The notes under the pieces were generated by a model. The model was not told the origin of the DNA. It ran no database searches and was given only the letters and a program-made list of their open reading frames with translations. From a virus, in IMG/VR virus record IMGVR_UViG_3300020021_000019, positions 1 through 54,081 of that record: a stretch of 54,081 bases of DNA. The stretch is one strand, 5' to 3'. Each line of letters begins with the position of its first letter. The first letter of the stretch is position 1. The translations under genes and the position numbers were made by a program. Below are positions 1 to 54,081 of this stretch, piece after piece.

Positions 1-136
1 AGACGTAGCAGTCATGGATCACCGCGGCCGTCTTGATCTTGACCCGCGCATCGTCCTCCCAGAACCCCTTTACCTCGTGATACTCCTCCGTGCCGTCGAC
101 CAGGATCACCCGATAGTCCGGCGTGTAGAACGTGAG
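1..136. repeat. Terminal direct repeat (left copy; circular overlap)
   Basis: Bases 1-136 are the same as 53946-54081 except for one position (A at 127, C at 54072). Together with the gene that continues across the two ends, this is the overlap of a circular or circularly permuted assembly, giving a unit length of about 53,945 bp. It need not be a physical terminal repeat of the virion DNA. The mismatch could be a population variant or an assembly error. Confidence 0.9.
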
Positions 137-301
137 CGGCGCGAGCTTGAGCTTGACCGCCTCGAAGGCGTAGCTGGCCACCTCGCCCCGGATCCGCCGC
201 TGCTCCAGCAGCTCGCCGTAGCTGGCCTCCATCTTGTTCATCGCCCCGTGCTTGGGGCGCTGGGTGCGACCACGCGCGAAGGTCCGCTTGCCGAACGTCA
301 T
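1..301 (-). CDS. DUF1064 family PDDEXK-like nuclease, N-terminal part (cut by window end)
   Basis: The first 100 codons of a 121-residue protein; the C-terminal codons lie at 53881-54081 and the two parts join on circularisation. DUF1064 is a phage family with a PD-(D/E)XK nuclease-like core. The core is visible as PDYRV near residue 61 and EVKG near residue 76, fitting D...E-x-K metal ligands. The N-terminal 25 residues are basic. The ATG overlaps the stop of the ASCH gene (ATGA), so translation is coupled. The polymorphic base 127 changes Tyr to Asp at residue 59, just before the PD motif. A role in DNA processing during replication or recombination is inferred from the family and position. 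Confidence 0.75.
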   Translation of the reverse strand, partial: MTFGKRTFARGRTQRPKHGAMNKMEASYGELLEQRRIRGEVASYAFEAVKLKLAPLTFYTPDYRVILVDGTEEYHEVKGFWEDDARVKIKTAAVIHDCYV

Positions 302-666
302 GACTTTACTCCGAGATCCACTTCAAAAAGGCCGAGCTGCCCCCGGCATGGGATGAGGTCGCATCGGGACTGGAGCGCGAGCTCGAATCCGTAGGGCCCC
401 TGAAACCAGCGGCTTTTCGAAAACCGGACGCAGCCAATGATTTCAGCAAATCCCACTACGCCACCCTTCGGGAGCAGCTCGGCAGGCGGGAGCCGCTCTC
501 CCCACCCACGGTCTCTCAGGTACATATCCGCCAGGACATCCAGCTTCTTGCCGGCATGGATCGCGATGGGGCCCCGATACGTCGTTGACCAATTGCGGTT
601 CTCGATATCCTTGAGCCCTTCGGCGATCAGCCAGGCCCACGGCTGCTGGATTGACAGGGCTTTCAT
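298..666 (-). CDS. ASCH-domain protein
   Basis: A 122-residue protein beginning MKALSIQQPWAWLI, followed by KDIENRNW and a GPIAIHAGK strand. This is the pattern of ASCH domains, which have a PUA-like fold and bind RNA or modified nucleotides. The start at 666 is chosen over an upstream ATG because it has a GGAGGAGGT ribosome site 4 bp away and its ATG overlaps the stop of the 45-codon gene upstream. A second, different ASCH protein lies at 46029-46679. The exact substrate cannot be read from sequence. Confidence 0.8.
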   Translation of the reverse strand: MKALSIQQPWAWLIAEGLKDIENRNWSTTYRGPIAIHAGKKLDVLADMYLRDRGWGERLPPAELLPKGGVVGFAEIIGCVRFSKSRWFQGPYGFELALQSRCDLIPCRGQLGLFEVDLGVKS

Positions 667-800
667 CGCACCTCCTCCGTCATCCACCCACTGGACAGGT
701 CCACAATCTCCGCCGGGCCGGCCGTGCTGAGCTTCGCTGCATCCCGAGTGAACGGGTGCGGCGGCGCAGGCGGCAGGGGCACGGGCGCCGGGTAGTTCAT
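663..800 (-). CDS. Small proline-rich hypothetical protein
   Basis: A 45-codon ORF starting 2 bp after the stop of the 151-aa gene and ending in an ATGA overlap with the ASCH gene, so it fills the gap between the two exactly. The N-terminal 17 residues are rich in proline (NYPAPVPLPPAPPHP); the rest is polar. No family is recognised. Support comes from the tight junctions rather than from any domain. Confidence 0.55.
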   Translation of the reverse strand: MNYPAPVPLPPAPPHPFTRDAAKLSTAGPAEIVDLSSGWMTEEVR

Positions 801-802
801 GG

Positions 803-1258
803 TCAGAGCATCCGCAGTTGGTCGCGGAGCCGGGCGGCGAGGTCGCGCGCCAGGTCCAGCTGGTGCTTCGTGTCGTCCGGGGCCATGATGCCCAGCTCGA
901 CCTGCGCTTCCTCGATCTTGGTCAGCTTCTCCACCATGAGGCTGATGCCCAGCCGCACACACGGCACGAGGTGGGGCGCCAGTCCCCACTCTTCCCGCTC
1001 GATGTTGGAATTCATCTGCTTCCGCGCTTCGACGGATTGCGCCGACAACGCGTCGATCGGCAGGGTCGCAATCCCGATCTTGGTCACCGCCTTGATGGCC
1101 GCCTCGACCGCCTTGTCGAGCAGGTCGAGCGACGTCCGCATCACCGACTGGTCGTGATTGGTCAGGCGGATCAGGTCCGCGCCCGCATCCGGTGGCAGGG
1201 TCGCGGTGGCGCCCTCAATCTCCCCCGTCTGCTTGTTGAACTTGGTTCCCTTGGGCAT
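803..1258 (-). CDS. Hypothetical helical protein
   Basis: A 151-residue protein with a short basic start (MPKGTKFNKQTGEIEG) and then long amphipathic helices, including a C-terminal charged helix ending RDLAARLRDQLRML. No catalytic motif or known family is recognised. It lies between the C5 methyltransferase and the small proline-rich ORF in the early operon. The ribosome site is weak, so the start is the only ATG that keeps the whole helical part. Confidence 0.65.
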   Translation of the reverse strand: MPKGTKFNKQTGEIEGATATLPPDAGADLIRLTNHDQSVMRTSLDLLDKAVEAAIKAVTKIGIATLPIDALSAQSVEARKQMNSNIEREEWGLAPHLVPCVRLGISLMVEKLTKIEEAQVELGIMAPDDTKHQLDLARDLAARLRDQLRML

Positions 1259-1279
1259 CGTCAGTCTTTCAGTGAGGGG

Positions 1280-3001
1280 TTAGGCTGCGGCTGCGAGTTC
1301 GGTCGGGATGTTCGCCCGGACCAGAGCTTCGGCCGCTTCGGGGCAAACTGAATTGCCAATAAGTCGGACCTTGCCGGACTTGGTTTTGGCCGCCGACAGG
1401 TCGTAGCCCGCCGCGAAACGACCGAACTGCGCCCGGAGCAGCTCCTCCGGCTCCAGCATCCGGAGGCCGATATCCACGATTTGGTATTCGGTCCCCGCGA
1501 TGGTAACGAGCCCCATTCGATCCTTGGTCGTCAGGGTCCGCATTGGCTTGCGGACGGTCTGCCCGACCCCTTGCCCGTAATAGGTGACCAGGAAGGCGCG
1601 GACCTCGGCGAGGTGGTTGCCGTTGGCCGTGACCGTGGGGAGGGGCTGGTTCAGGTCGGCGCCATGATTGTCGCCACGCAGCTTGAGTAGGTTGGCCGCG
1701 ACAAGGCTGTGATGGTCGCTGGCGGTGACGGTGGCGAGCGGCTCGTGGGGAGACAGCCCGGGACGCTGGCCACGGTCGCCGAAATGCTTCGCGATGAACG
1801 CGGTGCACAGCGCGTGCTTCTGTCCGCCAGCAACCACTGTTCCGAGCGGCTGCTCGATATCGAGAGCGCGAGCCGCCTGTCCGTCCCGCTCACCGTATCC
1901 AGTCTGAATCAGGGTCGGGGCAATGAGCGCGTGGCGGTTTTCGACAGTGGTCGTCGGCAACGGCGCATCGGCTGGAGTGGTGGCCGGAGACTTCGATCCG
2001 GCATGGTCGATAGCGATCATGACTGGCGTGAGCAGCGCACGATCATTCTTGGCTGTGACCGTACCGACCGGCTCGGCCATACCAGTTGCTGGCGTCTGCC
2101 CAGCCCGGCCACCCACCCCGACGATCGATGGAACGACGACCGCATGACCACGCCGGGAGGCGGTGACGGTTGAGAGCGGCGCGTCGAGGGATTCGCTCCT
2201 GTCATCCAGGTTCCCGTGATTGACCTTGACGATGAAAGGCGCCGGATTGTCGAACACGAACCGGCGCATCCCTTCCGCGATCCGCCACAGCGTTTTGCCC
2301 GCCAGCGGCCGCTTCCGCTCGAAGATCGACGGGCACCGGAGTGACCAGTCTATGCACTCGGCCGCCGTGTGGAGTGGCTTGAGGATCGCGGCAAAGAGAT
2401 CGGGGTTGGCCGAGGCAGATCCGTGGGTGACCGCAGGCCAGAGAATCGGCACGCCATCCCGACGGGCGATCAGAAACAAGCGGCGGCGCTTGGTAGGGGC
2501 ACCGTAGGCCGAGGCATCGAGCACTCGGCAGTCCACTGCGTAGCCGAGGTTCTCCAGCCGCTTCCGCCACCGATCAAACGTCTGCCCCATCCGCGCCTTA
2601 TCTGGCCGCCCGTCCTTGCCGAGAGGGCCCCAGCCTTTGAACTCAGAGACGTTTTCCAGCATGATGATCTGCGGCCGCACGGCCTTGGCCCATCGCGTCA
2701 CCACCCAGGCCAGTGACCGGATATTCTGCTTCCGGGGCACGTTGCCCTTGGCCACGGAAAAGTGTGTACAGTCGGGGCTGGCCCAGAGCAGGTAGACCGG
2801 CTCACCGCGCGTAGCCACTTCCGGCTTCACATCCCAGATATCAGCCGTGAGATGCCGCGTCTTCGGGTGGTTGGCCCTGTGGGCCGCCAACGCCACTGCG
2901 TCGTGGTTGATCGCGAGATCTACCGGGCGGCCGAGCGCCGCCTCAATGCCAGTGGAGGCACCGCCACCGCCCGCAAATAGGTCGATCAGGAGCCCCGTCA
3001 C
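1280..3001 (-). CDS. DNA (cytosine-5) methyltransferase with repeat-rich recognition region
   Basis: A 573-residue protein. Motif I is DLFAGGGGASTGIE (residues 7-20), the catalytic Cys78 sits in ASPDCTHFS, and the ENV motif is at 116-118. The C-terminal RLIGNSVCP matches motif X of C5 methyltransferases. Between about 265 and 490, where the target recognition domain should be, seven copies of a P-(L/V/M)-x-T-(V/L/T)-T/V-x motif occur about 35 residues apart. The start is GTG at 3001, overlapping the stop of the LexA-like gene (GTGA). Likely role: modification of phage DNA against host restriction. No cognate endonuclease is seen, so it is probably an orphan enzyme. Confidence 0.9.
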   Translation of the reverse strand: MTGLLIDLFAGGGGASTGIEAALGRPVDLAINHDAVALAAHRANHPKTRHLTADIWDVKPEVATRGEPVYLLWASPDCTHFSVAKGNVPRKQNIRSLAWVVTRWAKAVRPQIIMLENVSEFKGWGPLGKDGRPDKARMGQTFDRWRKRLENLGYAVDCRVLDASAYGAPTKRRRLFLIARRDGVPILWPAVTHGSASANPDLFAAILKPLHTAAECIDWSLRCPSIFERKRPLAGKTLWRIAEGMRRFVFDNPAPFIVKVNHGNLDDRSESLDAPLSTVTASRRGHAVVVPSIVGVGGRAGQTPATGMAEPVGTVTAKNDRALLTPVMIAIDHAGSKSPATTPADAPLPTTTVENRHALIAPTLIQTGYGERDGQAARALDIEQPLGTVVAGGQKHALCTAFIAKHFGDRGQRPGLSPHEPLATVTASDHHSLVAANLLKLRGDNHGADLNQPLPTVTANGNHLAEVRAFLVTYYGQGVGQTVRKPMRTLTTKDRMGLVTIAGTEYQIVDIGLRMLEPEELLRAQFGRFAAGYDLSAAKTKSGKVRLIGNSVCPEAAEALVRANIPTELAAAA

Positions 3002-3303
3002 GGCAGCACCGTGATGGCGTAGGCCTTGCCTTTATCCCGACGAATCCAGCCCCGGCGCTCCAGCGCGGTCAGATGCTCGTGGACTGAGGCCAACGACTTG
3101 AAGCCCAGGGCGCGGGCCATCGCCTCGAACGACGGTGCGCTGCCCGTTGCCGTAATGCGGTCCGCGACGAACGCCAAGACCCGCCGCTGCTTCGCCGTCA
3201 GCGGGTGCTTCCGCTCACCCCGGAGCGCCGCCAGTTCATCCCGGAGCGTGGCGTTCTCGGCCTGGAGCGAGCGCACCTGCTCTTCGAGGCCCGTAGCGGT
3301 CAT
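2998..3303 (-). CDS. LexA-type winged-helix DNA-binding protein without peptidase domain
   Basis: A 101-residue protein. Residues 1-35 form a predicted coiled coil (EEQVRSLQAENATLRDELAAL), probably for dimerisation. Residues 38-98 match the LexA N-terminal winged helix: LTAKQRRVLAFVADRI, then PSFEAMARALGFKS, SVHEHLTALERRGWIRR. The C-terminal S24 self-cleavage domain of LexA is absent. The start at 3303 is preferred to an upstream GTG because GGTGG lies just before it and its ATG overlaps the stop of the 39-aa gene. It probably binds operators stably, independent of RecA-driven cleavage. Targets are unknown. Confidence 0.75.
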   Translation of the reverse strand: MTATGLEEQVRSLQAENATLRDELAALRGERKHPLTAKQRRVLAFVADRITATGSAPSFEAMARALGFKSLASVHEHLTALERRGWIRRDKGKAYAITVLP

Positions 3304-3419
3304 GACTTCCACCGGATCGGATAGACCCGCCGCCGGGTCCAGTACCAGCGCGCGGCGGCGAGGGTGCCGATCGTCCAGATCATGCCGCTGATGGCGAGAC
3401 GGGTGGCTGGGTCGGTCAT
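3300..3419 (-). CDS. 39-aa single-pass membrane peptide
   Basis: A short ORF held in place at both ends by ATGA overlaps: its ATG overlaps the stop of the DUF3820 gene and its TGA overlaps the ATG of the LexA-like gene. The product has one hydrophobic stretch (LAISGMIWTIGTLAAARW) followed by a very basic tail (RRRVYPIRWKS), consistent with a small inner-membrane peptide with a cytoplasmic C-terminus. Function unknown. Confidence 0.6.
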   Translation of the reverse strand: MTDPATRLAISGMIWTIGTLAAARWYWTRRRVYPIRWKS

Positions 3420-3826
3420 GTCATCACCGTCTTGAGCACCGGGAACTCATGGCCTTCGACCACCACCAGGATTAGGCCCTGGTACTTGATCCGTTCACCG
3501 TCTTTCTCGCCCTTTTCCCGGGCCTCCAGCACCATCCGCATAAGCCAGGAGTAGAGGCCTTCGCCGCGTGCACCGGTCCGGCGCCAGAGCGGCAGAGCAC
3601 GCAGGCTCGCATTGTCGATCGCGTGGCCGGTGAGCTCTACCGCGGGCATTGTGTCGCCCCGGCGCTCGAACTCCGCCTTGGCGAGCAGGCGCCACCGTTC
3701 GGGCAGTCCGACATTGTTGGCCATCCACCGGACATAGGAGACCGGGACCCGGGTGAGCAGCTCGCCTGAGTGCTTTCCGAAGTCCATGGTGACACCGTGG
3801 GTGCTCAGCGGGTCAGCGGTGTTCAC
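3416..3826 (-). CDS. DUF3820-like protein
   Basis: A 136-residue protein. MDFGKHSGELLTRVPVSYV (from residue 14) followed by RWMANN matches the FGKxxG...P.sYl.W core of DUF3820 domains, which also appear at the C-terminus of some exonucleases and helicases. The GTG at 3826 overlaps the preceding stop (GTGA); an internal ATG at 3787 begins the conserved part and is an alternative start. It could be an accessory nucleic-acid-binding protein. The family function is not established. Confidence 0.6.
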   Translation of the reverse strand: MNTADPLSTHGVTMDFGKHSGELLTRVPVSYVRWMANNVGLPERWRLLAKAEFERRGDTMPAVELTGHAIDNASLRALPLWRRTGARGEGLYSWLMRMVLEAREKGEKDGERIKYQGLILVVVEGHEFPVLKTVMT

Positions 3827-4062
3827 GCGACTTCATCCTCGTCCAGGTCGACGCCGGTTTCCCGCTTGACCATTGCCGCGTAGGTCCGGCGTGCCCGGGC
3901 CCGGCGCAACTGCGCGCCCTGCGCGCGCCACTCGGCTTGCCGCTCCAGTCGGTCCATGACCGAGAGGAGCCGGATGATCGGCCCGGCGCCGCAGAGCAAG
4001 ACCGCAAAGGCCAGCAGCGCGTAGAACAGGGGGCTGAGTTCCCGCAGGAATTGGGGCCACAT
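3823..4062 (-). CDS. Small membrane protein with charged C-terminus
   Basis: 79 residues. Residues 10-32 are a transmembrane segment (SPLFYALLAFAVLLCGAGPI), followed by a long charged, Arg-rich cytoplasmic helix and an acidic tail (DLDEDEVA). The start at 4062 has AGAGG 5 bp upstream. It is the first gene after the tRNA-like element. Function unknown. Confidence 0.55.
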   Translation of the reverse strand: MWPQFLRELSPLFYALLAFAVLLCGAGPIIRLLSVMDRLERQAEWRAQGAQLRRARARRTYAAMVKRETGVDLDEDEVA

Positions 4063-4109
4063 AGAGGCCTCTCCCAGGAGCGGCACGGCGTGAGTTGTTC
4101 GATGCTGAG

Positions 4110-4191
4110 TGCCCGGTCGGGGATTCGAACCCCGCTTGGCCGGGGAGTGGTCCCCGTCCGTCCAGTCGCACCGCCGAAGCTGGTGCCGGGC
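4110..4191 (-). tRNA. Atypical or degenerate tRNA-like gene
   Basis: This 82-nt element sits in the gap between two minus-strand genes (4063-4197). It has a textbook T arm (CGGGG-TTCGAAT-CCCCG) and an acceptor pairing GCCCGG at the 5' end with CCGGGC at the 3' end, with discriminator A and no encoded CCA. A CCAG/CTGG D-type stem and a CGGGG/CCCCG stem are visible, but the latter closes a 6-nt loop (ACCACT) without the expected U33. No anticodon can be assigned. It may be a decayed phage tRNA or a tRNA mimic. Confidence 0.35.
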
Positions 4192-4197
4192 GCCATC

Positions 4198-4425
4198 CTA
4201 TTTGTCGATCGGGTCCCACCGGTCCAGGCCGTCGAAGGCACGGTCCTGCTGGCGCGCGAAACTCAGTGCCTTGTCGGGTGACAACCCCTCGGCTACGCCC
4301 TGGTAGTAGAAGCGGAGCATCCGGGTCGCCCATTCGGCGAGGTTGGGCAGGCTGGTCCGCTCGGCCATCGTCTTGAGTGAGGCGACCGCATGCGGCACCG
4401 GCTGGCCCTCGATCGTGCTGGGCAT
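4198..4425 (-). CDS. Hypothetical protein
   Basis: 75 residues, soluble and helical, with an ALSFARQQDRAFDGLD segment near the C-terminus. The start at 4425 (MPSTIEG) is set by GGGAGGGG 8 bp upstream and by a TGATG overlap with the preceding 59-aa membrane protein. The 3' end is 6 bp from the 5' end of the tRNA-like element. No family recognised. Confidence 0.6.
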   Translation of the reverse strand: MPSTIEGQPVPHAVASLKTMAERTSLPNLAEWATRMLRFYYQGVAEGLSPDKALSFARQQDRAFDGLDRWDPIDK

Positions 4426-4604
4426 CAGAAGCCCCTCCCGGAGAACTTGAGGAAGGCGCAGACCCATGAAGCCACCCACGCTCCGGCAAAGAGGCCCGTC
4501 AGGTTGTCATTCTGGGTGCCTCCAGTGAAGCAGATATACGCCAGCATGAAGAACAGGATGCCGACAATGAACAACAGGCGGCCGACCGTCTCGACTTTCA
4601 TCAT
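4425..4604 (-). CDS. 59-aa two-pass membrane protein
   Basis: Two hydrophobic segments are clear (LLFIVGILFFMLAYICF and LFAGAWVASWVCAFL), separated by a short polar loop. The start overlaps the stop of the 108-aa gene (ATGA) and the stop overlaps the next ATG (TGATG). It is one of four consecutive small membrane or membrane-associated genes. Function unknown; a holin-like role is possible but nothing specific supports it. Confidence 0.6.
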   Translation of the reverse strand: MMKVETVGRLLFIVGILFFMLAYICFTGGTQNDNLTGLFAGAWVASWVCAFLKFSGRGF

Positions 4605-4927
4605 ACGGTCCCCGTCGTCGGCTTCTTCCGGTCCCGCTCGGCCGCCTCCCGGTCATGCCGCCGCTGGGCGTAGCGATCGGCTGCGAGTATCCCAGCCAGG
4701 CTGCCCGTGGAGATCAGCGACACCACCAGAAGAGAGAGCCCGCTGTGTCTGGCTTCGCAGAGACACCAGAAGGCCCAAGTGAAGCAACACAGAAGGGCCC
4801 CATGCTCGAAGGCAGGGAACGGCTCGTATTTGTTCATGGTCCTGATGCCGGACAACAAGGCGAAGAAGCCGAACACGCAGGCCACGTAGAGCGTGCCGAG
4901 GCCGAACCAATGGAAGAGGGCGCTCAT
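4601..4927 (-). CDS. Three-pass membrane protein
   Basis: 108 residues with three hydrophobic stretches (around residues 7-28, 43-57 and 63-83) and a basic C-terminal tail (RRHDREAAERDRKKP). ATGA overlaps at both ends place it firmly in the early operon. No family recognised. Confidence 0.6.
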   Translation of the reverse strand: MSALFHWFGLGTLYVACVFGFFALLSGIRTMNKYEPFPAFEHGALLCCFTWAFWCLCEARHSGLSLLVVSLISTGSLAGILAADRYAQRRHDREAAERDRKKPTTGTV

Positions 4928-5226
4928 GATTCGACCGCCGCTCGCTTGGCCGCGACCCGTTCCGCCTGCTCCTGCCTGAAGTCGGCTTTCCGTTCCTTGT
5001 CCGCGAGGTGCGGCGGGGTCGTGCTGTAGTTCTCGATCCAGTCCGCGGTCGGCCCGTACTGCGCTTGCCGGGCGGCAACCGTTTTCCGAATGGCGGCCAG
5101 CGCGTCGGCCTCAGTCGGGAAGGCGGTGCCGAGGGCGTTCCCCCCGACCTGGTAGAGCAGCCCGTCCTTGGGATCAAGACAGCAGGGCCGCGACCGGCTG
5201 ATGCCGGAGTAGACGGTGATGGGCAT
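4924..5226 (-). CDS. Hypothetical protein
   Basis: 100 residues; N-terminal half mixed alpha/beta (VYSGISRSRPCC, FPTEADALAAIRKTV), C-terminal half a charged helix. The ATG at 5226 starts 3 bp after the SSB-like gene ends. It is translationally coupled to the membrane protein downstream (ATGA). No known domain. Confidence 0.6.
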   Translation of the reverse strand: MPITVYSGISRSRPCCLDPKDGLLYQVGGNALGTAFPTEADALAAIRKTVAARQAQYGPTADWIENYSTTPPHLADKERKADFRQEQAERVAAKRAAVES

Positions 5227-5228
5227 GG

Positions 5229-5837
5229 TCAAAAAGGAAGCGATTCGTCGTCCGCTTCATGCGGCGGCGGGAAGTCGTCGTAGTCCTCGGCCGCGGCCTT
5301 CGCCATCGGCGTGATGTCGTTCAGGTGCTTGGCCGCCTCCGCCGCGTACTCCTCTTTCTTCTTGGCCCAGAACGGAGCGCGGGTATAGGGTTCGGCGACG
5401 AGGGCCGGCATCGCCTTCGGCAGCTTGGTTACCGTCATAATCTTGGCGGATTTCTTGCCGGTACCGCTCGTCTTGTGGCCCACCGTCAGCAGCGCGTTAT
5501 GGCCCACCAACTTGTCGACTGCGATCCCTTCCTTGGCCTGCTCCTCCGTGTAGGGCTTGCCACGCCACGACTCCAGGTCCCGCCGCAGATTGGCCTTCTC
5601 CCACATCGACAGCGTGTATTCGGTCGACAACTCGAACGGCTTGCCGTCCTGCCGCTTGGCGTCGAGTTGCCAGACCAGCGCGATCTTCGTCCGGATGGCC
5701 CCCACCTGTCCCGGGTACTGATCCCACTTCTGGCCCAGCGCGATCACGTCGACGCAGATCGCCTGGTGCGTGTCCTCCGGCGCCAGCTCCCGGGGAACGG
5801 CTTCATCCTTCGCGGTGACCTTATCCGGGCCGGTCAT
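5229..5837 (-). CDS. Phage SSB-like single-stranded DNA-binding protein
   Basis: 202 residues. The middle (residues 18-145) follows a conserved phage pattern: KIALVWQLD, PFELSTEYTLSMWEKANLR, DLESWRGKPYTEEQ, then LLTVGHKTSG and KIMTVTKLPK. It is followed by an acidic disordered tail ending DDESLPF, closely resembling the C-terminal tip by which bacterial SSB recruits partners. It probably coats ssDNA during phage replication or recombination. The start at 5837 overlaps the upstream stop (ATGA); the upstream in-frame extension is rejected because it is Arg/Gly-rich shadow sequence. Confidence 0.7.
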   Translation of the reverse strand: MTGPDKVTAKDEAVPRELAPEDTHQAICVDVIALGQKWDQYPGQVGAIRTKIALVWQLDAKRQDGKPFELSTEYTLSMWEKANLRRDLESWRGKPYTEEQAKEGIAVDKLVGHNALLTVGHKTSGTGKKSAKIMTVTKLPKAMPALVAEPYTRAPFWAKKKEEYAAEAAKHLNDITPMAKAAAEDYDDFPPPHEADDESLPF

Positions 5838-6049
5838 GACGCCACCTCGCCCTGCCGGGCATCGAACCAGCGCCGGAAGTTCTCCGGATCCATTGCGGGT
5901 GGCCCCGTGTGGTCGCCCTCCGCGCAGTCGCGGCATCGGCCACTGATGGCTTCATGGGCCCACATCGGGCCGCCGCAGGCCAGGCACTCGGCATCGCCGG
6001 GGCGTGGCTCCTCAGTCTCTTGGGGTGTAACAACTCGGGTGGATTCCAT
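5834..6049 (-). CDS. Small zinc-binding protein
   Basis: 71 residues with CLACGG (23-28) and CRDC (39-42), enough for one zinc knuckle, and an acidic N-terminus. It lies just upstream of, and is coupled to, the SSB-like gene. About 100 bp of non-coding sequence precede it (6050-6151), in which no clear promoter or structure is visible. Function unknown. Confidence 0.55.
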   Translation of the reverse strand: MESTRVVTPQETEEPRPGDAECLACGGPMWAHEAISGRCRDCAEGDHTGPPAMDPENFRRWFDARQGEVAS

Positions 6050-6151
6050 CGGGTACGCTCTCCGTGTAGGTTGACTTACGGCGTTGCTTGCCGTCTCTCC
6101 AGCGCCCGGCGTTCACAGCGTCGGGCGGCTTGTTGTTCAGGCCCAGTCCAT

Positions 6152-6313
6152 CTAGTTCACCGCTCTCAGGTCATCCAGCAGTCGGTCCAACGGGCTCCGC
6201 TGCTCCAGCAGCTTCCGGCAGTCGATCAGGTGACTGGCCTTGTGCGCTGACCAATCGGCCGGGTTGATCGGTTTCAGACAAAACGGGCACGTCGCTTTCG
6301 GTTGCCAATTCAT
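6152..6313 (-). CDS. 53-aa zinc-finger-like protein
   Basis: Starts at ATG 6313 with a strong AAGGAGG ribosome site 7 bp upstream. CPFC (9-12) with downstream HKASH gives a C2H2-like finger. It overlaps the 105-aa gene out of frame for 143 bp. The two encode similar fingers, which suggests a past duplication followed by overlap. Function unknown. Confidence 0.55.
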   Translation of the reverse strand: MNWQPKATCPFCLKPINPADWSAHKASHLIDCRKLLEQRSPLDRLLDDLRAVN

Positions 6314-6488
6314 CGCCCGCCTCCTTCTGTCGTGCAGCGTGCGCATCGCGGTGCGTGCGCTGGTGAAGATCCCAATACCTCGGTTCAACTTCGGCCTGAC
6401 AGGTGGGACACCGCGGCATGGCGCTGAATCCCGCCGCCGTCGCCGCGTCCCGCAGCCGCTGCTGAAACCGCGATTTCGTCGGCTTCAT
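6171..6488 (-). CDS. Zinc-finger-like protein overlapping the next gene
   Basis: 105 residues. The N-terminal part is basic; CPTC (27-30) with HQRTH makes a C2H2-like finger like that of the downstream 53-aa protein. The ATG overlaps the upstream stop (ATGA), which supports the start. The last 48 codons are overlapped in another frame by the 53-aa gene, which has its own strong ribosome site. A sequencing frameshift that shortens this gene cannot be excluded. Confidence 0.5.
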   Translation of the reverse strand: MKPTKSRFQQRLRDAATAAGFSAMPRCPTCQAEVEPRYWDLHQRTHRDAHAARQKEAGDELATESDVPVLSETDQPGRLVSAQGQSPDRLPEAAGAAEPVGPTAG

Positions 6489-6658
6489 GCGGGTACCGCC
6501 TCAACCGCTTCCGCCCGCGTCCCGGTCCAGCCGAACTTCCGGGCCCGGCGCTCCGCTTCCTGCTTCGCCCTCTGCTCCGACCGGGCGGCGATCCGGAGCC
6601 GCTGACCCCCGGCCATCAGGACGTCGTAGAAGTGCAGCGTCTCGCCCCGGTACTTCAT
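6485..6658 (-). CDS. 57-aa hypothetical basic protein
   Basis: MKYRGETLHFYDVLM then a strongly basic helix (RSEQRAKQEAERRARKFGW) and an acidic end. Both junctions are ATGA overlaps. Small size and charge suggest nucleic-acid or protein binding, but no family is recognised. Confidence 0.6.
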   Translation of the reverse strand: MKYRGETLHFYDVLMAGGQRLRIAARSEQRAKQEAERRARKFGWTGTRAEAVEAVPA

Positions 6659-7095
6659 GACGCCCGCCGCTCGAGCTCGGCCTGGATCGCCGCGATCGCG
6701 ATCTCCTCGGCCCCGTGGTGCTCGACCTTCTCCTTGAGCGCCCGCTGCAGGTCCTCCGTCGAATCCGTCTCGTGGAACACGGCGAGCGCCGCACTGGACT
6801 CCGATCCCTCCAGGCAGGCCCGGCACAGCGCCTTGGCGAGAGTCGGCAGTGCCTCATCAGGCAACCCCTTCGCCCGCTCGATCCGCTGCTGCAGCTCGGC
6901 CAGTGGACCCGGCAGGTTGCGCAGCGCGAAGACCGACTTCTCGATCACATCGAACGCCCGGTCCAGCGTCCAGCGGACATTCGGCACCCGGACATTCAGG
7001 GCCGCCGAGAGGACCTGGCGCCGACCCCGAATTCTTCCAGACTCGGGAAGGGTGGTTACGGGGGTGCCGGCAGACTGCGGTAGGCTGGTGGACAT
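6655..7095 (-). CDS. Hypothetical early protein
   Basis: 146 residues, predicted mostly helical, with a Ser/Thr-rich N-terminus and a C-terminal helix ending AIQAELERRAS. The ATG at 7095 overlaps the stop of the first early gene (TGATG); a GTG one codon earlier is an alternative. Second gene of the early operon. No family recognised. Confidence 0.6.
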   Translation of the reverse strand: MSTSLPQSAGTPVTTLPESGRIRGRRQVLSAALNVRVPNVRWTLDRAFDVIEKSVFALRNLPGPLAELQQRIERAKGLPDEALPTLAKALCRACLEGSESSAALAVFHETDSTEDLQRALKEKVEHHGAEEIAIAAIQAELERRAS

Positions 7096-7289
7096 CACGC
7101 AGCCTGCTCTTCCATGATCTTGATGGCCTTCTCCACGGCGGCTTCCACGATGAAGTCACCGCGCTTCTTCTGAACGTGGGCCGCAGCGATATCCACCAGC
7201 CGCTTATCGGATGGCCGACACCGGCCACCAATCGTCGGCCAGCCTTCCTTGCTCTGGCCTGAATCGGGGGGTACGTTCTCGGAAGCCAT
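7095..7289 (-). CDS. Ribbon-helix-helix-like protein, first gene of the early operon
   Basis: 64 residues. The segment KRLVDIAAAHVQKKRGDFIV plus EAAVEKAIKIM resembles the helices of small RHH proteins of the DUF1778/CopG type (lid.AA...ksrsdFileAa.ekA). The start ATG at 7289 has GAGGTG upstream; the ORF could begin one GTG earlier. Its place directly opposite the repressor gene is where lambdoid phages have cro, so a Cro-like regulatory role is a reasonable inference. Confidence 0.5.
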   Translation of the reverse strand: MASENVPPDSGQSKEGWPTIGGRCRPSDKRLVDIAAAHVQKKRGDFIVEAAVEKAIKIMEEQAA

Positions 7290-7355
7290 TGCCACCTCAG
7301 CACTTAGAGTGTTGTGATGCTATTTGCCATCAAACAGCGTTGCTAGCGCGTCGAT

Positions 7356-7384
7356 ATGTTAGCAAAAGGCAATGGTTAACGCAA
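7356..7384 (-). promoter_or_regulatory. Candidate early promoter with overlapping inverted repeat
   Basis: Minus-strand TTGCGT (7379-7384) and TAACAT (7356-7361) are separated by 17 bp in a locally AT-rich intergenic region between the divergent repressor and early operon. An inverted repeat TTGCTA (7340-7345) and TAGCAA (7360-7365) overlaps the -10 region and could be an operator. Both boxes are only moderate matches to the sigma70 consensus, and no equally good promoter for the plus-strand repressor is seen. Confidence 0.35.
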
Positions 7385-7402
7385 GGGGGAATATTGCCGG
7401 TC

Positions 7403-7840
7403 ATGATTGCGGCGGGATGGGGTGGGCGAATAGACCAACTCTGGCAGGCCCTCGGCTATACCAGCCACGGGGAATTCGCGGATGCGCTCCATGTGGGGAG
7501 CGCCCGCATTTCACATTGGGTGAATGAGACTGGGGACACGGTACGGCTGAAGAGCCTAAAGAAGATGGCCGGACTGACTGGCAACTTCGATGCGGCCTAC
7601 CGATGGTTGCGCGAAGGCGGGGAGATGCCCGAGCTAGGCGTTAACGCACCCGTTAACAGGGATGCGGCACTGCTCGCGGTTGCGTCTGAGTTGAAGGCCT
7701 TGGCCCAGCGCCTTGAGGCGCTGGCCGGGACTACGCCGACAGGCGAAGATGGCGATGACGACGGGGACGCGGGCCTACTGGGGAAGGCTCTACCAGCTCC
7801 TCCAGTTTCCGGGAAATCTCGGAAGCGTCGGACGGGGTGA
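7403..7840 (+). CDS. XRE/CI-like phage repressor
   Basis: 145 residues. Residues 8-60 form a helix-turn-helix domain: IDQLWQALGYTSHGEFADAL, then VGSARISHWVNE. This is followed by a helix pair and a Ser/Pro/basic C-terminus with an acidic run (GEDGDDDGD). No S24 peptidase domain is present, so induction would not be by RecA-driven self-cleavage. It faces the early operon. ATG 7403 is chosen; AAGGGGG lies 17 bp upstream, so a TTG at 7394 (spacing about 5) is an alternative start. Position and domain make it the likely lysogeny repressor. Confidence 0.65.
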   Translation: MIAAGWGGRIDQLWQALGYTSHGEFADALHVGSARISHWVNETGDTVRLKSLKKMAGLTGNFDAAYRWLREGGEMPELGVNAPVNRDAALLAVASELKALAQRLEALAGTTPTGEDGDDDGDAGLLGKALPAPPVSGKSRKRRTG

Positions 7841-8012
7841 CGGGCTCCAGCGCTCCGTCGGCCAGCAGCCCAGCAAAGAGCCCGTAATTCGGATACACAC
7901 CATGAAGGACCACAGCAGGAGCGGTCGGGTGGCCAGGACGAACGCCGAGGCGGTCGCCTTTGACGCCAAGGCCGGGAATATCGCGGGTGAGGATAACGAC
8001 CATGCAGTCCAT
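7731..8012 (-). CDS. Hypothetical small protein convergent with the repressor
   Basis: 93 residues. The N-terminal part is strand-like (MVVILTRDIPGLGVKGDRLG) and looks like a small beta-barrel; the C-terminus is basic. It overlaps the 3' end of the repressor gene on the other strand by 110 bp. Start uncertain among ATGs at 8003, 8012 and 8027. Transcription of this gene would be antisense to the repressor message. Confidence 0.5.
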   Translation of the reverse strand: MDCMVVILTRDIPGLGVKGDRLGVRPGHPTAPAVVLHGVYPNYGLFAGLLADGALEPVTPSDASEISRKLEELVEPSPVGPRPRRHRHLRLSA

Positions 8013-8205
8013 CGGTTCGGCTTCCATTCGGAGGCGGTCCGAAAGTGCAGCCCGGACCCCATCAGGTCAAGGGTGTAACCCTGCCCGGTTTTCACCCCTA
8101 TTACCGATGGTAGTGGCGCCCCGAAGACTTCCAGTTAGTGTGGTGCTGGTGAGGTCCATCAGCCGTACCCACCATATAATGGTGCGTCACCCACTGGAGC
8201 CGTAC
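8013..8205. promoter_or_regulatory. Intergenic region with possible moron promoter
   Basis: Plus-strand TATAAT at 8175-8180 lies 26 bp before the lipoprotein start. No good -35 box is found at 16-18 bp upstream, so this is only a candidate -10 for independent expression of the lipoprotein pair. An imperfect GGGT/ACCC hairpin lies near 8070. Nothing else is seen here. Confidence 0.3.
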
Positions 8206-9027
8206 ATGCGTGCGCCATCCCTGCTGATCCTGCTTGTCCTGGTTGCTTGTGGTGGTTCCGATCCCAGCGGACCGCCGCCAGCCCCCATTGCTCAGGTTGT
8301 GTTCAATGGCCCTGAGCGAGTGAAGGGCGGCGAGCCACACACCTACTCGGTCACGCAGATCCTAGCCGACAACTCAGTGGTGAATCGGCCGATTAGCTGG
8401 AGCGTCAGCCCGTCCATCGCCGGCACGATCACCTCGGCCGGCGTCCTGACCACGAGCTCGACCGCGGATCTACAGGTCATCGCAACCATCGACGGCGTAC
8501 AATGGCCGCTGGCGGTGTCGAGCTATGATTGGGTGCGACTAAGCAGCGCGACTATCGCGGGCGCGGCGCTCCCGGCAGATGTCGCTATAACCAATTATCA
8601 AGGTACCTCGGAATACCCCACGCTTTTGGTGGGCTGCGCCAACGGCGGATATGTAGTGGGCGTCAGCTTCCAGGGCATTCTGACACTGAACGGTGACGTG
8701 TCCTACCAGCTCGATGGTGGCGCGACCCAGAATGAGACTTGGGTAGACGAGGACGACGGCCTGGCCTACCCAAGCGCAACGAACGCAGGGCAGAAGGCTT
8801 TCGCAACGACCCTAGCCGCCCACCACCTCTTCGGTTTTGCCTTCTCTGAGTACGTCGGACCAACGGCTCATGCCACCGAATGGCGGCTGACGGGAATGAC
8901 TGCGGCCATCGCCACTTCTCTGGCCGCCTGCGCGAGCGATGCCATGATCTCCGCCTCGCCTGCCCGGCAGCGAGCGCTCGGCAATCTTCTTGAGGCCTTT
9001 CGCGCCGGGCAATCCAGCCGCCCATGA
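8206..9027 (+). CDS. Lipoprotein with Ig-like domain (candidate moron)
   Basis: 273 residues. Signal peptide MRAPSLLILLVLVAC with a lipobox (LVAC, Cys at 15) then a Gly/Ser/Pro linker. Residues 28-110 look like a bacterial Ig-like (Big) domain. The C-terminal 150 residues resemble periplasmic TagO/VasI-type beta domains: YPTLLVGCANGGYVVGVSF, a VSYQLDGG strand, and a conserved Cys pair. The start has GGAG 8 bp upstream. Opposite strand to the phage operons and next to the repressor, so probably expressed in the lysogen and facing the envelope. Superinfection exclusion or another surface change is a guess. Confidence 0.75.
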   Translation: MRAPSLLILLVLVACGGSDPSGPPPAPIAQVVFNGPERVKGGEPHTYSVTQILADNSVVNRPISWSVSPSIAGTITSAGVLTTSSTADLQVIATIDGVQWPLAVSSYDWVRLSSATIAGAALPADVAITNYQGTSEYPTLLVGCANGGYVVGVSFQGILTLNGDVSYQLDGGATQNETWVDEDDGLAYPSATNAGQKAFATTLAAHHLFGFAFSEYVGPTAHATEWRLTGMTAAIATSLAACASDAMISASPARQRALGNLLEAFRAGQSSRP

Positions 9028-9188
9028 AGCGCCACCGCTGGGAGCACCCGACCGACGACACCGACCCGCGCGCTCGGCGGTGCTCCGTCTGCGGACTGCG
9101 GGCCACCTACGACGATCAATCCATGTTCCATCTGCCGACCAGCGAGTGCCCCGTTACCTCACCCCTTGAGATGCAGGAACAATTGTAG
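9024..9188 (+). CDS. 54-aa zinc-knuckle protein
   Basis: ATG overlaps the lipoprotein stop (ATGA), so the two form a plus-strand pair. The product starts MKRHRWEHPTDD and has CSVCG (20-24) and a later Cys, consistent with one zinc site. Its last 30 bp overlap the end of a convergent minus-strand gene. Function unknown. Confidence 0.6.
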   Translation: MKRHRWEHPTDDTDPRARRCSVCGLRATYDDQSMFHLPTSECPVTSPLEMQEQL

Positions 9189-9344
9189 GGCGAACCAGGT
9201 GCAGGCCATGGCCAAGGTGAACAGGTAGACCACCCGCTCGACCGTGGGCACCGGACGCGGGGTGCCAGGCTGGCGGAGATCACGGGCGAGCATCAGGACG
9301 AACAGGATGCCGACAATCAGGAGCGCAAGACCGAAGGTGACCAC
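9159..9344 (-). CDS. Small two-pass membrane protein
   Basis: 61 residues with hydrophobic segments at about 3-20 (FGLALLIVGILFVLML) and 38-58 (VVYLFTLAMACTWFALQLF). GTG 9344 is preferred, with GAGG 6 bp upstream; a GTG at 9356 is the alternative. Last gene of the late, lysis end of the genome; could be a holin or antiholin. Confidence 0.5.
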   Translation of the reverse strand: MVTFGLALLIVGILFVLMLARDLRQPGTPRPVPTVERVVYLFTLAMACTWFALQLFLHLKG

Positions 9345-9377
9345 GGGAAACCTCACCGAAAAAAGGAAGAGTTGAGA

Positions 9378-10016
9378 TTAGAACAGCCTGGGCAGCCGGA
9401 GCGCGTAGCTCACACCGACACCGACCATCGGCGCCGCGACCACCTTCCCACCCGACAGCGCCCCACCATAGCCACCGAACAGCGCGAGGCTCAGCCGTGA
9501 CGGGGCGCGGGCCTTGGCGATCACGGCCTGCAATCCCTCGATCACCTGCGTCTGCTGATTCATCCGGCCTTCCGCGTCGATCTGCGCCCGGAGACAGGTC
9601 GAGGCGACGAGTTGGGCGTCCCGCATGGCCGTGAACCCGAGGGCGCCGGCGATCCGCAGGGAGTCCGCCTCAGACGTGCGTTCCTGGTACGCCAGCCGGA
9701 AATAGGCGGCCGAATCGTTCGGGGCGGTATCGACGACCGTCGCTAGTCCGGCCAGGCTATCGGCCCGATGCCCGGAGAGGCCGGCCGCTCGCTGCAGCGC
9801 GGCTACGCGCACGGTCAGCCGGGCGGTCGAATCGCGGAACCGGGTCACCGAATCAGAGGCCCGGCGCTGCAGGCTGTCGAACGTGGGTCGGGTCGCCCTG
9901 AGGCTGTCGAGCTCATGCTGCGTCGCGGGGTCCACCACCGGCGGCCTGCCCGGGTGCAGCAGCCAGCCCACCGCGAAACAGGCGAGGCAGAGAGCGACCC
10001 ACACTATGGGCTTCAT
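9378..10016 (-). CDS. Rz-like inner-membrane spanin candidate
   Basis: 212 residues. One N-terminal transmembrane helix (IVWVALCLACFAVGWLL), then a long coiled-coil-like periplasmic part (about 30-160) with many Ser/Asp/Arg, and a Gly-rich C-terminal end (LFGGYGGALSGGKVVAAP). This layout, next to DUF5675 and membrane proteins, suits an i-spanin. The glycine-rich end is unlike classical Rz. The lipoprotein at 11900-12160 could be the outer-membrane partner. Confidence 0.5.
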   Translation of the reverse strand: MKPIVWVALCLACFAVGWLLHPGRPPVVDPATQHELDSLRATRPTFDSLQRRASDSVTRFRDSTARLTVRVAALQRAAGLSGHRADSLAGLATVVDTAPNDSAAYFRLAYQERTSEADSLRIAGALGFTAMRDAQLVASTCLRAQIDAEGRMNQQTQVIEGLQAVIAKARAPSRLSLALFGGYGGALSGGKVVAAPMVGVGVSYALRLPRLF

Positions 10017-10019
10017 CGC

Positions 10020-10235
10020 TCACCACCTCGGTTCCGGGTTCCGTCCCCGCGGCACAAACGCGGTGAGCCGTTGCTGGCCATGCGACTCGACCAACCCCTT
10101 GAGCAGTAGCTGCAGCGCGCACTCCATCTCGAAGGCTTCGCGAATGAGCCGCTGTTCAAGGGTTTCAGCCGCGTTCCAGGGCGAGGACTCGCCCTGCCAG
10201 GCGTCCCCGTCGTCTTCCTGGGAGTGGAGGCCCAT
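10020..10235 (-). CDS. Hypothetical acidic protein
   Basis: 71 residues, acidic N-terminus and a helical core (LEQRLIREAFEMECALQLLL). Starts a few bases after the 76-aa gene and ends 3 bp before the spanin candidate. No family recognised. Confidence 0.5.
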   Translation of the reverse strand: MGLHSQEDDGDAWQGESSPWNAAETLEQRLIREAFEMECALQLLLKGLVESHGQQRLTAFVPRGRNPEPRW

Positions 10236-10239
10236 CGCG

Positions 10240-10470
10240 TCACGCGCACAGCCTGGCCATCAGGTCCGCCTCGGGGTCATCCCACACGTCTTTCGACTTG
10301 CGCCGCTCCGGGATCCGCATTTCCTCGCAGGCAATCCGGTAACTGGCGCGACTCTGCACCCGCATGACCCCGGACACGGTGAGGAAATAGGAGGTGGCCG
10401 ATCGCACGTCCGGCCGGTCGACCTGGGCCAGGACGGCACCGCCCATCGTGAGCCCGTACCAGACGCACAT
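10240..10470 (-). CDS. Hypothetical protein
   Basis: 76 residues. The start at 10470 is set by a TGATG overlap with the DUF5675 stop. The C-terminal part is charged (CEEMRIPERRKSKDVWDDPE). No recognised family; lies inside the lysis cassette. Confidence 0.5.
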   Translation of the reverse strand: MCVWYGLTMGGAVLAQVDRPDVRSATSYFLTVSGVMRVQSRASYRIACEEMRIPERRKSKDVWDDPEADLMARLCA

Positions 10471-10889
10471 CAGGCGGCCATCCGCGACTCCGGGGATATC
10501 CCCGGCGCCCAGCTGACCACGATCAGGCATTCATCGATGCCGTCCATCGCCGCCATGAAGCGGTCGAAGGCTTCATGGCTCTGAGTGACCATCTCGCTTT
10601 GCCGGCCGAGGCCGAGCAGGACACAGCCCAGCGTGTCCTTCAGGAAGTTCCCGATATGGAGTTCGACATCCTCCCGATCGGGCACGGCCGTGATCTCGAA
10701 CAGGATGCACCGATGCTTGACCGAGAAGCGGCGCTTGAGCGTGTAGGTGCCCGCAGGGATGCAGGAGACATTATTGAGGTTGTCGCGCCATGGGGGCTCT
10801 AACGTGTGGAAGGACAGGCCATCCGGCAGCGTGAGGCGGCCGAAGGTGACGGCGCTGCTGTCGGTCCGGAGGAGGGCGAGAATCATCAT
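10470..10889 (-). CDS. DUF5675 family protein (candidate cell-wall enzyme)
   Basis: 139 residues. The family signature is clear: FGRLTLPDGLSFHTLEPPW, then CIPAGTYTLKRR, then LHIGNFLKDTLGCVLLG. DUF5675 proteins sit in phage lysis cassettes, often where an endolysin is expected. The H-x-G-N ... G-C pattern recalls the His/Cys site of L,D-transpeptidase-like folds; that link is an inference. No other endolysin is recognised in the window, making this the best candidate for the muralytic protein. Coupled to the membrane protein upstream (ATGA). Confidence 0.75.
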   Translation of the reverse strand: MMILALLRTDSSAVTFGRLTLPDGLSFHTLEPPWRDNLNNVSCIPAGTYTLKRRFSVKHRCILFEITAVPDREDVELHIGNFLKDTLGCVLLGLGRQSEMVTQSHEAFDRFMAAMDGIDECLIVVSWAPGISPESRMAA

Positions 10890-11209
10890 GGCTTGGCCTC
10901 GGGGATGGGCTGTTCGTTGGAGTCATTCACGCGCCGGCCCGGTATCTGCCCCGCGAGGACTTGAGTCGTGCCGGCCTTGCCGCTGGCCTGGCCGAAGGCG
11001 CTGGCCGCCACCCCGACGGTGACCGGTACCAGCGCGGCACCGCCCAGCCAGAGCAGGATCGACGTGTCGTCCTTCTTGAAGGCGAGGAACAGCGAGGCCA
11101 CGAAGGCTGCCACGAACGCCAAGGCCGCGGCGACCAGGACGAACAGTTTCTTGGCCCGGTCGTAGTCGAGCGCTCCCTCGGTATCCGAGATCCAGCGGAG
11201 GCGACTCAT
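10886..11209 (-). CDS. Holin-like two-pass membrane protein
   Basis: 107 residues. A cytoplasmic N-terminus (MSRLRWISDTEGALDYDR) is followed by two strong membrane segments (LFVLVAAALAFVAAFVASLF and ILLWLGGAALVPVTVGVAAS) and a polar tail. Start at 11209 overlaps the receiver-domain stop (ATGA). Its size and topology, directly before DUF5675, suit a class II holin. Confidence 0.55.
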   Translation of the reverse strand: MSRLRWISDTEGALDYDRAKKLFVLVAAALAFVAAFVASLFLAFKKDDTSILLWLGGAALVPVTVGVAASAFGQASGKAGTTQVLAGQIPGRRVNDSNEQPIPEAKP

Positions 11210-11517
11210 GCCGTCCCCCACAACGCGGCCACGGCCTCGACCAGTGCCTCATTCGTGAACGGCTTGGCCAGGGTCGCGTGGGAGTAGCCGGAGACGGTGA
11301 CGACGGGCACGTCAGGAAAGACGAGCGCGATATCGTGGCCGGAGCCATCAGGCAGGCGCTCATCCAGCACCATCGCGTCCCACGGCCCTTCGAGTGCCAG
11401 CGCTTGCCCCATCGAGTCCGCCGCCGCGACGAGGTACCCCGCATCCACCAGGACCCGGACCATCGCTTCGCGGATCGCCCGCTCGTCATCCACCACCAGT
11501 ATGCGTTTCGTGGTCAT
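11206..11517 (-). CDS. Stand-alone response-regulator receiver domain
   Basis: 103 residues forming a CheY-like receiver. ILVVDDE gives the acidic pair D10/D11, LDERLPDGSG gives the phospho-acceptor D52, TVSGYS gives the Ser switch residue S76, and AKPF gives K85. All five conserved positions are present. S76 and K85 are only 9 residues apart where CheY has about 22, so helix alpha4 and strand beta5 are shortened. There is no output domain. The gene is coupled by ATGA overlaps to membrane proteins on both sides in the lysis cassette. Confidence 0.85.
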   Translation of the reverse strand: MTTKRILVVDDERAIREAMVRVLVDAGYLVAAADSMGQALALEGPWDAMVLDERLPDGSGHDIALVFPDVPVVTVSGYSHATLAKPFTNEALVEAVAALWGTA

Positions 11518-11900
11518 GACAGCGCCTCACCCTTCTTCTGCGCAATCAGGCGTTGCAGGTTCAGATGCGCGGCGCCCACTACGCTCTCGACGTGCTTGGC
11601 CTGTTTCTCCTGTTCGTCCCGAATCGCATCCTCCAGCCGATCAAATCGCCGGTCGAGGAAGGACATGATTTCAGCCCGGTCGGACGTGGTGTAATGGGTA
11701 TCGTTGCGGCGGAACATCTCGATGACGGGCGGCAGCATCTTGAGCACCAGGGCGAGCCCGGCGAGCAGTGCGCCCACGGAGACGCCACTCGCGGCCAACC
11801 CGGAAAGGTCACCCTCGGCCCCGATGAGCAGCAGCCACGCGCCGAGCCCCAGCATGGAGCCAGCGAGGAGGGTGAACCAGCGAGAGTCGCGGCGGCTCAT
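11514..11900 (-). CDS. Two-pass membrane protein with coiled-coil tail
   Basis: 128 residues. Membrane segments at about 10-27 (LLAGSMLGLGAWLLLIG) and 36-55 (SGVSVGALLAGLALVLKML), then a charged coiled coil (FLDRRFDRLEDAIRDEQEKQ). The start at 11900 overlaps the lipoprotein stop (TAATG). Possibly a holin or antiholin. Confidence 0.55.
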   Translation of the reverse strand: MSRRDSRWFTLLAGSMLGLGAWLLLIGAEGDLSGLAASGVSVGALLAGLALVLKMLPPVIEMFRRNDTHYTTSDRAEIMSFLDRRFDRLEDAIRDEQEKQAKHVESVVGAAHLNLQRLIAQKKGEALS

Positions 11901-12160
11901 TAGTAGGGCTCGATCGGGGGCGGCACTTCGATGGACTGATGCTGGCAGACCTTGAGCGCGGTGTCCGCCGTCGGTAGGAGGTTCCCAGCCGGGAGCCAGC
12001 ACTCGAACCGCTGGACCGTCCCTTGCCGGAGGACGACGTGCCAGCCATCGCGGGTCACCGTGTTACCGCTTGGCGCGATGGCGAACGCCGGGGCCTCCGG
12101 GGCCGAGGTCTCCTGGCAGCCAGCCAGCACAGCGATGAGGAGCAGGGCAGGGAGGCGCAT
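11900..12160 (-). CDS. Small lipoprotein (possible o-spanin)
   Basis: 86 residues. MRLPALLLIAVLAGC is a short signal with lipobox LAGC (Cys 15). The mature part contains a Cys pair and ends PPPIEPY. Position at the head of the lysis genes fits an outer-membrane spanin subunit, but it is not next to the Rz-like gene and other roles are possible. Confidence 0.6.
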   Translation of the reverse strand: MRLPALLLIAVLAGCQETSAPEAPAFAIAPSGNTVTRDGWHVVLRQGTVQRFECWLPAGNLLPTADTALKVCQHQSIEVPPPIEPY

Positions 12161-12162
12161 AG

Positions 12163-13506
12163 TCAAATCTCCTCGACGAGGGCGAAGGGGGCGCGATGGC
12201 GGGCCAGCATCGCGTTCTCCAGCGGATTGAGCTCGCGGAACGTGGCGAGGAAACTCCGCCGCCAGGCGTAGGTGGCATCCGCCGGATCCCACGCGAAGAA
12301 GAGCTGGCCCGAAATCCCCAGATGCTGCTGCATCGCAAAGAACTGGCTGAGCGCTTCGTCCTCGGTGAGCAGACTCAGCGAGGCGTTCACCATGCGCCGA
12401 TTCGGCTTGACGTGGTACTGGGCTGAACCGCCATCCGTGCGGTTCCGCACCGTGTCGGTCTCCAGTCCAAAGGCGGCGCCGTAGTCCATGTTGACTTCCG
12501 GCTGGAAGGTGCCCGCGATCACCAGCCGCGCGAGGTCGACATAGCCCGCGGTGTTGGTCGGGTCGTTGATCTCGAAGAGGTACTCGCCGATGTTGTCGGT
12601 CGCGTCATTGGCGAACACGCCCTCGGTCGGGATATAGACGAAGGGGACATTCAGCCCGACAGTATCTTCTGCGGTGAGGCCTGCCGGGGCCGCCGAGACG
12701 TACCCCGAGTCAGCGGCCAAGCGGTCCGTGTCCGTGTTGTAAATTTCCAGATCCCCGCAGTAGAGCGTCCCGGTGTTGGCGGTGGCCAGCGCGGATGTGG
12801 TGGCCGGGTAGACCTCCCACTGATTCGTGTTCGCTGTCGTCACGCTGGCCGAGATGAAGGACAGGCGGAAGGAGCCCCCAATCACCCGGTAGCCGACATA
12901 GGTACCCGTCGTCATTGTGACAACCGGCAGGCCGCCGCTCCAAGTCAGCACGCCAAGCAGCCGGTTCGCGCCGGCGGTCGTGTCCCGGAGCCGGAAGGCG
13001 GACGAGGTGCTGGTATTCTGCCGGACCTTGAGGCAACAGGCTTTGACGGCATCACCGGCGAAGGCGCAGACCTTGGTATAGCCCTCCAGCGCGCCCGCGT
13101 TGTCATCGCCAATCAGATCCAGGGACACGCCATCGGTGCCGGTCACCGCTGCGGCCACCCGGGTGGGTGTGGCCACCAGTGACCATCCGGTGCTGAAGTC
13201 CGGCGAGAAGAAGCTGAGGCCCGGCTGGCCGAAGAAGCCGCGCGCGCGGATGGAGCCCGCCGCCGAAACGGTGTGCTTTGGAATGGCGACGAGGCCCACC
13301 GACCGCAGCGCCCCCAGGGTACAGGAGAACCTCGTATCGGCCGGCGAGGCACTGGAGGAGCGCGCGACCAACGACAGCCGCCGGTCCTGCAGATTGGTCA
13401 GCGGAAGGGTGCTGGACCATGAGCCGCCGATCGCCACGCTGAACGTCGGGGTGTAGAGGACGCTCACATCCGAATAATTGGGATAGCCAAAGAGACAGTT
13501 CGCCAT
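12163..13506 (-). CDS. Tail tip or fibre-associated structural protein
   Basis: 447 residues, beta-rich, Thr/Ser/Gly-rich, no signal peptide. It starts 1 bp after the stop of the tail hub gene and is the last structural gene before lysis, the place of tip or fibre proteins in lambda-like phages. The C-terminal 80 residues (from VNASLSLLTEDEALSQFF) are more helical and may attach to the tail. No specific family recognised. Confidence 0.6.
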   Translation of the reverse strand: MANCLFGYPNYSDVSVLYTPTFSVAIGGSWSSTLPLTNLQDRRLSLVARSSSASPADTRFSCTLGALRSVGLVAIPKHTVSAAGSIRARGFFGQPGLSFFSPDFSTGWSLVATPTRVAAAVTGTDGVSLDLIGDDNAGALEGYTKVCAFAGDAVKACCLKVRQNTSTSSAFRLRDTTAGANRLLGVLTWSGGLPVVTMTTGTYVGYRVIGGSFRLSFISASVTTANTNQWEVYPATTSALATANTGTLYCGDLEIYNTDTDRLAADSGYVSAAPAGLTAEDTVGLNVPFVYIPTEGVFANDATDNIGEYLFEINDPTNTAGYVDLARLVIAGTFQPEVNMDYGAAFGLETDTVRNRTDGGSAQYHVKPNRRMVNASLSLLTEDEALSQFFAMQQHLGISGQLFFAWDPADATYAWRRSFLATFRELNPLENAMLARHRAPFALVEEI

Positions 13507-13507
13507 G

Positions 13508-16500
13508 TTAGTACCAGACCGTGAGAGTCAATCGCCCCTGCTCGCCATCCGGCTTGATGCCCAGCACCCGCATCAGCACCCCCCCCGAGAGGTTGTAGCG
13601 TGGATGGGTGAGCTGGATCAGGTTGGCGCCGAAGATGTCGAGCACATCCGTCTCTGCATTCCACGGCACCACCAACTCCAGCAGGTTCCGGAGCACGCCG
13701 CGCAGCGCCTGGCGGCGGGTCGCCTCCGCTTGCGCGTCCGTGACCGTGGCAAGCAGGGAATCCTCTGCCGTCTGCACGGCGAGGAGGTGGGCCGTCTGGA
13801 CGCCGGTGTTCTGCGCCGTCGCCTCCCGCCACTGGAGGGCCACAAAGGCCCGCCGGTCATCCGTGACACCGCCAGCGAGTCCGGTATCCTGCACCGTGTA
13901 GTTCTGCGCGTAGCGCACGATCGACTTCCAGGTCGGGAGGCCCCGACTCGGGTCACTCGTCACCAGCCGCTTGATCGGGGCGAGGAGGTCATGCTCGGTG
14001 AAGAAGCAGGACGCGGTGCCACTGGGCGCGAGCAGTTGCTGAATGCGGTAGACCCCGTTGGCGTCGGTGCCCCAGCCGGCCCCGATACTGCTGGCCACCT
14101 GATCCAGCACATCCGCGAAGGTCGTCTCCTCGGCCGTCCAGAACCCGATGACGGCACTGTTGAGCGCATCGAGCGCCGTGATATCGGCGGCGAGCCAGTC
14201 GCCCGTCGTCAGGCCGGCCCGCACGTCCAGAATCCGGGCGAAAATTTGTGCGGTGGTCCGATCGGCCGCGGTGGCGCCTTCGGTGACATCGGCCGTGACC
14301 TGGCCCGCGGGCGGGGAGCCGAGGCGGATGTACCCGCCGGCGAGATAGACCTTGTAGGTGCCAGCTGCCGGAGCCAGCGTATCGTCCAGCAGGTCGGTGG
14401 AATTGGCGTAGGTACCCACGGCGCCGACATTCAGCCCCAGCACCATCCCATAGATCGTATTGGCACCGAAGGCGGCCTGCAGCTTCGTGAACACCTGGCC
14501 GTCGGGGGAGAATCCCAGGAGTCCGGCCGCTGACCCGATCAGAAAGTCGTTGTCGAGATAGGCTGCCGTCTGGATCGAAACAGTCGACAGGTCGGTCAAC
14601 GCCCGAAGGGTCCAGACGTCGCCATCGGGGGAGAACGCGGCTTGGCCGACGGCACCCACGGTACCGACGGCCAAGAAGCCACCATTGCCGGCTGCAATCC
14701 CGTTCAGGGTGATGCTGAGGCCGGTCTTGAGCGTGAAGGTCACCGCATCCGGACTGGTCGACACCGTGCCATTGGTACCGGCCACTGCAAACACCTTGAG
14801 ATCAGGACTCCATACAGCCCCGGCCATGCCGGCCGTGATCCCGCTGGTCCTCTGGGTCCAGGTCACACCATCGGGTGAGCTGGCGATCTTGCCGACACTC
14901 GCGCTGGCCACCGCCATGAACATGCGAAGCAAGGGGCTCCACGCGATCGCCTGGATGGCCGTGCCGCCCGAAAAGCTGCTGGTCCGATTGGTCCAGGTGG
15001 TGCCGTCTGGCGAGGTGATGATGCGATCGTTCGCGCCACCCGCGACGAAGAGTCCGAGCTCAGGCGCAAAGGCGACCGAGAAGATGTCGTCGGTACCCGG
15101 AAACGGATTGGACCGGGAGGTCCAACCGCTGATACCGACAGTCGAGGTGAAGATCTTGCCCGCTGCTCCCACGGCCACGAACACCCCATTGCCGAAGGCG
15201 ATGCCATTGATCCGGCTGGTCCCGAATCCGCTAGTGCGCGAGGTCCAGGTCACCCGATCAGGCGAGGTGAACAGCTTGCCGGTATCACCGACCGCGACGT
15301 AGAGCCGCGGTGCCAGCGAGATCCCTGAATCCCGTACATCCTCGATCGATGCCAGCACCCCATCGTTGGCCTGATAGATCAGCTTCTCGGTGTTGACGCA
15401 GGGCAGGGCGATGTTCTTCACCGTGCCATAGCAGACCGGCTTGGGCTTGCCCTTGAGGTCCGTCTCGACGCCCTCGAGGCCGGCTGGCAGGACGTTGGAT
15501 CCCGCGTACTTGGTGGCCTGCAGCGGCTGCTGGAGCGCCAGCTGCTTGTCATTGACCTTGATGGTGACCGTGCTCTCGTCGGCCTCCGGCTGCTCCATCG
15601 TCCCGGTGAAGACGGCGGGGAAGTCTCCCGGGTAGGCGCCGCCTTGGACACCGCGCCGGATGGTGAGCAGGCGTCCGCTGAAGCCATAGGTCAGCAGCGG
15701 ATCGAGCAGGCTGTCATCGTTCTGCAGCACCAGGGCGCCAAGCGTTTCTTCGCTCTCGCCGGCGGTCGCACCGTCCTTGAACACCGACCGCTGGATATCG
15801 GCCGGCTGCTTGAGCCGTGGGTCGTAGTACGCGTCCGGCGGCGTCTCGCCGGTCCGGGTCGTGAAGCCGAGGCCGCTGGAGTAGCGCAGGATCTTGACGC
15901 TACCACCTCCGCTCGGGTCGTAGGCCGTGAGCTCGGCCAGGAACAGGTCACCGCCGAGGATCGAGGCGCTGAGCCCGATAATCAGGAGTTCGTCGATCCG
16001 GACCATACCCATGTGGATGGTCGCGCTGTTGCTCACGATCGAGGCGGTGAGACTCACCAGCGTCGGCAACTCGGCGACGTAATCAATGCCGGAGTAGGGG
16101 ATGATCAGGCCGGACACACAGACATTCCGCTTGCCCTTGAGGCTCGGAATCAGGTCCAGCCGATTGAGCACCAGCGTGACATCGGCATAGATCGCAGTCG
16201 TCAGGGACGAGGGCGCGTAGTGCGCGAGGACGATGTTGCCGCTCTGCCCCGCGAGCGCGACGACTTCCGCCTGCGTGCTGGTGACGCCCACCCGATCCAG
16301 CCCCAAGTCGGCATACGCCTTGGCCCCCCACCACTTGCCGCGTGGCTGGAAGCTGGGGGTCAGCATCCCGTCGATCGAGTTGTTATGCCCGTTATCGGTC
16401 CCGTCCGGATCGAGCCAATTGGAGGGCGTGCCTTGGACCTTGGCGATCTCCAGCTGCTGGAGCGCGGAGAGCTGACCGGCCTGTGAGAACTGGACCCGAT

Positions 16501-17614
16501 TGCCGCCGGCTTCGCTCACCTCGACATCACTCAACCCGATAAGTGCATAGGTCGCGCCGTTGACATAGCGGCTCCGTGCCGCGGCCACGTGGGTCGGAAT
16601 GACGGTGTAGTCGACGACATTGTCATGAAAGCTGAGGATGTCGATCTTGACGGGCGTGCCCCCGGGTCCACCGGTGAGCATGTACGTGAAGAAGGCATCG
16701 AGGTAGGTCTCGTCATAAGCGTCGATGCTGGGGCCGACGACGATCAGATTCGGGAACGCTGCCCGGAAGGCCGTGACGATCTGGGCGAAGGTGGCGAAGA
16801 AGTCGGTGTCATGGCCGGCCGGCCAGAAGGCAGTGTTGTTGGGCTCGTTCCATGGCTCCAGCCTGAAAGTCAGGCCCGCGTCAGCCGCGACCTCTGCGGC
16901 CAGCATGGTGGCAAAGCCAGAGGTCGGATCATACGGCCACTTAGCACCAGTATGAGTGCTCCCGCTCGGATAGCCCCAGCGATCCGAGAAGATGTGGCTA
17001 AAGAGCATCCCGAACGCGATGCTCCTCGCATAGCGCAGGAAGGAGCCGGCGCGATGGAACAGGCACTTGAGCGCGGTGATCAGGTTATCCGGCGGATCGG
17101 TGGCCGAAAACCCATTCAGCATCCCGAAGCGCGAGACCTGGGTGCCGCCACCGTTCGTCGTGGTGTTGCTGAAGTCCACGGTCACCGTCGTCGCCACCGG
17201 GGCCACGAAGGTGATCGTGCGGGTGGGCGTACAGGTGATCGGCGCGCCGCTGCTATTCGAGGACGCGGGCACCACCCACGTCAGCGTCTCGCTGGCCGGG
17301 ATCTCATAGGCGTGGGCACCCGAGTAGCCATTCGACCCGGGGAACGTGAGCGTGGCCACGGTGCCCGACGTGCGGACGAGGCAGGACAGATTGGCCAGCA
17401 GGTAGGGCAGCACTTCAGCGAGGAAGCCGTGCGGGTCGCTCCGATCGGAGGACACGCCATTCAGGATATTGGCCCGCTCCGCATCAAACGCCGCCCCGGC
17501 CGCCGGGAAGGTGGCGCCGGTGAGCGTGAAGATCAGTAGCCGCGTTCCGATTGGGATGGTGCTGTCACGGAGCGTCGACGTGATGAAGTTGCCGGAGAGC
17601 GCGCAGGTGGCCAT
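13508..17614 (-). CDS. Giant tail-tip protein: clan-A glycosidase, hub, and inserted 7-bladed propeller
   Basis: 1368 residues. Residues 190-430 look like a (beta/alpha)8 glycoside hydrolase of the GH39/GH-A type: RLEPWNEPN (acid/base E257) and, about 110 residues later, VEVSEAGG (E365 or E368 as nucleophile candidate). Residues 560-760 look like a tail hub domain. Residues 765-1060 contain seven repeats of about 42 residues with SPDG-x-TWT and FVAVG motifs, a seven-bladed propeller. From 1060 to the end a hub-like region resumes. It probably caps the tail and binds or cuts host surface glycan. Starts by TAATG overlap with the tape measure gene. Confidence 0.75.
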   Translation of the reverse strand: MATCALSGNFITSTLRDSTIPIGTRLLIFTLTGATFPAAGAAFDAERANILNGVSSDRSDPHGFLAEVLPYLLANLSCLVRTSGTVATLTFPGSNGYSGAHAYEIPASETLTWVVPASSNSSGAPITCTPTRTITFVAPVATTVTVDFSNTTTNGGGTQVSRFGMLNGFSATDPPDNLITALKCLFHRAGSFLRYARSIAFGMLFSHIFSDRWGYPSGSTHTGAKWPYDPTSGFATMLAAEVAADAGLTFRLEPWNEPNNTAFWPAGHDTDFFATFAQIVTAFRAAFPNLIVVGPSIDAYDETYLDAFFTYMLTGGPGGTPVKIDILSFHDNVVDYTVIPTHVAAARSRYVNGATYALIGLSDVEVSEAGGNRVQFSQAGQLSALQQLEIAKVQGTPSNWLDPDGTDNGHNNSIDGMLTPSFQPRGKWWGAKAYADLGLDRVGVTSTQAEVVALAGQSGNIVLAHYAPSSLTTAIYADVTLVLNRLDLIPSLKGKRNVCVSGLIIPYSGIDYVAELPTLVSLTASIVSNSATIHMGMVRIDELLIIGLSASILGGDLFLAELTAYDPSGGGSVKILRYSSGLGFTTRTGETPPDAYYDPRLKQPADIQRSVFKDGATAGESEETLGALVLQNDDSLLDPLLTYGFSGRLLTIRRGVQGGAYPGDFPAVFTGTMEQPEADESTVTIKVNDKQLALQQPLQATKYAGSNVLPAGLEGVETDLKGKPKPVCYGTVKNIALPCVNTEKLIYQANDGVLASIEDVRDSGISLAPRLYVAVGDTGKLFTSPDRVTWTSRTSGFGTSRINGIAFGNGVFVAVGAAGKIFTSTVGISGWTSRSNPFPGTDDIFSVAFAPELGLFVAGGANDRIITSPDGTTWTNRTSSFSGGTAIQAIAWSPLLRMFMAVASASVGKIASSPDGVTWTQRTSGITAGMAGAVWSPDLKVFAVAGTNGTVSTSPDAVTFTLKTGLSITLNGIAAGNGGFLAVGTVGAVGQAAFSPDGDVWTLRALTDLSTVSIQTAAYLDNDFLIGSAAGLLGFSPDGQVFTKLQAAFGANTIYGMVLGLNVGAVGTYANSTDLLDDTLAPAAGTYKVYLAGGYIRLGSPPAGQVTADVTEGATAADRTTAQIFARILDVRAGLTTGDWLAADITALDALNSAVIGFWTAEETTFADVLDQVASSIGAGWGTDANGVYRIQQLLAPSGTASCFFTEHDLLAPIKRLVTSDPSRGLPTWKSIVRYAQNYTVQDTGLAGGVTDDRRAFVALQWREATAQNTGVQTAHLLAVQTAEDSLLATVTDAQAEATRRQALRGVLRNLLELVVPWNAETDVLDIFGANLIQLTHPRYNLSGGVLMRVLGIKPDGEQGRLTLTVWY

Positions 17615-20298
17615 TAGTTACCCTTGGTCCAGCGCGCGTTGCGGCTCAGCTTCTCAAACCCATCCGTCTGCGAGGCGGTCAGGGCCGCCACCTGGTCCAC
17701 CAGCATTTTGAATCCCGCCTGCTGCACCGTGACGGAATCCTTCATGGCGGTCACGGTCGCCGCCGTATTGTCCTTGATCGGCTTCATCACCTCGAGCTGC
17801 TGGGTCGCCACATCCACCTGCCCGCTGAACATGTCCGCCAGCGCCCCACTCTCAGCCAGGACCGAGGCGAAGTCCTGGGCGAACTGGGGACCGGAGGCGT
17901 TGACCGCCTTGTCGAGGGAGAGGAACTGGCGCGCGAGATCGGGCAGGGCGGCCGCCGCGGCCTGGTCGCCCGCTTTGGCCTTGGCCAGGTCATCCAGATA
18001 CTGCTGGCGCGCCTCGGCCAGCTGCTGCACGGGGGAGAGGGTCGTCAGACTCGAGTCGAGCAGCAGCGACTTCCGGAAGTCCTTGAGACTGTCCACGACG
18101 CCGGCGAGCGCCGAATCAGCGTCCCGGAGCTGCCCGGTCATCTGGAGCAGTTCGTTCTCGAACTCCTGAGGGGTGAGCCCACCCAGCTGGGCGGTGGTGA
18201 TCTGGCCGCTATTCAGCTTGTCGAACAGGGCCGACAGCGCATCCTCACCCGACTGGCGGCCGGTGGCCGACCCCAGGTTGAGCCCGTTCAGGGCGTTGAA
18301 GATCAGCGCGTTGCCGGATGGGATCAGGTTCGCCGGGTCCCCCAGGGGGCCCTGATGGGGCTTGAGGGTCTGGAGCTCGGCCAGCAGTTGCTGGATCGGG
18401 TCCGTGATGTTCTTGAGCTGGAAACCGGTCTGCTGGTTCTGAAGCCGGCTGCCCAGACTCCCGTTGATCTGCAGCAGATCAGTCTTGTTCAGCGCGTCGA
18501 GCAGCTGCTGCAGGAACGTGGAGGACTTCGAGTCGAGCCCAAACTGCTTGCCGAAGTCGGTCAGTTCGGCCTTCTGGGCATCGGTCAGACCGGCGCCGAT
18601 GGTCCCGCTCCCGGTCAGGCCGCGGTTGATGAGACTCCGGATCTCCTGAGCCTGCGTACCGGTCACATCCGACTTGAGGCTCTCCACATCGGTCAGCCGC
18701 TGCAGCGCGATCGTGTTGGCCTTCTGGGCATCCAGCGCCGCCTGCTCCTCTGGGCTCAGCTGGTGGCCACCGAGAAGCCCCGACAGGACGCTGCCGATCG
18801 CGCCAGCGACACCGATGCCTGCCGTCAGGATATCGCCACTGCTGCCGGACTTGATCGCCTTGGCGAGTTCGTTGGCTGCGCCGACCCCTGACGCGAGGCC
18901 TTTGATGATATCGGCCGTCTGATCGCTCACATCCCCGAACACTCCCACCAGGTCCAGTCCCGCGGCGACGCTGTTCTGGATCTCCAGCGTCAGCCGCTGG
19001 GCGTCCTGGACCGCCTTGACCTGGTTGGCATGCTGCTCGGCCGCCTGCTTCTCGGGGTCGAGGTGCTCCCGCTGGCCGGCGCCGAGGAGGATCGACGGCG
19101 TGCGGTTCGGGTCGAATGGCTCGCTGGTGAACCCGGGAAAGTCGGAGTTGTCGAGGATCTTCACCCCGTTACTCAGCGCCTGGATGCCCTGCAGGATGGC
19201 GGGGATGTTGTGCGCCGCTGCTTCCAGGACGGTCTCGACCTGCTGGATGGGCGCGCCACTCATCTTGGTATAGAGGCCGGCCACCTTGGTCTGGGCCTGC
19301 AGCAGCTGGTCCGCCTGGTCGAGCAGCCCCTTCAGCCGATCGATCTCCGCGTGGGTGTCCTTGGTGCTCCCGAGCGCGTTCGGGTCGGCATTGAGTCCCG
19401 AGATCTCCGCCTTGATCCGGTTCTCGATCCCCACCAGCTCCTGGATGCCCTGCTGGTCGAGCTGGCCGCCAGTGAACTTGCGCTGCAGATCGGAGAAGGC
19501 GCGGCCGAGTTCGGTTGTCTCCCCGGTGAACTGGGCCATCTTGGCCTGATTATCCAGCAGATTCTTGTACTGCACATCGAGGTCGTGGATCTCCTGAATC
19601 GTCTCTTTGAGTTTGTCGCTCAGGCCGGGGACAAGGTTGGCACCGGGGACAAAGCTCTGAATGGTCAGCAGGAGACCCAGCTTGTCGTGCATTGCGTCGA
19701 GCTGATGCCCCACGATAGCCAACGGGCTCGTCTGGCGCAGCGAGTCCATGTACTTGTCATAGGCCTCACCCGCCTTGCGATAGTCCTCCGTCAGATTGCT
19801 GATGGCGAATGCAACCCCTGCCAGCCCTGCCAGCACCGCGATCATGATCGGGCCGCCGATGCCCAGCTGGGCGAATCGAGCCGTAAAGCTGACGAGGCGC
19901 TCATTGGCCCCGGCGGTCTCGGCCACCACACCCGACAGGACGCGCTCGAGGCCGCCGAGCCCGTGCACCGAGGCCTCAGCCCCCTCGGCGACGGCCTTTT
20001 GCTGGCCGGCCAGCTTCTGCATGCCGATGGTCCAGGACGACGTCCCATCGGACAGCTTCTTCATCAGGGGATCGACTTCGGTGAGGACGTCTTTGGTAGC
20101 GGCCTGCGCCGTCTTCTGCTGGGCGAGGGCGGTATTGAGGTTCCGCAGCTGGGCCGCCTGGACCGCCGAGGCCTGGGCTACCCGCTTCATCTGGGCCTCG
20201 GTCCCCACACCGGTCGCCGTCAACGCTGCCAGCCCGGTGTTGGCCGGGCCGATCTGGGAGTTGTCGATGGCGATGCCGAGGGTGGCCAGATCAGGCAT
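17614..20298 (-). CDS. Tape measure protein
   Basis: 894 residues; long helical, Gln/Ala/Leu-rich, with hydrophobic stretches at GIGGPIMIAVLAGLAGVAFA (about 140-160) and GIGVAGAIGSVLSGLLGG (about 500). It lies directly after the frameshifting chaperones and before the hub, the invariant siphovirus order. At about 1.5 angstrom per residue the tail would be near 130 nm. The start at 20298 lies 2 bp after the preceding stop. Confidence 0.9.
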   Translation of the reverse strand: MPDLATLGIAIDNSQIGPANTGLAALTATGVGTEAQMKRVAQASAVQAAQLRNLNTALAQQKTAQAATKDVLTEVDPLMKKLSDGTSSWTIGMQKLAGQQKAVAEGAEASVHGLGGLERVLSGVVAETAGANERLVSFTARFAQLGIGGPIMIAVLAGLAGVAFAISNLTEDYRKAGEAYDKYMDSLRQTSPLAIVGHQLDAMHDKLGLLLTIQSFVPGANLVPGLSDKLKETIQEIHDLDVQYKNLLDNQAKMAQFTGETTELGRAFSDLQRKFTGGQLDQQGIQELVGIENRIKAEISGLNADPNALGSTKDTHAEIDRLKGLLDQADQLLQAQTKVAGLYTKMSGAPIQQVETVLEAAAHNIPAILQGIQALSNGVKILDNSDFPGFTSEPFDPNRTPSILLGAGQREHLDPEKQAAEQHANQVKAVQDAQRLTLEIQNSVAAGLDLVGVFGDVSDQTADIIKGLASGVGAANELAKAIKSGSSGDILTAGIGVAGAIGSVLSGLLGGHQLSPEEQAALDAQKANTIALQRLTDVESLKSDVTGTQAQEIRSLINRGLTGSGTIGAGLTDAQKAELTDFGKQFGLDSKSSTFLQQLLDALNKTDLLQINGSLGSRLQNQQTGFQLKNITDPIQQLLAELQTLKPHQGPLGDPANLIPSGNALIFNALNGLNLGSATGRQSGEDALSALFDKLNSGQITTAQLGGLTPQEFENELLQMTGQLRDADSALAGVVDSLKDFRKSLLLDSSLTTLSPVQQLAEARQQYLDDLAKAKAGDQAAAAALPDLARQFLSLDKAVNASGPQFAQDFASVLAESGALADMFSGQVDVATQQLEVMKPIKDNTAATVTAMKDSVTVQQAGFKMLVDQVAALTASQTDGFEKLSRNARWTKGN

Positions 20299-20300
20299 GA

Positions 20301-20714
20301 CTACTTGGGGTCCTCCGGCGGATGGCGCTTGGTCCAATCGAGCTGGAGCAGCGCGTGAACTTCCTCAGGGTACGGTCTTCGGCCGGTCAGACTCGCCCAG
20401 GCCTGGATGTCCACGAAGCCGATCGGCGACATGGCGAACCCCGTGCTCCCGCGGGCGCGATCGAGTTCGACAAACCATTCCCAGAGGTAAGCCAGCTCAT
20501 CCGGGAAGGGCGGCCCTTCCAGCTGGTCGATCGCGTCCTGCCGGCCGCGCCGGGCCAACGACTCGAGATGGGTCCGGAGCGGTGTGTCATCGCCTTTACT
20601 GCCCGGCCGGGCCAGCTCGAAGAGGTTGGCCGCAAAGGCGATCAGCTGGTCGAGCCGCCACTGAAAAAACGGGCCCGTTCCATTCGACCGGTCGCCACCT
20701 GCTCGTACAGCCAC
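20301..20714 (-). CDS. Tail assembly chaperone T region, expressed by -1 frameshift (GT)
   Basis: This ORF has no start of its own that makes sense: it opens inside the upstream G gene and becomes coherent from FFQWRLDQLIAF. Read by a -1 shift at 20663-20669, the G-T fusion spans 21070 to 20301, about 256 residues. The C-terminal part (MSPIGFVDIQAWASLTGRR, PYPEEVHALLQLD) is typical of phage T-type chaperone extensions. GT binds the tape measure and recruits tube subunits. Confidence 0.8.
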   Translation of the reverse strand: MAVRAGGDRSNGTGPFFQWRLDQLIAFAANLFELARPGSKGDDTPLRTHLESLARRGRQDAIDQLEGPPFPDELAYLWEWFVELDRARGSTGFAMSPIGFVDIQAWASLTGRRPYPEEVHALLQLDWTKRHPPEDPK

Positions 20715-21070
20715 GGGAACCGCGAGTCGCTATAGACCTTGAAGGCGTTGGCCTCCGTGCACTCCAAGGCCTGGCCGTCGATCACATCCAAGTGCCAGTG
20801 AATGGTGGCCACGGCCAACCGTCGGGCGTTGCGCGCCTCGATCCCGACCGCGGTCAGCGTGCTCTTGCGGCCAGCCTTGGCCTGGTCGATCGCCTCATCC
20901 TGCTGCTTGCGGTCGTAGTCCCGCATCCGCTGGCTGTCATCGCCGAGCACCGTGACGGACATCGGTTCGCCGTCATCGTGCATCAGCGGCCCGCCCGTGC
21001 GGGGATCCGTCAGGATGATGGTCAGCCCGCGCTCACTGACGACCTTGCTGTCGAGGGTGGAGAGTTCCAT
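20642..21070 (-). CDS. Tail assembly chaperone G
   Basis: 142 residues in the zero frame, ending just past the slippery site. The protein is mixed alpha/beta with a charged middle (RMRDYDRKQQDEAID). The start at 21070 has GAGGAG 8 bp upstream. Directly before the tape measure, as in lambda G. Chaperone function is inferred from position and from the frameshift architecture. Confidence 0.8.
   Translation of the reverse strand: MELSTLDSKVVSERGLTIILTDPRTGGPLMHDDGEPMSVTVLGDDSQRMRDYDRKQQDEAIDQAKAGRKSTLTAVGIEARNARRLAVATIHWHLDVIDGQALECTEANAFKVYSDSRFPWLYEQVATGRMERARFFSGGSTS
20663..20669 (-). promoter_or_regulatory. Programmed -1 ribosomal frameshift site
   Basis: On the minus strand the heptamer T-TTT-TTC occurs in the zero frame CGT-TTT-TTC, 25 bp before the G stop. 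A -1 slip moves ribosomes into the T ORF, which then runs to 20301 without interruption. This X-XXY-YYZ site at this place matches the gpG/gpGT mechanism of lambda and many siphoviruses. Confidence 0.85.
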
Positions 21071-21198
21071 CGTGGTGCTCCTCAAGGGCGTCCCGGCTTC
21101 CGCCACGGCTCATTCCCGTCACCTGCCCGGGCGCGACGGAAGACGGGACTGTCGAGCGTGGAACGACCGGCATCCCGATGAGCGCGGGCGCCGGGGGA

Positions 21199-21456
21199 CT
21201 ACTCCGCCTTGTCTTCCTTCGTGTCTTCCTTCGCCGGCTTGGCGGCCGGCACGATTGTGATCTGGGCGTCGATGGTGCACTCCACGGTCACCTGATCCTC
21301 CGGGCCGGCCTTTCGGATCTCGGCATGGAGGTAGTCGCCGACGGTGTCGATCGCGGCCTGGCCTTCGGGGTTGGCATCCCGGGCGTGACTGATCTGGGTC
21401 TCCAGGGCATTGCTGGCCTGGACGGGAGTTCCGCTGGCGCTAAGTGCGAGCTGCAT
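21199..21456 (-). CDS. Small structural or assembly protein
   Basis: 85 residues, beginning MQLALSASGTP and ending in a lysine/glutamate-rich tail (KPAKEDTKEDKAE). Between the HNH gene and chaperone G, where small tail proteins are common. No family recognised. The 128 bp between it and G (21071-21198) hold no supported gene. Confidence 0.6.
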   Translation of the reverse strand: MQLALSASGTPVQASNALETQISHARDANPEGQAAIDTVGDYLHAEIRKAGPEDQVTVECTIDAQITIVPAAKPAKEDTKEDKAE

Positions 21457-21466
21457 GGGTGGATCC

Positions 21467-21973
21467 TCAGTCGTTGGTGCCCGACTTCATGAGCGTCAGG
21501 CGTGGTTTGATGTGGCGCCGGACATATTCTGCCGCGGCCTCGAGTCTCGCTGGGCTATCTTTGAACTTTCCGAGTCCATGATTGCATCCACCGCAGAGCA
21601 GTGACCTGACCACACCGGTCTTGTGGCAGTGGTCAACATGCGGCGCGGCGGTGAACTCCTCTCGACAGATCGCACAACAACCAGCCTGATCGGACCGCAT
21701 CTGTTCGAAAACAGCCAGTGTCATGCCGCCATATTTTTTGAGATTGTGCGCCTTGACTTTGTCAGGGTGCTTCTCGCGTAGCCGCTTTTGCGCGGCGCAG
21801 TACTTCTGAGGGTCGGCTGCATACCGCGCTCGCCGCCGAGCCTTGATCTGCTCGCTTCGCCTATCCCTACTGGCGCGATAGTTCTCCCTGACCCGATCTG
21901 GATGTGCGGCGCGGTACCGCTTTGCCGCCTGACGCCTGGCTTCCCTCTGCGCCTCAGTCACTTCAGGGAGCAC
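21467..21973 (-). CDS. HNH endonuclease, endonuclease VII family (homing type)
   Basis: 168 residues. The N-terminal half is a very basic helical region, the C-terminal half a zinc-type HNH of the endonuclease VII family: CCAICREEF, then HVDHCHKTG, then LLCGGCNHGLGKF, giving four zinc Cys and the catalytic His. It interrupts the tail operon between the tube gene and the chaperones and overlaps the tube gene end by 11 bp (GTG start). Its place suggests a free-standing homing endonuclease rather than a tail protein. Confidence 0.85.
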   Translation of the reverse strand: MLPEVTEAQREARRQAAKRYRAAHPDRVRENYRASRDRRSEQIKARRRARYAADPQKYCAAQKRLREKHPDKVKAHNLKKYGGMTLAVFEQMRSDQAGCCAICREEFTAAPHVDHCHKTGVVRSLLCGGCNHGLGKFKDSPARLEAAAEYVRRHIKPRLTLMKSGTND

Positions 21974-23186
21974 TCGTCAGGACCGACAGCATCGTGTCGT
22001 CGTATCCCGACACGCCGGCGCCCTTGGTGCCGGTCATGAACGGCAGGTTGACGATCTTGGGCCCCGACTGCCCGATCTGCTCATCCACGTTGGTGTACTT
22101 GACCCGTGAGATAAACAGCGAGATGCAGTCCTTGGGCTCGCTCATCGGCGCGACCAGCAAGGCCAGGAACTCCACCTCGGTTTCCGCCACGAAATCGGCG
22201 AACGGCTGCATATCGGATTGCAGCGCGCTGAACGAGCCGTCGAGGTCGGCATTGTCGGGGAAGATGTCGGGCGAGTTGTTCGACCCGATGACCTCCACGC
22301 CCTTAGCGTGGTTGTCGAAGGTGGCCTCGAAGGCCGTGAGGTCGACCCGGTCGACGCCCTTGAGCCGGATGGCGGCATCCAGCCAGGTCAGTGCTACGGC
22401 GGTGGTGAGCGTTGGAGACGTGAAGTTCGGGCTGGCGCCCGAGGCGAGCGGGGTCTGGTCGGTCCCGACAAAGCCGAACTCGATGATGGCCATGCCATTG
22501 GGCTGGCCCGTGAGTTTGATGGACGCGAGGACCACGTCGACGGTCCGCTTCGTCAGGTCCATGTCCTGGTTGTACTCTTCGATCGTGAAGTACCGCTGCA
22601 CCGGCACCGTCGGCTGCACCAGCTTCTTCAGGATGGTGACGGTGAAGGTGGTGTCCGGGGTGCCGTTGACGACCAGCGTCTCGGCCACCGTCAGGGTGAG
22701 GGCGGTCACACCGGTCACGCGAACGTTGATCTGGTTATTGGCGCCATCGGGGAAGCCCGTCAGGCGGATGATGTCACCCACCCGCACGCCTTGGGTGATC
22801 CAGGAGCCGGCCGCTGCCACGATGGTGTGGGCGCCGGTGGTCACGGAGGTCGCCGCGGCCGAGCCGTTCAGCGTCGTGGCTTGGGTAATGGCGACTTGGG
22901 CCGTCCACGTCCCGCGCAAGCAGGCCTCGATCAGGGCATCGAACGTGCCCACCGACATGTCCGCGGCATAGCTGCCGGCGACGGTCTTGGACCCGAGACG
23001 GCCCATGGAACTCTTGCCATCGGCTCTGATCTCGTTCGACTTGAACGACGGCCGGTTCATCTTGATGCCACCGCTCGGATTGGCGCGAAACACGGTGGCG
23101 CCGGCACCCGAGGCCGGCACGCCGAGGCCCGACTGTACTTTGTACGCCACGATGACGCCATGGCCTGTCTGATAGGGTCCTGGCAT
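21963..23186 (-). CDS. Major tail tube protein
   Basis: 407 residues, beta-rich. The N-terminus (GHGVIVAYKVQSGLGVPA) and the pattern FKSNEIRADGKSSMGRLGSK are typical of phage tail tube proteins. Residues 95-200 form an extra Ig-like or beta domain inserted in the tube fold (GVRVGDIIRLTGFPDGANNQ). Lies after the terminator and before the chaperones, the standard order. Confidence 0.75.
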   Translation of the reverse strand: MPGPYQTGHGVIVAYKVQSGLGVPASGAGATVFRANPSGGIKMNRPSFKSNEIRADGKSSMGRLGSKTVAGSYAADMSVGTFDALIEACLRGTWTAQVAITQATTLNGSAAATSVTTGAHTIVAAAGSWITQGVRVGDIIRLTGFPDGANNQINVRVTGVTALTLTVAETLVVNGTPDTTFTVTILKKLVQPTVPVQRYFTIEEYNQDMDLTKRTVDVVLASIKLTGQPNGMAIIEFGFVGTDQTPLASGASPNFTSPTLTTAVALTWLDAAIRLKGVDRVDLTAFEATFDNHAKGVEVIGSNNSPDIFPDNADLDGSFSALQSDMQPFADFVAETEVEFLALLVAPMSEPKDCISLFISRVKYTNVDEQIGQSGPKIVNLPFMTGTKGAGVSGYDDTMLSVLTSAP

Positions 23187-23197
23187 GGTCGGCTACC

Positions 23198-23860
23198 TCA
23201 GGAGTTGTTAGAGAACACGCGCCACGGGACCGTGACGACCACGAACGGGGCGCCGCGATCGTCGTTCCGGATCTGGCTGCGCCACGGCATCTGCTGGAGG
23301 ACTCGGACTGCGTACCCGGAGGTCAGCGGCAGGGTGGTCCCCGGCTTAAACAGCGCCATCACCGCATCCGCCATGCGATCGGCAGCGGCGTCACCGGTAT
23401 TCGGGACACCGAACAGCGTGGCCACATACAGACCTTGGCTGTCGACCATGGCGCCAGCGGCTGGTCCCGATCCAAGCACCGGCGGGGCTGGGGCGTACTG
23501 CTCCTGCAGATAGGGTTTCAGCTGAATGGGTCGGCCAACCAGGTTCTCGTAGAGCCTGGTCGACGGCACACCCACGGTCAGGCTTCGCCCGGCGCCCGCG
23601 CCCTCGGCCGACAGACCGGACACACTCAGGGTCAGCGGGGTTACCGCGGTGATCACCTGGGGCCCATTGTTGGTCCCGGTGCCGAACCCGCTGGCCAGCA
23701 GCTCCATGCCCGCCACGAAGCCATCCGTCACGAAGCTGCCCGACGTTCGCACGTACCCGCTTGCCGTCACGCTCAGGCTGATGGCGCCAGTCGTCGCCAC
23801 GACCAGGGTGAGCAGCTGGCCGCGGAGCGACAGGCGGATATCCTGGGAGCTGATCGTCAC
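23198..23860 (-). CDS. Tail terminator-like protein
   Basis: 220 residues. Starts MTISSQDIRLSLRGQLLTL, has an inserted beta-rich part (40-100), and a conserved C-terminal region (LPLTSGYAVRVLQQMPWRS, VVVTVPWRVFS). This is the pattern of DUF4128-type proteins between gp10 and the tube gene in siphoviruses. Overlaps the gp10-like gene (ATGA). Confidence 0.6.
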   Translation of the reverse strand: MTISSQDIRLSLRGQLLTLVVATTGAISLSVTASGYVRTSGSFVTDGFVAGMELLASGFGTGTNNGPQVITAVTPLTLSVSGLSAEGAGAGRSLTVGVPSTRLYENLVGRPIQLKPYLQEQYAPAPPVLGSGPAAGAMVDSQGLYVATLFGVPNTGDAAADRMADAVMALFKPGTTLPLTSGYAVRVLQQMPWRSQIRNDDRGAPFVVVTVPWRVFSNNS

Positions 23861-24321
23861 GCTGGGGCACCGGCGATGCTCGAGCTGAGCGCGATCCCGA
23901 TCGCGGTGTCGACCTCTCGGACCGCCTGCGCGACGAGCTTCTCCCAGCCAAGCCGGGTCAGCTTCACGGAATGGAAGCCGCCAACCTGTGAGCGCAGGTG
24001 CAGCTCAATGTCCGGCTCACCCACGAGATCCTGGCTGTCTCCCTCGCCAATCCCTCGAGCTGCTCGACCCTTCCGGGCCCCATCCTCGATATCAGGGGCG
24101 TAGATGGCGTTGGTCACGATCTGCCGGGCCAGCGGCCCGAGAATCAGGTTGTGCCAGCTCCCCTTCAGGAAGCCGGTATCGACTGGCTGCCCCGGTGCAC
24201 CGGTGATCGCGGATCCGTTCACGATGGACTGGAAGGCCAGTTCGCAGACCCGATTGTGCACATCGAGCGCCCGGTGCTCGACCTTCGCCTGGAATCGCGC
24301 CAGATCGTCGCCGAACCCCAT
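23857..24321 (-). CDS. HK97 gp10-like tail completion protein
   Basis: 154 residues. FGDDLARFQAKVEHRA at the N-terminus and PVDTGFLKGSWHNLILG match the gp10/neck protein pattern (PVDTG.lr.S). The start at 24321 is set by a TGATG overlap; the upstream in-frame ORF is a shadow. Acts at the head-tail joint. Confidence 0.7.
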   Translation of the reverse strand: MGFGDDLARFQAKVEHRALDVHNRVCELAFQSIVNGSAITGAPGQPVDTGFLKGSWHNLILGPLARQIVTNAIYAPDIEDGARKGRAARGIGEGDSQDLVGEPDIELHLRSQVGGFHSVKLTRLGWEKLVAQAVREVDTAIGIALSSSIAGAPA

Positions 24322-24623
24322 CAGCGGGCCACGTGGAGCTTGGAGAGCACGACGACGCCATCCGGCGCCACGTGCACGGCGTCCTTGACCATCACGGTCT
24401 CGCCCGCCCATACCGTCACATCGCCAGCCTTCACCCGATCGACCATGTAGGGCTGGGGAATGAAGATCAGCTTCATGACCTGGCTCGAGGTCAGGCCGAG
24501 CGGCAGGAACACCTCGGGATCCGCAGGCACCTCGACCGCGTTGCCGCTGATCGAGGTGACCACCGGCGAGGTCACCGCGGTGGCCTCGTTGTAGGACTGC
24601 ACCGTGCGCGTGAAGGTGATCAT
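24321..24623 (-). CDS. Head-tail stopper-like small protein
   Basis: 100 residues, all-beta appearance (TVWAGETVMVKDAVHVAPDG). It precedes gp10 and so takes the position of the head-closure or stopper protein. No sequence family is firmly recognised; assignment is by position. Coupled to the repeat protein upstream by ATGA. Confidence 0.5.
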   Translation of the reverse strand: MITFTRTVQSYNEATAVTSPVVTSISGNAVEVPADPEVFLPLGLTSSQVMKLIFIPQPYMVDRVKAGDVTVWAGETVMVKDAVHVAPDGVVVLSKLHVAR

Positions 24624-26029
24624 ACGCCCGCATCGCCCACGTCCTTCAGCGCGGAGGCATGCTCCGCCGCGAACCCATGGGCTAGGCCCACATCGATGAA
24701 GGCCGAGTCATGCTCCGGCTTGTACTTGCCGATCACCACCACGGGGGGCACGACGATGATTCCGCCATCCGTGACGGGCATCCACCCGGATCCCGGGTTC
24801 TGGAAGGGCAGGATCGAGGTCGGGACCCGCCACAGGTGCGCCAGGCGGAGGTAGAGCGGGCTCAGCAGGTCCGCGATCGTCGGTACCACGATGACAGGAG
24901 CGCCCAGCCGTGGCGTGGGCAGGAAGAGCTGCGCAAACGGATAGTTCGGCGCGTAGGCGGCTGCGGCCCACTGACCCTGGAGGGTTAGGATGGGCGACGG
25001 GTCGCCGATCGGCACCAGCAACGCGCGATAGGCCAACTGCACGGCGGGGTAGGGTGCGGCGAAGAACCGGATAGGCCAGGCTGCTGGCGTCGGTGCGCCA
25101 ACAGGAGCTCCACCGATCGGCGGGAGCATCGATGCACCGAGGGCCAGCTGGATCTGGGGATACGGCGCCCGCCACTGCGAGGCCTGTCGGGCATAGAACT
25201 CGGCCAGCATCATCGGGCCCGCTGAGCCTGGCACGATGACCGGCGGCGGAATCAGCGGGGTGCGGAGCTGGAGCTGGACACTCGGATAGGGTGTCCGCCA
25301 CAGCGGACCGAACCGGTAGTACCAGGTGGCGGAGTCGAAGAACGCTGCCGGCGCATCGCCGCCCACCGCCACTTGGTCCAGGAACGCGATGCCGTATCCA
25401 CCAGTCGAGCTGGCGCGCTGGTTGGCGTAGAACGCGGCCGTATCGAACGGGGCAATGCCCGGGTTGCCGACCGAAGCCAGCGGCAGCTGCTGGGTGAACT
25501 GCTCCGAGGGGAACGGGATCCGCCAGAGATGGGCGTGGGCCGCGTAGAATGCCGCCAACGTCTGGGCCGACGGGGTCGAGGCGACGATGACGGGCGGGGG
25601 CAACAGTTGCGGTGGCAGCTGCAGCTGCTCCGAGGGGTACTGCACGCGGAAGTAGATCGACGGGGTTTCACGCAGGTGCGCGGCCCCGACGGGCGGATTC
25701 CCCACCGGCAGGAGCTTCGGCGCCGAGACCAGTTGGACTGCCGCATAGGGATGAGGAGCGGTGTGGAACGAGATCGGCCGCGCGGCGGGATGCGAGAGCA
25801 GCCCTGCTGCCGCGGCACCCACGGCCATCAGGACGGGCTTGGAGGCCAGCATCACGGCTGCGTAGGGGAACGGAGCCGAGGAAAAGAGGCCGGGGCCACT
25901 CGGCGAGATGGGCGGCAAGCCCACGGCCGGCGCCCCCACTGGCTGCTTGGGAAACACCTGGTGGACCTGCATCGGGTAGTGGCGGAAGACTCCACCGTAC
26001 CCGCCCGCGCCTCCCAGCGTTGCGCTCAT
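24620..26029 (-). CDS. Nine-repeat proline/aromatic-rich protein of unknown function
   Basis: 469 residues made almost wholly of about nine degenerate repeats of 36-45 residues. Each opens (F/Y)P-x-x-Q-L (for example YPSVQLQLRTPLIPPPVIV), continues through a proline-rich (L/V)-P-P-(V/I)-x-V stretch, and often closes with FYAxxAxxWR-x-P. There is no signal peptide, transmembrane segment or catalytic motif. It lies at the edge of an accessory block splitting the head-tail connector genes. A virion-surface or fibrous structural role is a guess. Confidence 0.75.
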   Translation of the reverse strand: MSATLGGAGGYGGVFRHYPMQVHQVFPKQPVGAPAVGLPPISPSGPGLFSSAPFPYAAVMLASKPVLMAVGAAAAGLLSHPAARPISFHTAPHPYAAVQLVSAPKLLPVGNPPVGAAHLRETPSIYFRVQYPSEQLQLPPQLLPPPVIVASTPSAQTLAAFYAAHAHLWRIPFPSEQFTQQLPLASVGNPGIAPFDTAAFYANQRASSTGGYGIAFLDQVAVGGDAPAAFFDSATWYYRFGPLWRTPYPSVQLQLRTPLIPPPVIVPGSAGPMMLAEFYARQASQWRAPYPQIQLALGASMLPPIGGAPVGAPTPAAWPIRFFAAPYPAVQLAYRALLVPIGDPSPILTLQGQWAAAAYAPNYPFAQLFLPTPRLGAPVIVVPTIADLLSPLYLRLAHLWRVPTSILPFQNPGSGWMPVTDGGIIVVPPVVVIGKYKPEHDSAFIDVGLAHGFAAEHASALKDVGDAGV

Positions 26030-26033
26030 ACCC

Positions 26034-26318
26034 TCATTTCGCGGTCAGATAGACCGGGATGATGCCTTTCGATTGGACATGCGTCCGGTTGGGCTTGGGG
26101 TAGCCTTTCCCGCCGCATTCGGGGCAATCCAGATAGTCCGAGCCCCCCAGCCAGAGCTTGCCACGACCGGCACAGGCCACGCAGTGCTTCACGCGGCCAG
26201 TACCGTCGCAGTCCATGCACTTCATCCAACGCCAGCGACCATCGGTCCCGATGCCGGCGCGGTGGTGCCCATAGCCTCTGCAGCCGATGCAGGGCTCCGA
26301 GCCGTGCCGCTCAGCCAA
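26034..26318 (-). CDS. DnaJ-type zinc-finger protein
   Basis: 94 residues with four CxxCxGxG-like motifs: CIGCRGYG, CMDCDGTG, CVACAGRG and CPECGGKG. This is the full set of the cysteine-rich domain of DnaJ, which binds two zinc ions, but no J domain is present. The start appears to be TTG at 26318, overlapping the upstream stop; it is not certain. Could be a chaperone-like factor for virion proteins. Confidence 0.7.
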   Translation of the reverse strand: MAERHGSEPCIGCRGYGHHRAGIGTDGRWRWMKCMDCDGTGRVKHCVACAGRGKLWLGGSDYLDCPECGGKGYPKPNRTHVQSKGIIPVYLTAK

Positions 26319-26757
26319 CTTCCAGCAGCTTGAGGCCGCTGTTGACGGTCAGCGCTTGCGGGGTGGTCTGGGTCCGGAGAGCCAGGATGCCGCCGCCGCC
26401 GACGGTCTCGCGCTCTTCCGGCACGCCCAGATACGTCCAGGGGTTCTGCCAGTTGAAGGAATCTGGAAAGAGGACGGCGCCGAGCGTGCCCTGCGTGGTG
26501 CAGAGGCCGCGGACTGTGCCACCGAAGGCGGTATCGCTCCCATCGGCGGGATTGGCCGTGGGGGCGGTGACGCCGGTGCCAGCCGTCGACTGCCGCGCCA
26601 GCGCGATGCCCTGCTGGTTCGAACTGGTGTTGCCCTGCTGGGAGAGCCAGGCGCGGAGGATGATGCAGCACTTGGCTGCGGCCGCGGTGAGCTCGATGAT
26701 CGTGGTCGCGGCCGCAGTCAGGGAGACGCCGGGGTGTTCGATCGAATAGGCGCGCAT
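26311..26757 (-). CDS. Accessory-block protein, probably virion-associated
   Basis: 148 residues. The N-terminal segment is Ala/Thr-rich with AAAAKCCIILRAWLSQQG; the rest is Gly/Thr-rich, beta-like. No family recognised. Gene neighbours on both sides carry zinc motifs. Confidence 0.5.
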   Translation of the reverse strand: MRAYSIEHPGVSLTAAATTIIELTAAAAKCCIILRAWLSQQGNTSSNQQGIALARQSTAGTGVTAPTANPADGSDTAFGGTVRGLCTTQGTLGAVLFPDSFNWQNPWTYLGVPEERETVGGGGILALRTQTTPQALTVNSGLKLLEVG

Positions 26758-26759
26758 GC

Positions 26760-27104
26760 TCAGTTCCTCCGGGCTACGCCGGTGTATCCGCAGTCGCCTG
26801 CGGTGCAGCTGAATCCGGGAAGCGCCCGGTCGACCACGCGGGTGAAGGGAATGGCAGCACCCGTGAGGTTATCGTGGAACAACCGGACATCCTCGAACGT
26901 GATGGTCACCGAATCCCCGTACTTCGGATCATCGGGACCCAAGGCCGCCAGGTACGGGGACCCGCAGCGCGGGCATTCGCAGCGCACTTCGTTCTTCTCG
27001 GGGGTGAGCGTCCCAGAGTCCCCGCGCTGGATCTCGTATTCCTTGCCATCCACGTGCTGTGCCAGCATCGGCTTGCTGCTGGTGTTCGGCCGAAACGTGA
27101 TCAT
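26760..27104 (-). CDS. Zinc-ribbon protein
   Basis: 114 residues. CECPRCG (about 41-47) and a C-terminal C-TAGDCGYTG supply a four-Cys zinc ribbon separated by about 50 residues. Start at 27104 (MITFRPNTSSKPM); the upstream extension is shadow sequence. Accessory block; function unknown. Confidence 0.55.
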   Translation of the reverse strand: MITFRPNTSSKPMLAQHVDGKEYEIQRGDSGTLTPEKNEVRCECPRCGSPYLAALGPDDPKYGDSVTITFEDVRLFHDNLTGAAIPFTRVVDRALPGFSCTAGDCGYTGVARRN

Positions 27105-27156
27105 TGCGGTGACCCTTTCCTCACATGAAATGCAGGCCTGTGGGCCCGCCAGGTTG

Positions 27157-27867
27157 CTACATGCAGAGCAGTGTGGCCCGCTGTGCGTCCGGTGGTGGAG
27201 CGCTGGCGCCAGCCACCGCCTGCGCCAGCGCAATGACAATCACCATCGGCGCGGTCGTGACACTCGGGGTCTGCGATCCCGTGCCGGTGAGACTGCCGGT
27301 GGCGCCGGCCCCCACCGAGTCCTGGATCGCAATCTCGACATCGAGCTTGCCGGCGTCCGAATCGTCGACCTTTTCGGTGAACCCACCCGGCGGCGTATGG
27401 GTCAGCGTGCCGCCGGTCGCCGTGTCATTGGACCCGATGAAGATCAGGTCGCAGATCGCCGTGGTGACCGAACCAAAGGCGGCGGACAGCATGTTCCACG
27501 TCGAATTGAACGTGGTGCTCGACACCAGCGCACTGACCCGGTGCAGGAAGGCTGCGGGGTCTTCGCCGGAATGCGCGAGGATCCAGAGCCTCATCGGGTC
27601 GCCCTGGTTGTTCGTGAACTGGTAGGTCGAGGGCTCGGCGCCACCGGCCTTCTTCTGCATCACGAACAGCGTCTGCCCATCCGATCCGGAGTTGAGCGGC
27701 GAGCCCGTCACATGGCTCCAGCCCGCCGGTCCGGTCACCGTCCCCGCGCCCCCGTTGTCACATGGGAGCACCGCCGTCAGGATGTCGTCGATCGAGGTCC
27801 CGGGCGGCTTGTTACAGATCGGGTTTGACGCCGCCGTGAGCTGGGCGTCAAAGGACCGATAGGGCAT
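27157..27867 (-). CDS. Beta-rich virion-associated protein
   Basis: 236 residues, Gly/Thr/Ser-rich, with VTGPAGWSHVTGSP and an extended C-terminal hydrophobic stretch (MVIVIALAQAVAGA). The pattern resembles phage tail or fibre accessory domains but no family is assigned. Ends about 50 bp before the zinc-ribbon gene. Confidence 0.5.
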   Translation of the reverse strand: MPYRSFDAQLTAASNPICNKPPGTSIDDILTAVLPCDNGGAGTVTGPAGWSHVTGSPLNSGSDGQTLFVMQKKAGGAEPSTYQFTNNQGDPMRLWILAHSGEDPAAFLHRVSALVSSTTFNSTWNMLSAAFGSVTTAICDLIFIGSNDTATGGTLTHTPPGGFTEKVDDSDAGKLDVEIAIQDSVGAGATGSLTGTGSQTPSVTTAPMVIVIALAQAVAGASAPPPDAQRATLLCM

Positions 27868-28974
27868 TTAGGGCCAGCCGGGATCCACGGTCCCGATGTG
27901 GATGTTGTCGAACTGGAAGTGGCTCGGACCGAGGTCGTTGTTCGGGCCGCCGAACGTCATCTGCGTCACCGGGCCCGCGCAGGGTCCGCCGGGGTTCGTC
28001 AGGGTGGCCACGCTCTCGACGCCATCCTTACCCCACGTTATGGTGGCCGGCGAGGCACAATGCAGATGCATCTTGAACGTGTGCCAGCCCGCGGCGCTGG
28101 GGCTCCCAAGCGCACCGATGTCGTAGTTGGGGCTGTTGGTCAGCGAGAACAGCCAGCTCCAGATCCAGTTGCCCTGGATCTGGTTCATCTCCCCGAACTG
28201 ATTGGGCGCATTCCCGGTGTTCCGGAAAATCACCATCTTCTGGGTGAACACGTTCGGCGTATGAGGGCCGCCGGTCGGTGGGGTGATCACCTTGACCGCG
28301 AACGACACGTAGACATCCGGCCGCCCGCTACCAAGGTCCACGTAGGCCGAGCCATCGTTGCCGGTCAGATTGAAGTCCAGGCACTTCGACCCGCTGTAGC
28401 AGCCTGAGGTGGCGATGCTGGCGTGGGTCACCTGGGTCATCCCGCCGAACGACCCGTCCTCGAACGTCACATTGAACAGGTTGCCGGTGCCCGTACTCGG
28501 CGGCAGCTTGGTGGTATCGACCGGCGGGGGCGTGACCGCGCCGGTGATCGTGACAGTGGCGGTATCGGCCAGCTTCCCGCTCGATGCGATCACTCGATAG
28601 GTGCCCGCCGTCTTGCCGGGCCAGTAGAGGCCGGTCGCGCTCACCGGCCCACCAGTGGCGGTCCAGGTGACCGAGCTCGCACCCGTCGCAGTGAACTGCA
28701 CGAAGTTGCCGCTGATCACGGCGCTGACTGTCTTGGGGCTGACCGTGAGCACGGCGACCGGCGGCTTCGTCGGCACTGTGTCATGAACGACGATCTTTAT
28801 GAGCGTCGTGATCGTCGTGGTCGGCACCCATATTGGAGCCGTTTTCTGCACCGAATCATTCTTCACGACAGTCGTCGTGGTGGTGTCCGGCTTCTGCTGG
28901 GCGCGGAGCGGGACCGCAAAGGCGGCGAGGCCGAGGAGCAGCCAGGCGAGTGGGCGGAAGAGGGAGCGATTCAT
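27868..28974 (-). CDS. Secreted or surface protein: signal peptide, Ig-like domain, lectin-like domain
   Basis: 368 residues. An N-terminal signal peptide (PLAWLLLGLAAFAVPLRAQQ) is followed by a Thr/Val linker, an Ig-like domain (residues 70-150, LTVSPKTVSAVISGNFVQFT), and a 200-residue jelly-roll-like domain starting NLFNVTFEDGSF and ending DNIHIGTVDPGWP. The last domain is paralogous to the next gene product. A Sec signal is unusual on a phage structural gene and suggests export to the host envelope. Confidence 0.65.
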   Translation of the reverse strand: MNRSLFRPLAWLLLGLAAFAVPLRAQQKPDTTTTTVVKNDSVQKTAPIWVPTTTITTLIKIVVHDTVPTKPPVAVLTVSPKTVSAVISGNFVQFTATGASSVTWTATGGPVSATGLYWPGKTAGTYRVIASSGKLADTATVTITGAVTPPPVDTTKLPPSTGTGNLFNVTFEDGSFGGMTQVTHASIATSGCYSGSKCLDFNLTGNDGSAYVDLGSGRPDVYVSFAVKVITPPTGGPHTPNVFTQKMVIFRNTGNAPNQFGEMNQIQGNWIWSWLFSLTNSPNYDIGALGSPSAAGWHTFKMHLHCASPATITWGKDGVESVATLTNPGGPCAGPVTQMTFGGPNNDLGPSHFQFDNIHIGTVDPGWP

Positions 28975-28987
28975 GAGCCGAATCCCA

Positions 28988-29761
28988 TTAGAGAGGCCAA
29001 CCGGTATCGACCGTCCCGATCGAAATGCTGTCGTACCGTGACTTCGAGGCGCCGCTGTTGGCATTCAGGGTCCCGCCGAACGAGACCTGATCCGGGATGC
29101 AGGCGCAGTCGTTTGGGCTGGTGTACTGGAATACATTGTTGACACCGTTGTAGCCGACTGTGATCCGGGTGCCGAGGCCGACGCCGAGAGCCTGATGGCG
29201 GATCTTGACCAGGTTCCTGGTCCCGACCTTCGCGGCGATGGACCCCATGAGGGCAATCACCCGATTGCCAGATTCGGTGAAGAGCAGACTGACGATCATG
29301 TCATCGTCGATCTGGTTCAGCTCGCACGTCAGGTTCGGGACTGATCCCTCGTTGCGCAGAATGCACATCTTCTGGGTCTTCACGCCGCCGACATTCGGCT
29401 GCGTAATGATCTTCAGACCGAACACCGCCCAGAGATCCGGAAACGGTCCACCGACCAGGACCGCATCACCGCGCGCGCCGCTGTCGCCCGTGTTGGTCGG
29501 CACATCCCACTGAAACGCTTTGCCGCTCGGTGAATCCGCGTCGGCCACAATCGAGCAGAATCCCGGATTCGTCAGACTCAGCCCATCGAACAGGCCATCC
29601 GCGAAGCTGGCATTGAACAAATTGCCGAATGCTCCTCCGCCTCCCGCCGCCGCGACGACCGGAGGCCGCGGCGGAACCTGGCGCGGCACCACGATCATGG
29701 GGCGTCCCGAGAGCGAGATCAGTCCCATGGTCAGTATCCGGAACAGGAGGGCGGAGAGCAT
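28988..29761 (-). CDS. Lectin-like paralogue of the upstream-named secreted protein
   Basis: 257 residues. Residues 45-257 parallel the C-terminal domain of the 27868-28974 product: NLFNASFADGLFDGLS at the start, FPDLWAVFGLKIITQP in the middle, and YDSISIGTVDTGWPL at the end. It has a short hydrophobic N-terminus (MLSALLFRILTMGLISL) but no Ig-like domain. Tandem duplication is the simplest explanation. A concanavalin-like or polysaccharide-lyase-like fold is suspected from the strand pattern only. Confidence 0.6.
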   Translation of the reverse strand: MLSALLFRILTMGLISLSGRPMIVVPRQVPPRPPVVAAAGGGGAFGNLFNASFADGLFDGLSLTNPGFCSIVADADSPSGKAFQWDVPTNTGDSGARGDAVLVGGPFPDLWAVFGLKIITQPNVGGVKTQKMCILRNEGSVPNLTCELNQIDDDMIVSLLFTESGNRVIALMGSIAAKVGTRNLVKIRHQALGVGLGTRITVGYNGVNNVFQYTSPNDCACIPDQVSFGGTLNANSGASKSRYDSISIGTVDTGWPL

Positions 29762-29768
29762 CCGATGA

Positions 29769-30191
29769 TCAGCTCTTCGGCGCCGGACTGGCTGTGTTGT
29801 GGCCGATCTTGAAGCCCAGCCAGACGATGACGGCACTTCCGACACCGTAAGCCGTCTGCCCACCCCACTGCGCGGCGTCGGCCGGAATCCCCGGCAGCAG
29901 CGTGGCCGCGATACCACCGATGATCAGATAGAGCGTGGTCTTGGCGCCGGCGCTCATTTCAGCGATGAGGCGCCACTGGATCACCTTGTTGAAGAACCAG
30001 AGGATCCCGGAAGTGAGCAGAGCACCGAGGGGAGCGGCGAGCTTCGCCCAGAGGACGGCGAACGTCACCCCGCTGGCGACGTGGATGACGGTGCTATCGG
30101 CCTGGGCGACGACGGCGGCAAACGCCACCACGGGGATGGCGATCACGAAGAGCAGGGCGAGGAAGAGCAGGGTAAGTCGAGCAAACCGCAT
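29769..30191 (-). CDS. Multi-pass membrane protein (holin-like)
   Basis: 140 residues with a signal-like N-terminal helix (LTLLFLALLFVIAIPVVAFA) and three further hydrophobic segments (TFAVLWAKLAAPLGALLTSG, LYLIIGGIAATLLPG, GVGSAVIVWLGFKIG). Length and topology fit holins, but it is far from the lysis cassette and inside the accessory block, so it may serve the neighbouring secreted proteins. Confidence 0.55.
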   Translation of the reverse strand: MRFARLTLLFLALLFVIAIPVVAFAAVVAQADSTVIHVASGVTFAVLWAKLAAPLGALLTSGILWFFNKVIQWRLIAEMSAGAKTTLYLIIGGIAATLLPGIPADAAQWGGQTAYGVGSAVIVWLGFKIGHNTASPAPKS

Positions 30192-30231
30192 ACAGCCTCC
30201 GGAGTGAGCACCGGGAGCCCCGGTGTGTGGG

Positions 30232-30789
30232 CTACGAGCCGCGAGTCACGGTCGCCGAGCCCCACTGGCCCGCGATCAGCGTGTAGGTCAGGAACGGTTG
30301 CAACCACCGCTGGACGATGCCGGGCAACCGCTCGAGCGCGGTCCCACTGGCGCCTGGCTCGAAGTACTCGGTCTCCAGCACATCGATCTTCTTCCGCTTC
30401 ACCCGGGCCGCGGTGGGATCCGGGCTGAGGACATCGACCGTGGCTCCCACCTCAAAGGCGCTGGAGTAACTGAAGGCCAGCTCAATGTTTGACTTCACGA
30501 TGTTGACCGGAACCTCGGTCTCCCCGTCGCGGGGGAACTCCAGCGCCTGGTCCTCGCTCGTCTTGTCGCCCTCGAAGTCGATCAAGTAGCCGTCTTCGCG
30601 GGTCTCACCGAGCGAGTCGATATCCTGGGCACCGGTGACCAGCGCCTGGATCTTCTGATCACTGGTCAGGGCCAACCAGTTGGTGCCGACGACACCGACC
30701 CGGTACTGTGCCGCCAGATCAGCGGCGGCCACATCGGCGTAGGCGTTGGCCGTCGCCGAACCCGGGTCGTTGTCGAGCGTCAGCGGCAC
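30232..30789 (-). CDS. DnaT_2-type head-tail connector protein
   Basis: 185 residues. NAYADVAAADLAAQYRVG, W-x-ALTSDQKIQALVTGAQDI, then LEFPRDGETEVPVNI match the family annotated as putative DnaT-like, which lies after the major capsid gene in many siphoviruses and is an HK97 gp6-like connector in structure. Role: joins portal to the stopper. Confidence 0.75.
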   Translation of the reverse strand: MPLTLDNDPGSATANAYADVAAADLAAQYRVGVVGTNWLALTSDQKIQALVTGAQDIDSLGETREDGYLIDFEGDKTSEDQALEFPRDGETEVPVNIVKSNIELAFSYSSAFEVGATVDVLSPDPTAARVKRKKIDVLETEYFEPGASGTALERLPGIVQRWLQPFLTYTLIAGQWGSATVTRGS

Positions 30790-30795
30790 GGTGGC

Positions 30796-31200
30796 CTACT
30801 GATCGAGCTCGGCCAGCCGGGCCTCGTAGATGGCCACGGCGCCGGTCCGGTTGTCGCCGGCCTGCATGGCCCTGACATCGGCCGCAGTCGGGAGATCGGC
30901 CACCGCGGCCGGCAGATCGGCCAGGGTCGGATACTTCTTGGCGTCACTGACTCCGCTGGAGCCCGCATCGGGCGCTGGGGGAGCCGGGACCAGGGTCACG
31001 CCGGCGGCCGCGCTCTTCAGCGCGCCGGCGATGGCCAGGCCGACCTGGTCGGCGTATGACGGAGCGCCCAAGGCGCCCGGCTGCTTGCTCGGATCGGTGT
31101 CCGGGCCCTTCGCGGGCGCGTCTGCGATCGCCTTGCCCTCGGCATCGACCGCGGTCTCGTCGATGTAGTACAACCCGCCGTCGCGCTTTGCCTTTGCCAT
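30796..31200 (-). CDS. Head-region protein of unknown function
   Basis: 134 residues, Ala/Pro-rich middle (LVPAPPAPDAGSSG), acidic; C-terminal helix (AVAIYEARLAELDQ). Between major capsid and connector genes. Start MAKAKRDGG at 31200; an extended start is possible but adds only shadow sequence. No family recognised. Confidence 0.6.
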   Translation of the reverse strand: MAKAKRDGGLYYIDETAVDAEGKAIADAPAKGPDTDPSKQPGALGAPSYADQVGLAIAGALKSAAAGVTLVPAPPAPDAGSSGVSDAKKYPTLADLPAAVADLPTAADVRAMQAGDNRTGAVAIYEARLAELDQ

Positions 31201-31260
31201 GAGTCGAGTCTCCAGAAAGCCCGAAGGCCCACCTGCCACGAGGGCGGGTGAGCGGCTGGG

Positions 31261-32322
31261 TTACAGGGTGAAGGTCGGCGCCGAGTAGCTGGCGTTATTG
31301 AACTGGAGGACGCCACCGTTGAGGCGGTTCCAGACCCCGATGCCGAACATGTGCTCGTAGTATTCGGCGCGGAGCGGGAAGGACTCAATAGTGGCCTCGA
31401 GGTGCAGGCCAGCGCTGTCCGGATCGGTCCGCATGACCAGCGGCTTCCGGGGATCCGCGGTGTCGGTGACGAAGGCGTAGTTCGCGATCGCCCACGGCTT
31501 GGTCCAGACTTCCGCCTGGCCGAAGATGCCGATCGCGCGGTTGTCCATCCGGGCCGGGTTGGCCCGTTCCTGATTCGGCTGGTTGGCGTTGGCGTTCAGT
31601 GAGAACCGGGGGTCGATGTAGGCCGAGAAGCCGGTCAGCGCCGCCACGGCGGCGGCATCGGCCACGTTGATGAACACCTTGACGGCCCCACCGAACCCGT
31701 GCTCCACGACATCGTTGATCGAGGCTTGGAGCACGGCCGCGGTCAGTGTGGCATTGGCGTCGTAATGGGTGTGCGACGTGCCGTCGTAGGCCTCGCCGTT
31801 CGGCCCGTCCTGGATGTTGGACGAGTCGGCGTTGATGAAGGCCTTCACCGCCAGACTGGCCTTGTCGACGTTGAGGTCGACGAAGGTGTAGTTGGTGGGG
31901 GTGTAGATGGCCTTCTGCAGCTGATACCGGATCCGGCGCAGGTCGGCCTTCTGCTGCGCCTGCTGGGCGATGGCGTAATCCGCCGGGGTCGCCTTCTTCT
32001 CGAACTGCTTGGTGAAGCCCACGGCGAAGTGGAACTTCTGCAGCGGGAACCCGATCAGGACGCCAGGGGCATCCTTCTGGGTCGGCGCCCGGGAGAACTC
32101 ATCCACTTCCTGCGAGTCGCCGCCGATCGAGCTGCCGGAGATCCGCTGCCGGTCCTGACTGACCGCGCACAGGTCCGTCAGCATCTGCTGGACCATGGCG
32201 TTGTAGTTGGCATTGTCCGCCGCGAGAACTTCCTCGATCGTGGACAGGCCGAACTTGACCGCCGACTGGAAATTGACGGCGAGCAGGGAACTGATGTCGA
32301 GAGTGCCGGTCTTCTGTGCCAT
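31261..32322 (-). CDS. Major capsid protein
   Basis: 353 residues. Order (scaffold, decoration, this gene, connector), size and a smooth alpha/beta composition identify the HK97-fold major capsid protein. Features include an extended N-arm (residues 1-60) and an E-loop-like region (65-130, with VGFTKQFEKKATPADYAIA). Downstream, YIDPRFSLNANANQPNQ and VWTKPWAIANYAFV resemble capsid A-domain strands of this family. Confidence 0.8.
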   Translation of the reverse strand: MAQKTGTLDISSLLAVNFQSAVKFGLSTIEEVLAADNANYNAMVQQMLTDLCAVSQDRQRISGSSIGGDSQEVDEFSRAPTQKDAPGVLIGFPLQKFHFAVGFTKQFEKKATPADYAIAQQAQQKADLRRIRYQLQKAIYTPTNYTFVDLNVDKASLAVKAFINADSSNIQDGPNGEAYDGTSHTHYDANATLTAAVLQASINDVVEHGFGGAVKVFINVADAAAVAALTGFSAYIDPRFSLNANANQPNQERANPARMDNRAIGIFGQAEVWTKPWAIANYAFVTDTADPRKPLVMRTDPDSAGLHLEATIESFPLRAEYYEHMFGIGVWNRLNGGVLQFNNASYSAPTFTL

Positions 32323-32349
32323 GGAGAAAGGACTCCGGTTGGGCCGCCG

Positions 32350-32754
32350 TTAGGCCGCGTTGAGGATGACGCGGATGTCGGTCGCGCTGAGGGCACGCGC
32401 GATGGCGACGAGGCCGCCGGTGGTGGCCGCGGTATCCAGGCGGCCTGCGGTCGCGGCCACGAAGTAGCTGGCCCCGATGGTCAGGCCGGACCCGTACCGG
32501 AACCGGGCGCCGATGCCGAACAGCGTGACCGGTTCGCCGATCGCGCAGGCCCGGGCGGTGAATCCGTCGAACTTGGCGGCTTCATTGGCCGCGGTGCCGT
32601 TCGACATGTAGACCTTGCCGTCCGCGGCCTTGATGTAGCAGGCCGCGCCGACGTCCAGGGCTTCGCCGGCGTACAGATTGCCGGTGATCGAGGGCGCGAA
32701 CATGCCCTGCGAGGCGTCCATGCTGCACTGAGCAACCCGAGTGACGAGTGCCAT
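32350..32754 (-). CDS. Capsid decoration (cement) protein
   Basis: 134 residues, all-beta, Gly/Ala-rich: ALDVGAACYIKAADGKVY, GEPVTLFGIGARFRYG, LVAIARALSATDIRVIL. This is the pattern of DUF2190-like capsid decoration proteins, which precede the major capsid gene. Start ATG 32754 has AGAGGATGG upstream. The gene directly follows the structured non-coding region and terminator. Confidence 0.75.
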   Translation of the reverse strand: MALVTRVAQCSMDASQGMFAPSITGNLYAGEALDVGAACYIKAADGKVYMSNGTAANEAAKFDGFTARACAIGEPVTLFGIGARFRYGSGLTIGASYFVAATAGRLDTAATTGGLVAIARALSATDIRVILNAA

Positions 32755-32787
32755 GGCGATCCATCCTCTTGTGAGTGATCCAACTGC

Positions 32788-32850
32788 AAAAAGCCGGGGC
32801 ACGGCCTCAGGGTCCCGTATGCGGGACCATCTGAAAGGCCACACCCCGGC
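32788..32850 (-). terminator. Long intrinsic terminator-like hairpin before the decoration gene
   Basis: Read on the minus strand, GCCGGGG pairs with CCCCGGC, then GGCC with GGCC, TCAG with CTGA, and GGTCCCG with CGGGACC around a CATA loop. That is 22 base pairs with small internal loops, followed at once by five T. It lies 34 bp before the decoration start, inside a transcription unit, so it should attenuate or be read through under control. It could also be an RNA-processing or stability element. Confidence 0.7.
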
Positions 32851-32867
32851 ATCGCGCCAAAGCCGAT

Positions 32868-32991
32868 CACCGATGGGCATCGCGCCGATCGGGTCGTTGT
32901 GTCTATGTCTGCGGAGCCTCGCGCTCCGCCATTCGGTTGCCAGGCCTCGCGCCTGGCGCTGCTATCAGATCAGCCCATCGCGGGCTGGATC
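32868..32991 (-). ncRNA. Array of four hairpins with a conserved GCGA(T/G) loop
   Basis: Non-coding gap between scaffold stop and terminator. In minus-strand order: stem CAGCCC/GGGCTG (32971-32987), stem GCCAGGC/GCCTGGC (32939-32957), stem GCGGAGC/GCTCCGC (32911-32929), and stem CCGAT-GGC/GCC-ATCGG with one mismatch (32870-32892). Stems differ in sequence yet each closes a 5-nt loop GCGAT or GCGAG, containing a GNRA-type GCGA. A fifth 3-bp version (32848-32858) overlaps the terminator base. Conserved loops with covarying stems argue for an RNA function, perhaps antitermination or protein binding. Confidence 0.65.
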
Positions 32992-32997
32992 ATCCGT

Positions 32998-33675
32998 TTA
33001 CAAGGCGCCGGCGATATCAGCGTTCCGGCGCGCCATCACGGCGCTGTTCGTAGCCGGTGCTTCTTCGGCGTCACCGTCCGACCCGCCGGCACCACTGCCG
33101 CCAGCGCCTGACCCTTTGTAGAAGAAGGGGCATTCCTTCTTGTACGTGATCTTGAGGAAGTCCTCGACCGTCTCAGCGGTCACCTTTCCCGCGGCATCAC
33201 GAACCAGAAACCCCTTCTTGTCCTCGGTCCGGTCGATTCGACCATTCGGGCCGGGCGCCAGATCCTTCATCGCCTTGTCAATCCGGTCGATCATGACCCC
33301 GAAATTCAGGGCCAGGTACCGGACATGGTCGACCAGTGTGACCTTCAGATTCTCGGCCTTCAGCTGCTCGTTCTCATCGAGAATCGGCTTCCGAGCCAGC
33401 GCTTCGGCGTCCCTGATCTCCTGCAGTTGCTGATCGGTGACTCCGTTTTCCTTGGCCTTCTTGGTCAGCTTCAGCGCGGCGAGGTCTTCCTCGGCCTTCT
33501 TCGCCCGCTTGTCGGCTTCCTTCCGGTCGTCGCGCTCTTTCTGGAGCGTGGCCTCGAGCTTGGAGACATCCGGCACCTCGGTGGCCTTCGGGTGCCATTT
33601 GCCGTCCCGTTCCTCGTAGATCGCCTTGAAGGCCTCGGGAACGTCTTCTTCTTTGTCAAAGACCGGCAGCGCCAA
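32998..33675 (-). CDS. Capsid scaffold protein
   Basis: 225 residues from TTG 33675, which follows GCGAGG by 5 bp. The N-terminus (LALPVFDKEEDVPEAF, KAIYEERDGKWHPK) is the usual scaffold-protein opening. A long coiled coil (residues 40-110, ERDDRKEADKRAKKAEEDL) and a flexible Gly/Ser-rich C-terminus (GSGAGGSGAGGSDGDAEEA) follow. It lies just upstream of decoration and capsid genes. A longer GTG start at 33765 is rejected because the extension covers a structured leader after a promoter. Confidence 0.8.
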   Translation of the reverse strand: MALPVFDKEEDVPEAFKAIYEERDGKWHPKATEVPDVSKLEATLQKERDDRKEADKRAKKAEEDLAALKLTKKAKENGVTDQQLQEIRDAEALARKPILDENEQLKAENLKVTLVDHVRYLALNFGVMIDRIDKAMKDLAPGPNGRIDRTEDKKGFLVRDAAGKVTAETVEDFLKITYKKECPFFYKGSGAGGSGAGGSDGDAEEAPATNSAVMARRNADIAGAL

Positions 33676-33723
33676 GCGAACCTCGCATCGAGGGATGGTG
33701 AGCGACACCCCGGAAACGACAAA

Positions 33724-33756
33724 CGCTCGGCCTCCGGGTTTCCCCAGATCCGAGCG
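33724..33756 (-). promoter_or_regulatory. Leader hairpin with GAAA tetraloop before the scaffold gene
   Basis: In the 5' leader downstream of the candidate promoter, CGCTCGG pairs with CCGAGCG, and inside it CTGGG pairs with CCCGG around a GAAA loop. The position between promoter and scaffold start suggests mRNA stabilisation or translational control of the capsid operon. Confidence 0.5.
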
Positions 33757-33789
33757 CCGGACCACATCAAGATTGTCCTGCGATGAACG

Positions 33790-33818
33790 ATTCTAGGCAA
33801 TCATGCGCGAATCGTCAA
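33790..33818 (-). promoter_or_regulatory. Sigma70-type promoter for scaffold and capsid genes
   Basis: Minus-strand TTGACG (33813-33818), exactly 17 bp, then TAGAAT (33790-33795). These match 5/6 and 4/6 of the consensus, the best promoter seen in the window. The -35 overlaps the 3' end of the minor head gene. Transcription would start near 33783, giving a leader of about 110 nt, and would raise capsid expression above that of the upstream packaging genes. Confidence 0.75.
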
Positions 33819-34795
33819 GCGGCAACTAGCGCCGACAGGTCGCCATCACCTGGCCTGACCTGACCGTTGGTCTCGTAAATCGGGATGCAGCGGCAGTTGT
33901 ATTCGGTGTCGCCAGGCAAGAACTGCCCGTTCGAGAAGTTGCCATCCCATGGCACCGTGTTGCCCTGCATCAGGACGTGGCTTTCCCGTTCCCGGTCGTC
34001 CAGGACACCAGACCACCGCTTCGTAAGAGTACCCCCGTCAAGGAACCCCTGATCCACCGCGTTCTTGTAGCCCAAATGTTCAGCTAGCCGATTGGCGTCC
34101 AGCGCCGCGGTCCGGGCATTCGTCTCGGCATTCGTGGCGATCCAGCTCTGGCGGTACGCCTCGGTCATCTTGTCGATCTGGCCCTCGCTCAGGCCGTTCC
34201 CGGCGAAGGCCTTCCTGATCGTGCCCACCGAGCGCTTGTCCAGCAGCGTCCGCTCGAGGGCCGAGAGATCCCCGTCGAGCAGCTCCTGACGGAAGTTCTC
34301 CACGTAGGACAGCTGGTTGGGCGCCAGGCCAATTACGCTGCGCAGCTGCCGGGCAACTTCCCGCGGGTTGACCCCAGCGCGGAGACCCTGCTCCACGTAG
34401 GCCCGGACGACCTCGCGCACCCCATCCTTGAGCCCACCGATGACCGCGGTATCGAGCTCCCGGATAGCTACCACGACATCGGGGCTGAGGACATTGAAGG
34501 CGATGCCACGCGCCGACGCCGGCAGCGTCCGGGTGACGGATTCGGCGGCCTGCTCGACTCCGTTGCGCAGGGTCTTCTGGGATGCCGCGAATGCCTGGTC
34601 CAGTACCTGAGCAGACAGCGGGCCCTCGAAGATCAGCTCGATCTGCTGGCTCCGGATGATCTGCTCGAGCTGGGTCTCGCTGACCGAGGCCCTGAGCTTG
34701 TTGAAGGCCCTGAGGATGGACTGGCGCAGTTCGGGGGAGAGCTGGCTGGCTCTCCGCTCGAGGCGGCGCCGGAACAGGATCTCGGTGGGGCTCAC
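33815..34795 (-). CDS. Mu gpF/SPP1 gp7-like minor head protein
   Basis: 326 residues. Mostly helical with a C-terminal Phage_Mu_F-type motif: TKRWSGVLDDRERESHVLM, then PGDTEYNCRCIPIYE with the paired Cys. The GTG start at 34795 (SPTEILFRRRLERR) overlaps the stop of the 59-aa gene (GTGA). Such proteins bind the portal and help head assembly or DNA passage. Confidence 0.85.
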   Translation of the reverse strand: MSPTEILFRRRLERRASQLSPELRQSILRAFNKLRASVSETQLEQIIRSQQIELIFEGPLSAQVLDQAFAASQKTLRNGVEQAAESVTRTLPASARGIAFNVLSPDVVVAIRELDTAVIGGLKDGVREVVRAYVEQGLRAGVNPREVARQLRSVIGLAPNQLSYVENFRQELLDGDLSALERTLLDKRSVGTIRKAFAGNGLSEGQIDKMTEAYRQSWIATNAETNARTAALDANRLAEHLGYKNAVDQGFLDGGTLTKRWSGVLDDRERESHVLMQGNTVPWDGNFSNGQFLPGDTEYNCRCIPIYETNGQVRPGDGDLSALVAA

Positions 34796-34971
34796 TTCCG
34801 CCACCACGCTTTCTTCGGCACTGGCTCAGCACGTACCGTGATGGTGGTCGGGGTGACCTCGACAATGCGGACCAATCCCGCCGCTGGCTTCTGACCGCTG
34901 GGGATCAGGCCCAACTCCAGCAGCTGGTCACCAGTCCAGGTCTGCAGGTCGCCGACCTTCAGTCCGATCAT
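34792..34971 (-). CDS. 59-aa hypothetical protein
   Basis: Begins MIGLKVGDLQTWTGDQLLE and ends KKAWWRK; strand-rich middle (GLVRIVEVTPTTITVRAE). GAGGGG precedes the ATG. ATGA and GTGA overlaps link it to both neighbours. A small packaging-region protein of unknown role. Confidence 0.6.
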   Translation of the reverse strand: MIGLKVGDLQTWTGDQLLELGLIPSGQKPAAGLVRIVEVTPTTITVRAEPVPKKAWWRK

Positions 34972-35144
34972 TGGCCCCTCATGACGGTCGGTGTGGTTGT
35001 GGTGTAGTCGACGGTCAGCCGGGCACCGACCCTGCTCAGTTCTTCAGGTGTGGCCAGTCGCGGAGTTCCATCCGGCTCACCAATCAGCCACGGCCCGCCA
35101 TCCCTCGACACCATCAGGCCGGGACGCAGCCAGTCGCCGCTCAC
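34968..35144 (-). CDS. 58-aa hypothetical protein
   Basis: Starts at GTG 35144 (SGDWLRPGLMVSRDGGPWLI), overlapping the preceding stop (GTGA), and ends in an ATGA overlap. Beta-like, no family recognised. Confidence 0.55.
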   Translation of the reverse strand: MSGDWLRPGLMVSRDGGPWLIGEPDGTPRLATPEELSRVGARLTVDYTTTTPTVMRGQ

Positions 35145-35380
35145 TTGCCCGCCATACGGCGATGCCGCCGACGACGGAACGTTCCCGGGCGCGGGAACAA
35201 CTTGACCCAACCCTGCGAGAAGTCGATGCGGTTCAATGCGGCTTGGTCGGCCCATGCTTCGCCGCGCGGAAGCGTCAGCGTGATCGTCTCACCGGCCACC
35301 CAATCGGGGAACGGCTTGTCGAGGCCCAGATCGACCGTCACCTGGCTATGCCGGGAGCGCCACCGCTTGCGCAGCCTCAT
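35141..35380 (-). CDS. Small basic protein with Arg-rich RMAGK tail
   Basis: 79 residues. Basic N-terminus (MRLRKRWRSRHSQ), an acidic-aromatic middle, and a C-terminal tail RPGTFRRRRHRRMAGK. The tail closely matches that of the upstream neighbour. ATGA start, GTGA end. May bind DNA or RNA. Confidence 0.6.
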   Translation of the reverse strand: MRLRKRWRSRHSQVTVDLGLDKPFPDWVAGETITLTLPRGEAWADQAALNRIDFSQGWVKLFPRPGTFRRRRHRRMAGK

Positions 35381-35676
35381 TTTCCCGCCATGCGCCGGGC
35401 GCGGCGCGGCCGGAACTTCGAGGGGCCAATCCATGGTCGACGCGGGTTCTGGTTCACCATGTCCTGTTGGCCCCGGAAGGGGTTGGGGCCGTGATACCTC
35501 GCCCTGAGGAACTCCCCGAATACGGCATCCGCGGCAATCGTCATCGAACCATCCGCGGACTTGAGGTAGATGACCCCGCCGGTGTGCCGGCGTTGCCCCG
35601 GCTTCATCTGGTCGATCACCCGATCGTCAAACGGGGGCATTTCCATGAGGAGATGCGTGCGGGGGTCGAAGGTCAT
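35377..35676 (-). CDS. Small protein with Arg-rich RMAGK tail
   Basis: 99 residues. MTFDPRTHLLMEMPPFDDR start, then a strand-rich core (GVIYLKSADGSMTIAADAV) and the tail SKFRPRRARRMAGK, similar to the tail of the next gene product. ATGA overlaps at both ends. No known family. Confidence 0.6.
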   Translation of the reverse strand: MTFDPRTHLLMEMPPFDDRVIDQMKPGQRRHTGGVIYLKSADGSMTIAADAVFGEFLRARYHGPNPFRGQQDMVNQNPRRPWIGPSKFRPRRARRMAGK

Positions 35677-35951
35677 CGGGCGAGCTCCGGTGGCTTCGGG
35701 TGGCCTGCGTCAAATTGGACCGGGTCGGCCGGATCGTCGGATCGATGGACGACGATACAGGCGCGATCTTCATCATAGAATGGCACGACTCCACTGCCAG
35801 CGCAACGCCAGCAGTCCGCATCATGCCCCTCGACCCCATCCACCCTCAGGAAGTGCTGGTCATCATCGATATCCGGGTCTTCCGGGCAGACTTGTAGAAT
35901 CTCAGGCCGGCACCAGCAATCCCTCGACTCGTCCTGGTGGGGCCGGCTCAT
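35673..35951 (-). CDS. Small cysteine-containing protein
   Basis: 92 residues. CWC and CPE near the N-terminus and CWRCAGSG in the middle suggest a zinc site. Acidic overall (DPDIDDDQ). Start at 35951 is fixed by an ATGA overlap. Unknown function. Confidence 0.55.
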   Translation of the reverse strand: MSRPHQDESRDCWCRPEILQVCPEDPDIDDDQHFLRVDGVEGHDADCWRCAGSGVVPFYDEDRACIVVHRSDDPADPVQFDAGHPKPPELAR

Positions 35952-36157
35952 GCAGCCTTGCGCCTGGGCCAGGGTATCGTGCCGTTGAACATCTCGGCCA
36001 AGGTGTAGGCCTGGCGCCGGCTCAGGACACACTCGTCAATATTGGGCACCAGAAAGGGCGCGTTGTTCCGGTAGAGACTGTGGGTGGTGTACTTGCCCCG
36101 ATAGGCGTGGCGCACGACGTGGACAACATTGTGGGCCTGGTCTGCCTTGTTCTTCAT
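35948..36157 (-). CDS. Hypothetical protein downstream of portal
   Basis: 69 residues: MKNKADQAHNVVHVVRHAYR, then YTTHSLYRNNAPFLVPNIDE. AAGGGG lies before its start. First small gene after portal. No family recognised. Confidence 0.55.
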   Translation of the reverse strand: MKNKADQAHNVVHVVRHAYRGKYTTHSLYRNNAPFLVPNIDECVLSRRQAYTLAEMFNGTIPWPRRKAA

Positions 36158-36177
36158 GGGAATCCCCTTTCGAGTAG

Positions 36178-37788
36178 TTATGCCGCAACCGGCAGTTTCG
36201 GCGGCTGACCGCCGGCCGCTGCGAGGGCGGCCGCGGCCTTCTTGTTGGCCAGATCCTGCGCATCCGCCTCCTGCCGCTGCTTGGTCACCAGCAGTAGCGC
36301 CTCCTGCTCTGGGGCAAACTCCGGCGGCAGCTCCCCGGTCTTGAGGGCGTAGAGCAGGGCATCTGCCGGGAAGACACCTTCAGAGTAGGCGGTCACCAGC
36401 ACCGCCAGATAGGCTGGGTCGATGCCCTTGGCCTCGAAGTCCATGTTGATTTTTACACTGCCAGCCTCGATCCCGAGGAACTCGGCCGCGTACTGGAAGG
36501 CGAGCTCGAGGCAGTCCTGAGTAGCTCTCCCGACGGTCTTGACCGAGGCGTTCTGGGCCATGCTGTCGATCGATCGACCGGTGGCCGTCTCAGCAACCGC
36601 AGTGTTCGGATTGAGGAACGCAGCGCCGGCCTCGGCCATCGCCTTCTTCGTGTCCTCAAGGGTTTTCATCGAATCGGTAAGAACCTCGATTGGCGGAGAG
36701 AGCCAGTACACCGGCTGCGGAGCTATAGCCTGCCCGTCCTGAGGGTAGGGTACCTCAATAGTATTCCGCGGCCCCAAGGTGATCGGCGGGTAGTCGCCCT
36801 CATCGTCGGGTACAGCGCCGATTCGGACCAAAGTCGGAATCTCCGCCAGGCTCTCGAGGCTCAGGATGTTCGTCTGGACCTGGTGGTGCTGGATGTTGAG
36901 GTCGGCCAGGTCGAGCAGCGGCGGCGCCGTCTCCTGGTCGCTCTTCTTCCGGCCAGACCGGAGCGGGGACCACGGGATCCGTTTGATCACACGCATGGCC
37001 TTCTTAGCTTTAAACAACGTGGGCCTGGACTCGCCGGGCAGCAGCCGCCAGGACTGGTACTGCACGGTGCTCTTCTCCAGCGAATAAATGCGGTAGTACA
37101 CCACGGACTGCACCCCGAAGTCCCCAACCCGTTCCGTGGTAGTCTCCTGACGAATGAACAGGACCAGCGTCTTCTGGCCGTTGATCTTCTGATACAGCGG
37201 GAGGATCACTTCATCAGCCTTGACCAGGATGAAGTAGGGCCGAATCCCGAGCGCTTCCTCATCGTCCGAGCTCAGCTCGGCGCCGGGCTCCGCCGCGGCG
37301 GAGGCATTCGAGCGGTCAATCGTCGGGTCATCCGGATCGGGGCAGTCCACAAACAGGCCCGCGTGCCCATCGACAACCGAGTTCAGAATCAGGTCGCTGG
37401 TCAGCACCATGCCGTGGGTGCCGCCCGCATCGGCGTTCTCCCAGAGATCTTCCAGTTCCTGCGGCATGTCCTCGAGCTCGATCTCTTCCAGCAGAATCAT
37501 GCCGACTGTGGCCACCACGGTGCGGGCGAAGCCATTGTGCAGGGCCCCGATCATGACCCGGAACGCATAGGACTCGTCCGACTCGCCCTCGAGCTGCTTC
37601 AGGTAGATGTCCTCGCCGGCGCGGATCGCGTCCACACCCTCCATCAAGTCCCGGCAGCGCTGGTACTTCGCCTTCATGCGCAGGTAGGCCGGTGTGAGGA
37701 AGGCCGGGTTGTTGGTATCGACCGGAGGCGGTTCGGTGGTCGCTGCCGGAGTCGTAGTCGTCACGCCTGGCTGGAGGGCAGTGGCCAT
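36178..37788 (-). CDS. Portal protein (DUF4055-type)
   Basis: 536 residues. After a Thr/Pro-rich N-terminus, YLRMKAKYQRCRDLMEG, then ALHNGFARTVVATVGMIL and VVDGHAGLFVDCPDPDD match DUF4055 proteins found as portals. Central beta part and C-terminal helical, Ala/Gln-rich tail complete the usual portal layout. Starts 2 bp after the terminase large stop. It forms the dodecameric DNA gate of the head. Confidence 0.8.
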   Translation of the reverse strand: MATALQPGVTTTTPAATTEPPPVDTNNPAFLTPAYLRMKAKYQRCRDLMEGVDAIRAGEDIYLKQLEGESDESYAFRVMIGALHNGFARTVVATVGMILLEEIELEDMPQELEDLWENADAGGTHGMVLTSDLILNSVVDGHAGLFVDCPDPDDPTIDRSNASAAAEPGAELSSDDEEALGIRPYFILVKADEVILPLYQKINGQKTLVLFIRQETTTERVGDFGVQSVVYYRIYSLEKSTVQYQSWRLLPGESRPTLFKAKKAMRVIKRIPWSPLRSGRKKSDQETAPPLLDLADLNIQHHQVQTNILSLESLAEIPTLVRIGAVPDDEGDYPPITLGPRNTIEVPYPQDGQAIAPQPVYWLSPPIEVLTDSMKTLEDTKKAMAEAGAAFLNPNTAVAETATGRSIDSMAQNASVKTVGRATQDCLELAFQYAAEFLGIEAGSVKINMDFEAKGIDPAYLAVLVTAYSEGVFPADALLYALKTGELPPEFAPEQEALLLVTKQRQEADAQDLANKKAAAALAAAGGQPPKLPVAA

Positions 37789-37790
37789 GG

Positions 37791-39152
37791 TTACACCCTG
37801 AATTGAGAGGAGCCGTACTGGCCCTGTTGAACCACCGGGAACCGGTAGTCGATGTAGTAACCGATCGCGTCCGAGATGTGCGTCAGCTTCGGGTCCTTCT
37901 TCTTGTCGATCTCACCGGAGCCACCTTTGAGCAGCGCCACACCGTCCAGATCCTTGGCGAGGTGCGGCGCGAATTGGGCGTCGACCATCAACCGGATCGT
38001 GCCATCACCGGAAAGGGTGCGGCTGTTGACCGCGTTGACCCGGGCCCGCTCGGCAGGGTTGGCCGACTTCACATGGAAGGAGACCCGCTGGCCGAACCCC
38101 TGGAACTCGCCGGCGCCGTTCTTGAGCAGATCCTTGGCGATGTCCCAGTCGGAGCCCTGCACCTTTGCGGTCCCGCGGGCACCACCGGTGGAGTCGCCAT
38201 ACACCTCGACCCGACCCTCGTGTGCACCCCAGTCGAGCAGCAGCCGGCGGCAGACAGCGGGTGTGTTCGAGTTGTTGTCGATCCAGACCTCGCCGATCGC
38301 GGCGGTGCCGATCCCACCGACCGGCAGCATCAGCTCCTGGCAGACCGCGGCGACACCGGGCTCCACGTTGAAGTCGAGGCAGATGATCAGTGTGGCCCGG
38401 GGGTTGTAGAGCTTCCGGAGGGCGCCCTTGTTGCGATCGCCGAAGCAGTAGTAGGCCCGGCCGCTGAAGTTGACGAAGCTGGCCTCGTACTCCTGCTGAA
38501 AGGTCAGAAGGTCGAGATCTCGCTTGGCCTGAGCAATCTTCTCGGGTGGCAGGATGTCGGCACTGACCCAGTGGAAGTGCGCCCACTCCGCGGGATTGCT
38601 GAGCATCAAGGCCTTAGCCTGCTCGGCAACATCGTAGTAGTGGTTGCGACCCTCCGGCACGCCGATCATGTCACACCAGCCGTTGCGATCGGCCAGCGCC
38701 GGCTGGACATTCTCGCCCCAAGCCTCAGGCTTCATGTTCCCGTACTCGTCGAGGATCCCACCATCCCACGGTGAACCCTCCATCCGCTCCGGCTTGTCCA
38801 TCCCGATCACACAGAGCTCGCCCCCGTGCCAGAGCGGGATGACCAGTTCGGTCTCGCTCGGCCGGCCGCGCATGGCGTCTTTCGGGATCATCCGCTTCAG
38901 GTCTTTCCAGAAGATCCGCTTCGCTTGGTCTCGGGTCGGCGCCGCGGCGAAGAACCTGGGGTTGTCGTGCTTGGTGCCCCGCAGGGACCGCTTCGACACC
39001 CTTCGCTTGGCGATCTCGCTCTTGCCCGATCGGCGGCCAGCCGGTACGACCGTGACCAGCGCCTGACAGTCGAAATAGGCTCGCTGCTTCGCATGGTGCC
39101 GGAGCTGATCCCATCGAGGGTTGAGGAGCCGGGGCTGGGCAGCGGTGGTCAT
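37791..39152 (-). CDS. terL: Terminase large subunit
   Basis: 453 residues. Walker A variant PAGRRSGKS (38-46), Walker B GGILDEYG (131-138), and the RNase H-like nuclease acids in CLDFNVEPG (D260), YGDSTGG (D320) and HISDAIGYY near residue 432. ATGA overlap with the small subunit gene. Packages and cuts concatemeric phage DNA. Confidence 0.92.
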   Translation of the reverse strand: MTTAAQPRLLNPRWDQLRHHAKQRAYFDCQALVTVVPAGRRSGKSEIAKRRVSKRSLRGTKHDNPRFFAAAPTRDQAKRIFWKDLKRMIPKDAMRGRPSETELVIPLWHGGELCVIGMDKPERMEGSPWDGGILDEYGNMKPEAWGENVQPALADRNGWCDMIGVPEGRNHYYDVAEQAKALMLSNPAEWAHFHWVSADILPPEKIAQAKRDLDLLTFQQEYEASFVNFSGRAYYCFGDRNKGALRKLYNPRATLIICLDFNVEPGVAAVCQELMLPVGGIGTAAIGEVWIDNNSNTPAVCRRLLLDWGAHEGRVEVYGDSTGGARGTAKVQGSDWDIAKDLLKNGAGEFQGFGQRVSFHVKSANPAERARVNAVNSRTLSGDGTIRLMVDAQFAPHLAKDLDGVALLKGGSGEIDKKKDPKLTHISDAIGYYIDYRFPVVQQGQYGSSQFRV

Positions 39153-39871
39153 GCGGCCTTCGCCACGCTCTGATCCATGGCATCGAGCTCGGCCTGAATC
39201 AGCCGTGCCCGTTCCTCGGCATCTTCAGGCGCCTCGGTCTTCGGCTCCCCGATGCCGAGGTGCTTGGCCAGCAGCGACCAGGCAAACTCGCGGGACTCCA
39301 TCTTCATCTCGAAGCCGTCCTTCGTCTCCTTCACCCCAGAGTAGACCAGCTTTGCGCCGGGTGACAACCGGCGGCTGTCCTTGAGCACCACCCGGTGGAT
39401 GCCATCACCGAAGCACTCTGGGCAGGCTGGGTTGGGCGCCTTCTTGATCGTGTAGCCGACACCCCCCTGGCTATCGAAGTCCGGGGTCTTCTTCGTGGCC
39501 TTGGTGTCGTAGGCCTCTTTCACCCGATCGAGCTCCCGCGGCGTGAACTGGTACTTAAAGTCTTTGCCGTAGCAGTAGCGGCAGGGCACTAACTGATTCT
39601 CTACCAACTCGTTCCGGTCGGTGCGCACGATCGCAATCAGATCCCTGATCACCTCGTCAGCCGTGATTCCGGTGCGTTCGGAACGGGCGAGATTGGCGAC
39701 TTTGATCGCTTCTGCGACCCGAGCATTCCCCAGCAGCCTCGGCCCGTTGGTCTCCGCCACCTTGTCCGTGCAGTTGTACGCCTCCCTGTACGCCTTAGAC
39801 GCGTTCAGGTCAACGACATAGAGCTCGACAAAGCGAGCCTGTTTGGGAGGGAGCGGCTTCGTGTCAGTCAC
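39149..39871 (-). CDS. terS: Terminase small subunit
   Basis: 240 residues. KQARFVELYVVDLNASKAYR, then KVAETNGPRLLGNARVAEAI is the N-terminal helix-turn-helix region of Terminase_2 proteins. An inserted zinc-like motif follows (CRYCYG ... CPECFGDG). The GTG start at 39871 overlaps the stop of the zinc-ribbon gene. Recognises phage DNA for packaging. Confidence 0.9.
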   Translation of the reverse strand: MTDTKPLPPKQARFVELYVVDLNASKAYREAYNCTDKVAETNGPRLLGNARVAEAIKVANLARSERTGITADEVIRDLIAIVRTDRNELVENQLVPCRYCYGKDFKYQFTPRELDRVKEAYDTKATKKTPDFDSQGGVGYTIKKAPNPACPECFGDGIHRVVLKDSRRLSPGAKLVYSGVKETKDGFEMKMESREFAWSLLAKHLGIGEPKTEAPEDAEERARLIQAELDAMDQSVAKAA

Positions 39872-40146
39872 GCGGACTTCGGCAGGCGGTATTCGGTGAC
39901 CTCCGACGATCGGCCGCACTTGCCACACCGCACACCGCGGCCGCTCTTCGCGTCGGAGAGGGACGCGAGCGGCTTGGCCGTGGCGATCACGAGCGACGGA
40001 ATCACCATCAGATCACCCTGGCAGTGGGGACAGACAACCTTGGTCGATAGACGAGTGGCCCTCCCCGCTGTCGTTGCAGGGAGGGCCACCGGGGCGCACT
40101 TCTGGTTGTCTGCAGCCAATATCACCCTCCGGTCCGAGTCGGTCAA
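39868..40146 (-). CDS. Zinc-ribbon protein
   Basis: 92 residues. CPHCQG (39-44) and CGKCGRS (74-80) form a zinc ribbon. The TTG start at 40146 overlaps the previous stop (TTGA). The coding region contains an 11-bp perfect inverted repeat (40055-40065 with 40079-40089). Lies directly before terminase. Unknown role. Confidence 0.6.
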   Translation of the reverse strand: MTDSDRRVILAADNQKCAPVALPATTAGRATRLSTKVVCPHCQGDLMVIPSLVIATAKPLASLSDAKSGRGVRCGKCGRSSEVTEYRLPKSA

Positions 40147-40298
40147 CGGTGGGGCTCCGGTGGTGGCTCAAGAAAGTCGCCGCGGAAGAACCGCTCGACC
40201 CATTCCTTGACCGCGGGGTCGCTGGCCTGATGGTCGGCAATTTCGACCTCTCTGGTAATCACTACCTCGCACAGATCGCGAACCTCGGAGAGTTTCAT
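40143..40298 (-). CDS. 51-aa hypothetical protein
   Basis: Begins MKLSEVRDLCEVVITREVEI with GGAGGGGG upstream, ATGA overlap with the previous stop, and ends RGDFLEPPPEPHR. Acidic, helical. No family recognised. Confidence 0.6.
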   Translation of the reverse strand: MKLSEVRDLCEVVITREVEIADHQASDPAVKEWVERFFRGDFLEPPPEPHR

Positions 40299-40477
40299 CG
40301 CCCCCTCCCGACATAGAGCAGGAGATCCCCGCTCCGTTCGTAATTGTGCTTCTCGAAGCGGATCGGCCCACTGCTCGCGACCCGTTCGATCTGGACGGTC
40401 CGCCGCCCGTCGTCCCAGATCTGCTGGCCGTTGAGCGGGCCACCGAGGCAGTCGATCATGCGCGCGAGGTTAGCCAT
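40295..40477 (-). CDS. 60-aa hypothetical protein
   Basis: Starts MANLARMIDCLGGPLNGQQI; the motif (C/G)GGPLnGq is common in small phage proteins of unknown function. Ends SGDLLLYVGRGR. TGATG junction with the 11-codon micro-ORF. Confidence 0.65.
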   Translation of the reverse strand: MANLARMIDCLGGPLNGQQIWDDGRRTVQIERVASSGPIRFEKHNYERSGDLLLYVGRGR

Positions 40478-40512
40478 CACGCCACCTGGGTGAGCGGGAG
40501 CTGGTCGGTCAT
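40477..40512 (-). CDS. 11-codon micro-ORF
   Basis: Encodes MTDQLPLTQVA. Its ATG overlaps the stop of the 138-aa gene (ATGA) and its TGA overlaps the next ATG (TGATG). It may be a translated spacer that keeps ribosomes coupled rather than a functional peptide. Confidence 0.4.
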   Translation of the reverse strand: MTDQLPLTQVA

Positions 40513-40925
40513 GCCGCAGGCTCCGGTTCCCGCGCGTCGCCAGGTTCGTCCGGCGGCAGCGCAAAGCATTTCCCCTGGATCTGCCGGCGCATCTCCACGA
40601 ATTGGAGGAAGCCCGGCTTCACGGGTCCAGCCGCGATAGTCGCGATCGGCGCGCCTTTCAACGGCTCCCGCTTCGGTGGCTGCCGGCGTTGGTCATGGAT
40701 TGATTGCCGCAATTCAGCCAGAGTCGGGAAATGGTCGAGATCGTAGAGGCACCGATCCACGGCCCGGGCCAGTTCCGCCGTCGTGCAGAGAAATCGGAGC
40801 GCGTCCCAGTAGACATTCATCCGCTGCTCACTGGCCGGGTGCTCGAGGTTCCAGCCGTGGGCGGCGTGGAGGCGCTTGGCCTGCGCCACGAAGCCTTCCC
40901 AGTCCAACCGGTTGATGACGCTCAT
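40509..40925 (-). CDS. Hypothetical replication-region protein
   Basis: 138 residues, helical. INRLDWEGFVAQAKRLHAAH, then HFPTLAELRQSIHDQRRQPP. The FPTLAEL pattern occurs in small phage proteins near replication initiators and may act as a helicase-loader-like or accessory protein. Coupled to the initiator (ATGA). Confidence 0.55.
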   Translation of the reverse strand: MSVINRLDWEGFVAQAKRLHAAHGWNLEHPASEQRMNVYWDALRFLCTTAELARAVDRCLYDLDHFPTLAELRQSIHDQRRQPPKREPLKGAPIATIAAGPVKPGFLQFVEMRRQIQGKCFALPPDEPGDAREPEPAA

Positions 40926-41698
40926 GCGGCGACCTCGCCTTTCGGTGGTGCGGCAGTCCAACTCGATCCATCCAACGCGGTCACTTTCGCCAGCACCCGC
41001 TCCGCCCGTCTGATGCAGCCGGCCAGAAACTCAGGGCTGAGACTCCGATCCTCGATCAGCGGGAAGTCCGCCAGCGCCTTACACAGCGAGGCCACCGAAC
41101 AGGGACGGCCTTCCGGCCGGTCAACACCCTCCAGCCACATCAGGAACCGGCGGGCCCAGGTATCCTGATCCGTGCTGGCCGGGAGTTTCTCGAACCATTC
41201 GACCACCGCATGGCGGTCCGGCTGTCCGAAAATCCGTCCGACCAACTCATCCACGGCAGCAGCAGGAACGTTCGTTCGTTCGTTCGTACCGTCCGTAGCC
41301 CCCACTTTCGCTTCACTTTTCCCCCACTTTTCCCCCATTTTTCCCTCAACAACTTCTGGGGGTTTTATGGGGGGTCGACTCCCTGACGGCTTCTTTTTGT
41401 CTTGCTCCCGGCGGGCCAGAAGTTTCTCCTGACGCCACCAGCCGCGGAGGTCGCCATCGGGGCACCATTCGCGCATGGCCTTGGCGAACTGGCCTTCCTT
41501 GCCGCGCCAGAGGGCCCACGATTCGAGCGCGATGTCGGGCACCTGATCGATCCGGCCATCCTGCCGGTGCTCCCCAAAGGCGCAGCACATCGCGTTGTAG
41601 TGGCCCAGCGCGTGGGCCTGCTGGATCTTGAGCCGGTCGGCCAGGAACAGCACGACTTCAGACCGTGGCGTCGCCACATCCCATCGTATCCAGGTCAT
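40922..41698 (-). CDS. Replication initiator-like protein (lambda O-like arrangement)
   Basis: 258 residues. N-terminal domain (1-100) resembles phage initiator winged-helix regions (WIRWDVATPRSEVVLFLADR, HALGHYNAMCCAFGEHRQDG). A low-complexity basic linker (100-150) is followed by a C-terminal helical domain (DELVGRIFGQPDRHAVVEWF ...). The linker DNA holds direct 11-bp repeats like iterons. The gene precedes the HerA-like gene product in order of expression only by position on the chromosome; overlap with it is ATGA. Confidence 0.6.
   Translation of the reverse strand: MTWIRWDVATPRSEVVLFLADRLKIQQAHALGHYNAMCCAFGEHRQDGRIDQVPDIALESWALWRGKEGQFAKAMREWCPDGDLRGWWRQEKLLARREQDKKKPSGSRPPIKPPEVVEGKMGEKWGKSEAKVGATDGTNERTNVPAAAVDELVGRIFGQPDRHAVVEWFEKLPASTDQDTWARRFLMWLEGVDRPEGRPCSVASLCKALADFPLIEDRSLSPEFLAGCIRRAERVLAKVTALDGSSWTAAPPKGEVAA
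41271..41286. repeat. Tetranucleotide repeat (TTCG)4
   Basis: Four perfect TTCG units (CGAA on the coding strand) in the linker of the replication initiator. As the unit is not a multiple of three, gain or loss of one copy would shift the reading frame. Confidence 0.9.
41304..41347. repeat. Four 11-bp direct repeats, candidate replication origin iterons
   Basis: Plus-strand units ACTTTCGCTTC, ACTTTTCCCCC, ACTTTTCCCCC and ATTTTTCCCTC follow each other without gaps. The 11-bp period does not fit the codon frame, so selection is on DNA. They lie in the linker part of the initiator gene, next to a T-rich tract (41341-41367), as lambda iterons lie in gene O. Confidence 0.65.
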
Positions 41699-43464
41699 CG
41701 CCGGGCCTCCAGGAAGAGCACGGGCTTAGCGACGACTCGGCCGGTGGACGGGTAGTCGATGAAGCCAAGGGTCCGGAGTCGGCTGACGGCGTTGGCAAAT
41801 CCCTTCGAGGCGAGATTGCCGTACCCGGCTGCCGCGGCGACCGTGGTCTTTTCCAGGGAGTCAGGGTAGGCCTCGATAATCGGACGGAGGATCTTCTCCG
41901 AGGCCCCGCCGAGGACCGCGAGCAACCGTGCCTGCAGCTCCTGGGTGGATCGTGGCGCCGCGACTGCGTTGGCGTTGTCGCGGCCATGATCGGTGAGCGC
42001 GACGACGCCTGGAGCGGGGTAGGTGATCGCGCCCGCAGTCTTCAATCCGCTGATGGCGTTCGCGAAGCCTTTGCTGGCGAGGTTGCTGTACCCGGCGAGT
42101 AGCGCCACCAGTTCCTTCTCTGGGTTCTCCGATCCCAGCGCCTCGAGCTCGGCCAAGGCATCGAGGATGCGCTGCTCGACGCCCGACACCCCCCCAAGGC
42201 TCGCCTTCCGGGCCATCGGAATGGCAGTCTTCCGGATTGCCGCCCTCGTTTGAGGCGGGACGCGGTGCGTCTCCCTCGAGAAGTTTCCTGCCAGAATCAC
42301 TGGTGGCTTCAGGAGGCGCGCGAACGCGCTCTCAAAGCGGCTTACCGACTCGGCGTTGTCCGCCACGAGCTGGCGGGCCACGGCGGTATTCGATTCGAGG
42401 TGCGCCGAGAGCTGCTCCACGGCCGCACGCTCCTCAGCCGTGAGCATCGGGACTTCCCGTATATCTGGCTTGACAGATAACGGGGCAGGGGAGGCCGCCG
42501 CCGCCTTCTGCCGAACATCCCGCTCGAGCTCAGCAATTCGCCGGCGCAGGGCCTTGGGATCGTCCTGCTCGGCTGTCTTGACGACCTCGGCCAGATCGGT
42601 GCGCAGCGCCTCGACGTCGACCTTAGCCAGCGTGGCGGCCTTTGCAGCTTTGCCGACCTCCGGGGTCGCTGAGGCGTCGAAGGTGGTCTTCTTGGCGAAG
42701 TGCACCCGCTGGAAGATCCGGAGCCAGGACGGCGACCAGACGTAGCCTTCGGCTTGGGCCAAGCCGGGGAGCTCACCGACCAGTTTGCGATCGGCGCCGG
42801 CCTCCTGGACCCACTCATCGAGCGCCTTCCGCTCGTGGGTGCCGTTGACCTGCAGGACGCAGAGGCACTCGACCTGCGAGAGCACCTCCTTGTTAACCGA
42901 TTGCGGCCGCTGGGTGACCAGCGTGGCGCCGACCCCGTAGTTCCGGCCCAGTCGGATGATGTTCTCGAACGCCCCCAGCATCCGCGCCTCGTCTGGGCCC
43001 GTCCGCTGCGGGATGAACTTCTGCGACTCTTCCACGACCAGGTGCACGGCCGACCGCTGGGTCTTCTTGAGGTGGAAGAATTCCTCGGCGAAGGCCGCGG
43101 CGAACCGCTTCCGCTCACCCTCTCGAAATGGCGAGAGGTCAAGCACGGCCGACACCCGCTTCTCGACCAGGAACCGGGCCACCTTGGCGCCCGACTCCGG
43201 AGTCAGCGGTACGTCGCCGTGCTCCCCACCGAGGACGAAGATGTCTTTGCCCTTGCCCTTCCCATCGGCCGCGACACGGAGGGACCACCAATTCCCGACC
43301 GGATCGATCACGATGACCTGGGCGCCGGCGTCCAGCATCTGCTCCGCGAGCAGCTGGGCCAGGTAGGTCTTGCCGGCGCCTTTGCGGCCGATCGCGGCCA
43401 AGGTCTGCGTGACCGCATCGAGCGGGAGCGACAGCTCGCGGGCCAGCTTGAGGGAGGTGGTCAT
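41695..43464 (-). CDS. HerA/FtsK-like P-loop ATPase
   Basis: 589 residues. Walker A GRKGAGKT (26-33), IVIDPVGNWWSL, Walker B HLVVEESQKF with the acidic pair, and TLVTQRPQSVNKEV with an Arg/Gln sensor resemble the HerA family (DUF87-type). A coiled coil follows (about 270-330). At the C-terminus two similar winged-helix-like repeats start GYSNLASKGFANAI and GYGNLASKGFANAV. The start at 43464 overlaps the upstream stop (ATGA). Could be the replicative or resection motor; no DnaB or AAA loader is seen. Confidence 0.75.
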   Translation of the reverse strand: MTTSLKLARELSLPLDAVTQTLAAIGRKGAGKTYLAQLLAEQMLDAGAQVIVIDPVGNWWSLRVAADGKGKGKDIFVLGGEHGDVPLTPESGAKVARFLVEKRVSAVLDLSPFREGERKRFAAAFAEEFFHLKKTQRSAVHLVVEESQKFIPQRTGPDEARMLGAFENIIRLGRNYGVGATLVTQRPQSVNKEVLSQVECLCVLQVNGTHERKALDEWVQEAGADRKLVGELPGLAQAEGYVWSPSWLRIFQRVHFAKKTTFDASATPEVGKAAKAATLAKVDVEALRTDLAEVVKTAEQDDPKALRRRIAELERDVRQKAAAASPAPLSVKPDIREVPMLTAEERAAVEQLSAHLESNTAVARQLVADNAESVSRFESAFARLLKPPVILAGNFSRETHRVPPQTRAAIRKTAIPMARKASLGGVSGVEQRILDALAELEALGSENPEKELVALLAGYSNLASKGFANAISGLKTAGAITYPAPGVVALTDHGRDNANAVAAPRSTQELQARLLAVLGGASEKILRPIIEAYPDSLEKTTVAAAAGYGNLASKGFANAVSRLRTLGFIDYPSTGRVVAKPVLFLEARR

Positions 43465-43724
43465 ACCCGCCTCCAGGTGTAGCCATTGACGCTGGTGATC
43501 TGGTGGGCGAGGGATAGCCGCCGGCAGGCAGCATCCGCGGCATGACTCGACAGATCCGACCGTCGCGCGATCTCCATCACGCCGAACGTGCCGCTGGCCA
43601 GCACATCGAGCACCCGGCGCTCCTGCTCCTCCGGGCCCGGCGTGTGGTCGTGGCGGTCCGTGGTGCGCGGGACGTGGATGCGGGGGCCGTAGTTCGGCAA
43701 CCGGCGTTGGCTCGGGAGGGTCAT
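43461..43724 (-). CDS. Winged-helix-like DNA-binding protein
   Basis: 87 residues. RRVLDVLASGTFGVMEIARR, then SDLSSHAADAACRRLSLA form a helix-turn-helix with a C-terminal wing (ITSVNGYTWRRV). N-terminal 30 residues basic and unstructured. First gene after attP; probably a regulator or loader for the ATPase downstream. Confidence 0.6.
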   Translation of the reverse strand: MTLPSQRRLPNYGPRIHVPRTTDRHDHTPGPEEQERRVLDVLASGTFGVMEIARRSDLSSHAADAACRRLSLAHQITSVNGYTWRRV

Positions 43725-43772
43725 GCCAGCGTTCCCCGTGCAACAATCGGGGTGAATTGGGCCAAAGTGGAA

Positions 43773-44065
43773 TGTCTACGCCGTTTGTCTACGCCGGGGG
43801 CACAATTCGGCGCCTTTTCGGCTGACTTGGACCCTCCTTTATATCTGCGTACCGAGCCAGAAACAGGCGTGCTAGCGGAACCCCATGTCGGTGTGCCAGA
43901 TGGGGCAAAAGTGCTTTCCCCGCTTATGTCTGATAAGCGTGAGGTCCGAAGTTCAAATCTTCGCAGGCCCATTTCGTAACCCCTTGTGGTGTTAGGTAGT
44001 TGCAGTGATCCGGCGTAGACGCGACTGTGTGTCATTTGGGGCTGTCTACGCCGTTGTCTACGTCG
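43773..44065. other. attP: Phage attachment site attP with integrase arm repeats
   Basis: The core 43930-43971 (plus strand) is the 3' half of tRNA-Ile(GAT): loop CTGATAA, stem GCGTG, AGGTC, T arm CGAAG-TTCAAAT-CTTCG, then CAGGCCCA, with no CCA. Upstream sequence does not continue the tRNA. Five copies of TGTCTACGCCG flank it: 43773-43783, 43786-43796, inverted 44011-44020, 44043-44053 and 44055-44065 (one mismatch). These fit integrase arm sites on both sides. The integrase gene ends inside the right arm. Host site is thus probably a tRNA-Ile(GAT) gene. Confidence 0.85.
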
Positions 44066-45332
44066 GATCATGGTGCACCTCGGCCACTTCCCCTCGAATC
44101 CTCGCCCGGATCACCTTCGCTCCGTCCCTTGCCGTCTTGCTCTCCTGGTCCCGGTAGATGCGTTCCGGCACCTGCGTATCCGACCACCCGCCGATCTCTT
44201 TCAGCTCATCCCGGCTCGCGCCGCCTTCCACCGTTGCATCGACCGCCTGGCGCCGGATGCCGTAGGGGCCGCGGCCATCTGCGTGCTCGATCTGGCAGGC
44301 CACCTCGTTCAGTCGGTGCCACTTCCGCACGGCCGTCCCGGTCACCGGCTCGGCGTCCGCCTGCGCGGGCCTGGCCACCCCTTCACCCTTCCGTCCGCCT
44401 TTGAGTTGTCCCTGGGGGAAAAGCGGGTAATCGATGGCCAGCTTCTCGAGATCGCGGAGATAGCCATCGATCAGGCAGGCCTGCACGATGATGAGCTGTC
44501 CGGTCGTCAGGTGTACGACGGCGCCCCGCTTCTTCCCCCGGCCCCGCACCGTGAAGGTCCCGGCCTCGAGGTCAACGTCCGATCGGCGTTGTTTCCGCAC
44601 CTGGCCGAGTCGGAGCTCGGCCCCCAACGTGAGCAGCAGGCCGTACCGGGGCTCGATCTTCGGCGCGTTCCGAATCAGGGCCCGCATCTCCTCGAGCGTG
44701 TAGCGCGGCCGCTTGGGCTCTGGGGCTTCCAGCTCATCGCGCAGCTTCTTCTTCCACTGGGACTCCGGTAGACACTGGCCCTCCTCGATGTGCCCTTCAT
44801 CGCGGAGCCACTGCGCCACCGCCAGGAGCCGGCCGACCGTGATCTCGGCGCCCCGGACCCCGATGTGCCCCTCTTTCCGAAGTTCCCGGGCGCGCCGCCG
44901 TCCGAGCTCCCGGATGTCCGCTTTGCCGATCGTGGCGAACGTCCGTGCCGGGCCCCAGATCCGGGTGATGTCGGTCATCGCCCGGAGCACCTCCCGGCGA
45001 TGCGGCGTGTCCTTCGGGTAGCAGCCCCGATCCCGATCCTGCATCAGCACGGTCGCCTGGGCGATCGTGAGCGGAGCCGCGGCGCGACGCTCGACAGCCG
45101 GCAGGTTGCCGAGCAGCGCCTGGTGCTTGGCCTCCGCTTCTTTGATGGCCCACCGTTCCACCTCCTTCAGGATCCGACCGTTCGCCATCCGGAGCATTTT
45201 CTTGAGGGAGCGGTAGCGCCAGTTCTTCTGGTCGCGCCATATCAGGTAGAGCCGGTGGCCCCGCGTGGCGAGCTCCAGCACCGTCACCTTGTGCGGAATC
45301 TCCCCGACGCCATAGGACCACGGTTCGGTCAT
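44058..45332 (-). CDS. int: Tyrosine site-specific integrase
   Basis: 424 residues. Arm-binding and core-binding domains (1-205) precede the catalytic domain. Arg241 (LRLGQVRK) is catalytic Arg I; GPYGIRRQ gives Arg360 with Tyr357 in place of the usual His; IGGW gives Trp383; the nucleophile is Tyr393 in RIYRDQ. Start at 45332 overlaps the excisionase-like stop (ATGA); the long upstream ORF extension is shadow. Adjacent to attP at its 3' end. Confidence 0.88.
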   Translation of the reverse strand: MTEPWSYGVGEIPHKVTVLELATRGHRLYLIWRDQKNWRYRSLKKMLRMANGRILKEVERWAIKEAEAKHQALLGNLPAVERRAAAPLTIAQATVLMQDRDRGCYPKDTPHRREVLRAMTDITRIWGPARTFATIGKADIRELGRRRARELRKEGHIGVRGAEITVGRLLAVAQWLRDEGHIEEGQCLPESQWKKKLRDELEAPEPKRPRYTLEEMRALIRNAPKIEPRYGLLLTLGAELRLGQVRKQRRSDVDLEAGTFTVRGRGKKRGAVVHLTTGQLIIVQACLIDGYLRDLEKLAIDYPLFPQGQLKGGRKGEGVARPAQADAEPVTGTAVRKWHRLNEVACQIEHADGRGPYGIRRQAVDATVEGGASRDELKEIGGWSDTQVPERIYRDQESKTARDGAKVIRARIRGEVAEVHHDPT

Positions 45333-45643
45333 GACGCCTTCTCCAGCCGGACGGCATTGGGGGCAATCCGGTAGCCCCGACCGGCGCGCTCGGCGGGCAG
45401 CTGCCCCTGGTGGATCCAGTTCCGTACCGTCTGCTCCGCAATCCCATGCGCCGCGGCGTACTGCTCGACTGAGACGGTGGCGCACTCCGCCTTGAGCATT
45501 GCGCAGCGGGTGTCCAGCTCCCCGGCGCACCAGTCCAGGGCATCGGCGACCGGATCGGACTTCGCCACCTTCCGCCGGCGCTCCGCCTCGGCCCGCCAGT
45601 CCCGGGACACGGACTGCACGGAGGCGAGGAGTTCGTAGATCAT
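45329..45643 (-). CDS. Excisionase-like helix-turn-helix protein
   Basis: 104 residues. The C-terminal half is a MerR/Xis-type DNA-binding domain: VEQYAAAHGIAEQTVRNWIH, then QGQLPAERAGRGYRI. N-terminal half helical. GAGAGGTGA precedes the start. Coupled to integrase; likely directs excision or controls int. Confidence 0.7.
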   Translation of the reverse strand: MIYELLASVQSVSRDWRAEAERRRKVAKSDPVADALDWCAGELDTRCAMLKAECATVSVEQYAAAHGIAEQTVRNWIHQGQLPAERAGRGYRIAPNAVRLEKAS

Positions 45644-45699
45644 TTCACCTCTCCATTCTTCGGTTCCGCCGTCCGGCCGCCCGGCACGCACGCGCTCAC
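45640..45699 (-). CDS. 19-codon micro-ORF
   Basis: GTG start overlaps the stop of the 56-aa membrane protein (GTGA) and the TGA overlaps the excisionase-like start (ATGA). Product begins MSACVPGG. Probably a coupling spacer. Confidence 0.35.
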   Translation of the reverse strand: MSACVPGGRTAEPKNGEVK

Positions 45700-45866
45700 G
45701 GACGCACCCACTTGTCGATGGCGATCCAGAGCGCCACGAGCGCAACAATCGGCCAGAGCATTGCCGCCGCGAACGATTTCGCGTGACTGTCCATCGTCGG
45801 GTCGTTCATCTCGTAGCAGGTCGCGGCGAGGAATCCGCCGAGCCACATGCAGATCAGGCCGCTCAT
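45696..45866 (-). CDS. 56-aa two-pass membrane protein
   Basis: Hydrophobic segments LICMWLGGFLAATCY and AMLWPIVALVALWIAI. AAGGAGG lies 6 bp upstream; start overlaps the previous stop (ATGA). Function unknown. Confidence 0.6.
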   Translation of the reverse strand: MSGLICMWLGGFLAATCYEMNDPTMDSHAKSFAAAMLWPIVALVALWIAIDKWVRP

Positions 45867-46036
45867 TGCGTGCCTCCTTCAGGGCCTGTCCCGTCCGGGG
45901 ACACCGGGACGGGGGGCGGATCATCGTGGCGCTTGCCGCCGGGTCGGGGCGTGGAAATACTGTTCCGCGCGTTCAGCGTCCAGTACGTCCCACCGATGGC
46001 GGTATAGTTCCGCTCGAACTTCGTCAGCTCAGCCAT
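45863..46036 (-). CDS. 57-aa hypothetical protein
   Basis: MAELTKFERNYTAIGGTYWT followed by a proline-rich tail. Overlaps the ASCH gene end by 8 bp (ATGGCTGA). The N-terminal MAE and its junction recur at 46672-46679. Confidence 0.55.
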   Translation of the reverse strand: MAELTKFERNYTAIGGTYWTLNARNSISTPRPGGKRHDDPPPVPVSPDGTGPEGGTQ

Positions 46037-46679
46037 TGGTCCCCTCCGGCGCGGCAACGGCGCGGAACTCGATGACCCAGACCCATGGATTCGTCGCCCA
46101 GCCGAAGCCGCGCTTGGCGTTGATGGAGTCCCACAAATAGTGGAACGTGTCGCGGTTGTTGACTTGTGGCACCTCGGGATCACCAGCCCGATCTAATTGC
46201 CTTTGATATTCGCACACCGCCTCGTCGGTCAAGCCGTGTATGCCCTCTGCTTGGGCATCCGTCTCGCTGATCTCTTGCAGCCGCTCGACTCGGACCGCCG
46301 TGATCTCCAGTGTGAGCCGCGAGGCCCAGCGGGGCATGTGGATGGACGGCTTCCACGGGCCAGCTTCCCCGTCGCCCTCACGGTCCCACGGGTCAGCCTT
46401 GTATTCGATCCGGGCGTCCAGCGCGACAGGCTGGCGCTCAATTTCGCCGTGGTCGAAGAAGCTCTCCCGCACCCAGAGATGATCGCCGGGTTGGCCGTAG
46501 GGGCAGCGCAGCATCTCGTCTCCATCCTGCCACCGGCCCTCGCAGAGCCACGGATTGTGGTCTCTCGGATCGTCTTTGAAGGCCACCCGCCGCGTCTGAG
46601 TCTTGGTGCCGTCCAGAATGGCGCGGACCATCGGCGAGCTGAACAAGATCGGGCGCTCGCGTACCGCCGTCTCAGCCAT
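46029..46679 (-). CDS. ASCH-domain phage protein
   Basis: 216 residues. RPILFSSPMVRAILDGTKTQ then TRRV, GQPGDHLWVRESF, and MPRWASRLTLEITAVRVERL are the hallmarks of the phage ASCH family often found in early operons. Different subfamily from the 298-666 protein. Probably binds modified nucleotides or RNA. Overlaps both neighbours by 8 bp. Confidence 0.85.
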   Translation of the reverse strand: MAETAVRERPILFSSPMVRAILDGTKTQTRRVAFKDDPRDHNPWLCEGRWQDGDEMLRCPYGQPGDHLWVRESFFDHGEIERQPVALDARIEYKADPWDREGDGEAGPWKPSIHMPRWASRLTLEITAVRVERLQEISETDAQAEGIHGLTDEAVCEYQRQLDRAGDPEVPQVNNRDTFHYLWDSINAKRGFGWATNPWVWVIEFRAVAAPEGTNG

Positions 46680-47169
46680 TGGCGCCCCCGGGGCGGCGGG
46701 ACCGATACTCGGCGATCACGGCTCGGGACTGCTCCAATGTGATTCGGGATGGCCTGGGGGCAGAGAAGGTCGATGGCCCATACCGTAAGACCTTGGAGAC
46801 CTCGACAACATTCAACGCGAGGCCTTCCAGCCGTGGGTCGGTCGCGTAGCCCAGATCGAGTAGCAGGTTAGCAGCTAGGATCGTGTCGGCGGCGCACTCC
46901 TGGATCGCGGCGGCGCGGGACGCGGCACAAGCGGCGTCGAGGTCGGCTTGGTAGTAGGTGCGGGTCGGGGGCTGGATCAGGTGCGCGGCCAGTGACGACC
47001 CTTCCGGGTCGAGTCGCGCAATCAGGTCACCGATCACATCGACTGGCGGCTTCCACTCGACCGGCTCCGGGGGCTTCGCCATCTTCTGGCTATCGCATGT
47101 CGGGCACGATCCAGCCGACGTAAACTCGGTGCCATGATATGGGCACGGTCCAAAGAATGGTGCGCTCAC
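46672..47169 (-). CDS. Hypothetical protein with N-terminal zinc site
   Basis: 165 residues from GTG 47169 (GTGA overlap). CPYHG and CPTCDS (about 8-27) suggest a zinc knuckle. Helical middle and basic C-terminus (IAEYRSRRPGGANG). No family recognised. Confidence 0.6.
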   Translation of the reverse strand: MSAPFFGPCPYHGTEFTSAGSCPTCDSQKMAKPPEPVEWKPPVDVIGDLIARLDPEGSSLAAHLIQPPTRTYYQADLDAACAASRAAAIQECAADTILAANLLLDLGYATDPRLEGLALNVVEVSKVLRYGPSTFSAPRPSRITLEQSRAVIAEYRSRRPGGANG

Positions 47170-47453
47170 GGAGCCTCCGAGGCGGGGGCGAGGGCGGCCA
47201 ACGCGGCGCGGCAGACGCACTCGGGAAGCGTACCCGAACTGTGAATCGCCCTGCGATCAGGTTGGGCGGTGAACTCAGCGCTCGTGCCGAACCCCTCGCA
47301 AACCTGCATCTCGCAATCCCACCCCAGCGCGGCCATGCGCTCGACCACCAGTTCCATACCGCTCCACGTCGAGGAGTAGTGGGGCACGATGGCGACCAGC
47401 CAGATCCACCCCATGACCTTCTCGGCCACCTCGGCGTCCAGGTCCCTACTCAT
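47166..47453 (-). CDS. Phage ABA-sandwich domain protein
   Basis: 95 residues. LDAEVAEKVMGW, then PHYSSTWSGMELVVERMAAL and a C-terminal ALAALAPASEA match the phage alpha-beta-alpha sandwich family of unknown function. Start MSRDLD at 47453. GTGA overlap downstream. Confidence 0.75.
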   Translation of the reverse strand: MSRDLDAEVAEKVMGWIWLVAIVPHYSSTWSGMELVVERMAALGWDCEMQVCEGFGTSAEFTAQPDRRAIHSSGTLPECVCRAALAALAPASEAP

Positions 47454-47643
47454 GGCGCCCCTCCGTGCTCGGGGGTGCGGCGCTACAGGAGCAGCCACGG
47501 GACGGCGAGCAGCCGCCGCGATTCGGCTCGGTAAGGTCTCGGCAGGTAAAGCAGACGCCGATATCAGTTCCGGAGCGCCACACCGCGAGCGGCAGGATAT
47601 GGCCGCACCCAAGACAAGCACCAACCTTCGGACTGTCAGGCAT
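47446..47643 (-). CDS. 65-aa zinc-ribbon protein
   Basis: CLGCGH (10-15) and CFTCRD (29-34) form a compact zinc ribbon; the tail is Cys/Ser-rich (GGCSPSRGCSCS). Overlaps both neighbours by 8 bp. Unknown function. Confidence 0.6.
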   Translation of the reverse strand: MPDSPKVGACLGCGHILPLAVWRSGTDIGVCFTCRDLTEPNRGGCSPSRGCSCSAAPPSTEGRHE

Positions 47644-47977
47644 CTTTTCTCTCCCTCTCCCGAAGTGAGCGGCAGTATTCTTCCGCGCCGAGGCGACGAA
47701 ACGCGAGGATGTGGCCGATGGTCGCCTGATGCATTGCGCCGGTCGCACCAAAGGGCTCGGCCGCTGCAATCACTGCGGCAGTAAGATCCTTCGCCGCCTG
47801 ATTCTCCTCTGTGATGACCCCGTAAATCCCCGGATAGCCTTGGAATTGCGGATCAGCTTCCGGGTGCGCCTCCATCCATTCGACGCCAGCCTTGACCATT
47901 GCGCGGCAAGTATCCTCGTAGCCGCCGCCCATGCCGCTGATCTCGCCCATCTCGGGCGTCCATTCGACGTAGCTCAT
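47636..47977 (-). CDS. Hypothetical protein
   Basis: 113 residues, aromatic and acidic N-terminus (MSYVEWTPEMGEISGMGGGY), helical C-terminus. TGATG/ATGA style overlap with the 204-aa gene. GGAGGGAG upstream of the start. No family recognised. Confidence 0.6.
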   Translation of the reverse strand: MSYVEWTPEMGEISGMGGGYEDTCRAMVKAGVEWMEAHPEADPQFQGYPGIYGVITEENQAAKDLTAAVIAAAEPFGATGAMHQATIGHILAFRRLGAEEYCRSLRERERKDA

Positions 47978-48588
47978 ACTCCCTCCTTTCCCGTGCTCGG
48001 GGACGCGGACAACAGCAGCCGAGCAGTCACCGTGGCGGGTGAGTCCTCGAACCACTCGACGCCTTCGGGCATTCCGTCGAAGTGCGTCACGGTGCCTTGC
48101 ATCGCCCCAACGCCGAGCCGTTCAGCCTCTGCGGCAACCGCGCCCTCCGTGTACCACTGGCGAGTGCCCGGCACACTGAGACCATTCTTGAGCGCCCACA
48201 GCCCCAGCCGGGCCAGTGGCGTCAGCGCGGCGGCGGCCTGCTCGGCGGCGGTGAGCTTGGCCGTCAGTGCCTCGATGCGGTGCAGATACCCGACGCCCCG
48301 CGTGCCGCAGTCCTCAATCTGGCGCGACAGGTCGGCCGTGATGCGCTGGCTCTCGTCCGCCCGTGCCTCGGCGGCGGTGAGGCGGGACTCGGCAGACGAC
48401 AGGGCCGCGTGATAACGGTTGAGCATGTCCAGCATCCGAACCGCAACAGTGCCGGAGTCGAGCCGAAAGGTCACAGTGTAGGGGAAATTGACGCCGTGCT
48501 CAGTCACCTGCCACGGACCTACGTGACCTTCCGGCAACTCAGGCGGCAGGTCCGTCATGGCCTGGATCGGCAGCGGGTCAGCCATCAT
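47974..48588 (-). CDS. Coiled-coil protein
   Basis: 204 residues. Residues 55-125 are a long heptad-rich helix (SSAESRLTAAEARADESQ ... RQIEDC). The N- and C-terminal parts are mixed. No family recognised. Start at the first of two adjacent ATGs. Confidence 0.6.
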   Translation of the reverse strand: MMADPLPIQAMTDLPPELPEGHVGPWQVTEHGVNFPYTVTFRLDSGTVAVRMLDMLNRYHAALSSAESRLTAAEARADESQRITADLSRQIEDCGTRGVGYLHRIEALTAKLTAAEQAAAALTPLARLGLWALKNGLSVPGTRQWYTEGAVAAEAERLGVGAMQGTVTHFDGMPEGVEWFEDSPATVTARLLLSASPSTGKEGV

Positions 48589-48886
48589 GTTTTCCGTTCC
48601 AGTCCGCATAGGGCGTTACCGGGAGACCTTGTTTGAGCCGGTATTGGCGATAGCCAACCCAGCGGAATGAGACGAGTTGGGCACCGGCTGCAATCGCCAG
48701 CGCCCGCTTTGACAGCGCAATATCGAAATGCACTTCCACGGGATGCCCCTCCGGCTTCTGAATCCACTTTCGCGCCACGCCGATCGTGTCAGCCATCGCC
48801 AGCAATTCCTCGCGAGTGTCGGCCACCATATGGCACATCTTCATCCGACCGAATGGGGCTTCCATGTCGTCCACGTAGACACTCAT
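48578..48886 (-). CDS. DUF4031 family protein
   Basis: 102 residues. MSVYVDDMEAPFGRMKMCHM, then ADTREELLAMAD, HFDIALSKRALAIAAGA match DUF4031. Function unknown; common in phage accessory regions. ATGA coupled to a 20-codon ORF. Confidence 0.85.
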   Translation of the reverse strand: MSVYVDDMEAPFGRMKMCHMVADTREELLAMADTIGVARKWIQKPEGHPVEVHFDIALSKRALAIAAGAQLVSFRWVGYRQYRLKQGLPVTPYADWNGKHDG

Positions 48887-48945
48887 CGTCCCGTCTCGCT
48901 CGTTTCGTGGATCGGCAGCGGGTCGCGTGGCTCAGGCGTCGGCAT
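48883..48945 (-). CDS. 20-codon micro-ORF
   Basis: MPTPEPRDPLPIHETSETGR. Starts inside the 3' end of the MazG-like gene and ends in ATGA with DUF4031. Its first codons copy the junction at 49229-49244. Confidence 0.4.
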   Translation of the reverse strand: MPTPEPRDPLPIHETSETGR

Positions 48946-49243
48946 GATGCAGCCACCTTCCGATAGTCTTGGCCTTGGCATCCTCAAACTCGTCGGCCAG
49001 CTCGTCATTGAGGATTCCAGCGCCCCACGCTCGCTTGAGAGCATGGCGAAGGTGGCCGACCTCCTTCGCGAGGAAGCGCCGATTGTCGCCCGCTTCCGGG
49101 TCGAGCGGGTTGCGGGACTCCAGCCCGTGCCGCTGAATCTTGGTCACGGCCTGAATTACCTCGGCACACTCCTCGGCGATCAGGGCCAGAATCTCCGCGT
49201 CCTGTGGCGAGAGTCCGTTAAAGTGTTTCTCAGGCGTCGGCAT
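48932..49243 (-). CDS. MazG-like pyrophosphohydrolase
   Basis: 103 residues. LIAEECAEVIQAVTKIQRHG supplies the EExxE metal-binding helix, followed by AGDNRRFLAKEVGHLRH with the second acidic motif. Fits the small all-alpha NTP pyrophosphatase fold. Likely adjusts nucleotide pools. Start at 49243 overlaps the upstream stop. Confidence 0.7.
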   Translation of the reverse strand: MPTPEKHFNGLSPQDAEILALIAEECAEVIQAVTKIQRHGLESRNPLDPEAGDNRRFLAKEVGHLRHALKRAWGAGILNDELADEFEDAKAKTIGRWLHHADA

Positions 49244-49964
49244 GGGCCGGAGCCTCCGGGAAAGTATCGGCCAGGTTCGCGTGGACCTTGGTGAAATGAG
49301 CGGCGGCCTCTGCCCATTGCTGGCGACCGCACGCCTCGCACTGCAACTGCTCGTCACCGCCATCAGTCCAGCCGGGAAAGCCGGGACCGCACTGTGGGCA
49401 GCCCTTCGTCGCCGCTGTCAGCCATGTCTCCCGAATCGCGTCCGCCCGCGCCTCGTCCCGCTCCCGCGCCACAGCGGCGAAGGCGGCGTCCTTGGCGGCG
49501 AAGGCGGCGAGGATCTGCGCTTGAAGCGTCTCCTTGTCCCGGTCGGATTCTTTCGATGCCCAAAGGTTGCCGCGCTCATAACTGCATGCGGAGTTTTCGG
49601 CCGCGAGACACGCCTCCCGGATAAGGTCCACCATCTCCTCGGGTGCCATCCGGGCCAGCCGCTCGACCGTGGCCGACTCCGACGCGGCAAGGTGGCCCCT
49701 GACCGTTCCGTCATCTGGAATACCCGTCGCGATTACCCGCATGGCTTCGCTCAACGGCATTGCCAAGTCGTCGCGCTCGGACGTGAAGTCGGCAATCTGC
49801 GCCTTGGCCTGCTGCTCGGTGTACAGGCCAGCGTTGAGTAGTTGGCCGGTGTAGCCGATGCCCTCTGCTCGCCAGAAGATTTCTTCCCGTGGCTTGTAGA
49901 TCACCCACGGCTCGGCGCTGCCCGGCGTTGGGGCGGAGGGGGAATCAGCAGACAAGTCGGACAT
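49230..49964 (-). CDS. Hypothetical protein with coiled coil and zinc ribbon
   Basis: 244 residues. Central charged coiled coil (ESDRDKETLQAQILAAFAAK), then a C-terminal zinc ribbon CPQCGPGF ... CEACGRQ. Start at MSDLSADSP with AAGGA upstream. No family recognised. Confidence 0.6.
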   Translation of the reverse strand: MSDLSADSPSAPTPGSAEPWVIYKPREEIFWRAEGIGYTGQLLNAGLYTEQQAKAQIADFTSERDDLAMPLSEAMRVIATGIPDDGTVRGHLAASESATVERLARMAPEEMVDLIREACLAAENSACSYERGNLWASKESDRDKETLQAQILAAFAAKDAAFAAVARERDEARADAIRETWLTAATKGCPQCGPGFPGWTDGGDEQLQCEACGRQQWAEAAAHFTKVHANLADTFPEAPAHADA

Positions 49965-50172
49965 GCACGAATCCTTCCCGTTGAGCGCAGGGCACCCGTT
50001 CATCGGCGCCTGCGAGAGTGGCGTGGCCCTGCCTGGCGACCTGCCAGCCGTGGGTCGTTCCGGCCAGGATCTCGCGGTCGGCAAACTCCTTGACCGCTTC
50101 GTCATCCCATTCGGTCGGGACACAAACCTGCATATCGAGCATCCCTGATTGGGTCACTTGCGCGCCGCTCAT
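49945..50172 (-). CDS. Small acidic protein
   Basis: 75 residues: MQVCVPTEWDDEAVKEFADR and a TTHGWQVARQGHAT segment. Start by ATGA overlap. Small strand-helix fold; no family recognised. Confidence 0.6.
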   Translation of the reverse strand: MSGAQVTQSGMLDMQVCVPTEWDDEAVKEFADREILAGTTHGWQVARQGHATLAGADERVPCAQREGFVHVRLVC

Positions 50173-51008
50173 TGCCCGGCTCTCCCGAGGGCGACAATCA
50201 GGGTGTCCGCCGTGTGGCGCTGGCCGCGGAGCGCGTCGATCCTGGCCTTCAGGTAGCGCGGGCCGAACAGGGCGAACGCGGCGCGGAGGGCGACGCACTG
50301 CGCTCCCGTCATCTCCCGCTTCATTCCCTGATCGCCGAGAGAATTGTAGAACGCCTGCTGCTCTTTGCCGCTGGGCCAGAACGATGTGCCCTTGCAGCGC
50401 TCGCTGAACGGCTCTGTGTCCGCCTCGTGGGCCGCTGGGGGCGCGACCGGGTACGCATCACCGGAGCGGCGGCCCGCCAGCCCGCCCCACTCTAATGCGA
50501 GTCGGGAGAGATGACTCGTCCCAGCGTTAGGCCGGCGCCAGTACCCTCTTCCGGTAGCACGGTGACTGTCCTCCCACGGCCTCACCCGCCGATTCGCCTC
50601 CCCGTGTCGCCGCTCCTCGCCGATCCACTTGCCTTCCCGGCTCGTCCCCTCGGGCACGGGTTCCCGCAGGGACCGGCGGTCGGAAGCGGGAACATGGTTG
50701 CGACTGATCTTGGCCCAGCCCTCGGCCTCCCTGAACGCCCAATAGTGGCGGCCCCTGTAGATCAGGCCATCGGTCCAATCAACCTTCCGCCGCTCACCCT
50801 TGCGCTCATCGGCCACCATGCTCACGGAACAGCCGCCACCAGTAGCGTTACCCCACACCTTCCGGCGCTCGTACCGCTTCTCCTGCGGCGCCACGGCCCG
50901 GAGGCCAGCGGCGTGCAGGCTCTCGATAAACTCGGCAGTCCAGTAGCCACCACGGGCCACCAACGCCGTGCGAATCGCCTCGATTTCGTCGCGTGCGGCG
51001 GGCGTCAT
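50169..51008 (-). CDS. Hypothetical protein
   Basis: 279 residues; N-terminal helical (DEIEAIRTALVARGGYWTAE), a long Arg/Glu/Gly-rich middle, and a C-terminal helical part (FGPRYLKARIDALRGQRHTA). May be DNA-binding. No known domain. ATGA overlaps at both ends. Confidence 0.55.
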   Translation of the reverse strand: MTPAARDEIEAIRTALVARGGYWTAEFIESLHAAGLRAVAPQEKRYERRKVWGNATGGGCSVSMVADERKGERRKVDWTDGLIYRGRHYWAFREAEGWAKISRNHVPASDRRSLREPVPEGTSREGKWIGEERRHGEANRRVRPWEDSHRATGRGYWRRPNAGTSHLSRLALEWGGLAGRRSGDAYPVAPPAAHEADTEPFSERCKGTSFWPSGKEQQAFYNSLGDQGMKREMTGAQCVALRAAFALFGPRYLKARIDALRGQRHTADTLIVALGRAGQ

Positions 51009-51166
51009 CGGATCAATGGGAGCCTCGCCGGGTCGATGCCGTACTCATCGCACACCCAGCGGAGCACCTTGGGCCTATCCTGCCACTCCAGATCCTCCAG
51101 CGCGTGGAGCGACCGGTCGAGTGCCAGCGCCAACTTCCGGCGCTTTGAAATCAGTTGCGTTGCCAT
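51005..51166 (-). CDS. 53-aa hypothetical protein
   Basis: MATQLISKRRKLALALDRSL, then VLRWVCDEYGIDPARL. Helical, AGGAGG upstream, ATGA overlap at the end. No family recognised. Confidence 0.6.
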   Translation of the reverse strand: MATQLISKRRKLALALDRSLHALEDLEWQDRPKVLRWVCDEYGIDPARLPLIR

Positions 51167-51187
51167 GTCTCGCGCTCCTCCTGGGGG

Positions 51188-51559
51188 TTAGGCGGGGACC
51201 GAATGTGATTCCGCGCTGTCGGAGCAGATGAGGTCGCAGAGAGCCTCATGCGCCTTGCGAAGTGCGGCGCGATGCTTTTCGCCCACGTTCCTGAGGGGCA
51301 CCTTCGCCGTCATCTTCGTGCGTTCATTGCGGACCTCAATCCACACCATCTTCTCGCGGGGCGGCTTGCGAAATGCGGAGCCTTCAGGCGGCCGAGTCTG
51401 CGAGAGACGGGAATCCTCGTTCGTCCACTCGGGACTATCCGCAGTGATGGCGTCATTGCGATGGTTACCACGGTGCCCTGCCTTTTTCTGGCAGGGCCAG
51501 CGGAGCCAGAACTTGCCGCTCCGACCGCAAATAATCGTATTGGGGCACTGGTCTTTCAT
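51188..51559 (-). CDS. Hypothetical protein with N-terminal Cys motif
   Basis: 123 residues. CPNTIICGRSG and PCQKKAGHRG provide Cys/His for a zinc site. Central basic part, C-terminal helix (EKHRAALRKAHEALCDLIC). Start at 51559 by ATGA overlap. Confidence 0.55.
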   Translation of the reverse strand: MKDQCPNTIICGRSGKFWLRWPCQKKAGHRGNHRNDAITADSPEWTNEDSRLSQTRPPEGSAFRKPPREKMVWIEVRNERTKMTAKVPLRNVGEKHRAALRKAHEALCDLICSDSAESHSVPA

Positions 51560-51825
51560 CGGGCGCAATCTCCCTTGCTCATTGGTTTAGGACACAGACT
51601 CGTCAGCGGGGCCCGCAGGGCAATGGCGATCCGCCACGCTACGTCGATGGCGAGAACCTGCTGGCCGAGTTCGATGAAACCGAATGTCGCCCTAGAAATG
51701 CCAACCATCTCGGCGACCCTCGTTTGATTCAGTCCGCGCCGCTTCCTCGCCTTGCGGATTAGTAGCCCACACTCAGCGCGGAAATCCTTCTTGTCGTTCT
51801 CGGTCCACTGGTGCTCCGCTGCCAT
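51556..51825 (-). CDS. XRE-family helix-turn-helix regulator
   Basis: 89 residues. RKARKRRGLNQTRVAEMVGI, then SRATFGFIELGQQ, AWRIAIALRAPLTSLCP is a typical XRE/Cro domain. Start MAAEHQ at 51825. A second lambda-repressor-like regulator, deep in the early operon. Confidence 0.8.
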   Translation of the reverse strand: MAAEHQWTENDKKDFRAECGLLIRKARKRRGLNQTRVAEMVGISRATFGFIELGQQVLAIDVAWRIAIALRAPLTSLCPKPMSKGDCAR

Positions 51826-51853
51826 TGTCGCGCTCCTGTGTCGGTGCTGGGGG

Positions 51854-52201
51854 TTAGGCCGAGCGGTCCTGCCAGGCCGTTTCGGCCAAATACCGCTCCG
51901 TGAACTCATGGGCCAGGGCCTTCAGGCAGACGCCGTACTTCCGCTCGAAGGACTTGATCCCGTCTTCCTGTTCGCCGTGGTGCCGCCGGCACCCGGGGTA
52001 GACATTGTGCTCATCGCGGCCACCGGCTCCCCGCGTCTTGACGTGGCAACAGTCAGAGACCAGTCGGTTGCCTTCCCGCAGAAACCCGTCGCATTCGCAG
52101 GGCGTTCGGCCGGCCAAGATGCACGGTTGCCGGCGGATGAAGGCCCGCAATCCGTGATTCGGGACGATAGGCTCCGGCTTGGGAATCGAGGAGCGGATCA
52201 T
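51854..52201 (-). CDS. DUF968-like HNH nuclease
   Basis: 115 residues. CCHVKTRGAGGRDEHNVYPG then CRRHHGEQEDG is the conserved block of the DUF968/HNH phage nuclease group: Cys/His metal ligands and the catalytic His. Starts by ATGA overlap with the preceding gene. Likely a recombination or resolvase-type nuclease. Confidence 0.75.
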   Translation of the reverse strand: MIRSSIPKPEPIVPNHGLRAFIRRQPCILAGRTPCECDGFLREGNRLVSDCCHVKTRGAGGRDEHNVYPGCRRHHGEQEDGIKSFERKYGVCLKALAHEFTERYLAETAWQDRSA

Positions 52202-52596
52202 GCCGCCCTCCGGTATACCATCTGAGAATTTCCATGGCTCTTGAGTATGAAGCTCCTGCGCCGCTCGCCCGTCGGTTCCAACCCGTCCCGGCGCATCACG
52301 GTGGGCAGGAAGCTCAGGAACCGCTGGTCACTGCTCTTGGGGATGAGGCCCCGCAACTCGCCGTAGTAGCGGACGTCGGCCGGGATGATGCCGGCTCGGC
52401 CCGCCTTGTCGGCCAGCTCCCGCGCGATCGGGACGAGCTTGGCGATCAACTCTTCCTTCCCGGCTGAGGCCTGGGCCAAGCCCTCACGCCCAGCCGCGAT
52501 CGAGCGGGCCGGATCCGGCTTCCGGGTCAGCTGGTCGAACAGGCCGAACGTTGCCTGCTGGCTCGGCAGCAACGGCTTCACGTCGCGGCGCTTCAT
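52198..52596 (-). CDS. Hypothetical protein
   Basis: 132 residues; MKRRDVKPLLPSQQATFGLF, helical middle, and C-terminal GLIPKSSDQRFLSFLPTVMR. Looks like a small DNA-binding protein but no family is assigned. Start fixed by ATGA overlap. Confidence 0.6.
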   Translation of the reverse strand: MKRRDVKPLLPSQQATFGLFDQLTRKPDPARSIAAGREGLAQASAGKEELIAKLVPIARELADKAGRAGIIPADVRYYGELRGLIPKSSDQRFLSFLPTVMRRDGLEPTGERRRSFILKSHGNSQMVYRRAA

Positions 52597-52778
52597 GCGG
52601 GTCTCTTCTTCGGTTGGAGCGACCGTCCGTGCCGGGCCGGGTAGTCCTCTTCGTTCCGTCGCCGACCACCCATGCCGCGCGCATTGAGCTGGGTCCGGCG
52701 ATTGTCCTTGAACGGACCTCCGCACTCGGCGCACTCGCACAGGTACTGGCGGCGGTCCCGATCGGCCCGGCGCTTCAT
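52593..52778 (-). CDS. 61-aa basic zinc-binding protein
   Basis: Arg-rich with CECAECGG (14-21). ATGA overlaps at both ends. Probably nucleic-acid-binding. Confidence 0.55.
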   Translation of the reverse strand: MKRRADRDRRQYLCECAECGGPFKDNRRTQLNARGMGGRRRNEEDYPARHGRSLQPKKRPA

Positions 52779-53884
52779 GCGGCACCCGAGACGTCTGGGC
52801 TGATCCGCTTCCGCGCGAGCTCGATATAGGCCGGCTTGAGGTCGATGTGGACTGCCGCGCGTCCCAGGCCGAGCGCCACCTTCGCCGTGGTGCCGGCGCC
52901 GCCGAACGGGTCGAGCACGGTGTCGCCGATAGCCGAGCCCGCCAGAATGCAGCGCCGCGGGATTTCCTCGGGGAAGGTGGCGAAGTGGGCACCCTTGTAC
53001 GGCTTGCAGTTGATTGTCCAGACGGATCGTGCGTTGCGAGTCTCAGGGTTCACCCCAAATCGACGGGTCGATTTTCCCGTCTGCCGGTGGCCACCGCTCA
53101 GGCCATCCGTGCCCGGATCGAATCGAGCCTCGGCCCCGGTCGTGGACACCTCGGCAATCGCGGCCGCGTTGAAGTAGTACCGGCGCTGTTTGGCGAAGAG
53201 GAACAGGTATTCATGGGCCCGGGTGGGCCGGTCCCGGACGCTCTCAGGCATCGGGTTCCGCTTGTGCCAGATGATGTCCTGCCGGAGCACCCAGCCATCC
53301 TCCTGAAGCGCGAAGGCCGCCCGCCAAGGGAGCCCCAGCAAGCTCTTCAGTGGCAGCCCGCCGAACGCTCGGCGAACGGTGGTGTTCCGGCTCTCCCGCT
53401 GGTTGTCGCGGGAACCTTCCAGCGTTGAGCCGGCATCCGAGCCCCGCCCGCCATCGGTGTAGCAATCCCCGAGGTTGAGCCAAAGGGTTCCATCCGGGGT
53501 GAGGACCCGCCGCACTTCCCGGAAGATCTCGACCAGCCTGGCCACGTACTCCGCCGGCGAATCTTCCACTCCGACCTGGTGGTCGATCCGCCTGGCCCCG
53601 CACGGGCATTGCGAACGGACAGGAACGGCGTAGGCAGATTTGGCCGGCTGACCGCCCCGAGTATTCGAGAACCGACCATGGCCCTCGCCGGCGCCGGTGG
53701 TGTCGTTGCGCGGCTTCACCCGCCCGCGGTGAGGACAGTCCGGCTCCCCGCCTTCCCACTGGCCGGTTCCGTAGTCCCGGAGCCCCCAGTACGGCGGACT
53801 GGTCACACAGACGCGGGCCGAGGCCTCCGGCAGTGTCCGGAGAACCGTGGGCGCATGGCCGGTGAGCAGTTGGAGCGAAGTCAT
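52775..53884 (-). CDS. DNA methyltransferase (N6-adenine or N4-cytosine), amino type
   Basis: 369 residues. Motif IV VTSPPYWGLRDYGTG (28-42) comes first and motif I (FGGAGTTAKVALGLGRAAVH) last, the beta-class order. TSPPYW is common to N4-cytosine and N6-adenine enzymes. CPCG and CPHRG in the insert may bind zinc. Overlaps DUF1064 (ATGA). Second methyltransferase in the genome. Confidence 0.88.
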   Translation of the reverse strand: MTSLQLLTGHAPTVLRTLPEASARVCVTSPPYWGLRDYGTGQWEGGEPDCPHRGRVKPRNDTTGAGEGHGRFSNTRGGQPAKSAYAVPVRSQCPCGARRIDHQVGVEDSPAEYVARLVEIFREVRRVLTPDGTLWLNLGDCYTDGGRGSDAGSTLEGSRDNQRESRNTTVRRAFGGLPLKSLLGLPWRAAFALQEDGWVLRQDIIWHKRNPMPESVRDRPTRAHEYLFLFAKQRRYYFNAAAIAEVSTTGAEARFDPGTDGLSGGHRQTGKSTRRFGVNPETRNARSVWTINCKPYKGAHFATFPEEIPRRCILAGSAIGDTVLDPFGGAGTTAKVALGLGRAAVHIDLKPAYIELARKRISPDVSGAA

Positions 53885-54081
53885 ACGGCCGGTACCTCCT
53901 CGATCTTCCAGCCCTTGGTCTTGCGATCGCGAGTCACCGACCGGAAGACGTAGCAGTCATGGATCACCGCGGCCGTCTTGATCTTGACCCGCGCATCGTC
54001 CTCCCAGAACCCCTTTACCTCGTGATACTCCTCCGTGCCGTCGACCAGGATCACCCGATAGTCCGGCGTGTCGAACGTGAG
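53881..54081 (-). CDS. DUF1064 family nuclease, C-terminal part (cut by window end)
   Basis: The same gene as at 1-301. This end adds the final 21 codons (FRSVTRDRKTKGWKIEEVPA, then V and stop) beyond the repeated part. The TGA overlaps the methyltransferase ATG (ATGA). Confidence 0.75.
   Translation of the reverse strand, partial: LTFDTPDYRVILVDGTEEYHEVKGFWEDDARVKIKTAAVIHDCYVFRSVTRDRKTKGWKIEEVPAV
53946..54081. repeat. Terminal direct repeat (right copy; circular overlap)
   Basis: Matches bases 1-136 at 135 of 136 positions. See the left copy. The match ends with the window. Confidence 0.9.

Follow-up and report, generated by a model that had tools for sequence, protein, structure and literature searches.

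A stand-alone receiver domain, retaining every residue of its phosphorylation site, is encoded in a probable lysis context within the analyzed viral DNA (54,081 nucleotides, referred to as the window), and stand-alone receivers with intact sites recur among the lysis genes of Alteromonas phages, on five or more backbones unrelated to one another. Receivers had already been annotated in Alteromonas phages, as signalling or auxiliary genes; the proposed connection to lysis appears to be new, in that no paper tying phage receivers to lysis was found in open-access full text. Judging from the sequences, bacterial phosphate signalling may, in some phages, be tied into the timing of lysis.

The receiver is the product of an ORF on the complement strand. 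The initial annotation had placed it correctly at 11206-11517, leaving out the strand, which is minus; the plus-strand frame across the same interval encodes a different protein. Translation bears out the rest of that description: in the 103-aa product D10 and D11 (the acidic pair), D52 (the phospho-Asp), S76 and K85 are all present, and there is no output domain. The match to Pfam Response_reg (PF00072; 39.6 bits, E 6.6e-10) exceeds the curated cut-off of 30.2 bits, and is therefore not due to chance; many solved receivers are also matched, when the sequence is searched against a structure database. GC content by codon position (0.73/0.45/0.83) is in line with that of the adjacent genes. Coordinates of this and of the other features are reported in Table 1.

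Table 1. Features of the window and of the phage contigs compared with it (contig coordinates are preceded by the contig label)
Feature	Coordinates	Strand	Evidence or remark
Window: 212-aa protein, candidate i-spanin-like	9378-10016	minus	N-terminal TM and long polar region; hydropathy
Window: DUF5675 protein, 139 aa, putative peptidoglycan enzyme/endolysin	10470-10889	minus	PF18925, 100.6 bits
Window: membrane protein B, 107 aa	10886-11209	minus	two TM (about 22-40, 51-69); hydropathy
Window: stand-alone receiver, 103 aa	11206-11517	minus	PF00072 match, AF2 model, VIA Z about 17
Window: membrane protein A, 128 aa	11514-11900	minus	two TM (about 9-27, 35-53), charged C-terminal tail; hydropathy
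Window: small protein, 86 aa	11900-12160	minus	lipoprotein-type N-terminus (LAGC); weak LPAM_1 match
Window: TerL	37791-39152		
Window: 683-aa ORF	41695-43746	minus	second terminase-large-subunit PHROG, phrog_2666, 1.8e-19
Window: DNA methyltransferase	1280-3001	minus	near record end
Window: DNA methyltransferase	52775-53884	minus	near record end
V19 pseudo-receiver	L123:3498-3950		phospho-Asp and Lys lost
Stand-alone receiver, 12-kb viral contig	L105:6049-6420		terminase-like ORF nearby (by eye)
DUF5675 or M15 slot	L132:2438-2836		
DUF5675 or M15 slot	L124:3884-4240		
DUF5675 or M15 slot	L114:5507-5896		
DUF5675 or M15 slot	L116:6315-6713		
Lipoprotein gene overlapping a spanin-like gene	L117:4723-5055		other frame; weak Rz-like spanin PHROG match
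Lipoprotein gene overlapping a spanin-like gene	L116:4744-5043		other frame; weak Rz-like spanin PHROG match

When the window receiver is aligned with 49 bacterial receivers, 9 positions separate S76 from K85, against a median of 22 (range 16-24), in agreement with the shortening by about 13 residues originally noticed; from D52 to S76 there are 24 positions instead of the typical 28, about 4 fewer. The beta4 strand ends in T74-V75-S76-G77-Y78, lacking the FATGUY Phe at S/T-2, and the beta5 aromatic (Tyr/Phe) is also absent, the K-3 position being T82.

Structure prediction, suggested at the outset as a check, gave a confident receiver fold. The AlphaFold2 model, built from a 50-row alignment (mean pLDDT 93.7, pTM 0.87), contains five strands (5-9, 29-33, 48-52, 72-76 and a short beta5 near 83-84) along with alpha1, alpha2, alpha3 and alpha5; alpha4 is missing. 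Hundreds of solved receivers are matched by Foldseek and VIA-align, the best VIA rows giving Z 16-17.5 across 96-103 residues. CckA Rec (6tne) scores Z 16.5. In the sequence search, 2lpm, which we take to be Sma0114, aligns to residues 4-92. As far as the prediction tells, the receiver fold thus tolerates the deletion. CckA Rec, Sma0114 and SdrG are described as receivers without an ordered alpha4, acting as passive phosphotransfer intermediates, and Sma0114 is reported to lack the beta5 aromatic too (PMC9981736); the short S76-K85 gap is therefore extreme, not impossible, and the 103-aa protein, with its 9-position beta4-beta5 link, would serve as a minimal example of the fold. Having neither alpha4 in the model nor a Tyr/Phe at K-3, it departs from the classical Y-T coupled switch receivers (CheY/OmpR type), and for the same reason a CheY-type switch is unlikely: the protein fits a phosphate drain or passive acceptor better than an allosteric output.

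Likeness to the CckA-type intermediary receivers (6tne; PMC9981736) extends to S-G-Y at the end of beta4, the want of a conserved beta5 aromatic, the intact phospho-site and the tree grouping described below. The window protein differs from them in being stand-alone and phage-borne, in its beta4-beta5 link (9 versus about 16-21 in those hybrid-kinase receivers that were compared) and in the residue at S-2, Thr and not Phe. The Rec-only FATGUY proteins (Sma0114, SdrG, MrrA, CpdR; PMC9981736) share with it the stand-alone condition; they differ by the Phe, absent from the TVSGY of the window protein, and by a much longer linker, and the window protein is a phage gene with no kinase detectable in the window: neither a histidine kinase ATPase domain nor a second receiver was found there.

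In the maximum-likelihood tree the window receiver falls in a 10-row clade with bacterial receivers (support 98/83). The seven bacterial members scanned are hybrid kinases of PAS/GAF-HisKA-HATPase-Rec organization, in which the receiver is C-terminal, and CckA is among the best-covering NCBIfam matches of the window receiver. Since the bacterial rows are a sampled set, fetched using this receiver as query, the tree gives the nearest sampled type, not the donor. The Alteromonas phage receivers form their own branch (100/99), apart from the window receiver; the AU test (p 0.129) does not reject one clade uniting every phage receiver. A common origin of all of them is not favoured by these sequences, which do not show orthology between the Alteromonas receivers and that of the window.

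The same features agree with a phosphate drain or kinase decoy, which would take phosphoryl groups from a host kinase, shed them and damp a host response (e.g. envelope stress) late in infection, the place in a late operon merely setting the time of synthesis. Hybrid-kinase-type receivers devoid of alpha4 are the passive intermediates mentioned above (PMC9981736), and the window receiver clusters with such C-terminal receivers, matches CckA, and has neither output domain nor aromatic at T82. Still, this explanation is rather improbable: it leaves unaccounted for the fact that unrelated phages put receivers specifically by small membrane lysis genes, and the Alteromonas receivers are full-length, ordinary in type, and carry the aromatic at K-3.

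As to the neighbourhood of the gene, TerL, portal, head and tail genes mark the window as belonging to a tailed phage. On the minus strand, membrane protein A lies upstream of the receiver, followed by B and by the DUF5675 gene. The ATGA overlaps and the two membrane proteins, to which the receiver had been said to be coupled, both exist: at the A/receiver and receiver/B junctions each start overlaps the preceding stop. The B/DUF5675 junction features the same overlap, so that ATGA represents the general style of the operon, and not a sign of special coupling.

Neither A nor B gave a convincing family match in Pfam, PHROG or NCBIfam. The C-terminal tail of A is probably cytoplasmic, by the positive-inside rule, and A is a candidate holin/antiholin-like partner of the receiver, B a candidate holin-like protein. 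The DUF5675 protein is linked to lysis indirectly; its sharing of gene positions with M15 endolysins in sister Alteromonas phages suggests that DUF5675 is a peptidoglycan-active lysis enzyme. The predicted structure of the window protein (pLDDT 67) is too weak to read, making a fold search meaningless. The lipoprotein-like 86-aa product is a possible o-spanin; the 212-aa protein, for which family searches gave no informative match, carries an i-spanin-like arrangement. The initial placement inside a lysis cassette holds insofar as the membrane proteins and DUF5675 do adjoin the receiver; as A and B match no family, a lytic function for the three products is something we infer.

A search of other phage lysis cassettes for the same domain had also been proposed, and stand-alone receivers are indeed present in those of V22 (a myovirus), A5 (a schitovirus), R9Y1-3 (siphoviruses), R8W and H4/4 (Autographiviridae), PB15 and XX1924. 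V22 was reached through a structural match of the receiver together with a DUF5675 match, and was thus chosen partly by DUF5675; the other Alteromonas cases, several viral contigs among them, were retrieved by receiver similarity (the V22 receiver, then the next found) and not by position. The recurrence consists of individual cases.

The receiver is preceded by a membrane protein and followed by an endolysin in R9Y1, by an endolysin and a holin in PB15, and by DUF5675 in XX1924, whose order is close to that of the window. In A5 the sequence is membrane protein, receiver, Rz-like spanin, 2-TM protein and endolysin; in V22 and L116, receiver, spanin, 2-TM protein and DUF5675, the V22 receiver (ORF30) lying within a run of small genes of which DUF5675 is the last; in R8W and H4/4, holin, membrane protein and receiver. 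The neighbours are independently named by PHROG/Pfam as endolysin (R9Y1, PB15), holin (R8W, PB15) and Rz-like spanin (A5, V22, L116); the A5 endolysin bears the label given by the record depositors. DUF5675 proteins and M15 endolysins occupy equivalent slots, either directly after the receiver (XX1924 and PB15) or downstream of the 2-TM gene (L116/V22 versus L114), which makes a lytic role for the window DUF5675 plausible. Beside the receivers of L117 and L116, lipoprotein genes overlap spanin-like genes in another frame, forming Rz/Rz1-type pairs absent from the published A5 annotation.

Each receiver is directly preceded by a small protein in which a hydrophobic segment is joined by a charged region, probably a coiled coil (coils assessed by eye); the segment is weak in the hydropathy of V22 gp29 and A5 gp10. 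These proteins fall into mutually dissimilar families (V22/A5/L116; R9Y1/R8W; PB15/XX1924; V19; the window), and since the partners are unrelated in sequence, the pairing of receiver and membrane protein recurs. V22 gp30, labelled "CheY-like", and A5 gp11 (PMC7289586, PMC10579305) are like the window protein in being stand-alone receivers whose gene immediately follows that of a small membrane protein, in modules containing Rz-like spanins and an endolysin or DUF5675. They differ from it in being ordinary full-length receivers, in which the alpha4 region is present and a tail extends the C-terminus, and in their separate tree branch; their authors' label is that of an auxiliary/host-recognition module, not of lysis. 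A stand-alone receiver on contig L105 has no obvious lysis genes adjoining it, and is a counter-example to an exclusive lysis location.

Phage lysis regions frequently acquire genes, and the receivers might be hitch-hiking cargo, i.e. moron or auxiliary genes lodged in a permissive late region with no tie to lysis. Published annotations do describe the Alteromonas genes as auxiliary signalling or PhoB-like (PMC7289586, PMC10579305, PMC8228385), with those of A5 and V22 assigned to a host-recognition module that has been exchanged. The same type of immediate neighbour is however found on several unrelated backbones, whose receivers and membrane proteins likewise come from unrelated families, and all the Alteromonas cases besides V22 were retrieved with no reference to position; cargo is accordingly an improbable explanation. 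Module exchange among these Alteromonas phages is documented (PMC10579305) and a single host genus is concerned, so the cases are not fully independent.

Least probable, and quite unlikely, is a phosphorylation-independent adaptor, kept to bind the membrane lysis protein with a merely residual or structural site: helix loss and shortening throughout the window receiver would suit it, as would V19, whose pseudo-receiver, deprived of phospho-Asp and Lys, is still preceded by a small membrane protein (a DUF5675 gene lies nearby on the opposite strand), but the window receiver has lost none of the five positions, and alignment shows the quintet kept in ten further phage or contig receivers (V22, A5, L114, L116, R9Y1, L129, R8W, H4/4, PB15, XX1924).

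The explanation preferred here, though held tentatively and short of being probable, is that of a small cytoplasmic phospho-acceptor, derived from a hybrid kinase and placed in the lysis operon, where it modulates a holin/antiholin-like partner. The ancestor of the receiver would be the C-terminal receiver domain of a hybrid histidine kinase from a bacterium, and phages would have moved it into the operon. Its docking site would most likely be the cytoplasmic tail of the co-translated A, or else B; the phosphorylation state of D52, governed by a small phosphodonor or by a histidine kinase of the host, would alter the contact with the membrane protein, shifting the timing of hole formation. In the absence of both alpha4 and the beta5 aromatic, readout would have to take place at the active-site or alpha1/alpha5 side, an effect through the usual alpha4-beta5-alpha5 face being unlikely; for the window protein, the model takes a more natural form if the active-site side is occupied or the domain is simply a sink for phosphate. 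The contact with A, phosphorylation in the cell and the effect on timing are conjectural steps; the initial suggestion that a host kinase or phosphate drain influences lysis timing is partly supported. Two of the outcomes named in advance as counting against it, a fold unlike that of a receiver and the absence of the domain from other phage lysis cassettes, were looked for, and neither was seen.

The mechanism is supported by a receiver scoring above the Pfam cut-off with all catalytic residues and a five-strand model, by its position between two membrane proteins with DUF5675 close, and by the recurrence in other phages. Against it stand the failure of A and B to match any family, the restriction of all other cases to phages infecting Alteromonas, the lost site of V19, the L105 receiver without lysis neighbours, and the outcome of the searches for relatives. 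No close relative of the window receiver was found in 2.9 million viral contigs, and the sole relative with matching tail genes carries a different cassette, with DUF1353 and neither receiver nor DUF5675.

No relatives of the 447-aa tail-region protein or of membrane protein B were found in viral contigs, and a portal search of genome contigs gave no match. TerL relatives of the window phage, mostly fragments, showed no receiver and no DUF5675. A TerL search of 396 genomes from the phylum of an acidobacterial locus gave one relative, in a stretch without a clear receiver or cassette match, and none was found in 377 genomes of a second phylum. The scan for a short-linker receiver pattern returned one real receiver (L105, with an ordinary linker) and six chance matches. 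Many receiver matches from unannotated "Listeria/Enterococcus/Staphylococcus/Bacteriophage sp." records were excluded as a group, as probable host DNA. Two unverified Pseudomonas phage records were inspected, and in these host-type signalling genes surround the match (by eye).

In the systems known, the timing of lysis depends chiefly on how holin builds up, on antiholins and on the sensing of superinfection (T4, N4). If the phospho-acceptor mechanism is true, a receiver in the lysis operon would couple the lysis decision to host two-component signalling, and auxiliary "CheY/PhoB" genes would need re-labelling; R9Y1, A5, V22, R8W and PB15 are cultured and carry a like gene, making the idea testable in laboratory phages. 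The broader proposal, that unrelated phage groups separately set phosphorylatable receivers by membrane lysis proteins, so that phosphorelay-responsive timing would be a distinct class of regulator, is conceivable, though on the unlikely side. A parallel is offered by the pinholin gp63 and lysis regulator gp62 of N4, a member of Schitoviridae like A5: both are small and membrane-bound, and their cytoplasmic part determines when lysis occurs (PMC12642591). The N4 "Receiver domain" of the same preprint is a short, mutation-clustered region of the pinholin, not a response-regulator fold, and the name is a coincidence.

Elsewhere in the window, the 683-aa ORF gives a further match to a terminase-large-subunit PHROG, besides that of the TerL gene, and, of the two DNA methyltransferases, one is of the C5-cytosine and the other of the N6/N4 type.

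Follow-up and report, generated by a model that had tools for sequence, protein, structure and literature searches.

Hairpins with a common GNGAN pentaloop and varying stems in the capsid-gene leaders of many unrelated phages: a predicted regulatory RNA

Hairpins that carry a GNGAN pentaloop on differing stems are widespread in the leaders of scaffold and capsid genes across many unrelated phages with hosts in several phyla, and five of them form an array ahead of the capsid genes in the window, by which we mean the whole 54,081-nt stretch of viral DNA that was analyzed. We give roughly an even chance to the reading that this array regulates in cis, as RNA, from a capsid-gene leader; the hairpins would be binding sites, and binding to the last of them would prevent formation of a terminator.

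The array occupies a 243-nt noncoding stretch on the minus strand (positions 32755 to 32997), which separates the scaffold gene from the structural genes that follow. Its loops read, in order, GCGAT, GCGAG, GCGAG, GCGAT and GCGAT, and the stems differ. Hairpin 1 (h1; 32971 to 32987, minus strand, as are all features of the array) is CAGCCC.GCGAT.GGGCTG with 6 bp; h2 (32939 to 32957), GCCAGGC.GCGAG.GCCTGGC, and h3 (32911 to 32929), GCGGAGC.GCGAG.GCTCCGC, have 7 bp each. The spacer GACATAGACACAACG (32895 to 32909) separates h3 from h4 (32870 to 32892), CCGATCGGC.GCGAT.GCCCATCGG, whose stem has 3 plus 5 bp around one C-C mismatch. The core of h5 (32843 to 32863) is GGC.GCGAT.GCC, and its stem reaches up to 8 bp when G-U pairs are used. 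These loops are pentaloops that begin with GCGA, which is GNRA-type by sequence. Within the window, GCGAN pentaloop hairpins with a perfect Watson-Crick stem of at least 5 bp occur in the array only, and the region from 32755 to 32997 folds with a z score of -5.8 relative to dinucleotide shuffles.

The initial annotation of this DNA had described hairpins with fixed GCGAT or GCGAG loops and differing stems ahead of the capsid genes, and we confirm this description, with the coordinates above on the minus strand. It had also placed a fifth copy next to a 22-bp terminator-like hairpin followed by five T. Both the hairpin and the T tract (TTTTT at 32792 to 32788) were borne out, but the stem (32793 to 32850, minus strand) comprises 25 pairs with two internal irregularities, and the fifth copy goes beyond abutting it, as its 3' arm (32850 to 32843) is the first part of the 5' arm of the terminator. 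Thus, h5 and the terminator are mutually exclusive by base pairing. The terminator-like stem alone (32850 to 32793) has a folding energy of -44 kcal/mol; it was missed in a simple terminator scan, whose loop limit of 3 to 8 nt and continuous-stem rule were unsuited to it.

On the minus strand, the array is flanked by the scaffold gene (32998 to 33765; phrog_206, E = 5.6e-12) and, directly downstream, by a small gene (32350 to 32754) in the position of a decoration protein, which is preceded by an SD-like AGAGGA and weakly matches phrog_4368, a family of unknown function (E = 4e-5). The major capsid protein gene follows (31261 to 32322, minus strand; phrog_3990, E = 7.8e-27). The N terminus of the scaffold open reading frame (ORF) as annotated (33675 to 33765) is probably leader, since the homologues begin at the residue encoded by a TTG at 33675; this TTG, inside ORF 33765-32998, is likely the true start judging by alignment A2 and L214. 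A promoter-like TTGACG-17-TAGAAT (33790 to 33818, minus strand) lies ahead of the scaffold gene and is a possible start of the capsid transcript. A scan for promoter-like sites found 2 of them for 1.3 expected, which is weak, and by eye TTGACA-like sites precede the scaffold gene in relatives as well.

Neither blastn with the whole region nor a search with the window's capsid protein found close relatives in 50,697 phage records or the viral contigs, the best matches being weak (E of 0.03 and worse). A sister array was present in L187 (IMGVR_UViG_3300027819_000040), among the matches listed by a loop-only pattern scan, which were mostly chance matches in coding DNA. The order of its loops is that of the window (GCGAT, GCGAG, GCGAG, spacer, GCGAT, GCGAT), and its spacer, GACATAGACAGAACG, is nearly the same, the common form being GACATAGACA(C/G)AACG. 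When the window spacer was used as an anchor, it was accompanied by an array in L187 only among the viral contigs searched. Four of six pairs are compensated on both sides in the counterpart of h1, GCCGGACGC.GCGAT.GTGTCTGGC, and three of six in that of h3, GTGTGGC.GCGAG.GCCACAC. At the h5 position stands CAGC.GCGAT.GCCGGGGGG, and this last copy likewise runs into the 5' arm of a long stem. Over the 30 aligned pairs of the two arrays, 11 have changed on both sides yet remain paired, 2 have changed on one side, 14 are unchanged and 3 are broken. The capsid protein of L187 appears, by eye, unlike that of the window, so that the RNA array seems to be older than an exchange of the capsid gene and to have outlived it, or the reverse. 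In L187, a tmRNA gene (3120 to 3439, minus strand; RF00023, 81.9 bits; no ARAGORN call) separates the scaffold gene from the hairpins.

Terminase relatives led to L011, in which the gap between scaffold and capsid genes contains three differently stemmed hairpins, all with a G-TGA-C loop. A search of 2.2 Mb of phage DNA for at least three same-loop, different-stem hairpins within 250 nt gave only the window, L011 and L100, and the hit in L100, which is GC rich, was taken as chance. A scaffold profile search then gave gaps with GGGAT, GTGAT, GCGAT and similar loops, suggesting the general loop GNGAN. For an independent set, new scaffold-capsid gaps were picked by capsid-protein similarity alone. 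The 13 nonredundant gaps thus obtained contained 20 GNGAN pentaloop hairpins with a stem of at least 5 bp, compared with 0.33 in 300 dinucleotide shuffles (maximum 3). All 46 nonredundant gaps together, a set that takes in the loci that suggested the motif and that are left out of the 13, held 47 such hairpins compared with 0.79 in shuffles, or half of all pentaloops in the gaps. The rate of GNGAN hairpins was 5.8 per kb in the gaps and 0.12 per kb per strand over 3.9 Mb, and in the larger fetched contigs and the window, clusters of at least two were found at the capsid region only. The intergenic region of the array has a GC content of 65%, and short stems are common in such DNA; nevertheless, counts this far beyond shuffles and background, together with the gaps selected by capsid protein, refute the idea of chance hairpins, to which we assign a negligible probability.

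The stems themselves are not conserved (36 distinct 5-mers among the 47 hairpins), but they pair. Irrespective of pairing, G[CGT]GAT sites were flanked by a stem of at least 5 bp in 54% of cases in the gaps compared with 1.5% in other parts of such genomes, and control loops (CNGAT, ANGAT, GNCAT and others) had such a stem in 0 to 6% of cases. At 70 sites defined by the loop only, the flanks were paired in 78.8% of cells compared with 43.8% after shuffling. The covariation score of these sites was 0.809 compared with 0.226 for shuffles (0 of 500) and at most 0.228 for slid registers; many of the 70 are copies within one phage or from related phages, and the shuffle count is no formal probability. 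The counts in the independent gaps and the covariation support the earlier proposal of selection on an RNA structure with a fixed loop. The same annotation had anticipated related arrays in sister phages, which L187 and the gaps of other phages provide, and covariation, which appears both in the 70 sites (0.81 versus 0.23) and in the compensated stems of L187.

Depending on the phage, the element precedes the scaffold gene, the capsid gene or both, in one to five copies. The array lies before the scaffold gene in L231, L288, L349 and L214, the scaffold of which is 46% identical to that of the window. The capsid proteins of element-bearing phages differ (phrog_212, 283, 267, 247 and 3990). Prophage-like contigs of Betaproteobacteria and cyanobacteria carry the element too, in L393 and L399 with stems that are short by eye. 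Before the scaffold gene of L331 (1562 to 1640), a 16-bp hairpin with the loop GTGAG stands beside CGGGGC.GTGAG.GCCCCG, an array of the GNGAN family. Among cultured phages, the element was found in YuA, LKO4, Ab18, Bordetella phage MW2, Rhodobacter phage RcRudolph, cyanophage PSS2 and Xanthomonas phage DoCa5. Pseudomonas phage YuA has TGGCGG.GTGAT.CCGCCG and GTGC.GTGAG.GCAC before the scaffold gene and CCGG.GTGAT.CCGG before the capsid gene. The scaffold-leader hairpins of YuA and MW2 differ by a compensatory change (GGCGG/CCGCC versus GGTGG/CCACC), and the LKO4 record has a bare 'stem_loop' annotation at the hairpin spot.

The capsid leaders of cultured phages gave 13 hits with a stem of at least 4 bp for 1.4 expected, compared with 2 on the reverse strand. 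This strand bias bears on the possibility that the hairpins act as DNA, in a cruciform or as replication or packaging hairpins, given the symmetry of perfect inverted repeats at the DNA level. We consider this very improbable, as GNGAN occurs on the strand that encodes the gene downstream, with 20 there, and is absent from the commonest reverse-strand loops, and as G-U pairs are used. N4-type promoter hairpins, REP elements and CsrA sites were also considered and dropped, on the grounds of different loops, strand bias, G-U pairs and the absence of CsrA.

We looked for structures that would compete with the hairpins. The 5' arm and loop of a GNGAN hairpin were complementary to downstream sequence in 11 of 27 family leaders (p of at most 2%, from duplex energies relative to shuffled downstream sequence). 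The competing helix was not significant in the other 16; the window counts among these because the overlap there involves the 3' rather than the 5' arm of h5. When contiguous helices were required instead, values were weakly above shuffles, because G-U pairs and high GC give chance helices. A clear U tract of 5 to 7 U follows the competing stem in L303, L305, L307 and L225, as in intrinsic terminators. U tracts are poor in other leaders, and many of these (L187, L217, L219, L261 and L315) have none after the long stem, making termination there doubtful. The ribosome-binding site lies within the competing stem in L038 and L243. In YuA and MW2, no alternative terminator that overlaps the hairpins was seen by eye; in YuA, a terminator-like hairpin and a -10-like TATACT come first, followed by the array before the capsid gene.

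To judge from these predicted pairings, a link of the array to termination is plausible. The initial annotation had proposed control of read-through from the scaffold to the capsid genes, and the mutually exclusive pairing of h5 and the terminator, together with the 11 leaders, speaks for the termination part. Its scope was too narrow, however, as hairpins also, or exclusively, precede the scaffold gene in YuA, MW2, L214, L231, L288 and L349, and stems cover ribosome-binding sites in two leaders. The latter stems would suit hairpins that serve as operators for a protein repressing or activating the loading of ribosomes onto scaffold and capsid mRNAs, the terminator being no switch, and so would the hairpins directly upstream of the scaffold or capsid Shine-Dalgarno sequence in YuA, MW2, L214, L288 and L349. 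Such translation control is a serious contender but rather unlikely; in the window, a 25-bp terminator with its five T stands between the array and the next start codon and is overlapped exactly by h5. As the partner stem differs by phage (a terminator, a ribosome-binding site or neither), the common feature is therefore a predicted binding site in capsid-gene leaders, with an output device that varies among phages. Such variation is what one would expect of leaders that respond to a protein.

Loop composition points to recognition. In the 47 hairpins, position 2 is G in 19, T in 16, C in 12 and never A, and position 5 is T in 34, C in 8, G in 4 and A in 1. Among 24 phages with at least two copies, position 2 was alike in 0.72 of within-phage comparisons compared with 0.32 when loops were dealt at random (0 of 2000), and position 5 was not clearly uniform. 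Several exceptions at position 2 are GGGAT copies that overlap a terminator-like stem, with whose CCC they have to pair. The occurrence of the same loops on unrelated stems within a phage argues for one trans-acting factor reading every copy, and recent duplication is less likely because the stems differ. We also considered that hairpins capped by GNRA-like loops might protect the abundant capsid mRNA or mark it for a nuclease. High-copy structural mRNAs often need stability, and the hairpins combine strong stems with loops that may be stable, but stabilization alone would take UNCG or any GNRA loop, whereas these loops keep G at position 3 and A at position 4, and their second base is constant inside a phage yet differs between phages. 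The fixed and phage-specific positions thus suggest recognition rather than plain stability, and we regard stabilization or processing as unlikely.

In the regulatory reading that we prefer, each hairpin would represent one copy of a binding site made of a 4- to 9-bp stem of free sequence and a GNGAN (mostly GNGAT) pentaloop, and the reader, most likely a protein, would be a factor that binds RNA sequence-specifically. The factor bound to h5 would block the overlapping 25-bp terminator, letting scaffold transcripts extend into the downstream structural and capsid genes; on array RNA without the factor, the terminator would form and transcription would end. The upstream copies h1 to h4 may allow cooperative binding or increase occupancy locally. 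In other phages, the GNGAN site would be wired to other terminators or to stems hiding the ribosome-binding site, or be placed directly before scaffold and capsid start codons. The hairpins, their fixed loop and covariation, their place and strand, and the incompatibility of h5 with the terminator by base pairing are observed; protein binding, antitermination over repression, and the setting of scaffold and capsid amounts as the purpose are what we infer. A phage-encoded binder is favored, given that the element stays with the capsid module in different hosts and with several capsid families. As a speculation, the scaffolding protein would be the simplest candidate: a phrog_206-type scaffold was found in 7 of 9 element-bearing records tested, and also in phiCbK, which is without GNGAN. 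Homologues of CsrA and NusG were absent from 13 element-bearing records, in a search whose controls worked, and the ANTAR profile PF03861 matched 0 of 16 records, with control genomes likewise unmatched.

GG[T/G] triloop hairpins with varying stems were observed in the scaffold and capsid leaders of L294-L301, L433, L434, L443 and L444 (29 compared with 0.56 in shuffles; 29 of 37 triloops). Their carriers are mostly alphaproteobacterial phages, namely, phiCbK, CcrSC, CcrColossus, DSS3P8, RcXuper, Lacusarx, XM05, RXM, Bajun and Bambus, and Microcystis phage Mwe-JY26 has them too. The replacement of GNGAN by GG[T/G] triloops in the same leaders hints at a loop code that depends on lineage. L002 (7470 to 7640) and L224 (4780 to 4940) have two TGG-triloop hairpins, along with a stem, some 10 bp long, in which the capsid start codon is hidden. 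By eye, the gap before the capsid gene holds another conserved leader in L015, L065, L078, L081 and L089, with a TTGCxx-17-TATACT-like promoter and then a GAGC-TTCCGGTGG-GCTC hairpin.

We tentatively propose an unnamed, widespread phage RNA class, in which capsid genes of tailed phages from several host phyla would be controlled by leader hairpins with a lineage-specific loop code (GNGAN with a phage-specific second base, or GG[T/G] triloops in alphaproteobacterial phages). The hairpins would co-evolve with a reader, which may be the scaffolding protein or the capsid protein, so that capsid assembly and the expression of capsid genes would be linked by feedback. This broad proposal is possible, though we would not yet count on it; if the binder were indeed a capsid or scaffold protein, double-stranded DNA phages would have a feedback that couples gene expression to assembly. 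How the scaffold-to-capsid ratio is set in tailed phages is largely unexplained outside a few models, and a covariation-supported RNA sits exactly there. The presence of the element in the laboratory phages YuA and LKO4 opens it to ordinary reporter and binding assays, and the within-phage uniformity of loop position 2 offers a direct handle for a binder search.

No family of Rfam 15 matched any array or leader examined at the gathering score, the sole match being the tmRNA of L187, and we found no description of such an element in the literature, searched largely without subscription journals. The loops (GCGAT and GCGAG in the window, GTGAT and GTGAC in YuA and L011) lack the GGA of CsrA/RsmA sites. 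HK022 put RNA acts without a protein, in early operons, and we know of no GNGAN shared by its loops. The array resembles it as phage hairpins near a terminator, and its several structured hairpins, transcribed before a terminator, could in principle bind RNA polymerase and confer terminator resistance without a protein factor, as in HK022. We hold this to be quite improbable, as one or two hairpins suffice in many relatives (L219, L216, L327 and YuA), phages with hosts in different phyla carry the element, and its position before start codons in YuA needs no antitermination. The parallel with put drawn in the initial annotation is weaker than those with ANTAR or RAT antiterminators. In RNA-phage coat-protein operators and P22 scaffolding autoregulation, a protein regulates structural genes via the mRNA of those genes. 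The likeness lies in the structural genes; a capsid or scaffold protein would be a putative binder here, and we know of no fixed-loop array in those systems.

RAT sites are single larger hairpins with conserved internal loops, unlike the several simple stems with one conserved apical loop of the array. The protein-stabilized RAT hairpin of BglG/SacY systems overlaps the 5' arm of a terminator (PMC3369931), as h5 does. ANTAR-target RNAs (EutV, NasR and AmiR) have hexanucleotide loops with A1 and G4 (PMC3369931). They share with the array the tandem small hairpins in leaders, the variable stems with conserved loop residues, and one hairpin that is mutually exclusive with an intrinsic terminator, here h5. 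They differ in that our loops are GNGAN pentaloops, which the A1/G4 hexaloop definition leaves outside, occur in one to five copies at phage capsid genes and also stand before start codons without a terminator. In logic, ANTAR-target RNAs would be the nearest analogue, of which the array is no member. Lambdoid boxB hairpins have pentaloops with a looped-out base (PMC12550061). They are small hairpins that bind a phage peptide, and their pentaloop is GNRA-like, a form that GNGAN would fit by sequence; however, there is one per nut site, together with boxA, in early operons and with loops such as GACAA, whereas the present element has several copies, late capsid genes and a G at loop position 3, and reading the 243-nt region by eye revealed no boxA CTCTT core. 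By these analogies, the place in capsid-gene leaders, the loop and the array form would be new, and protein-read leader hairpins would be the known kind to which the element belongs.
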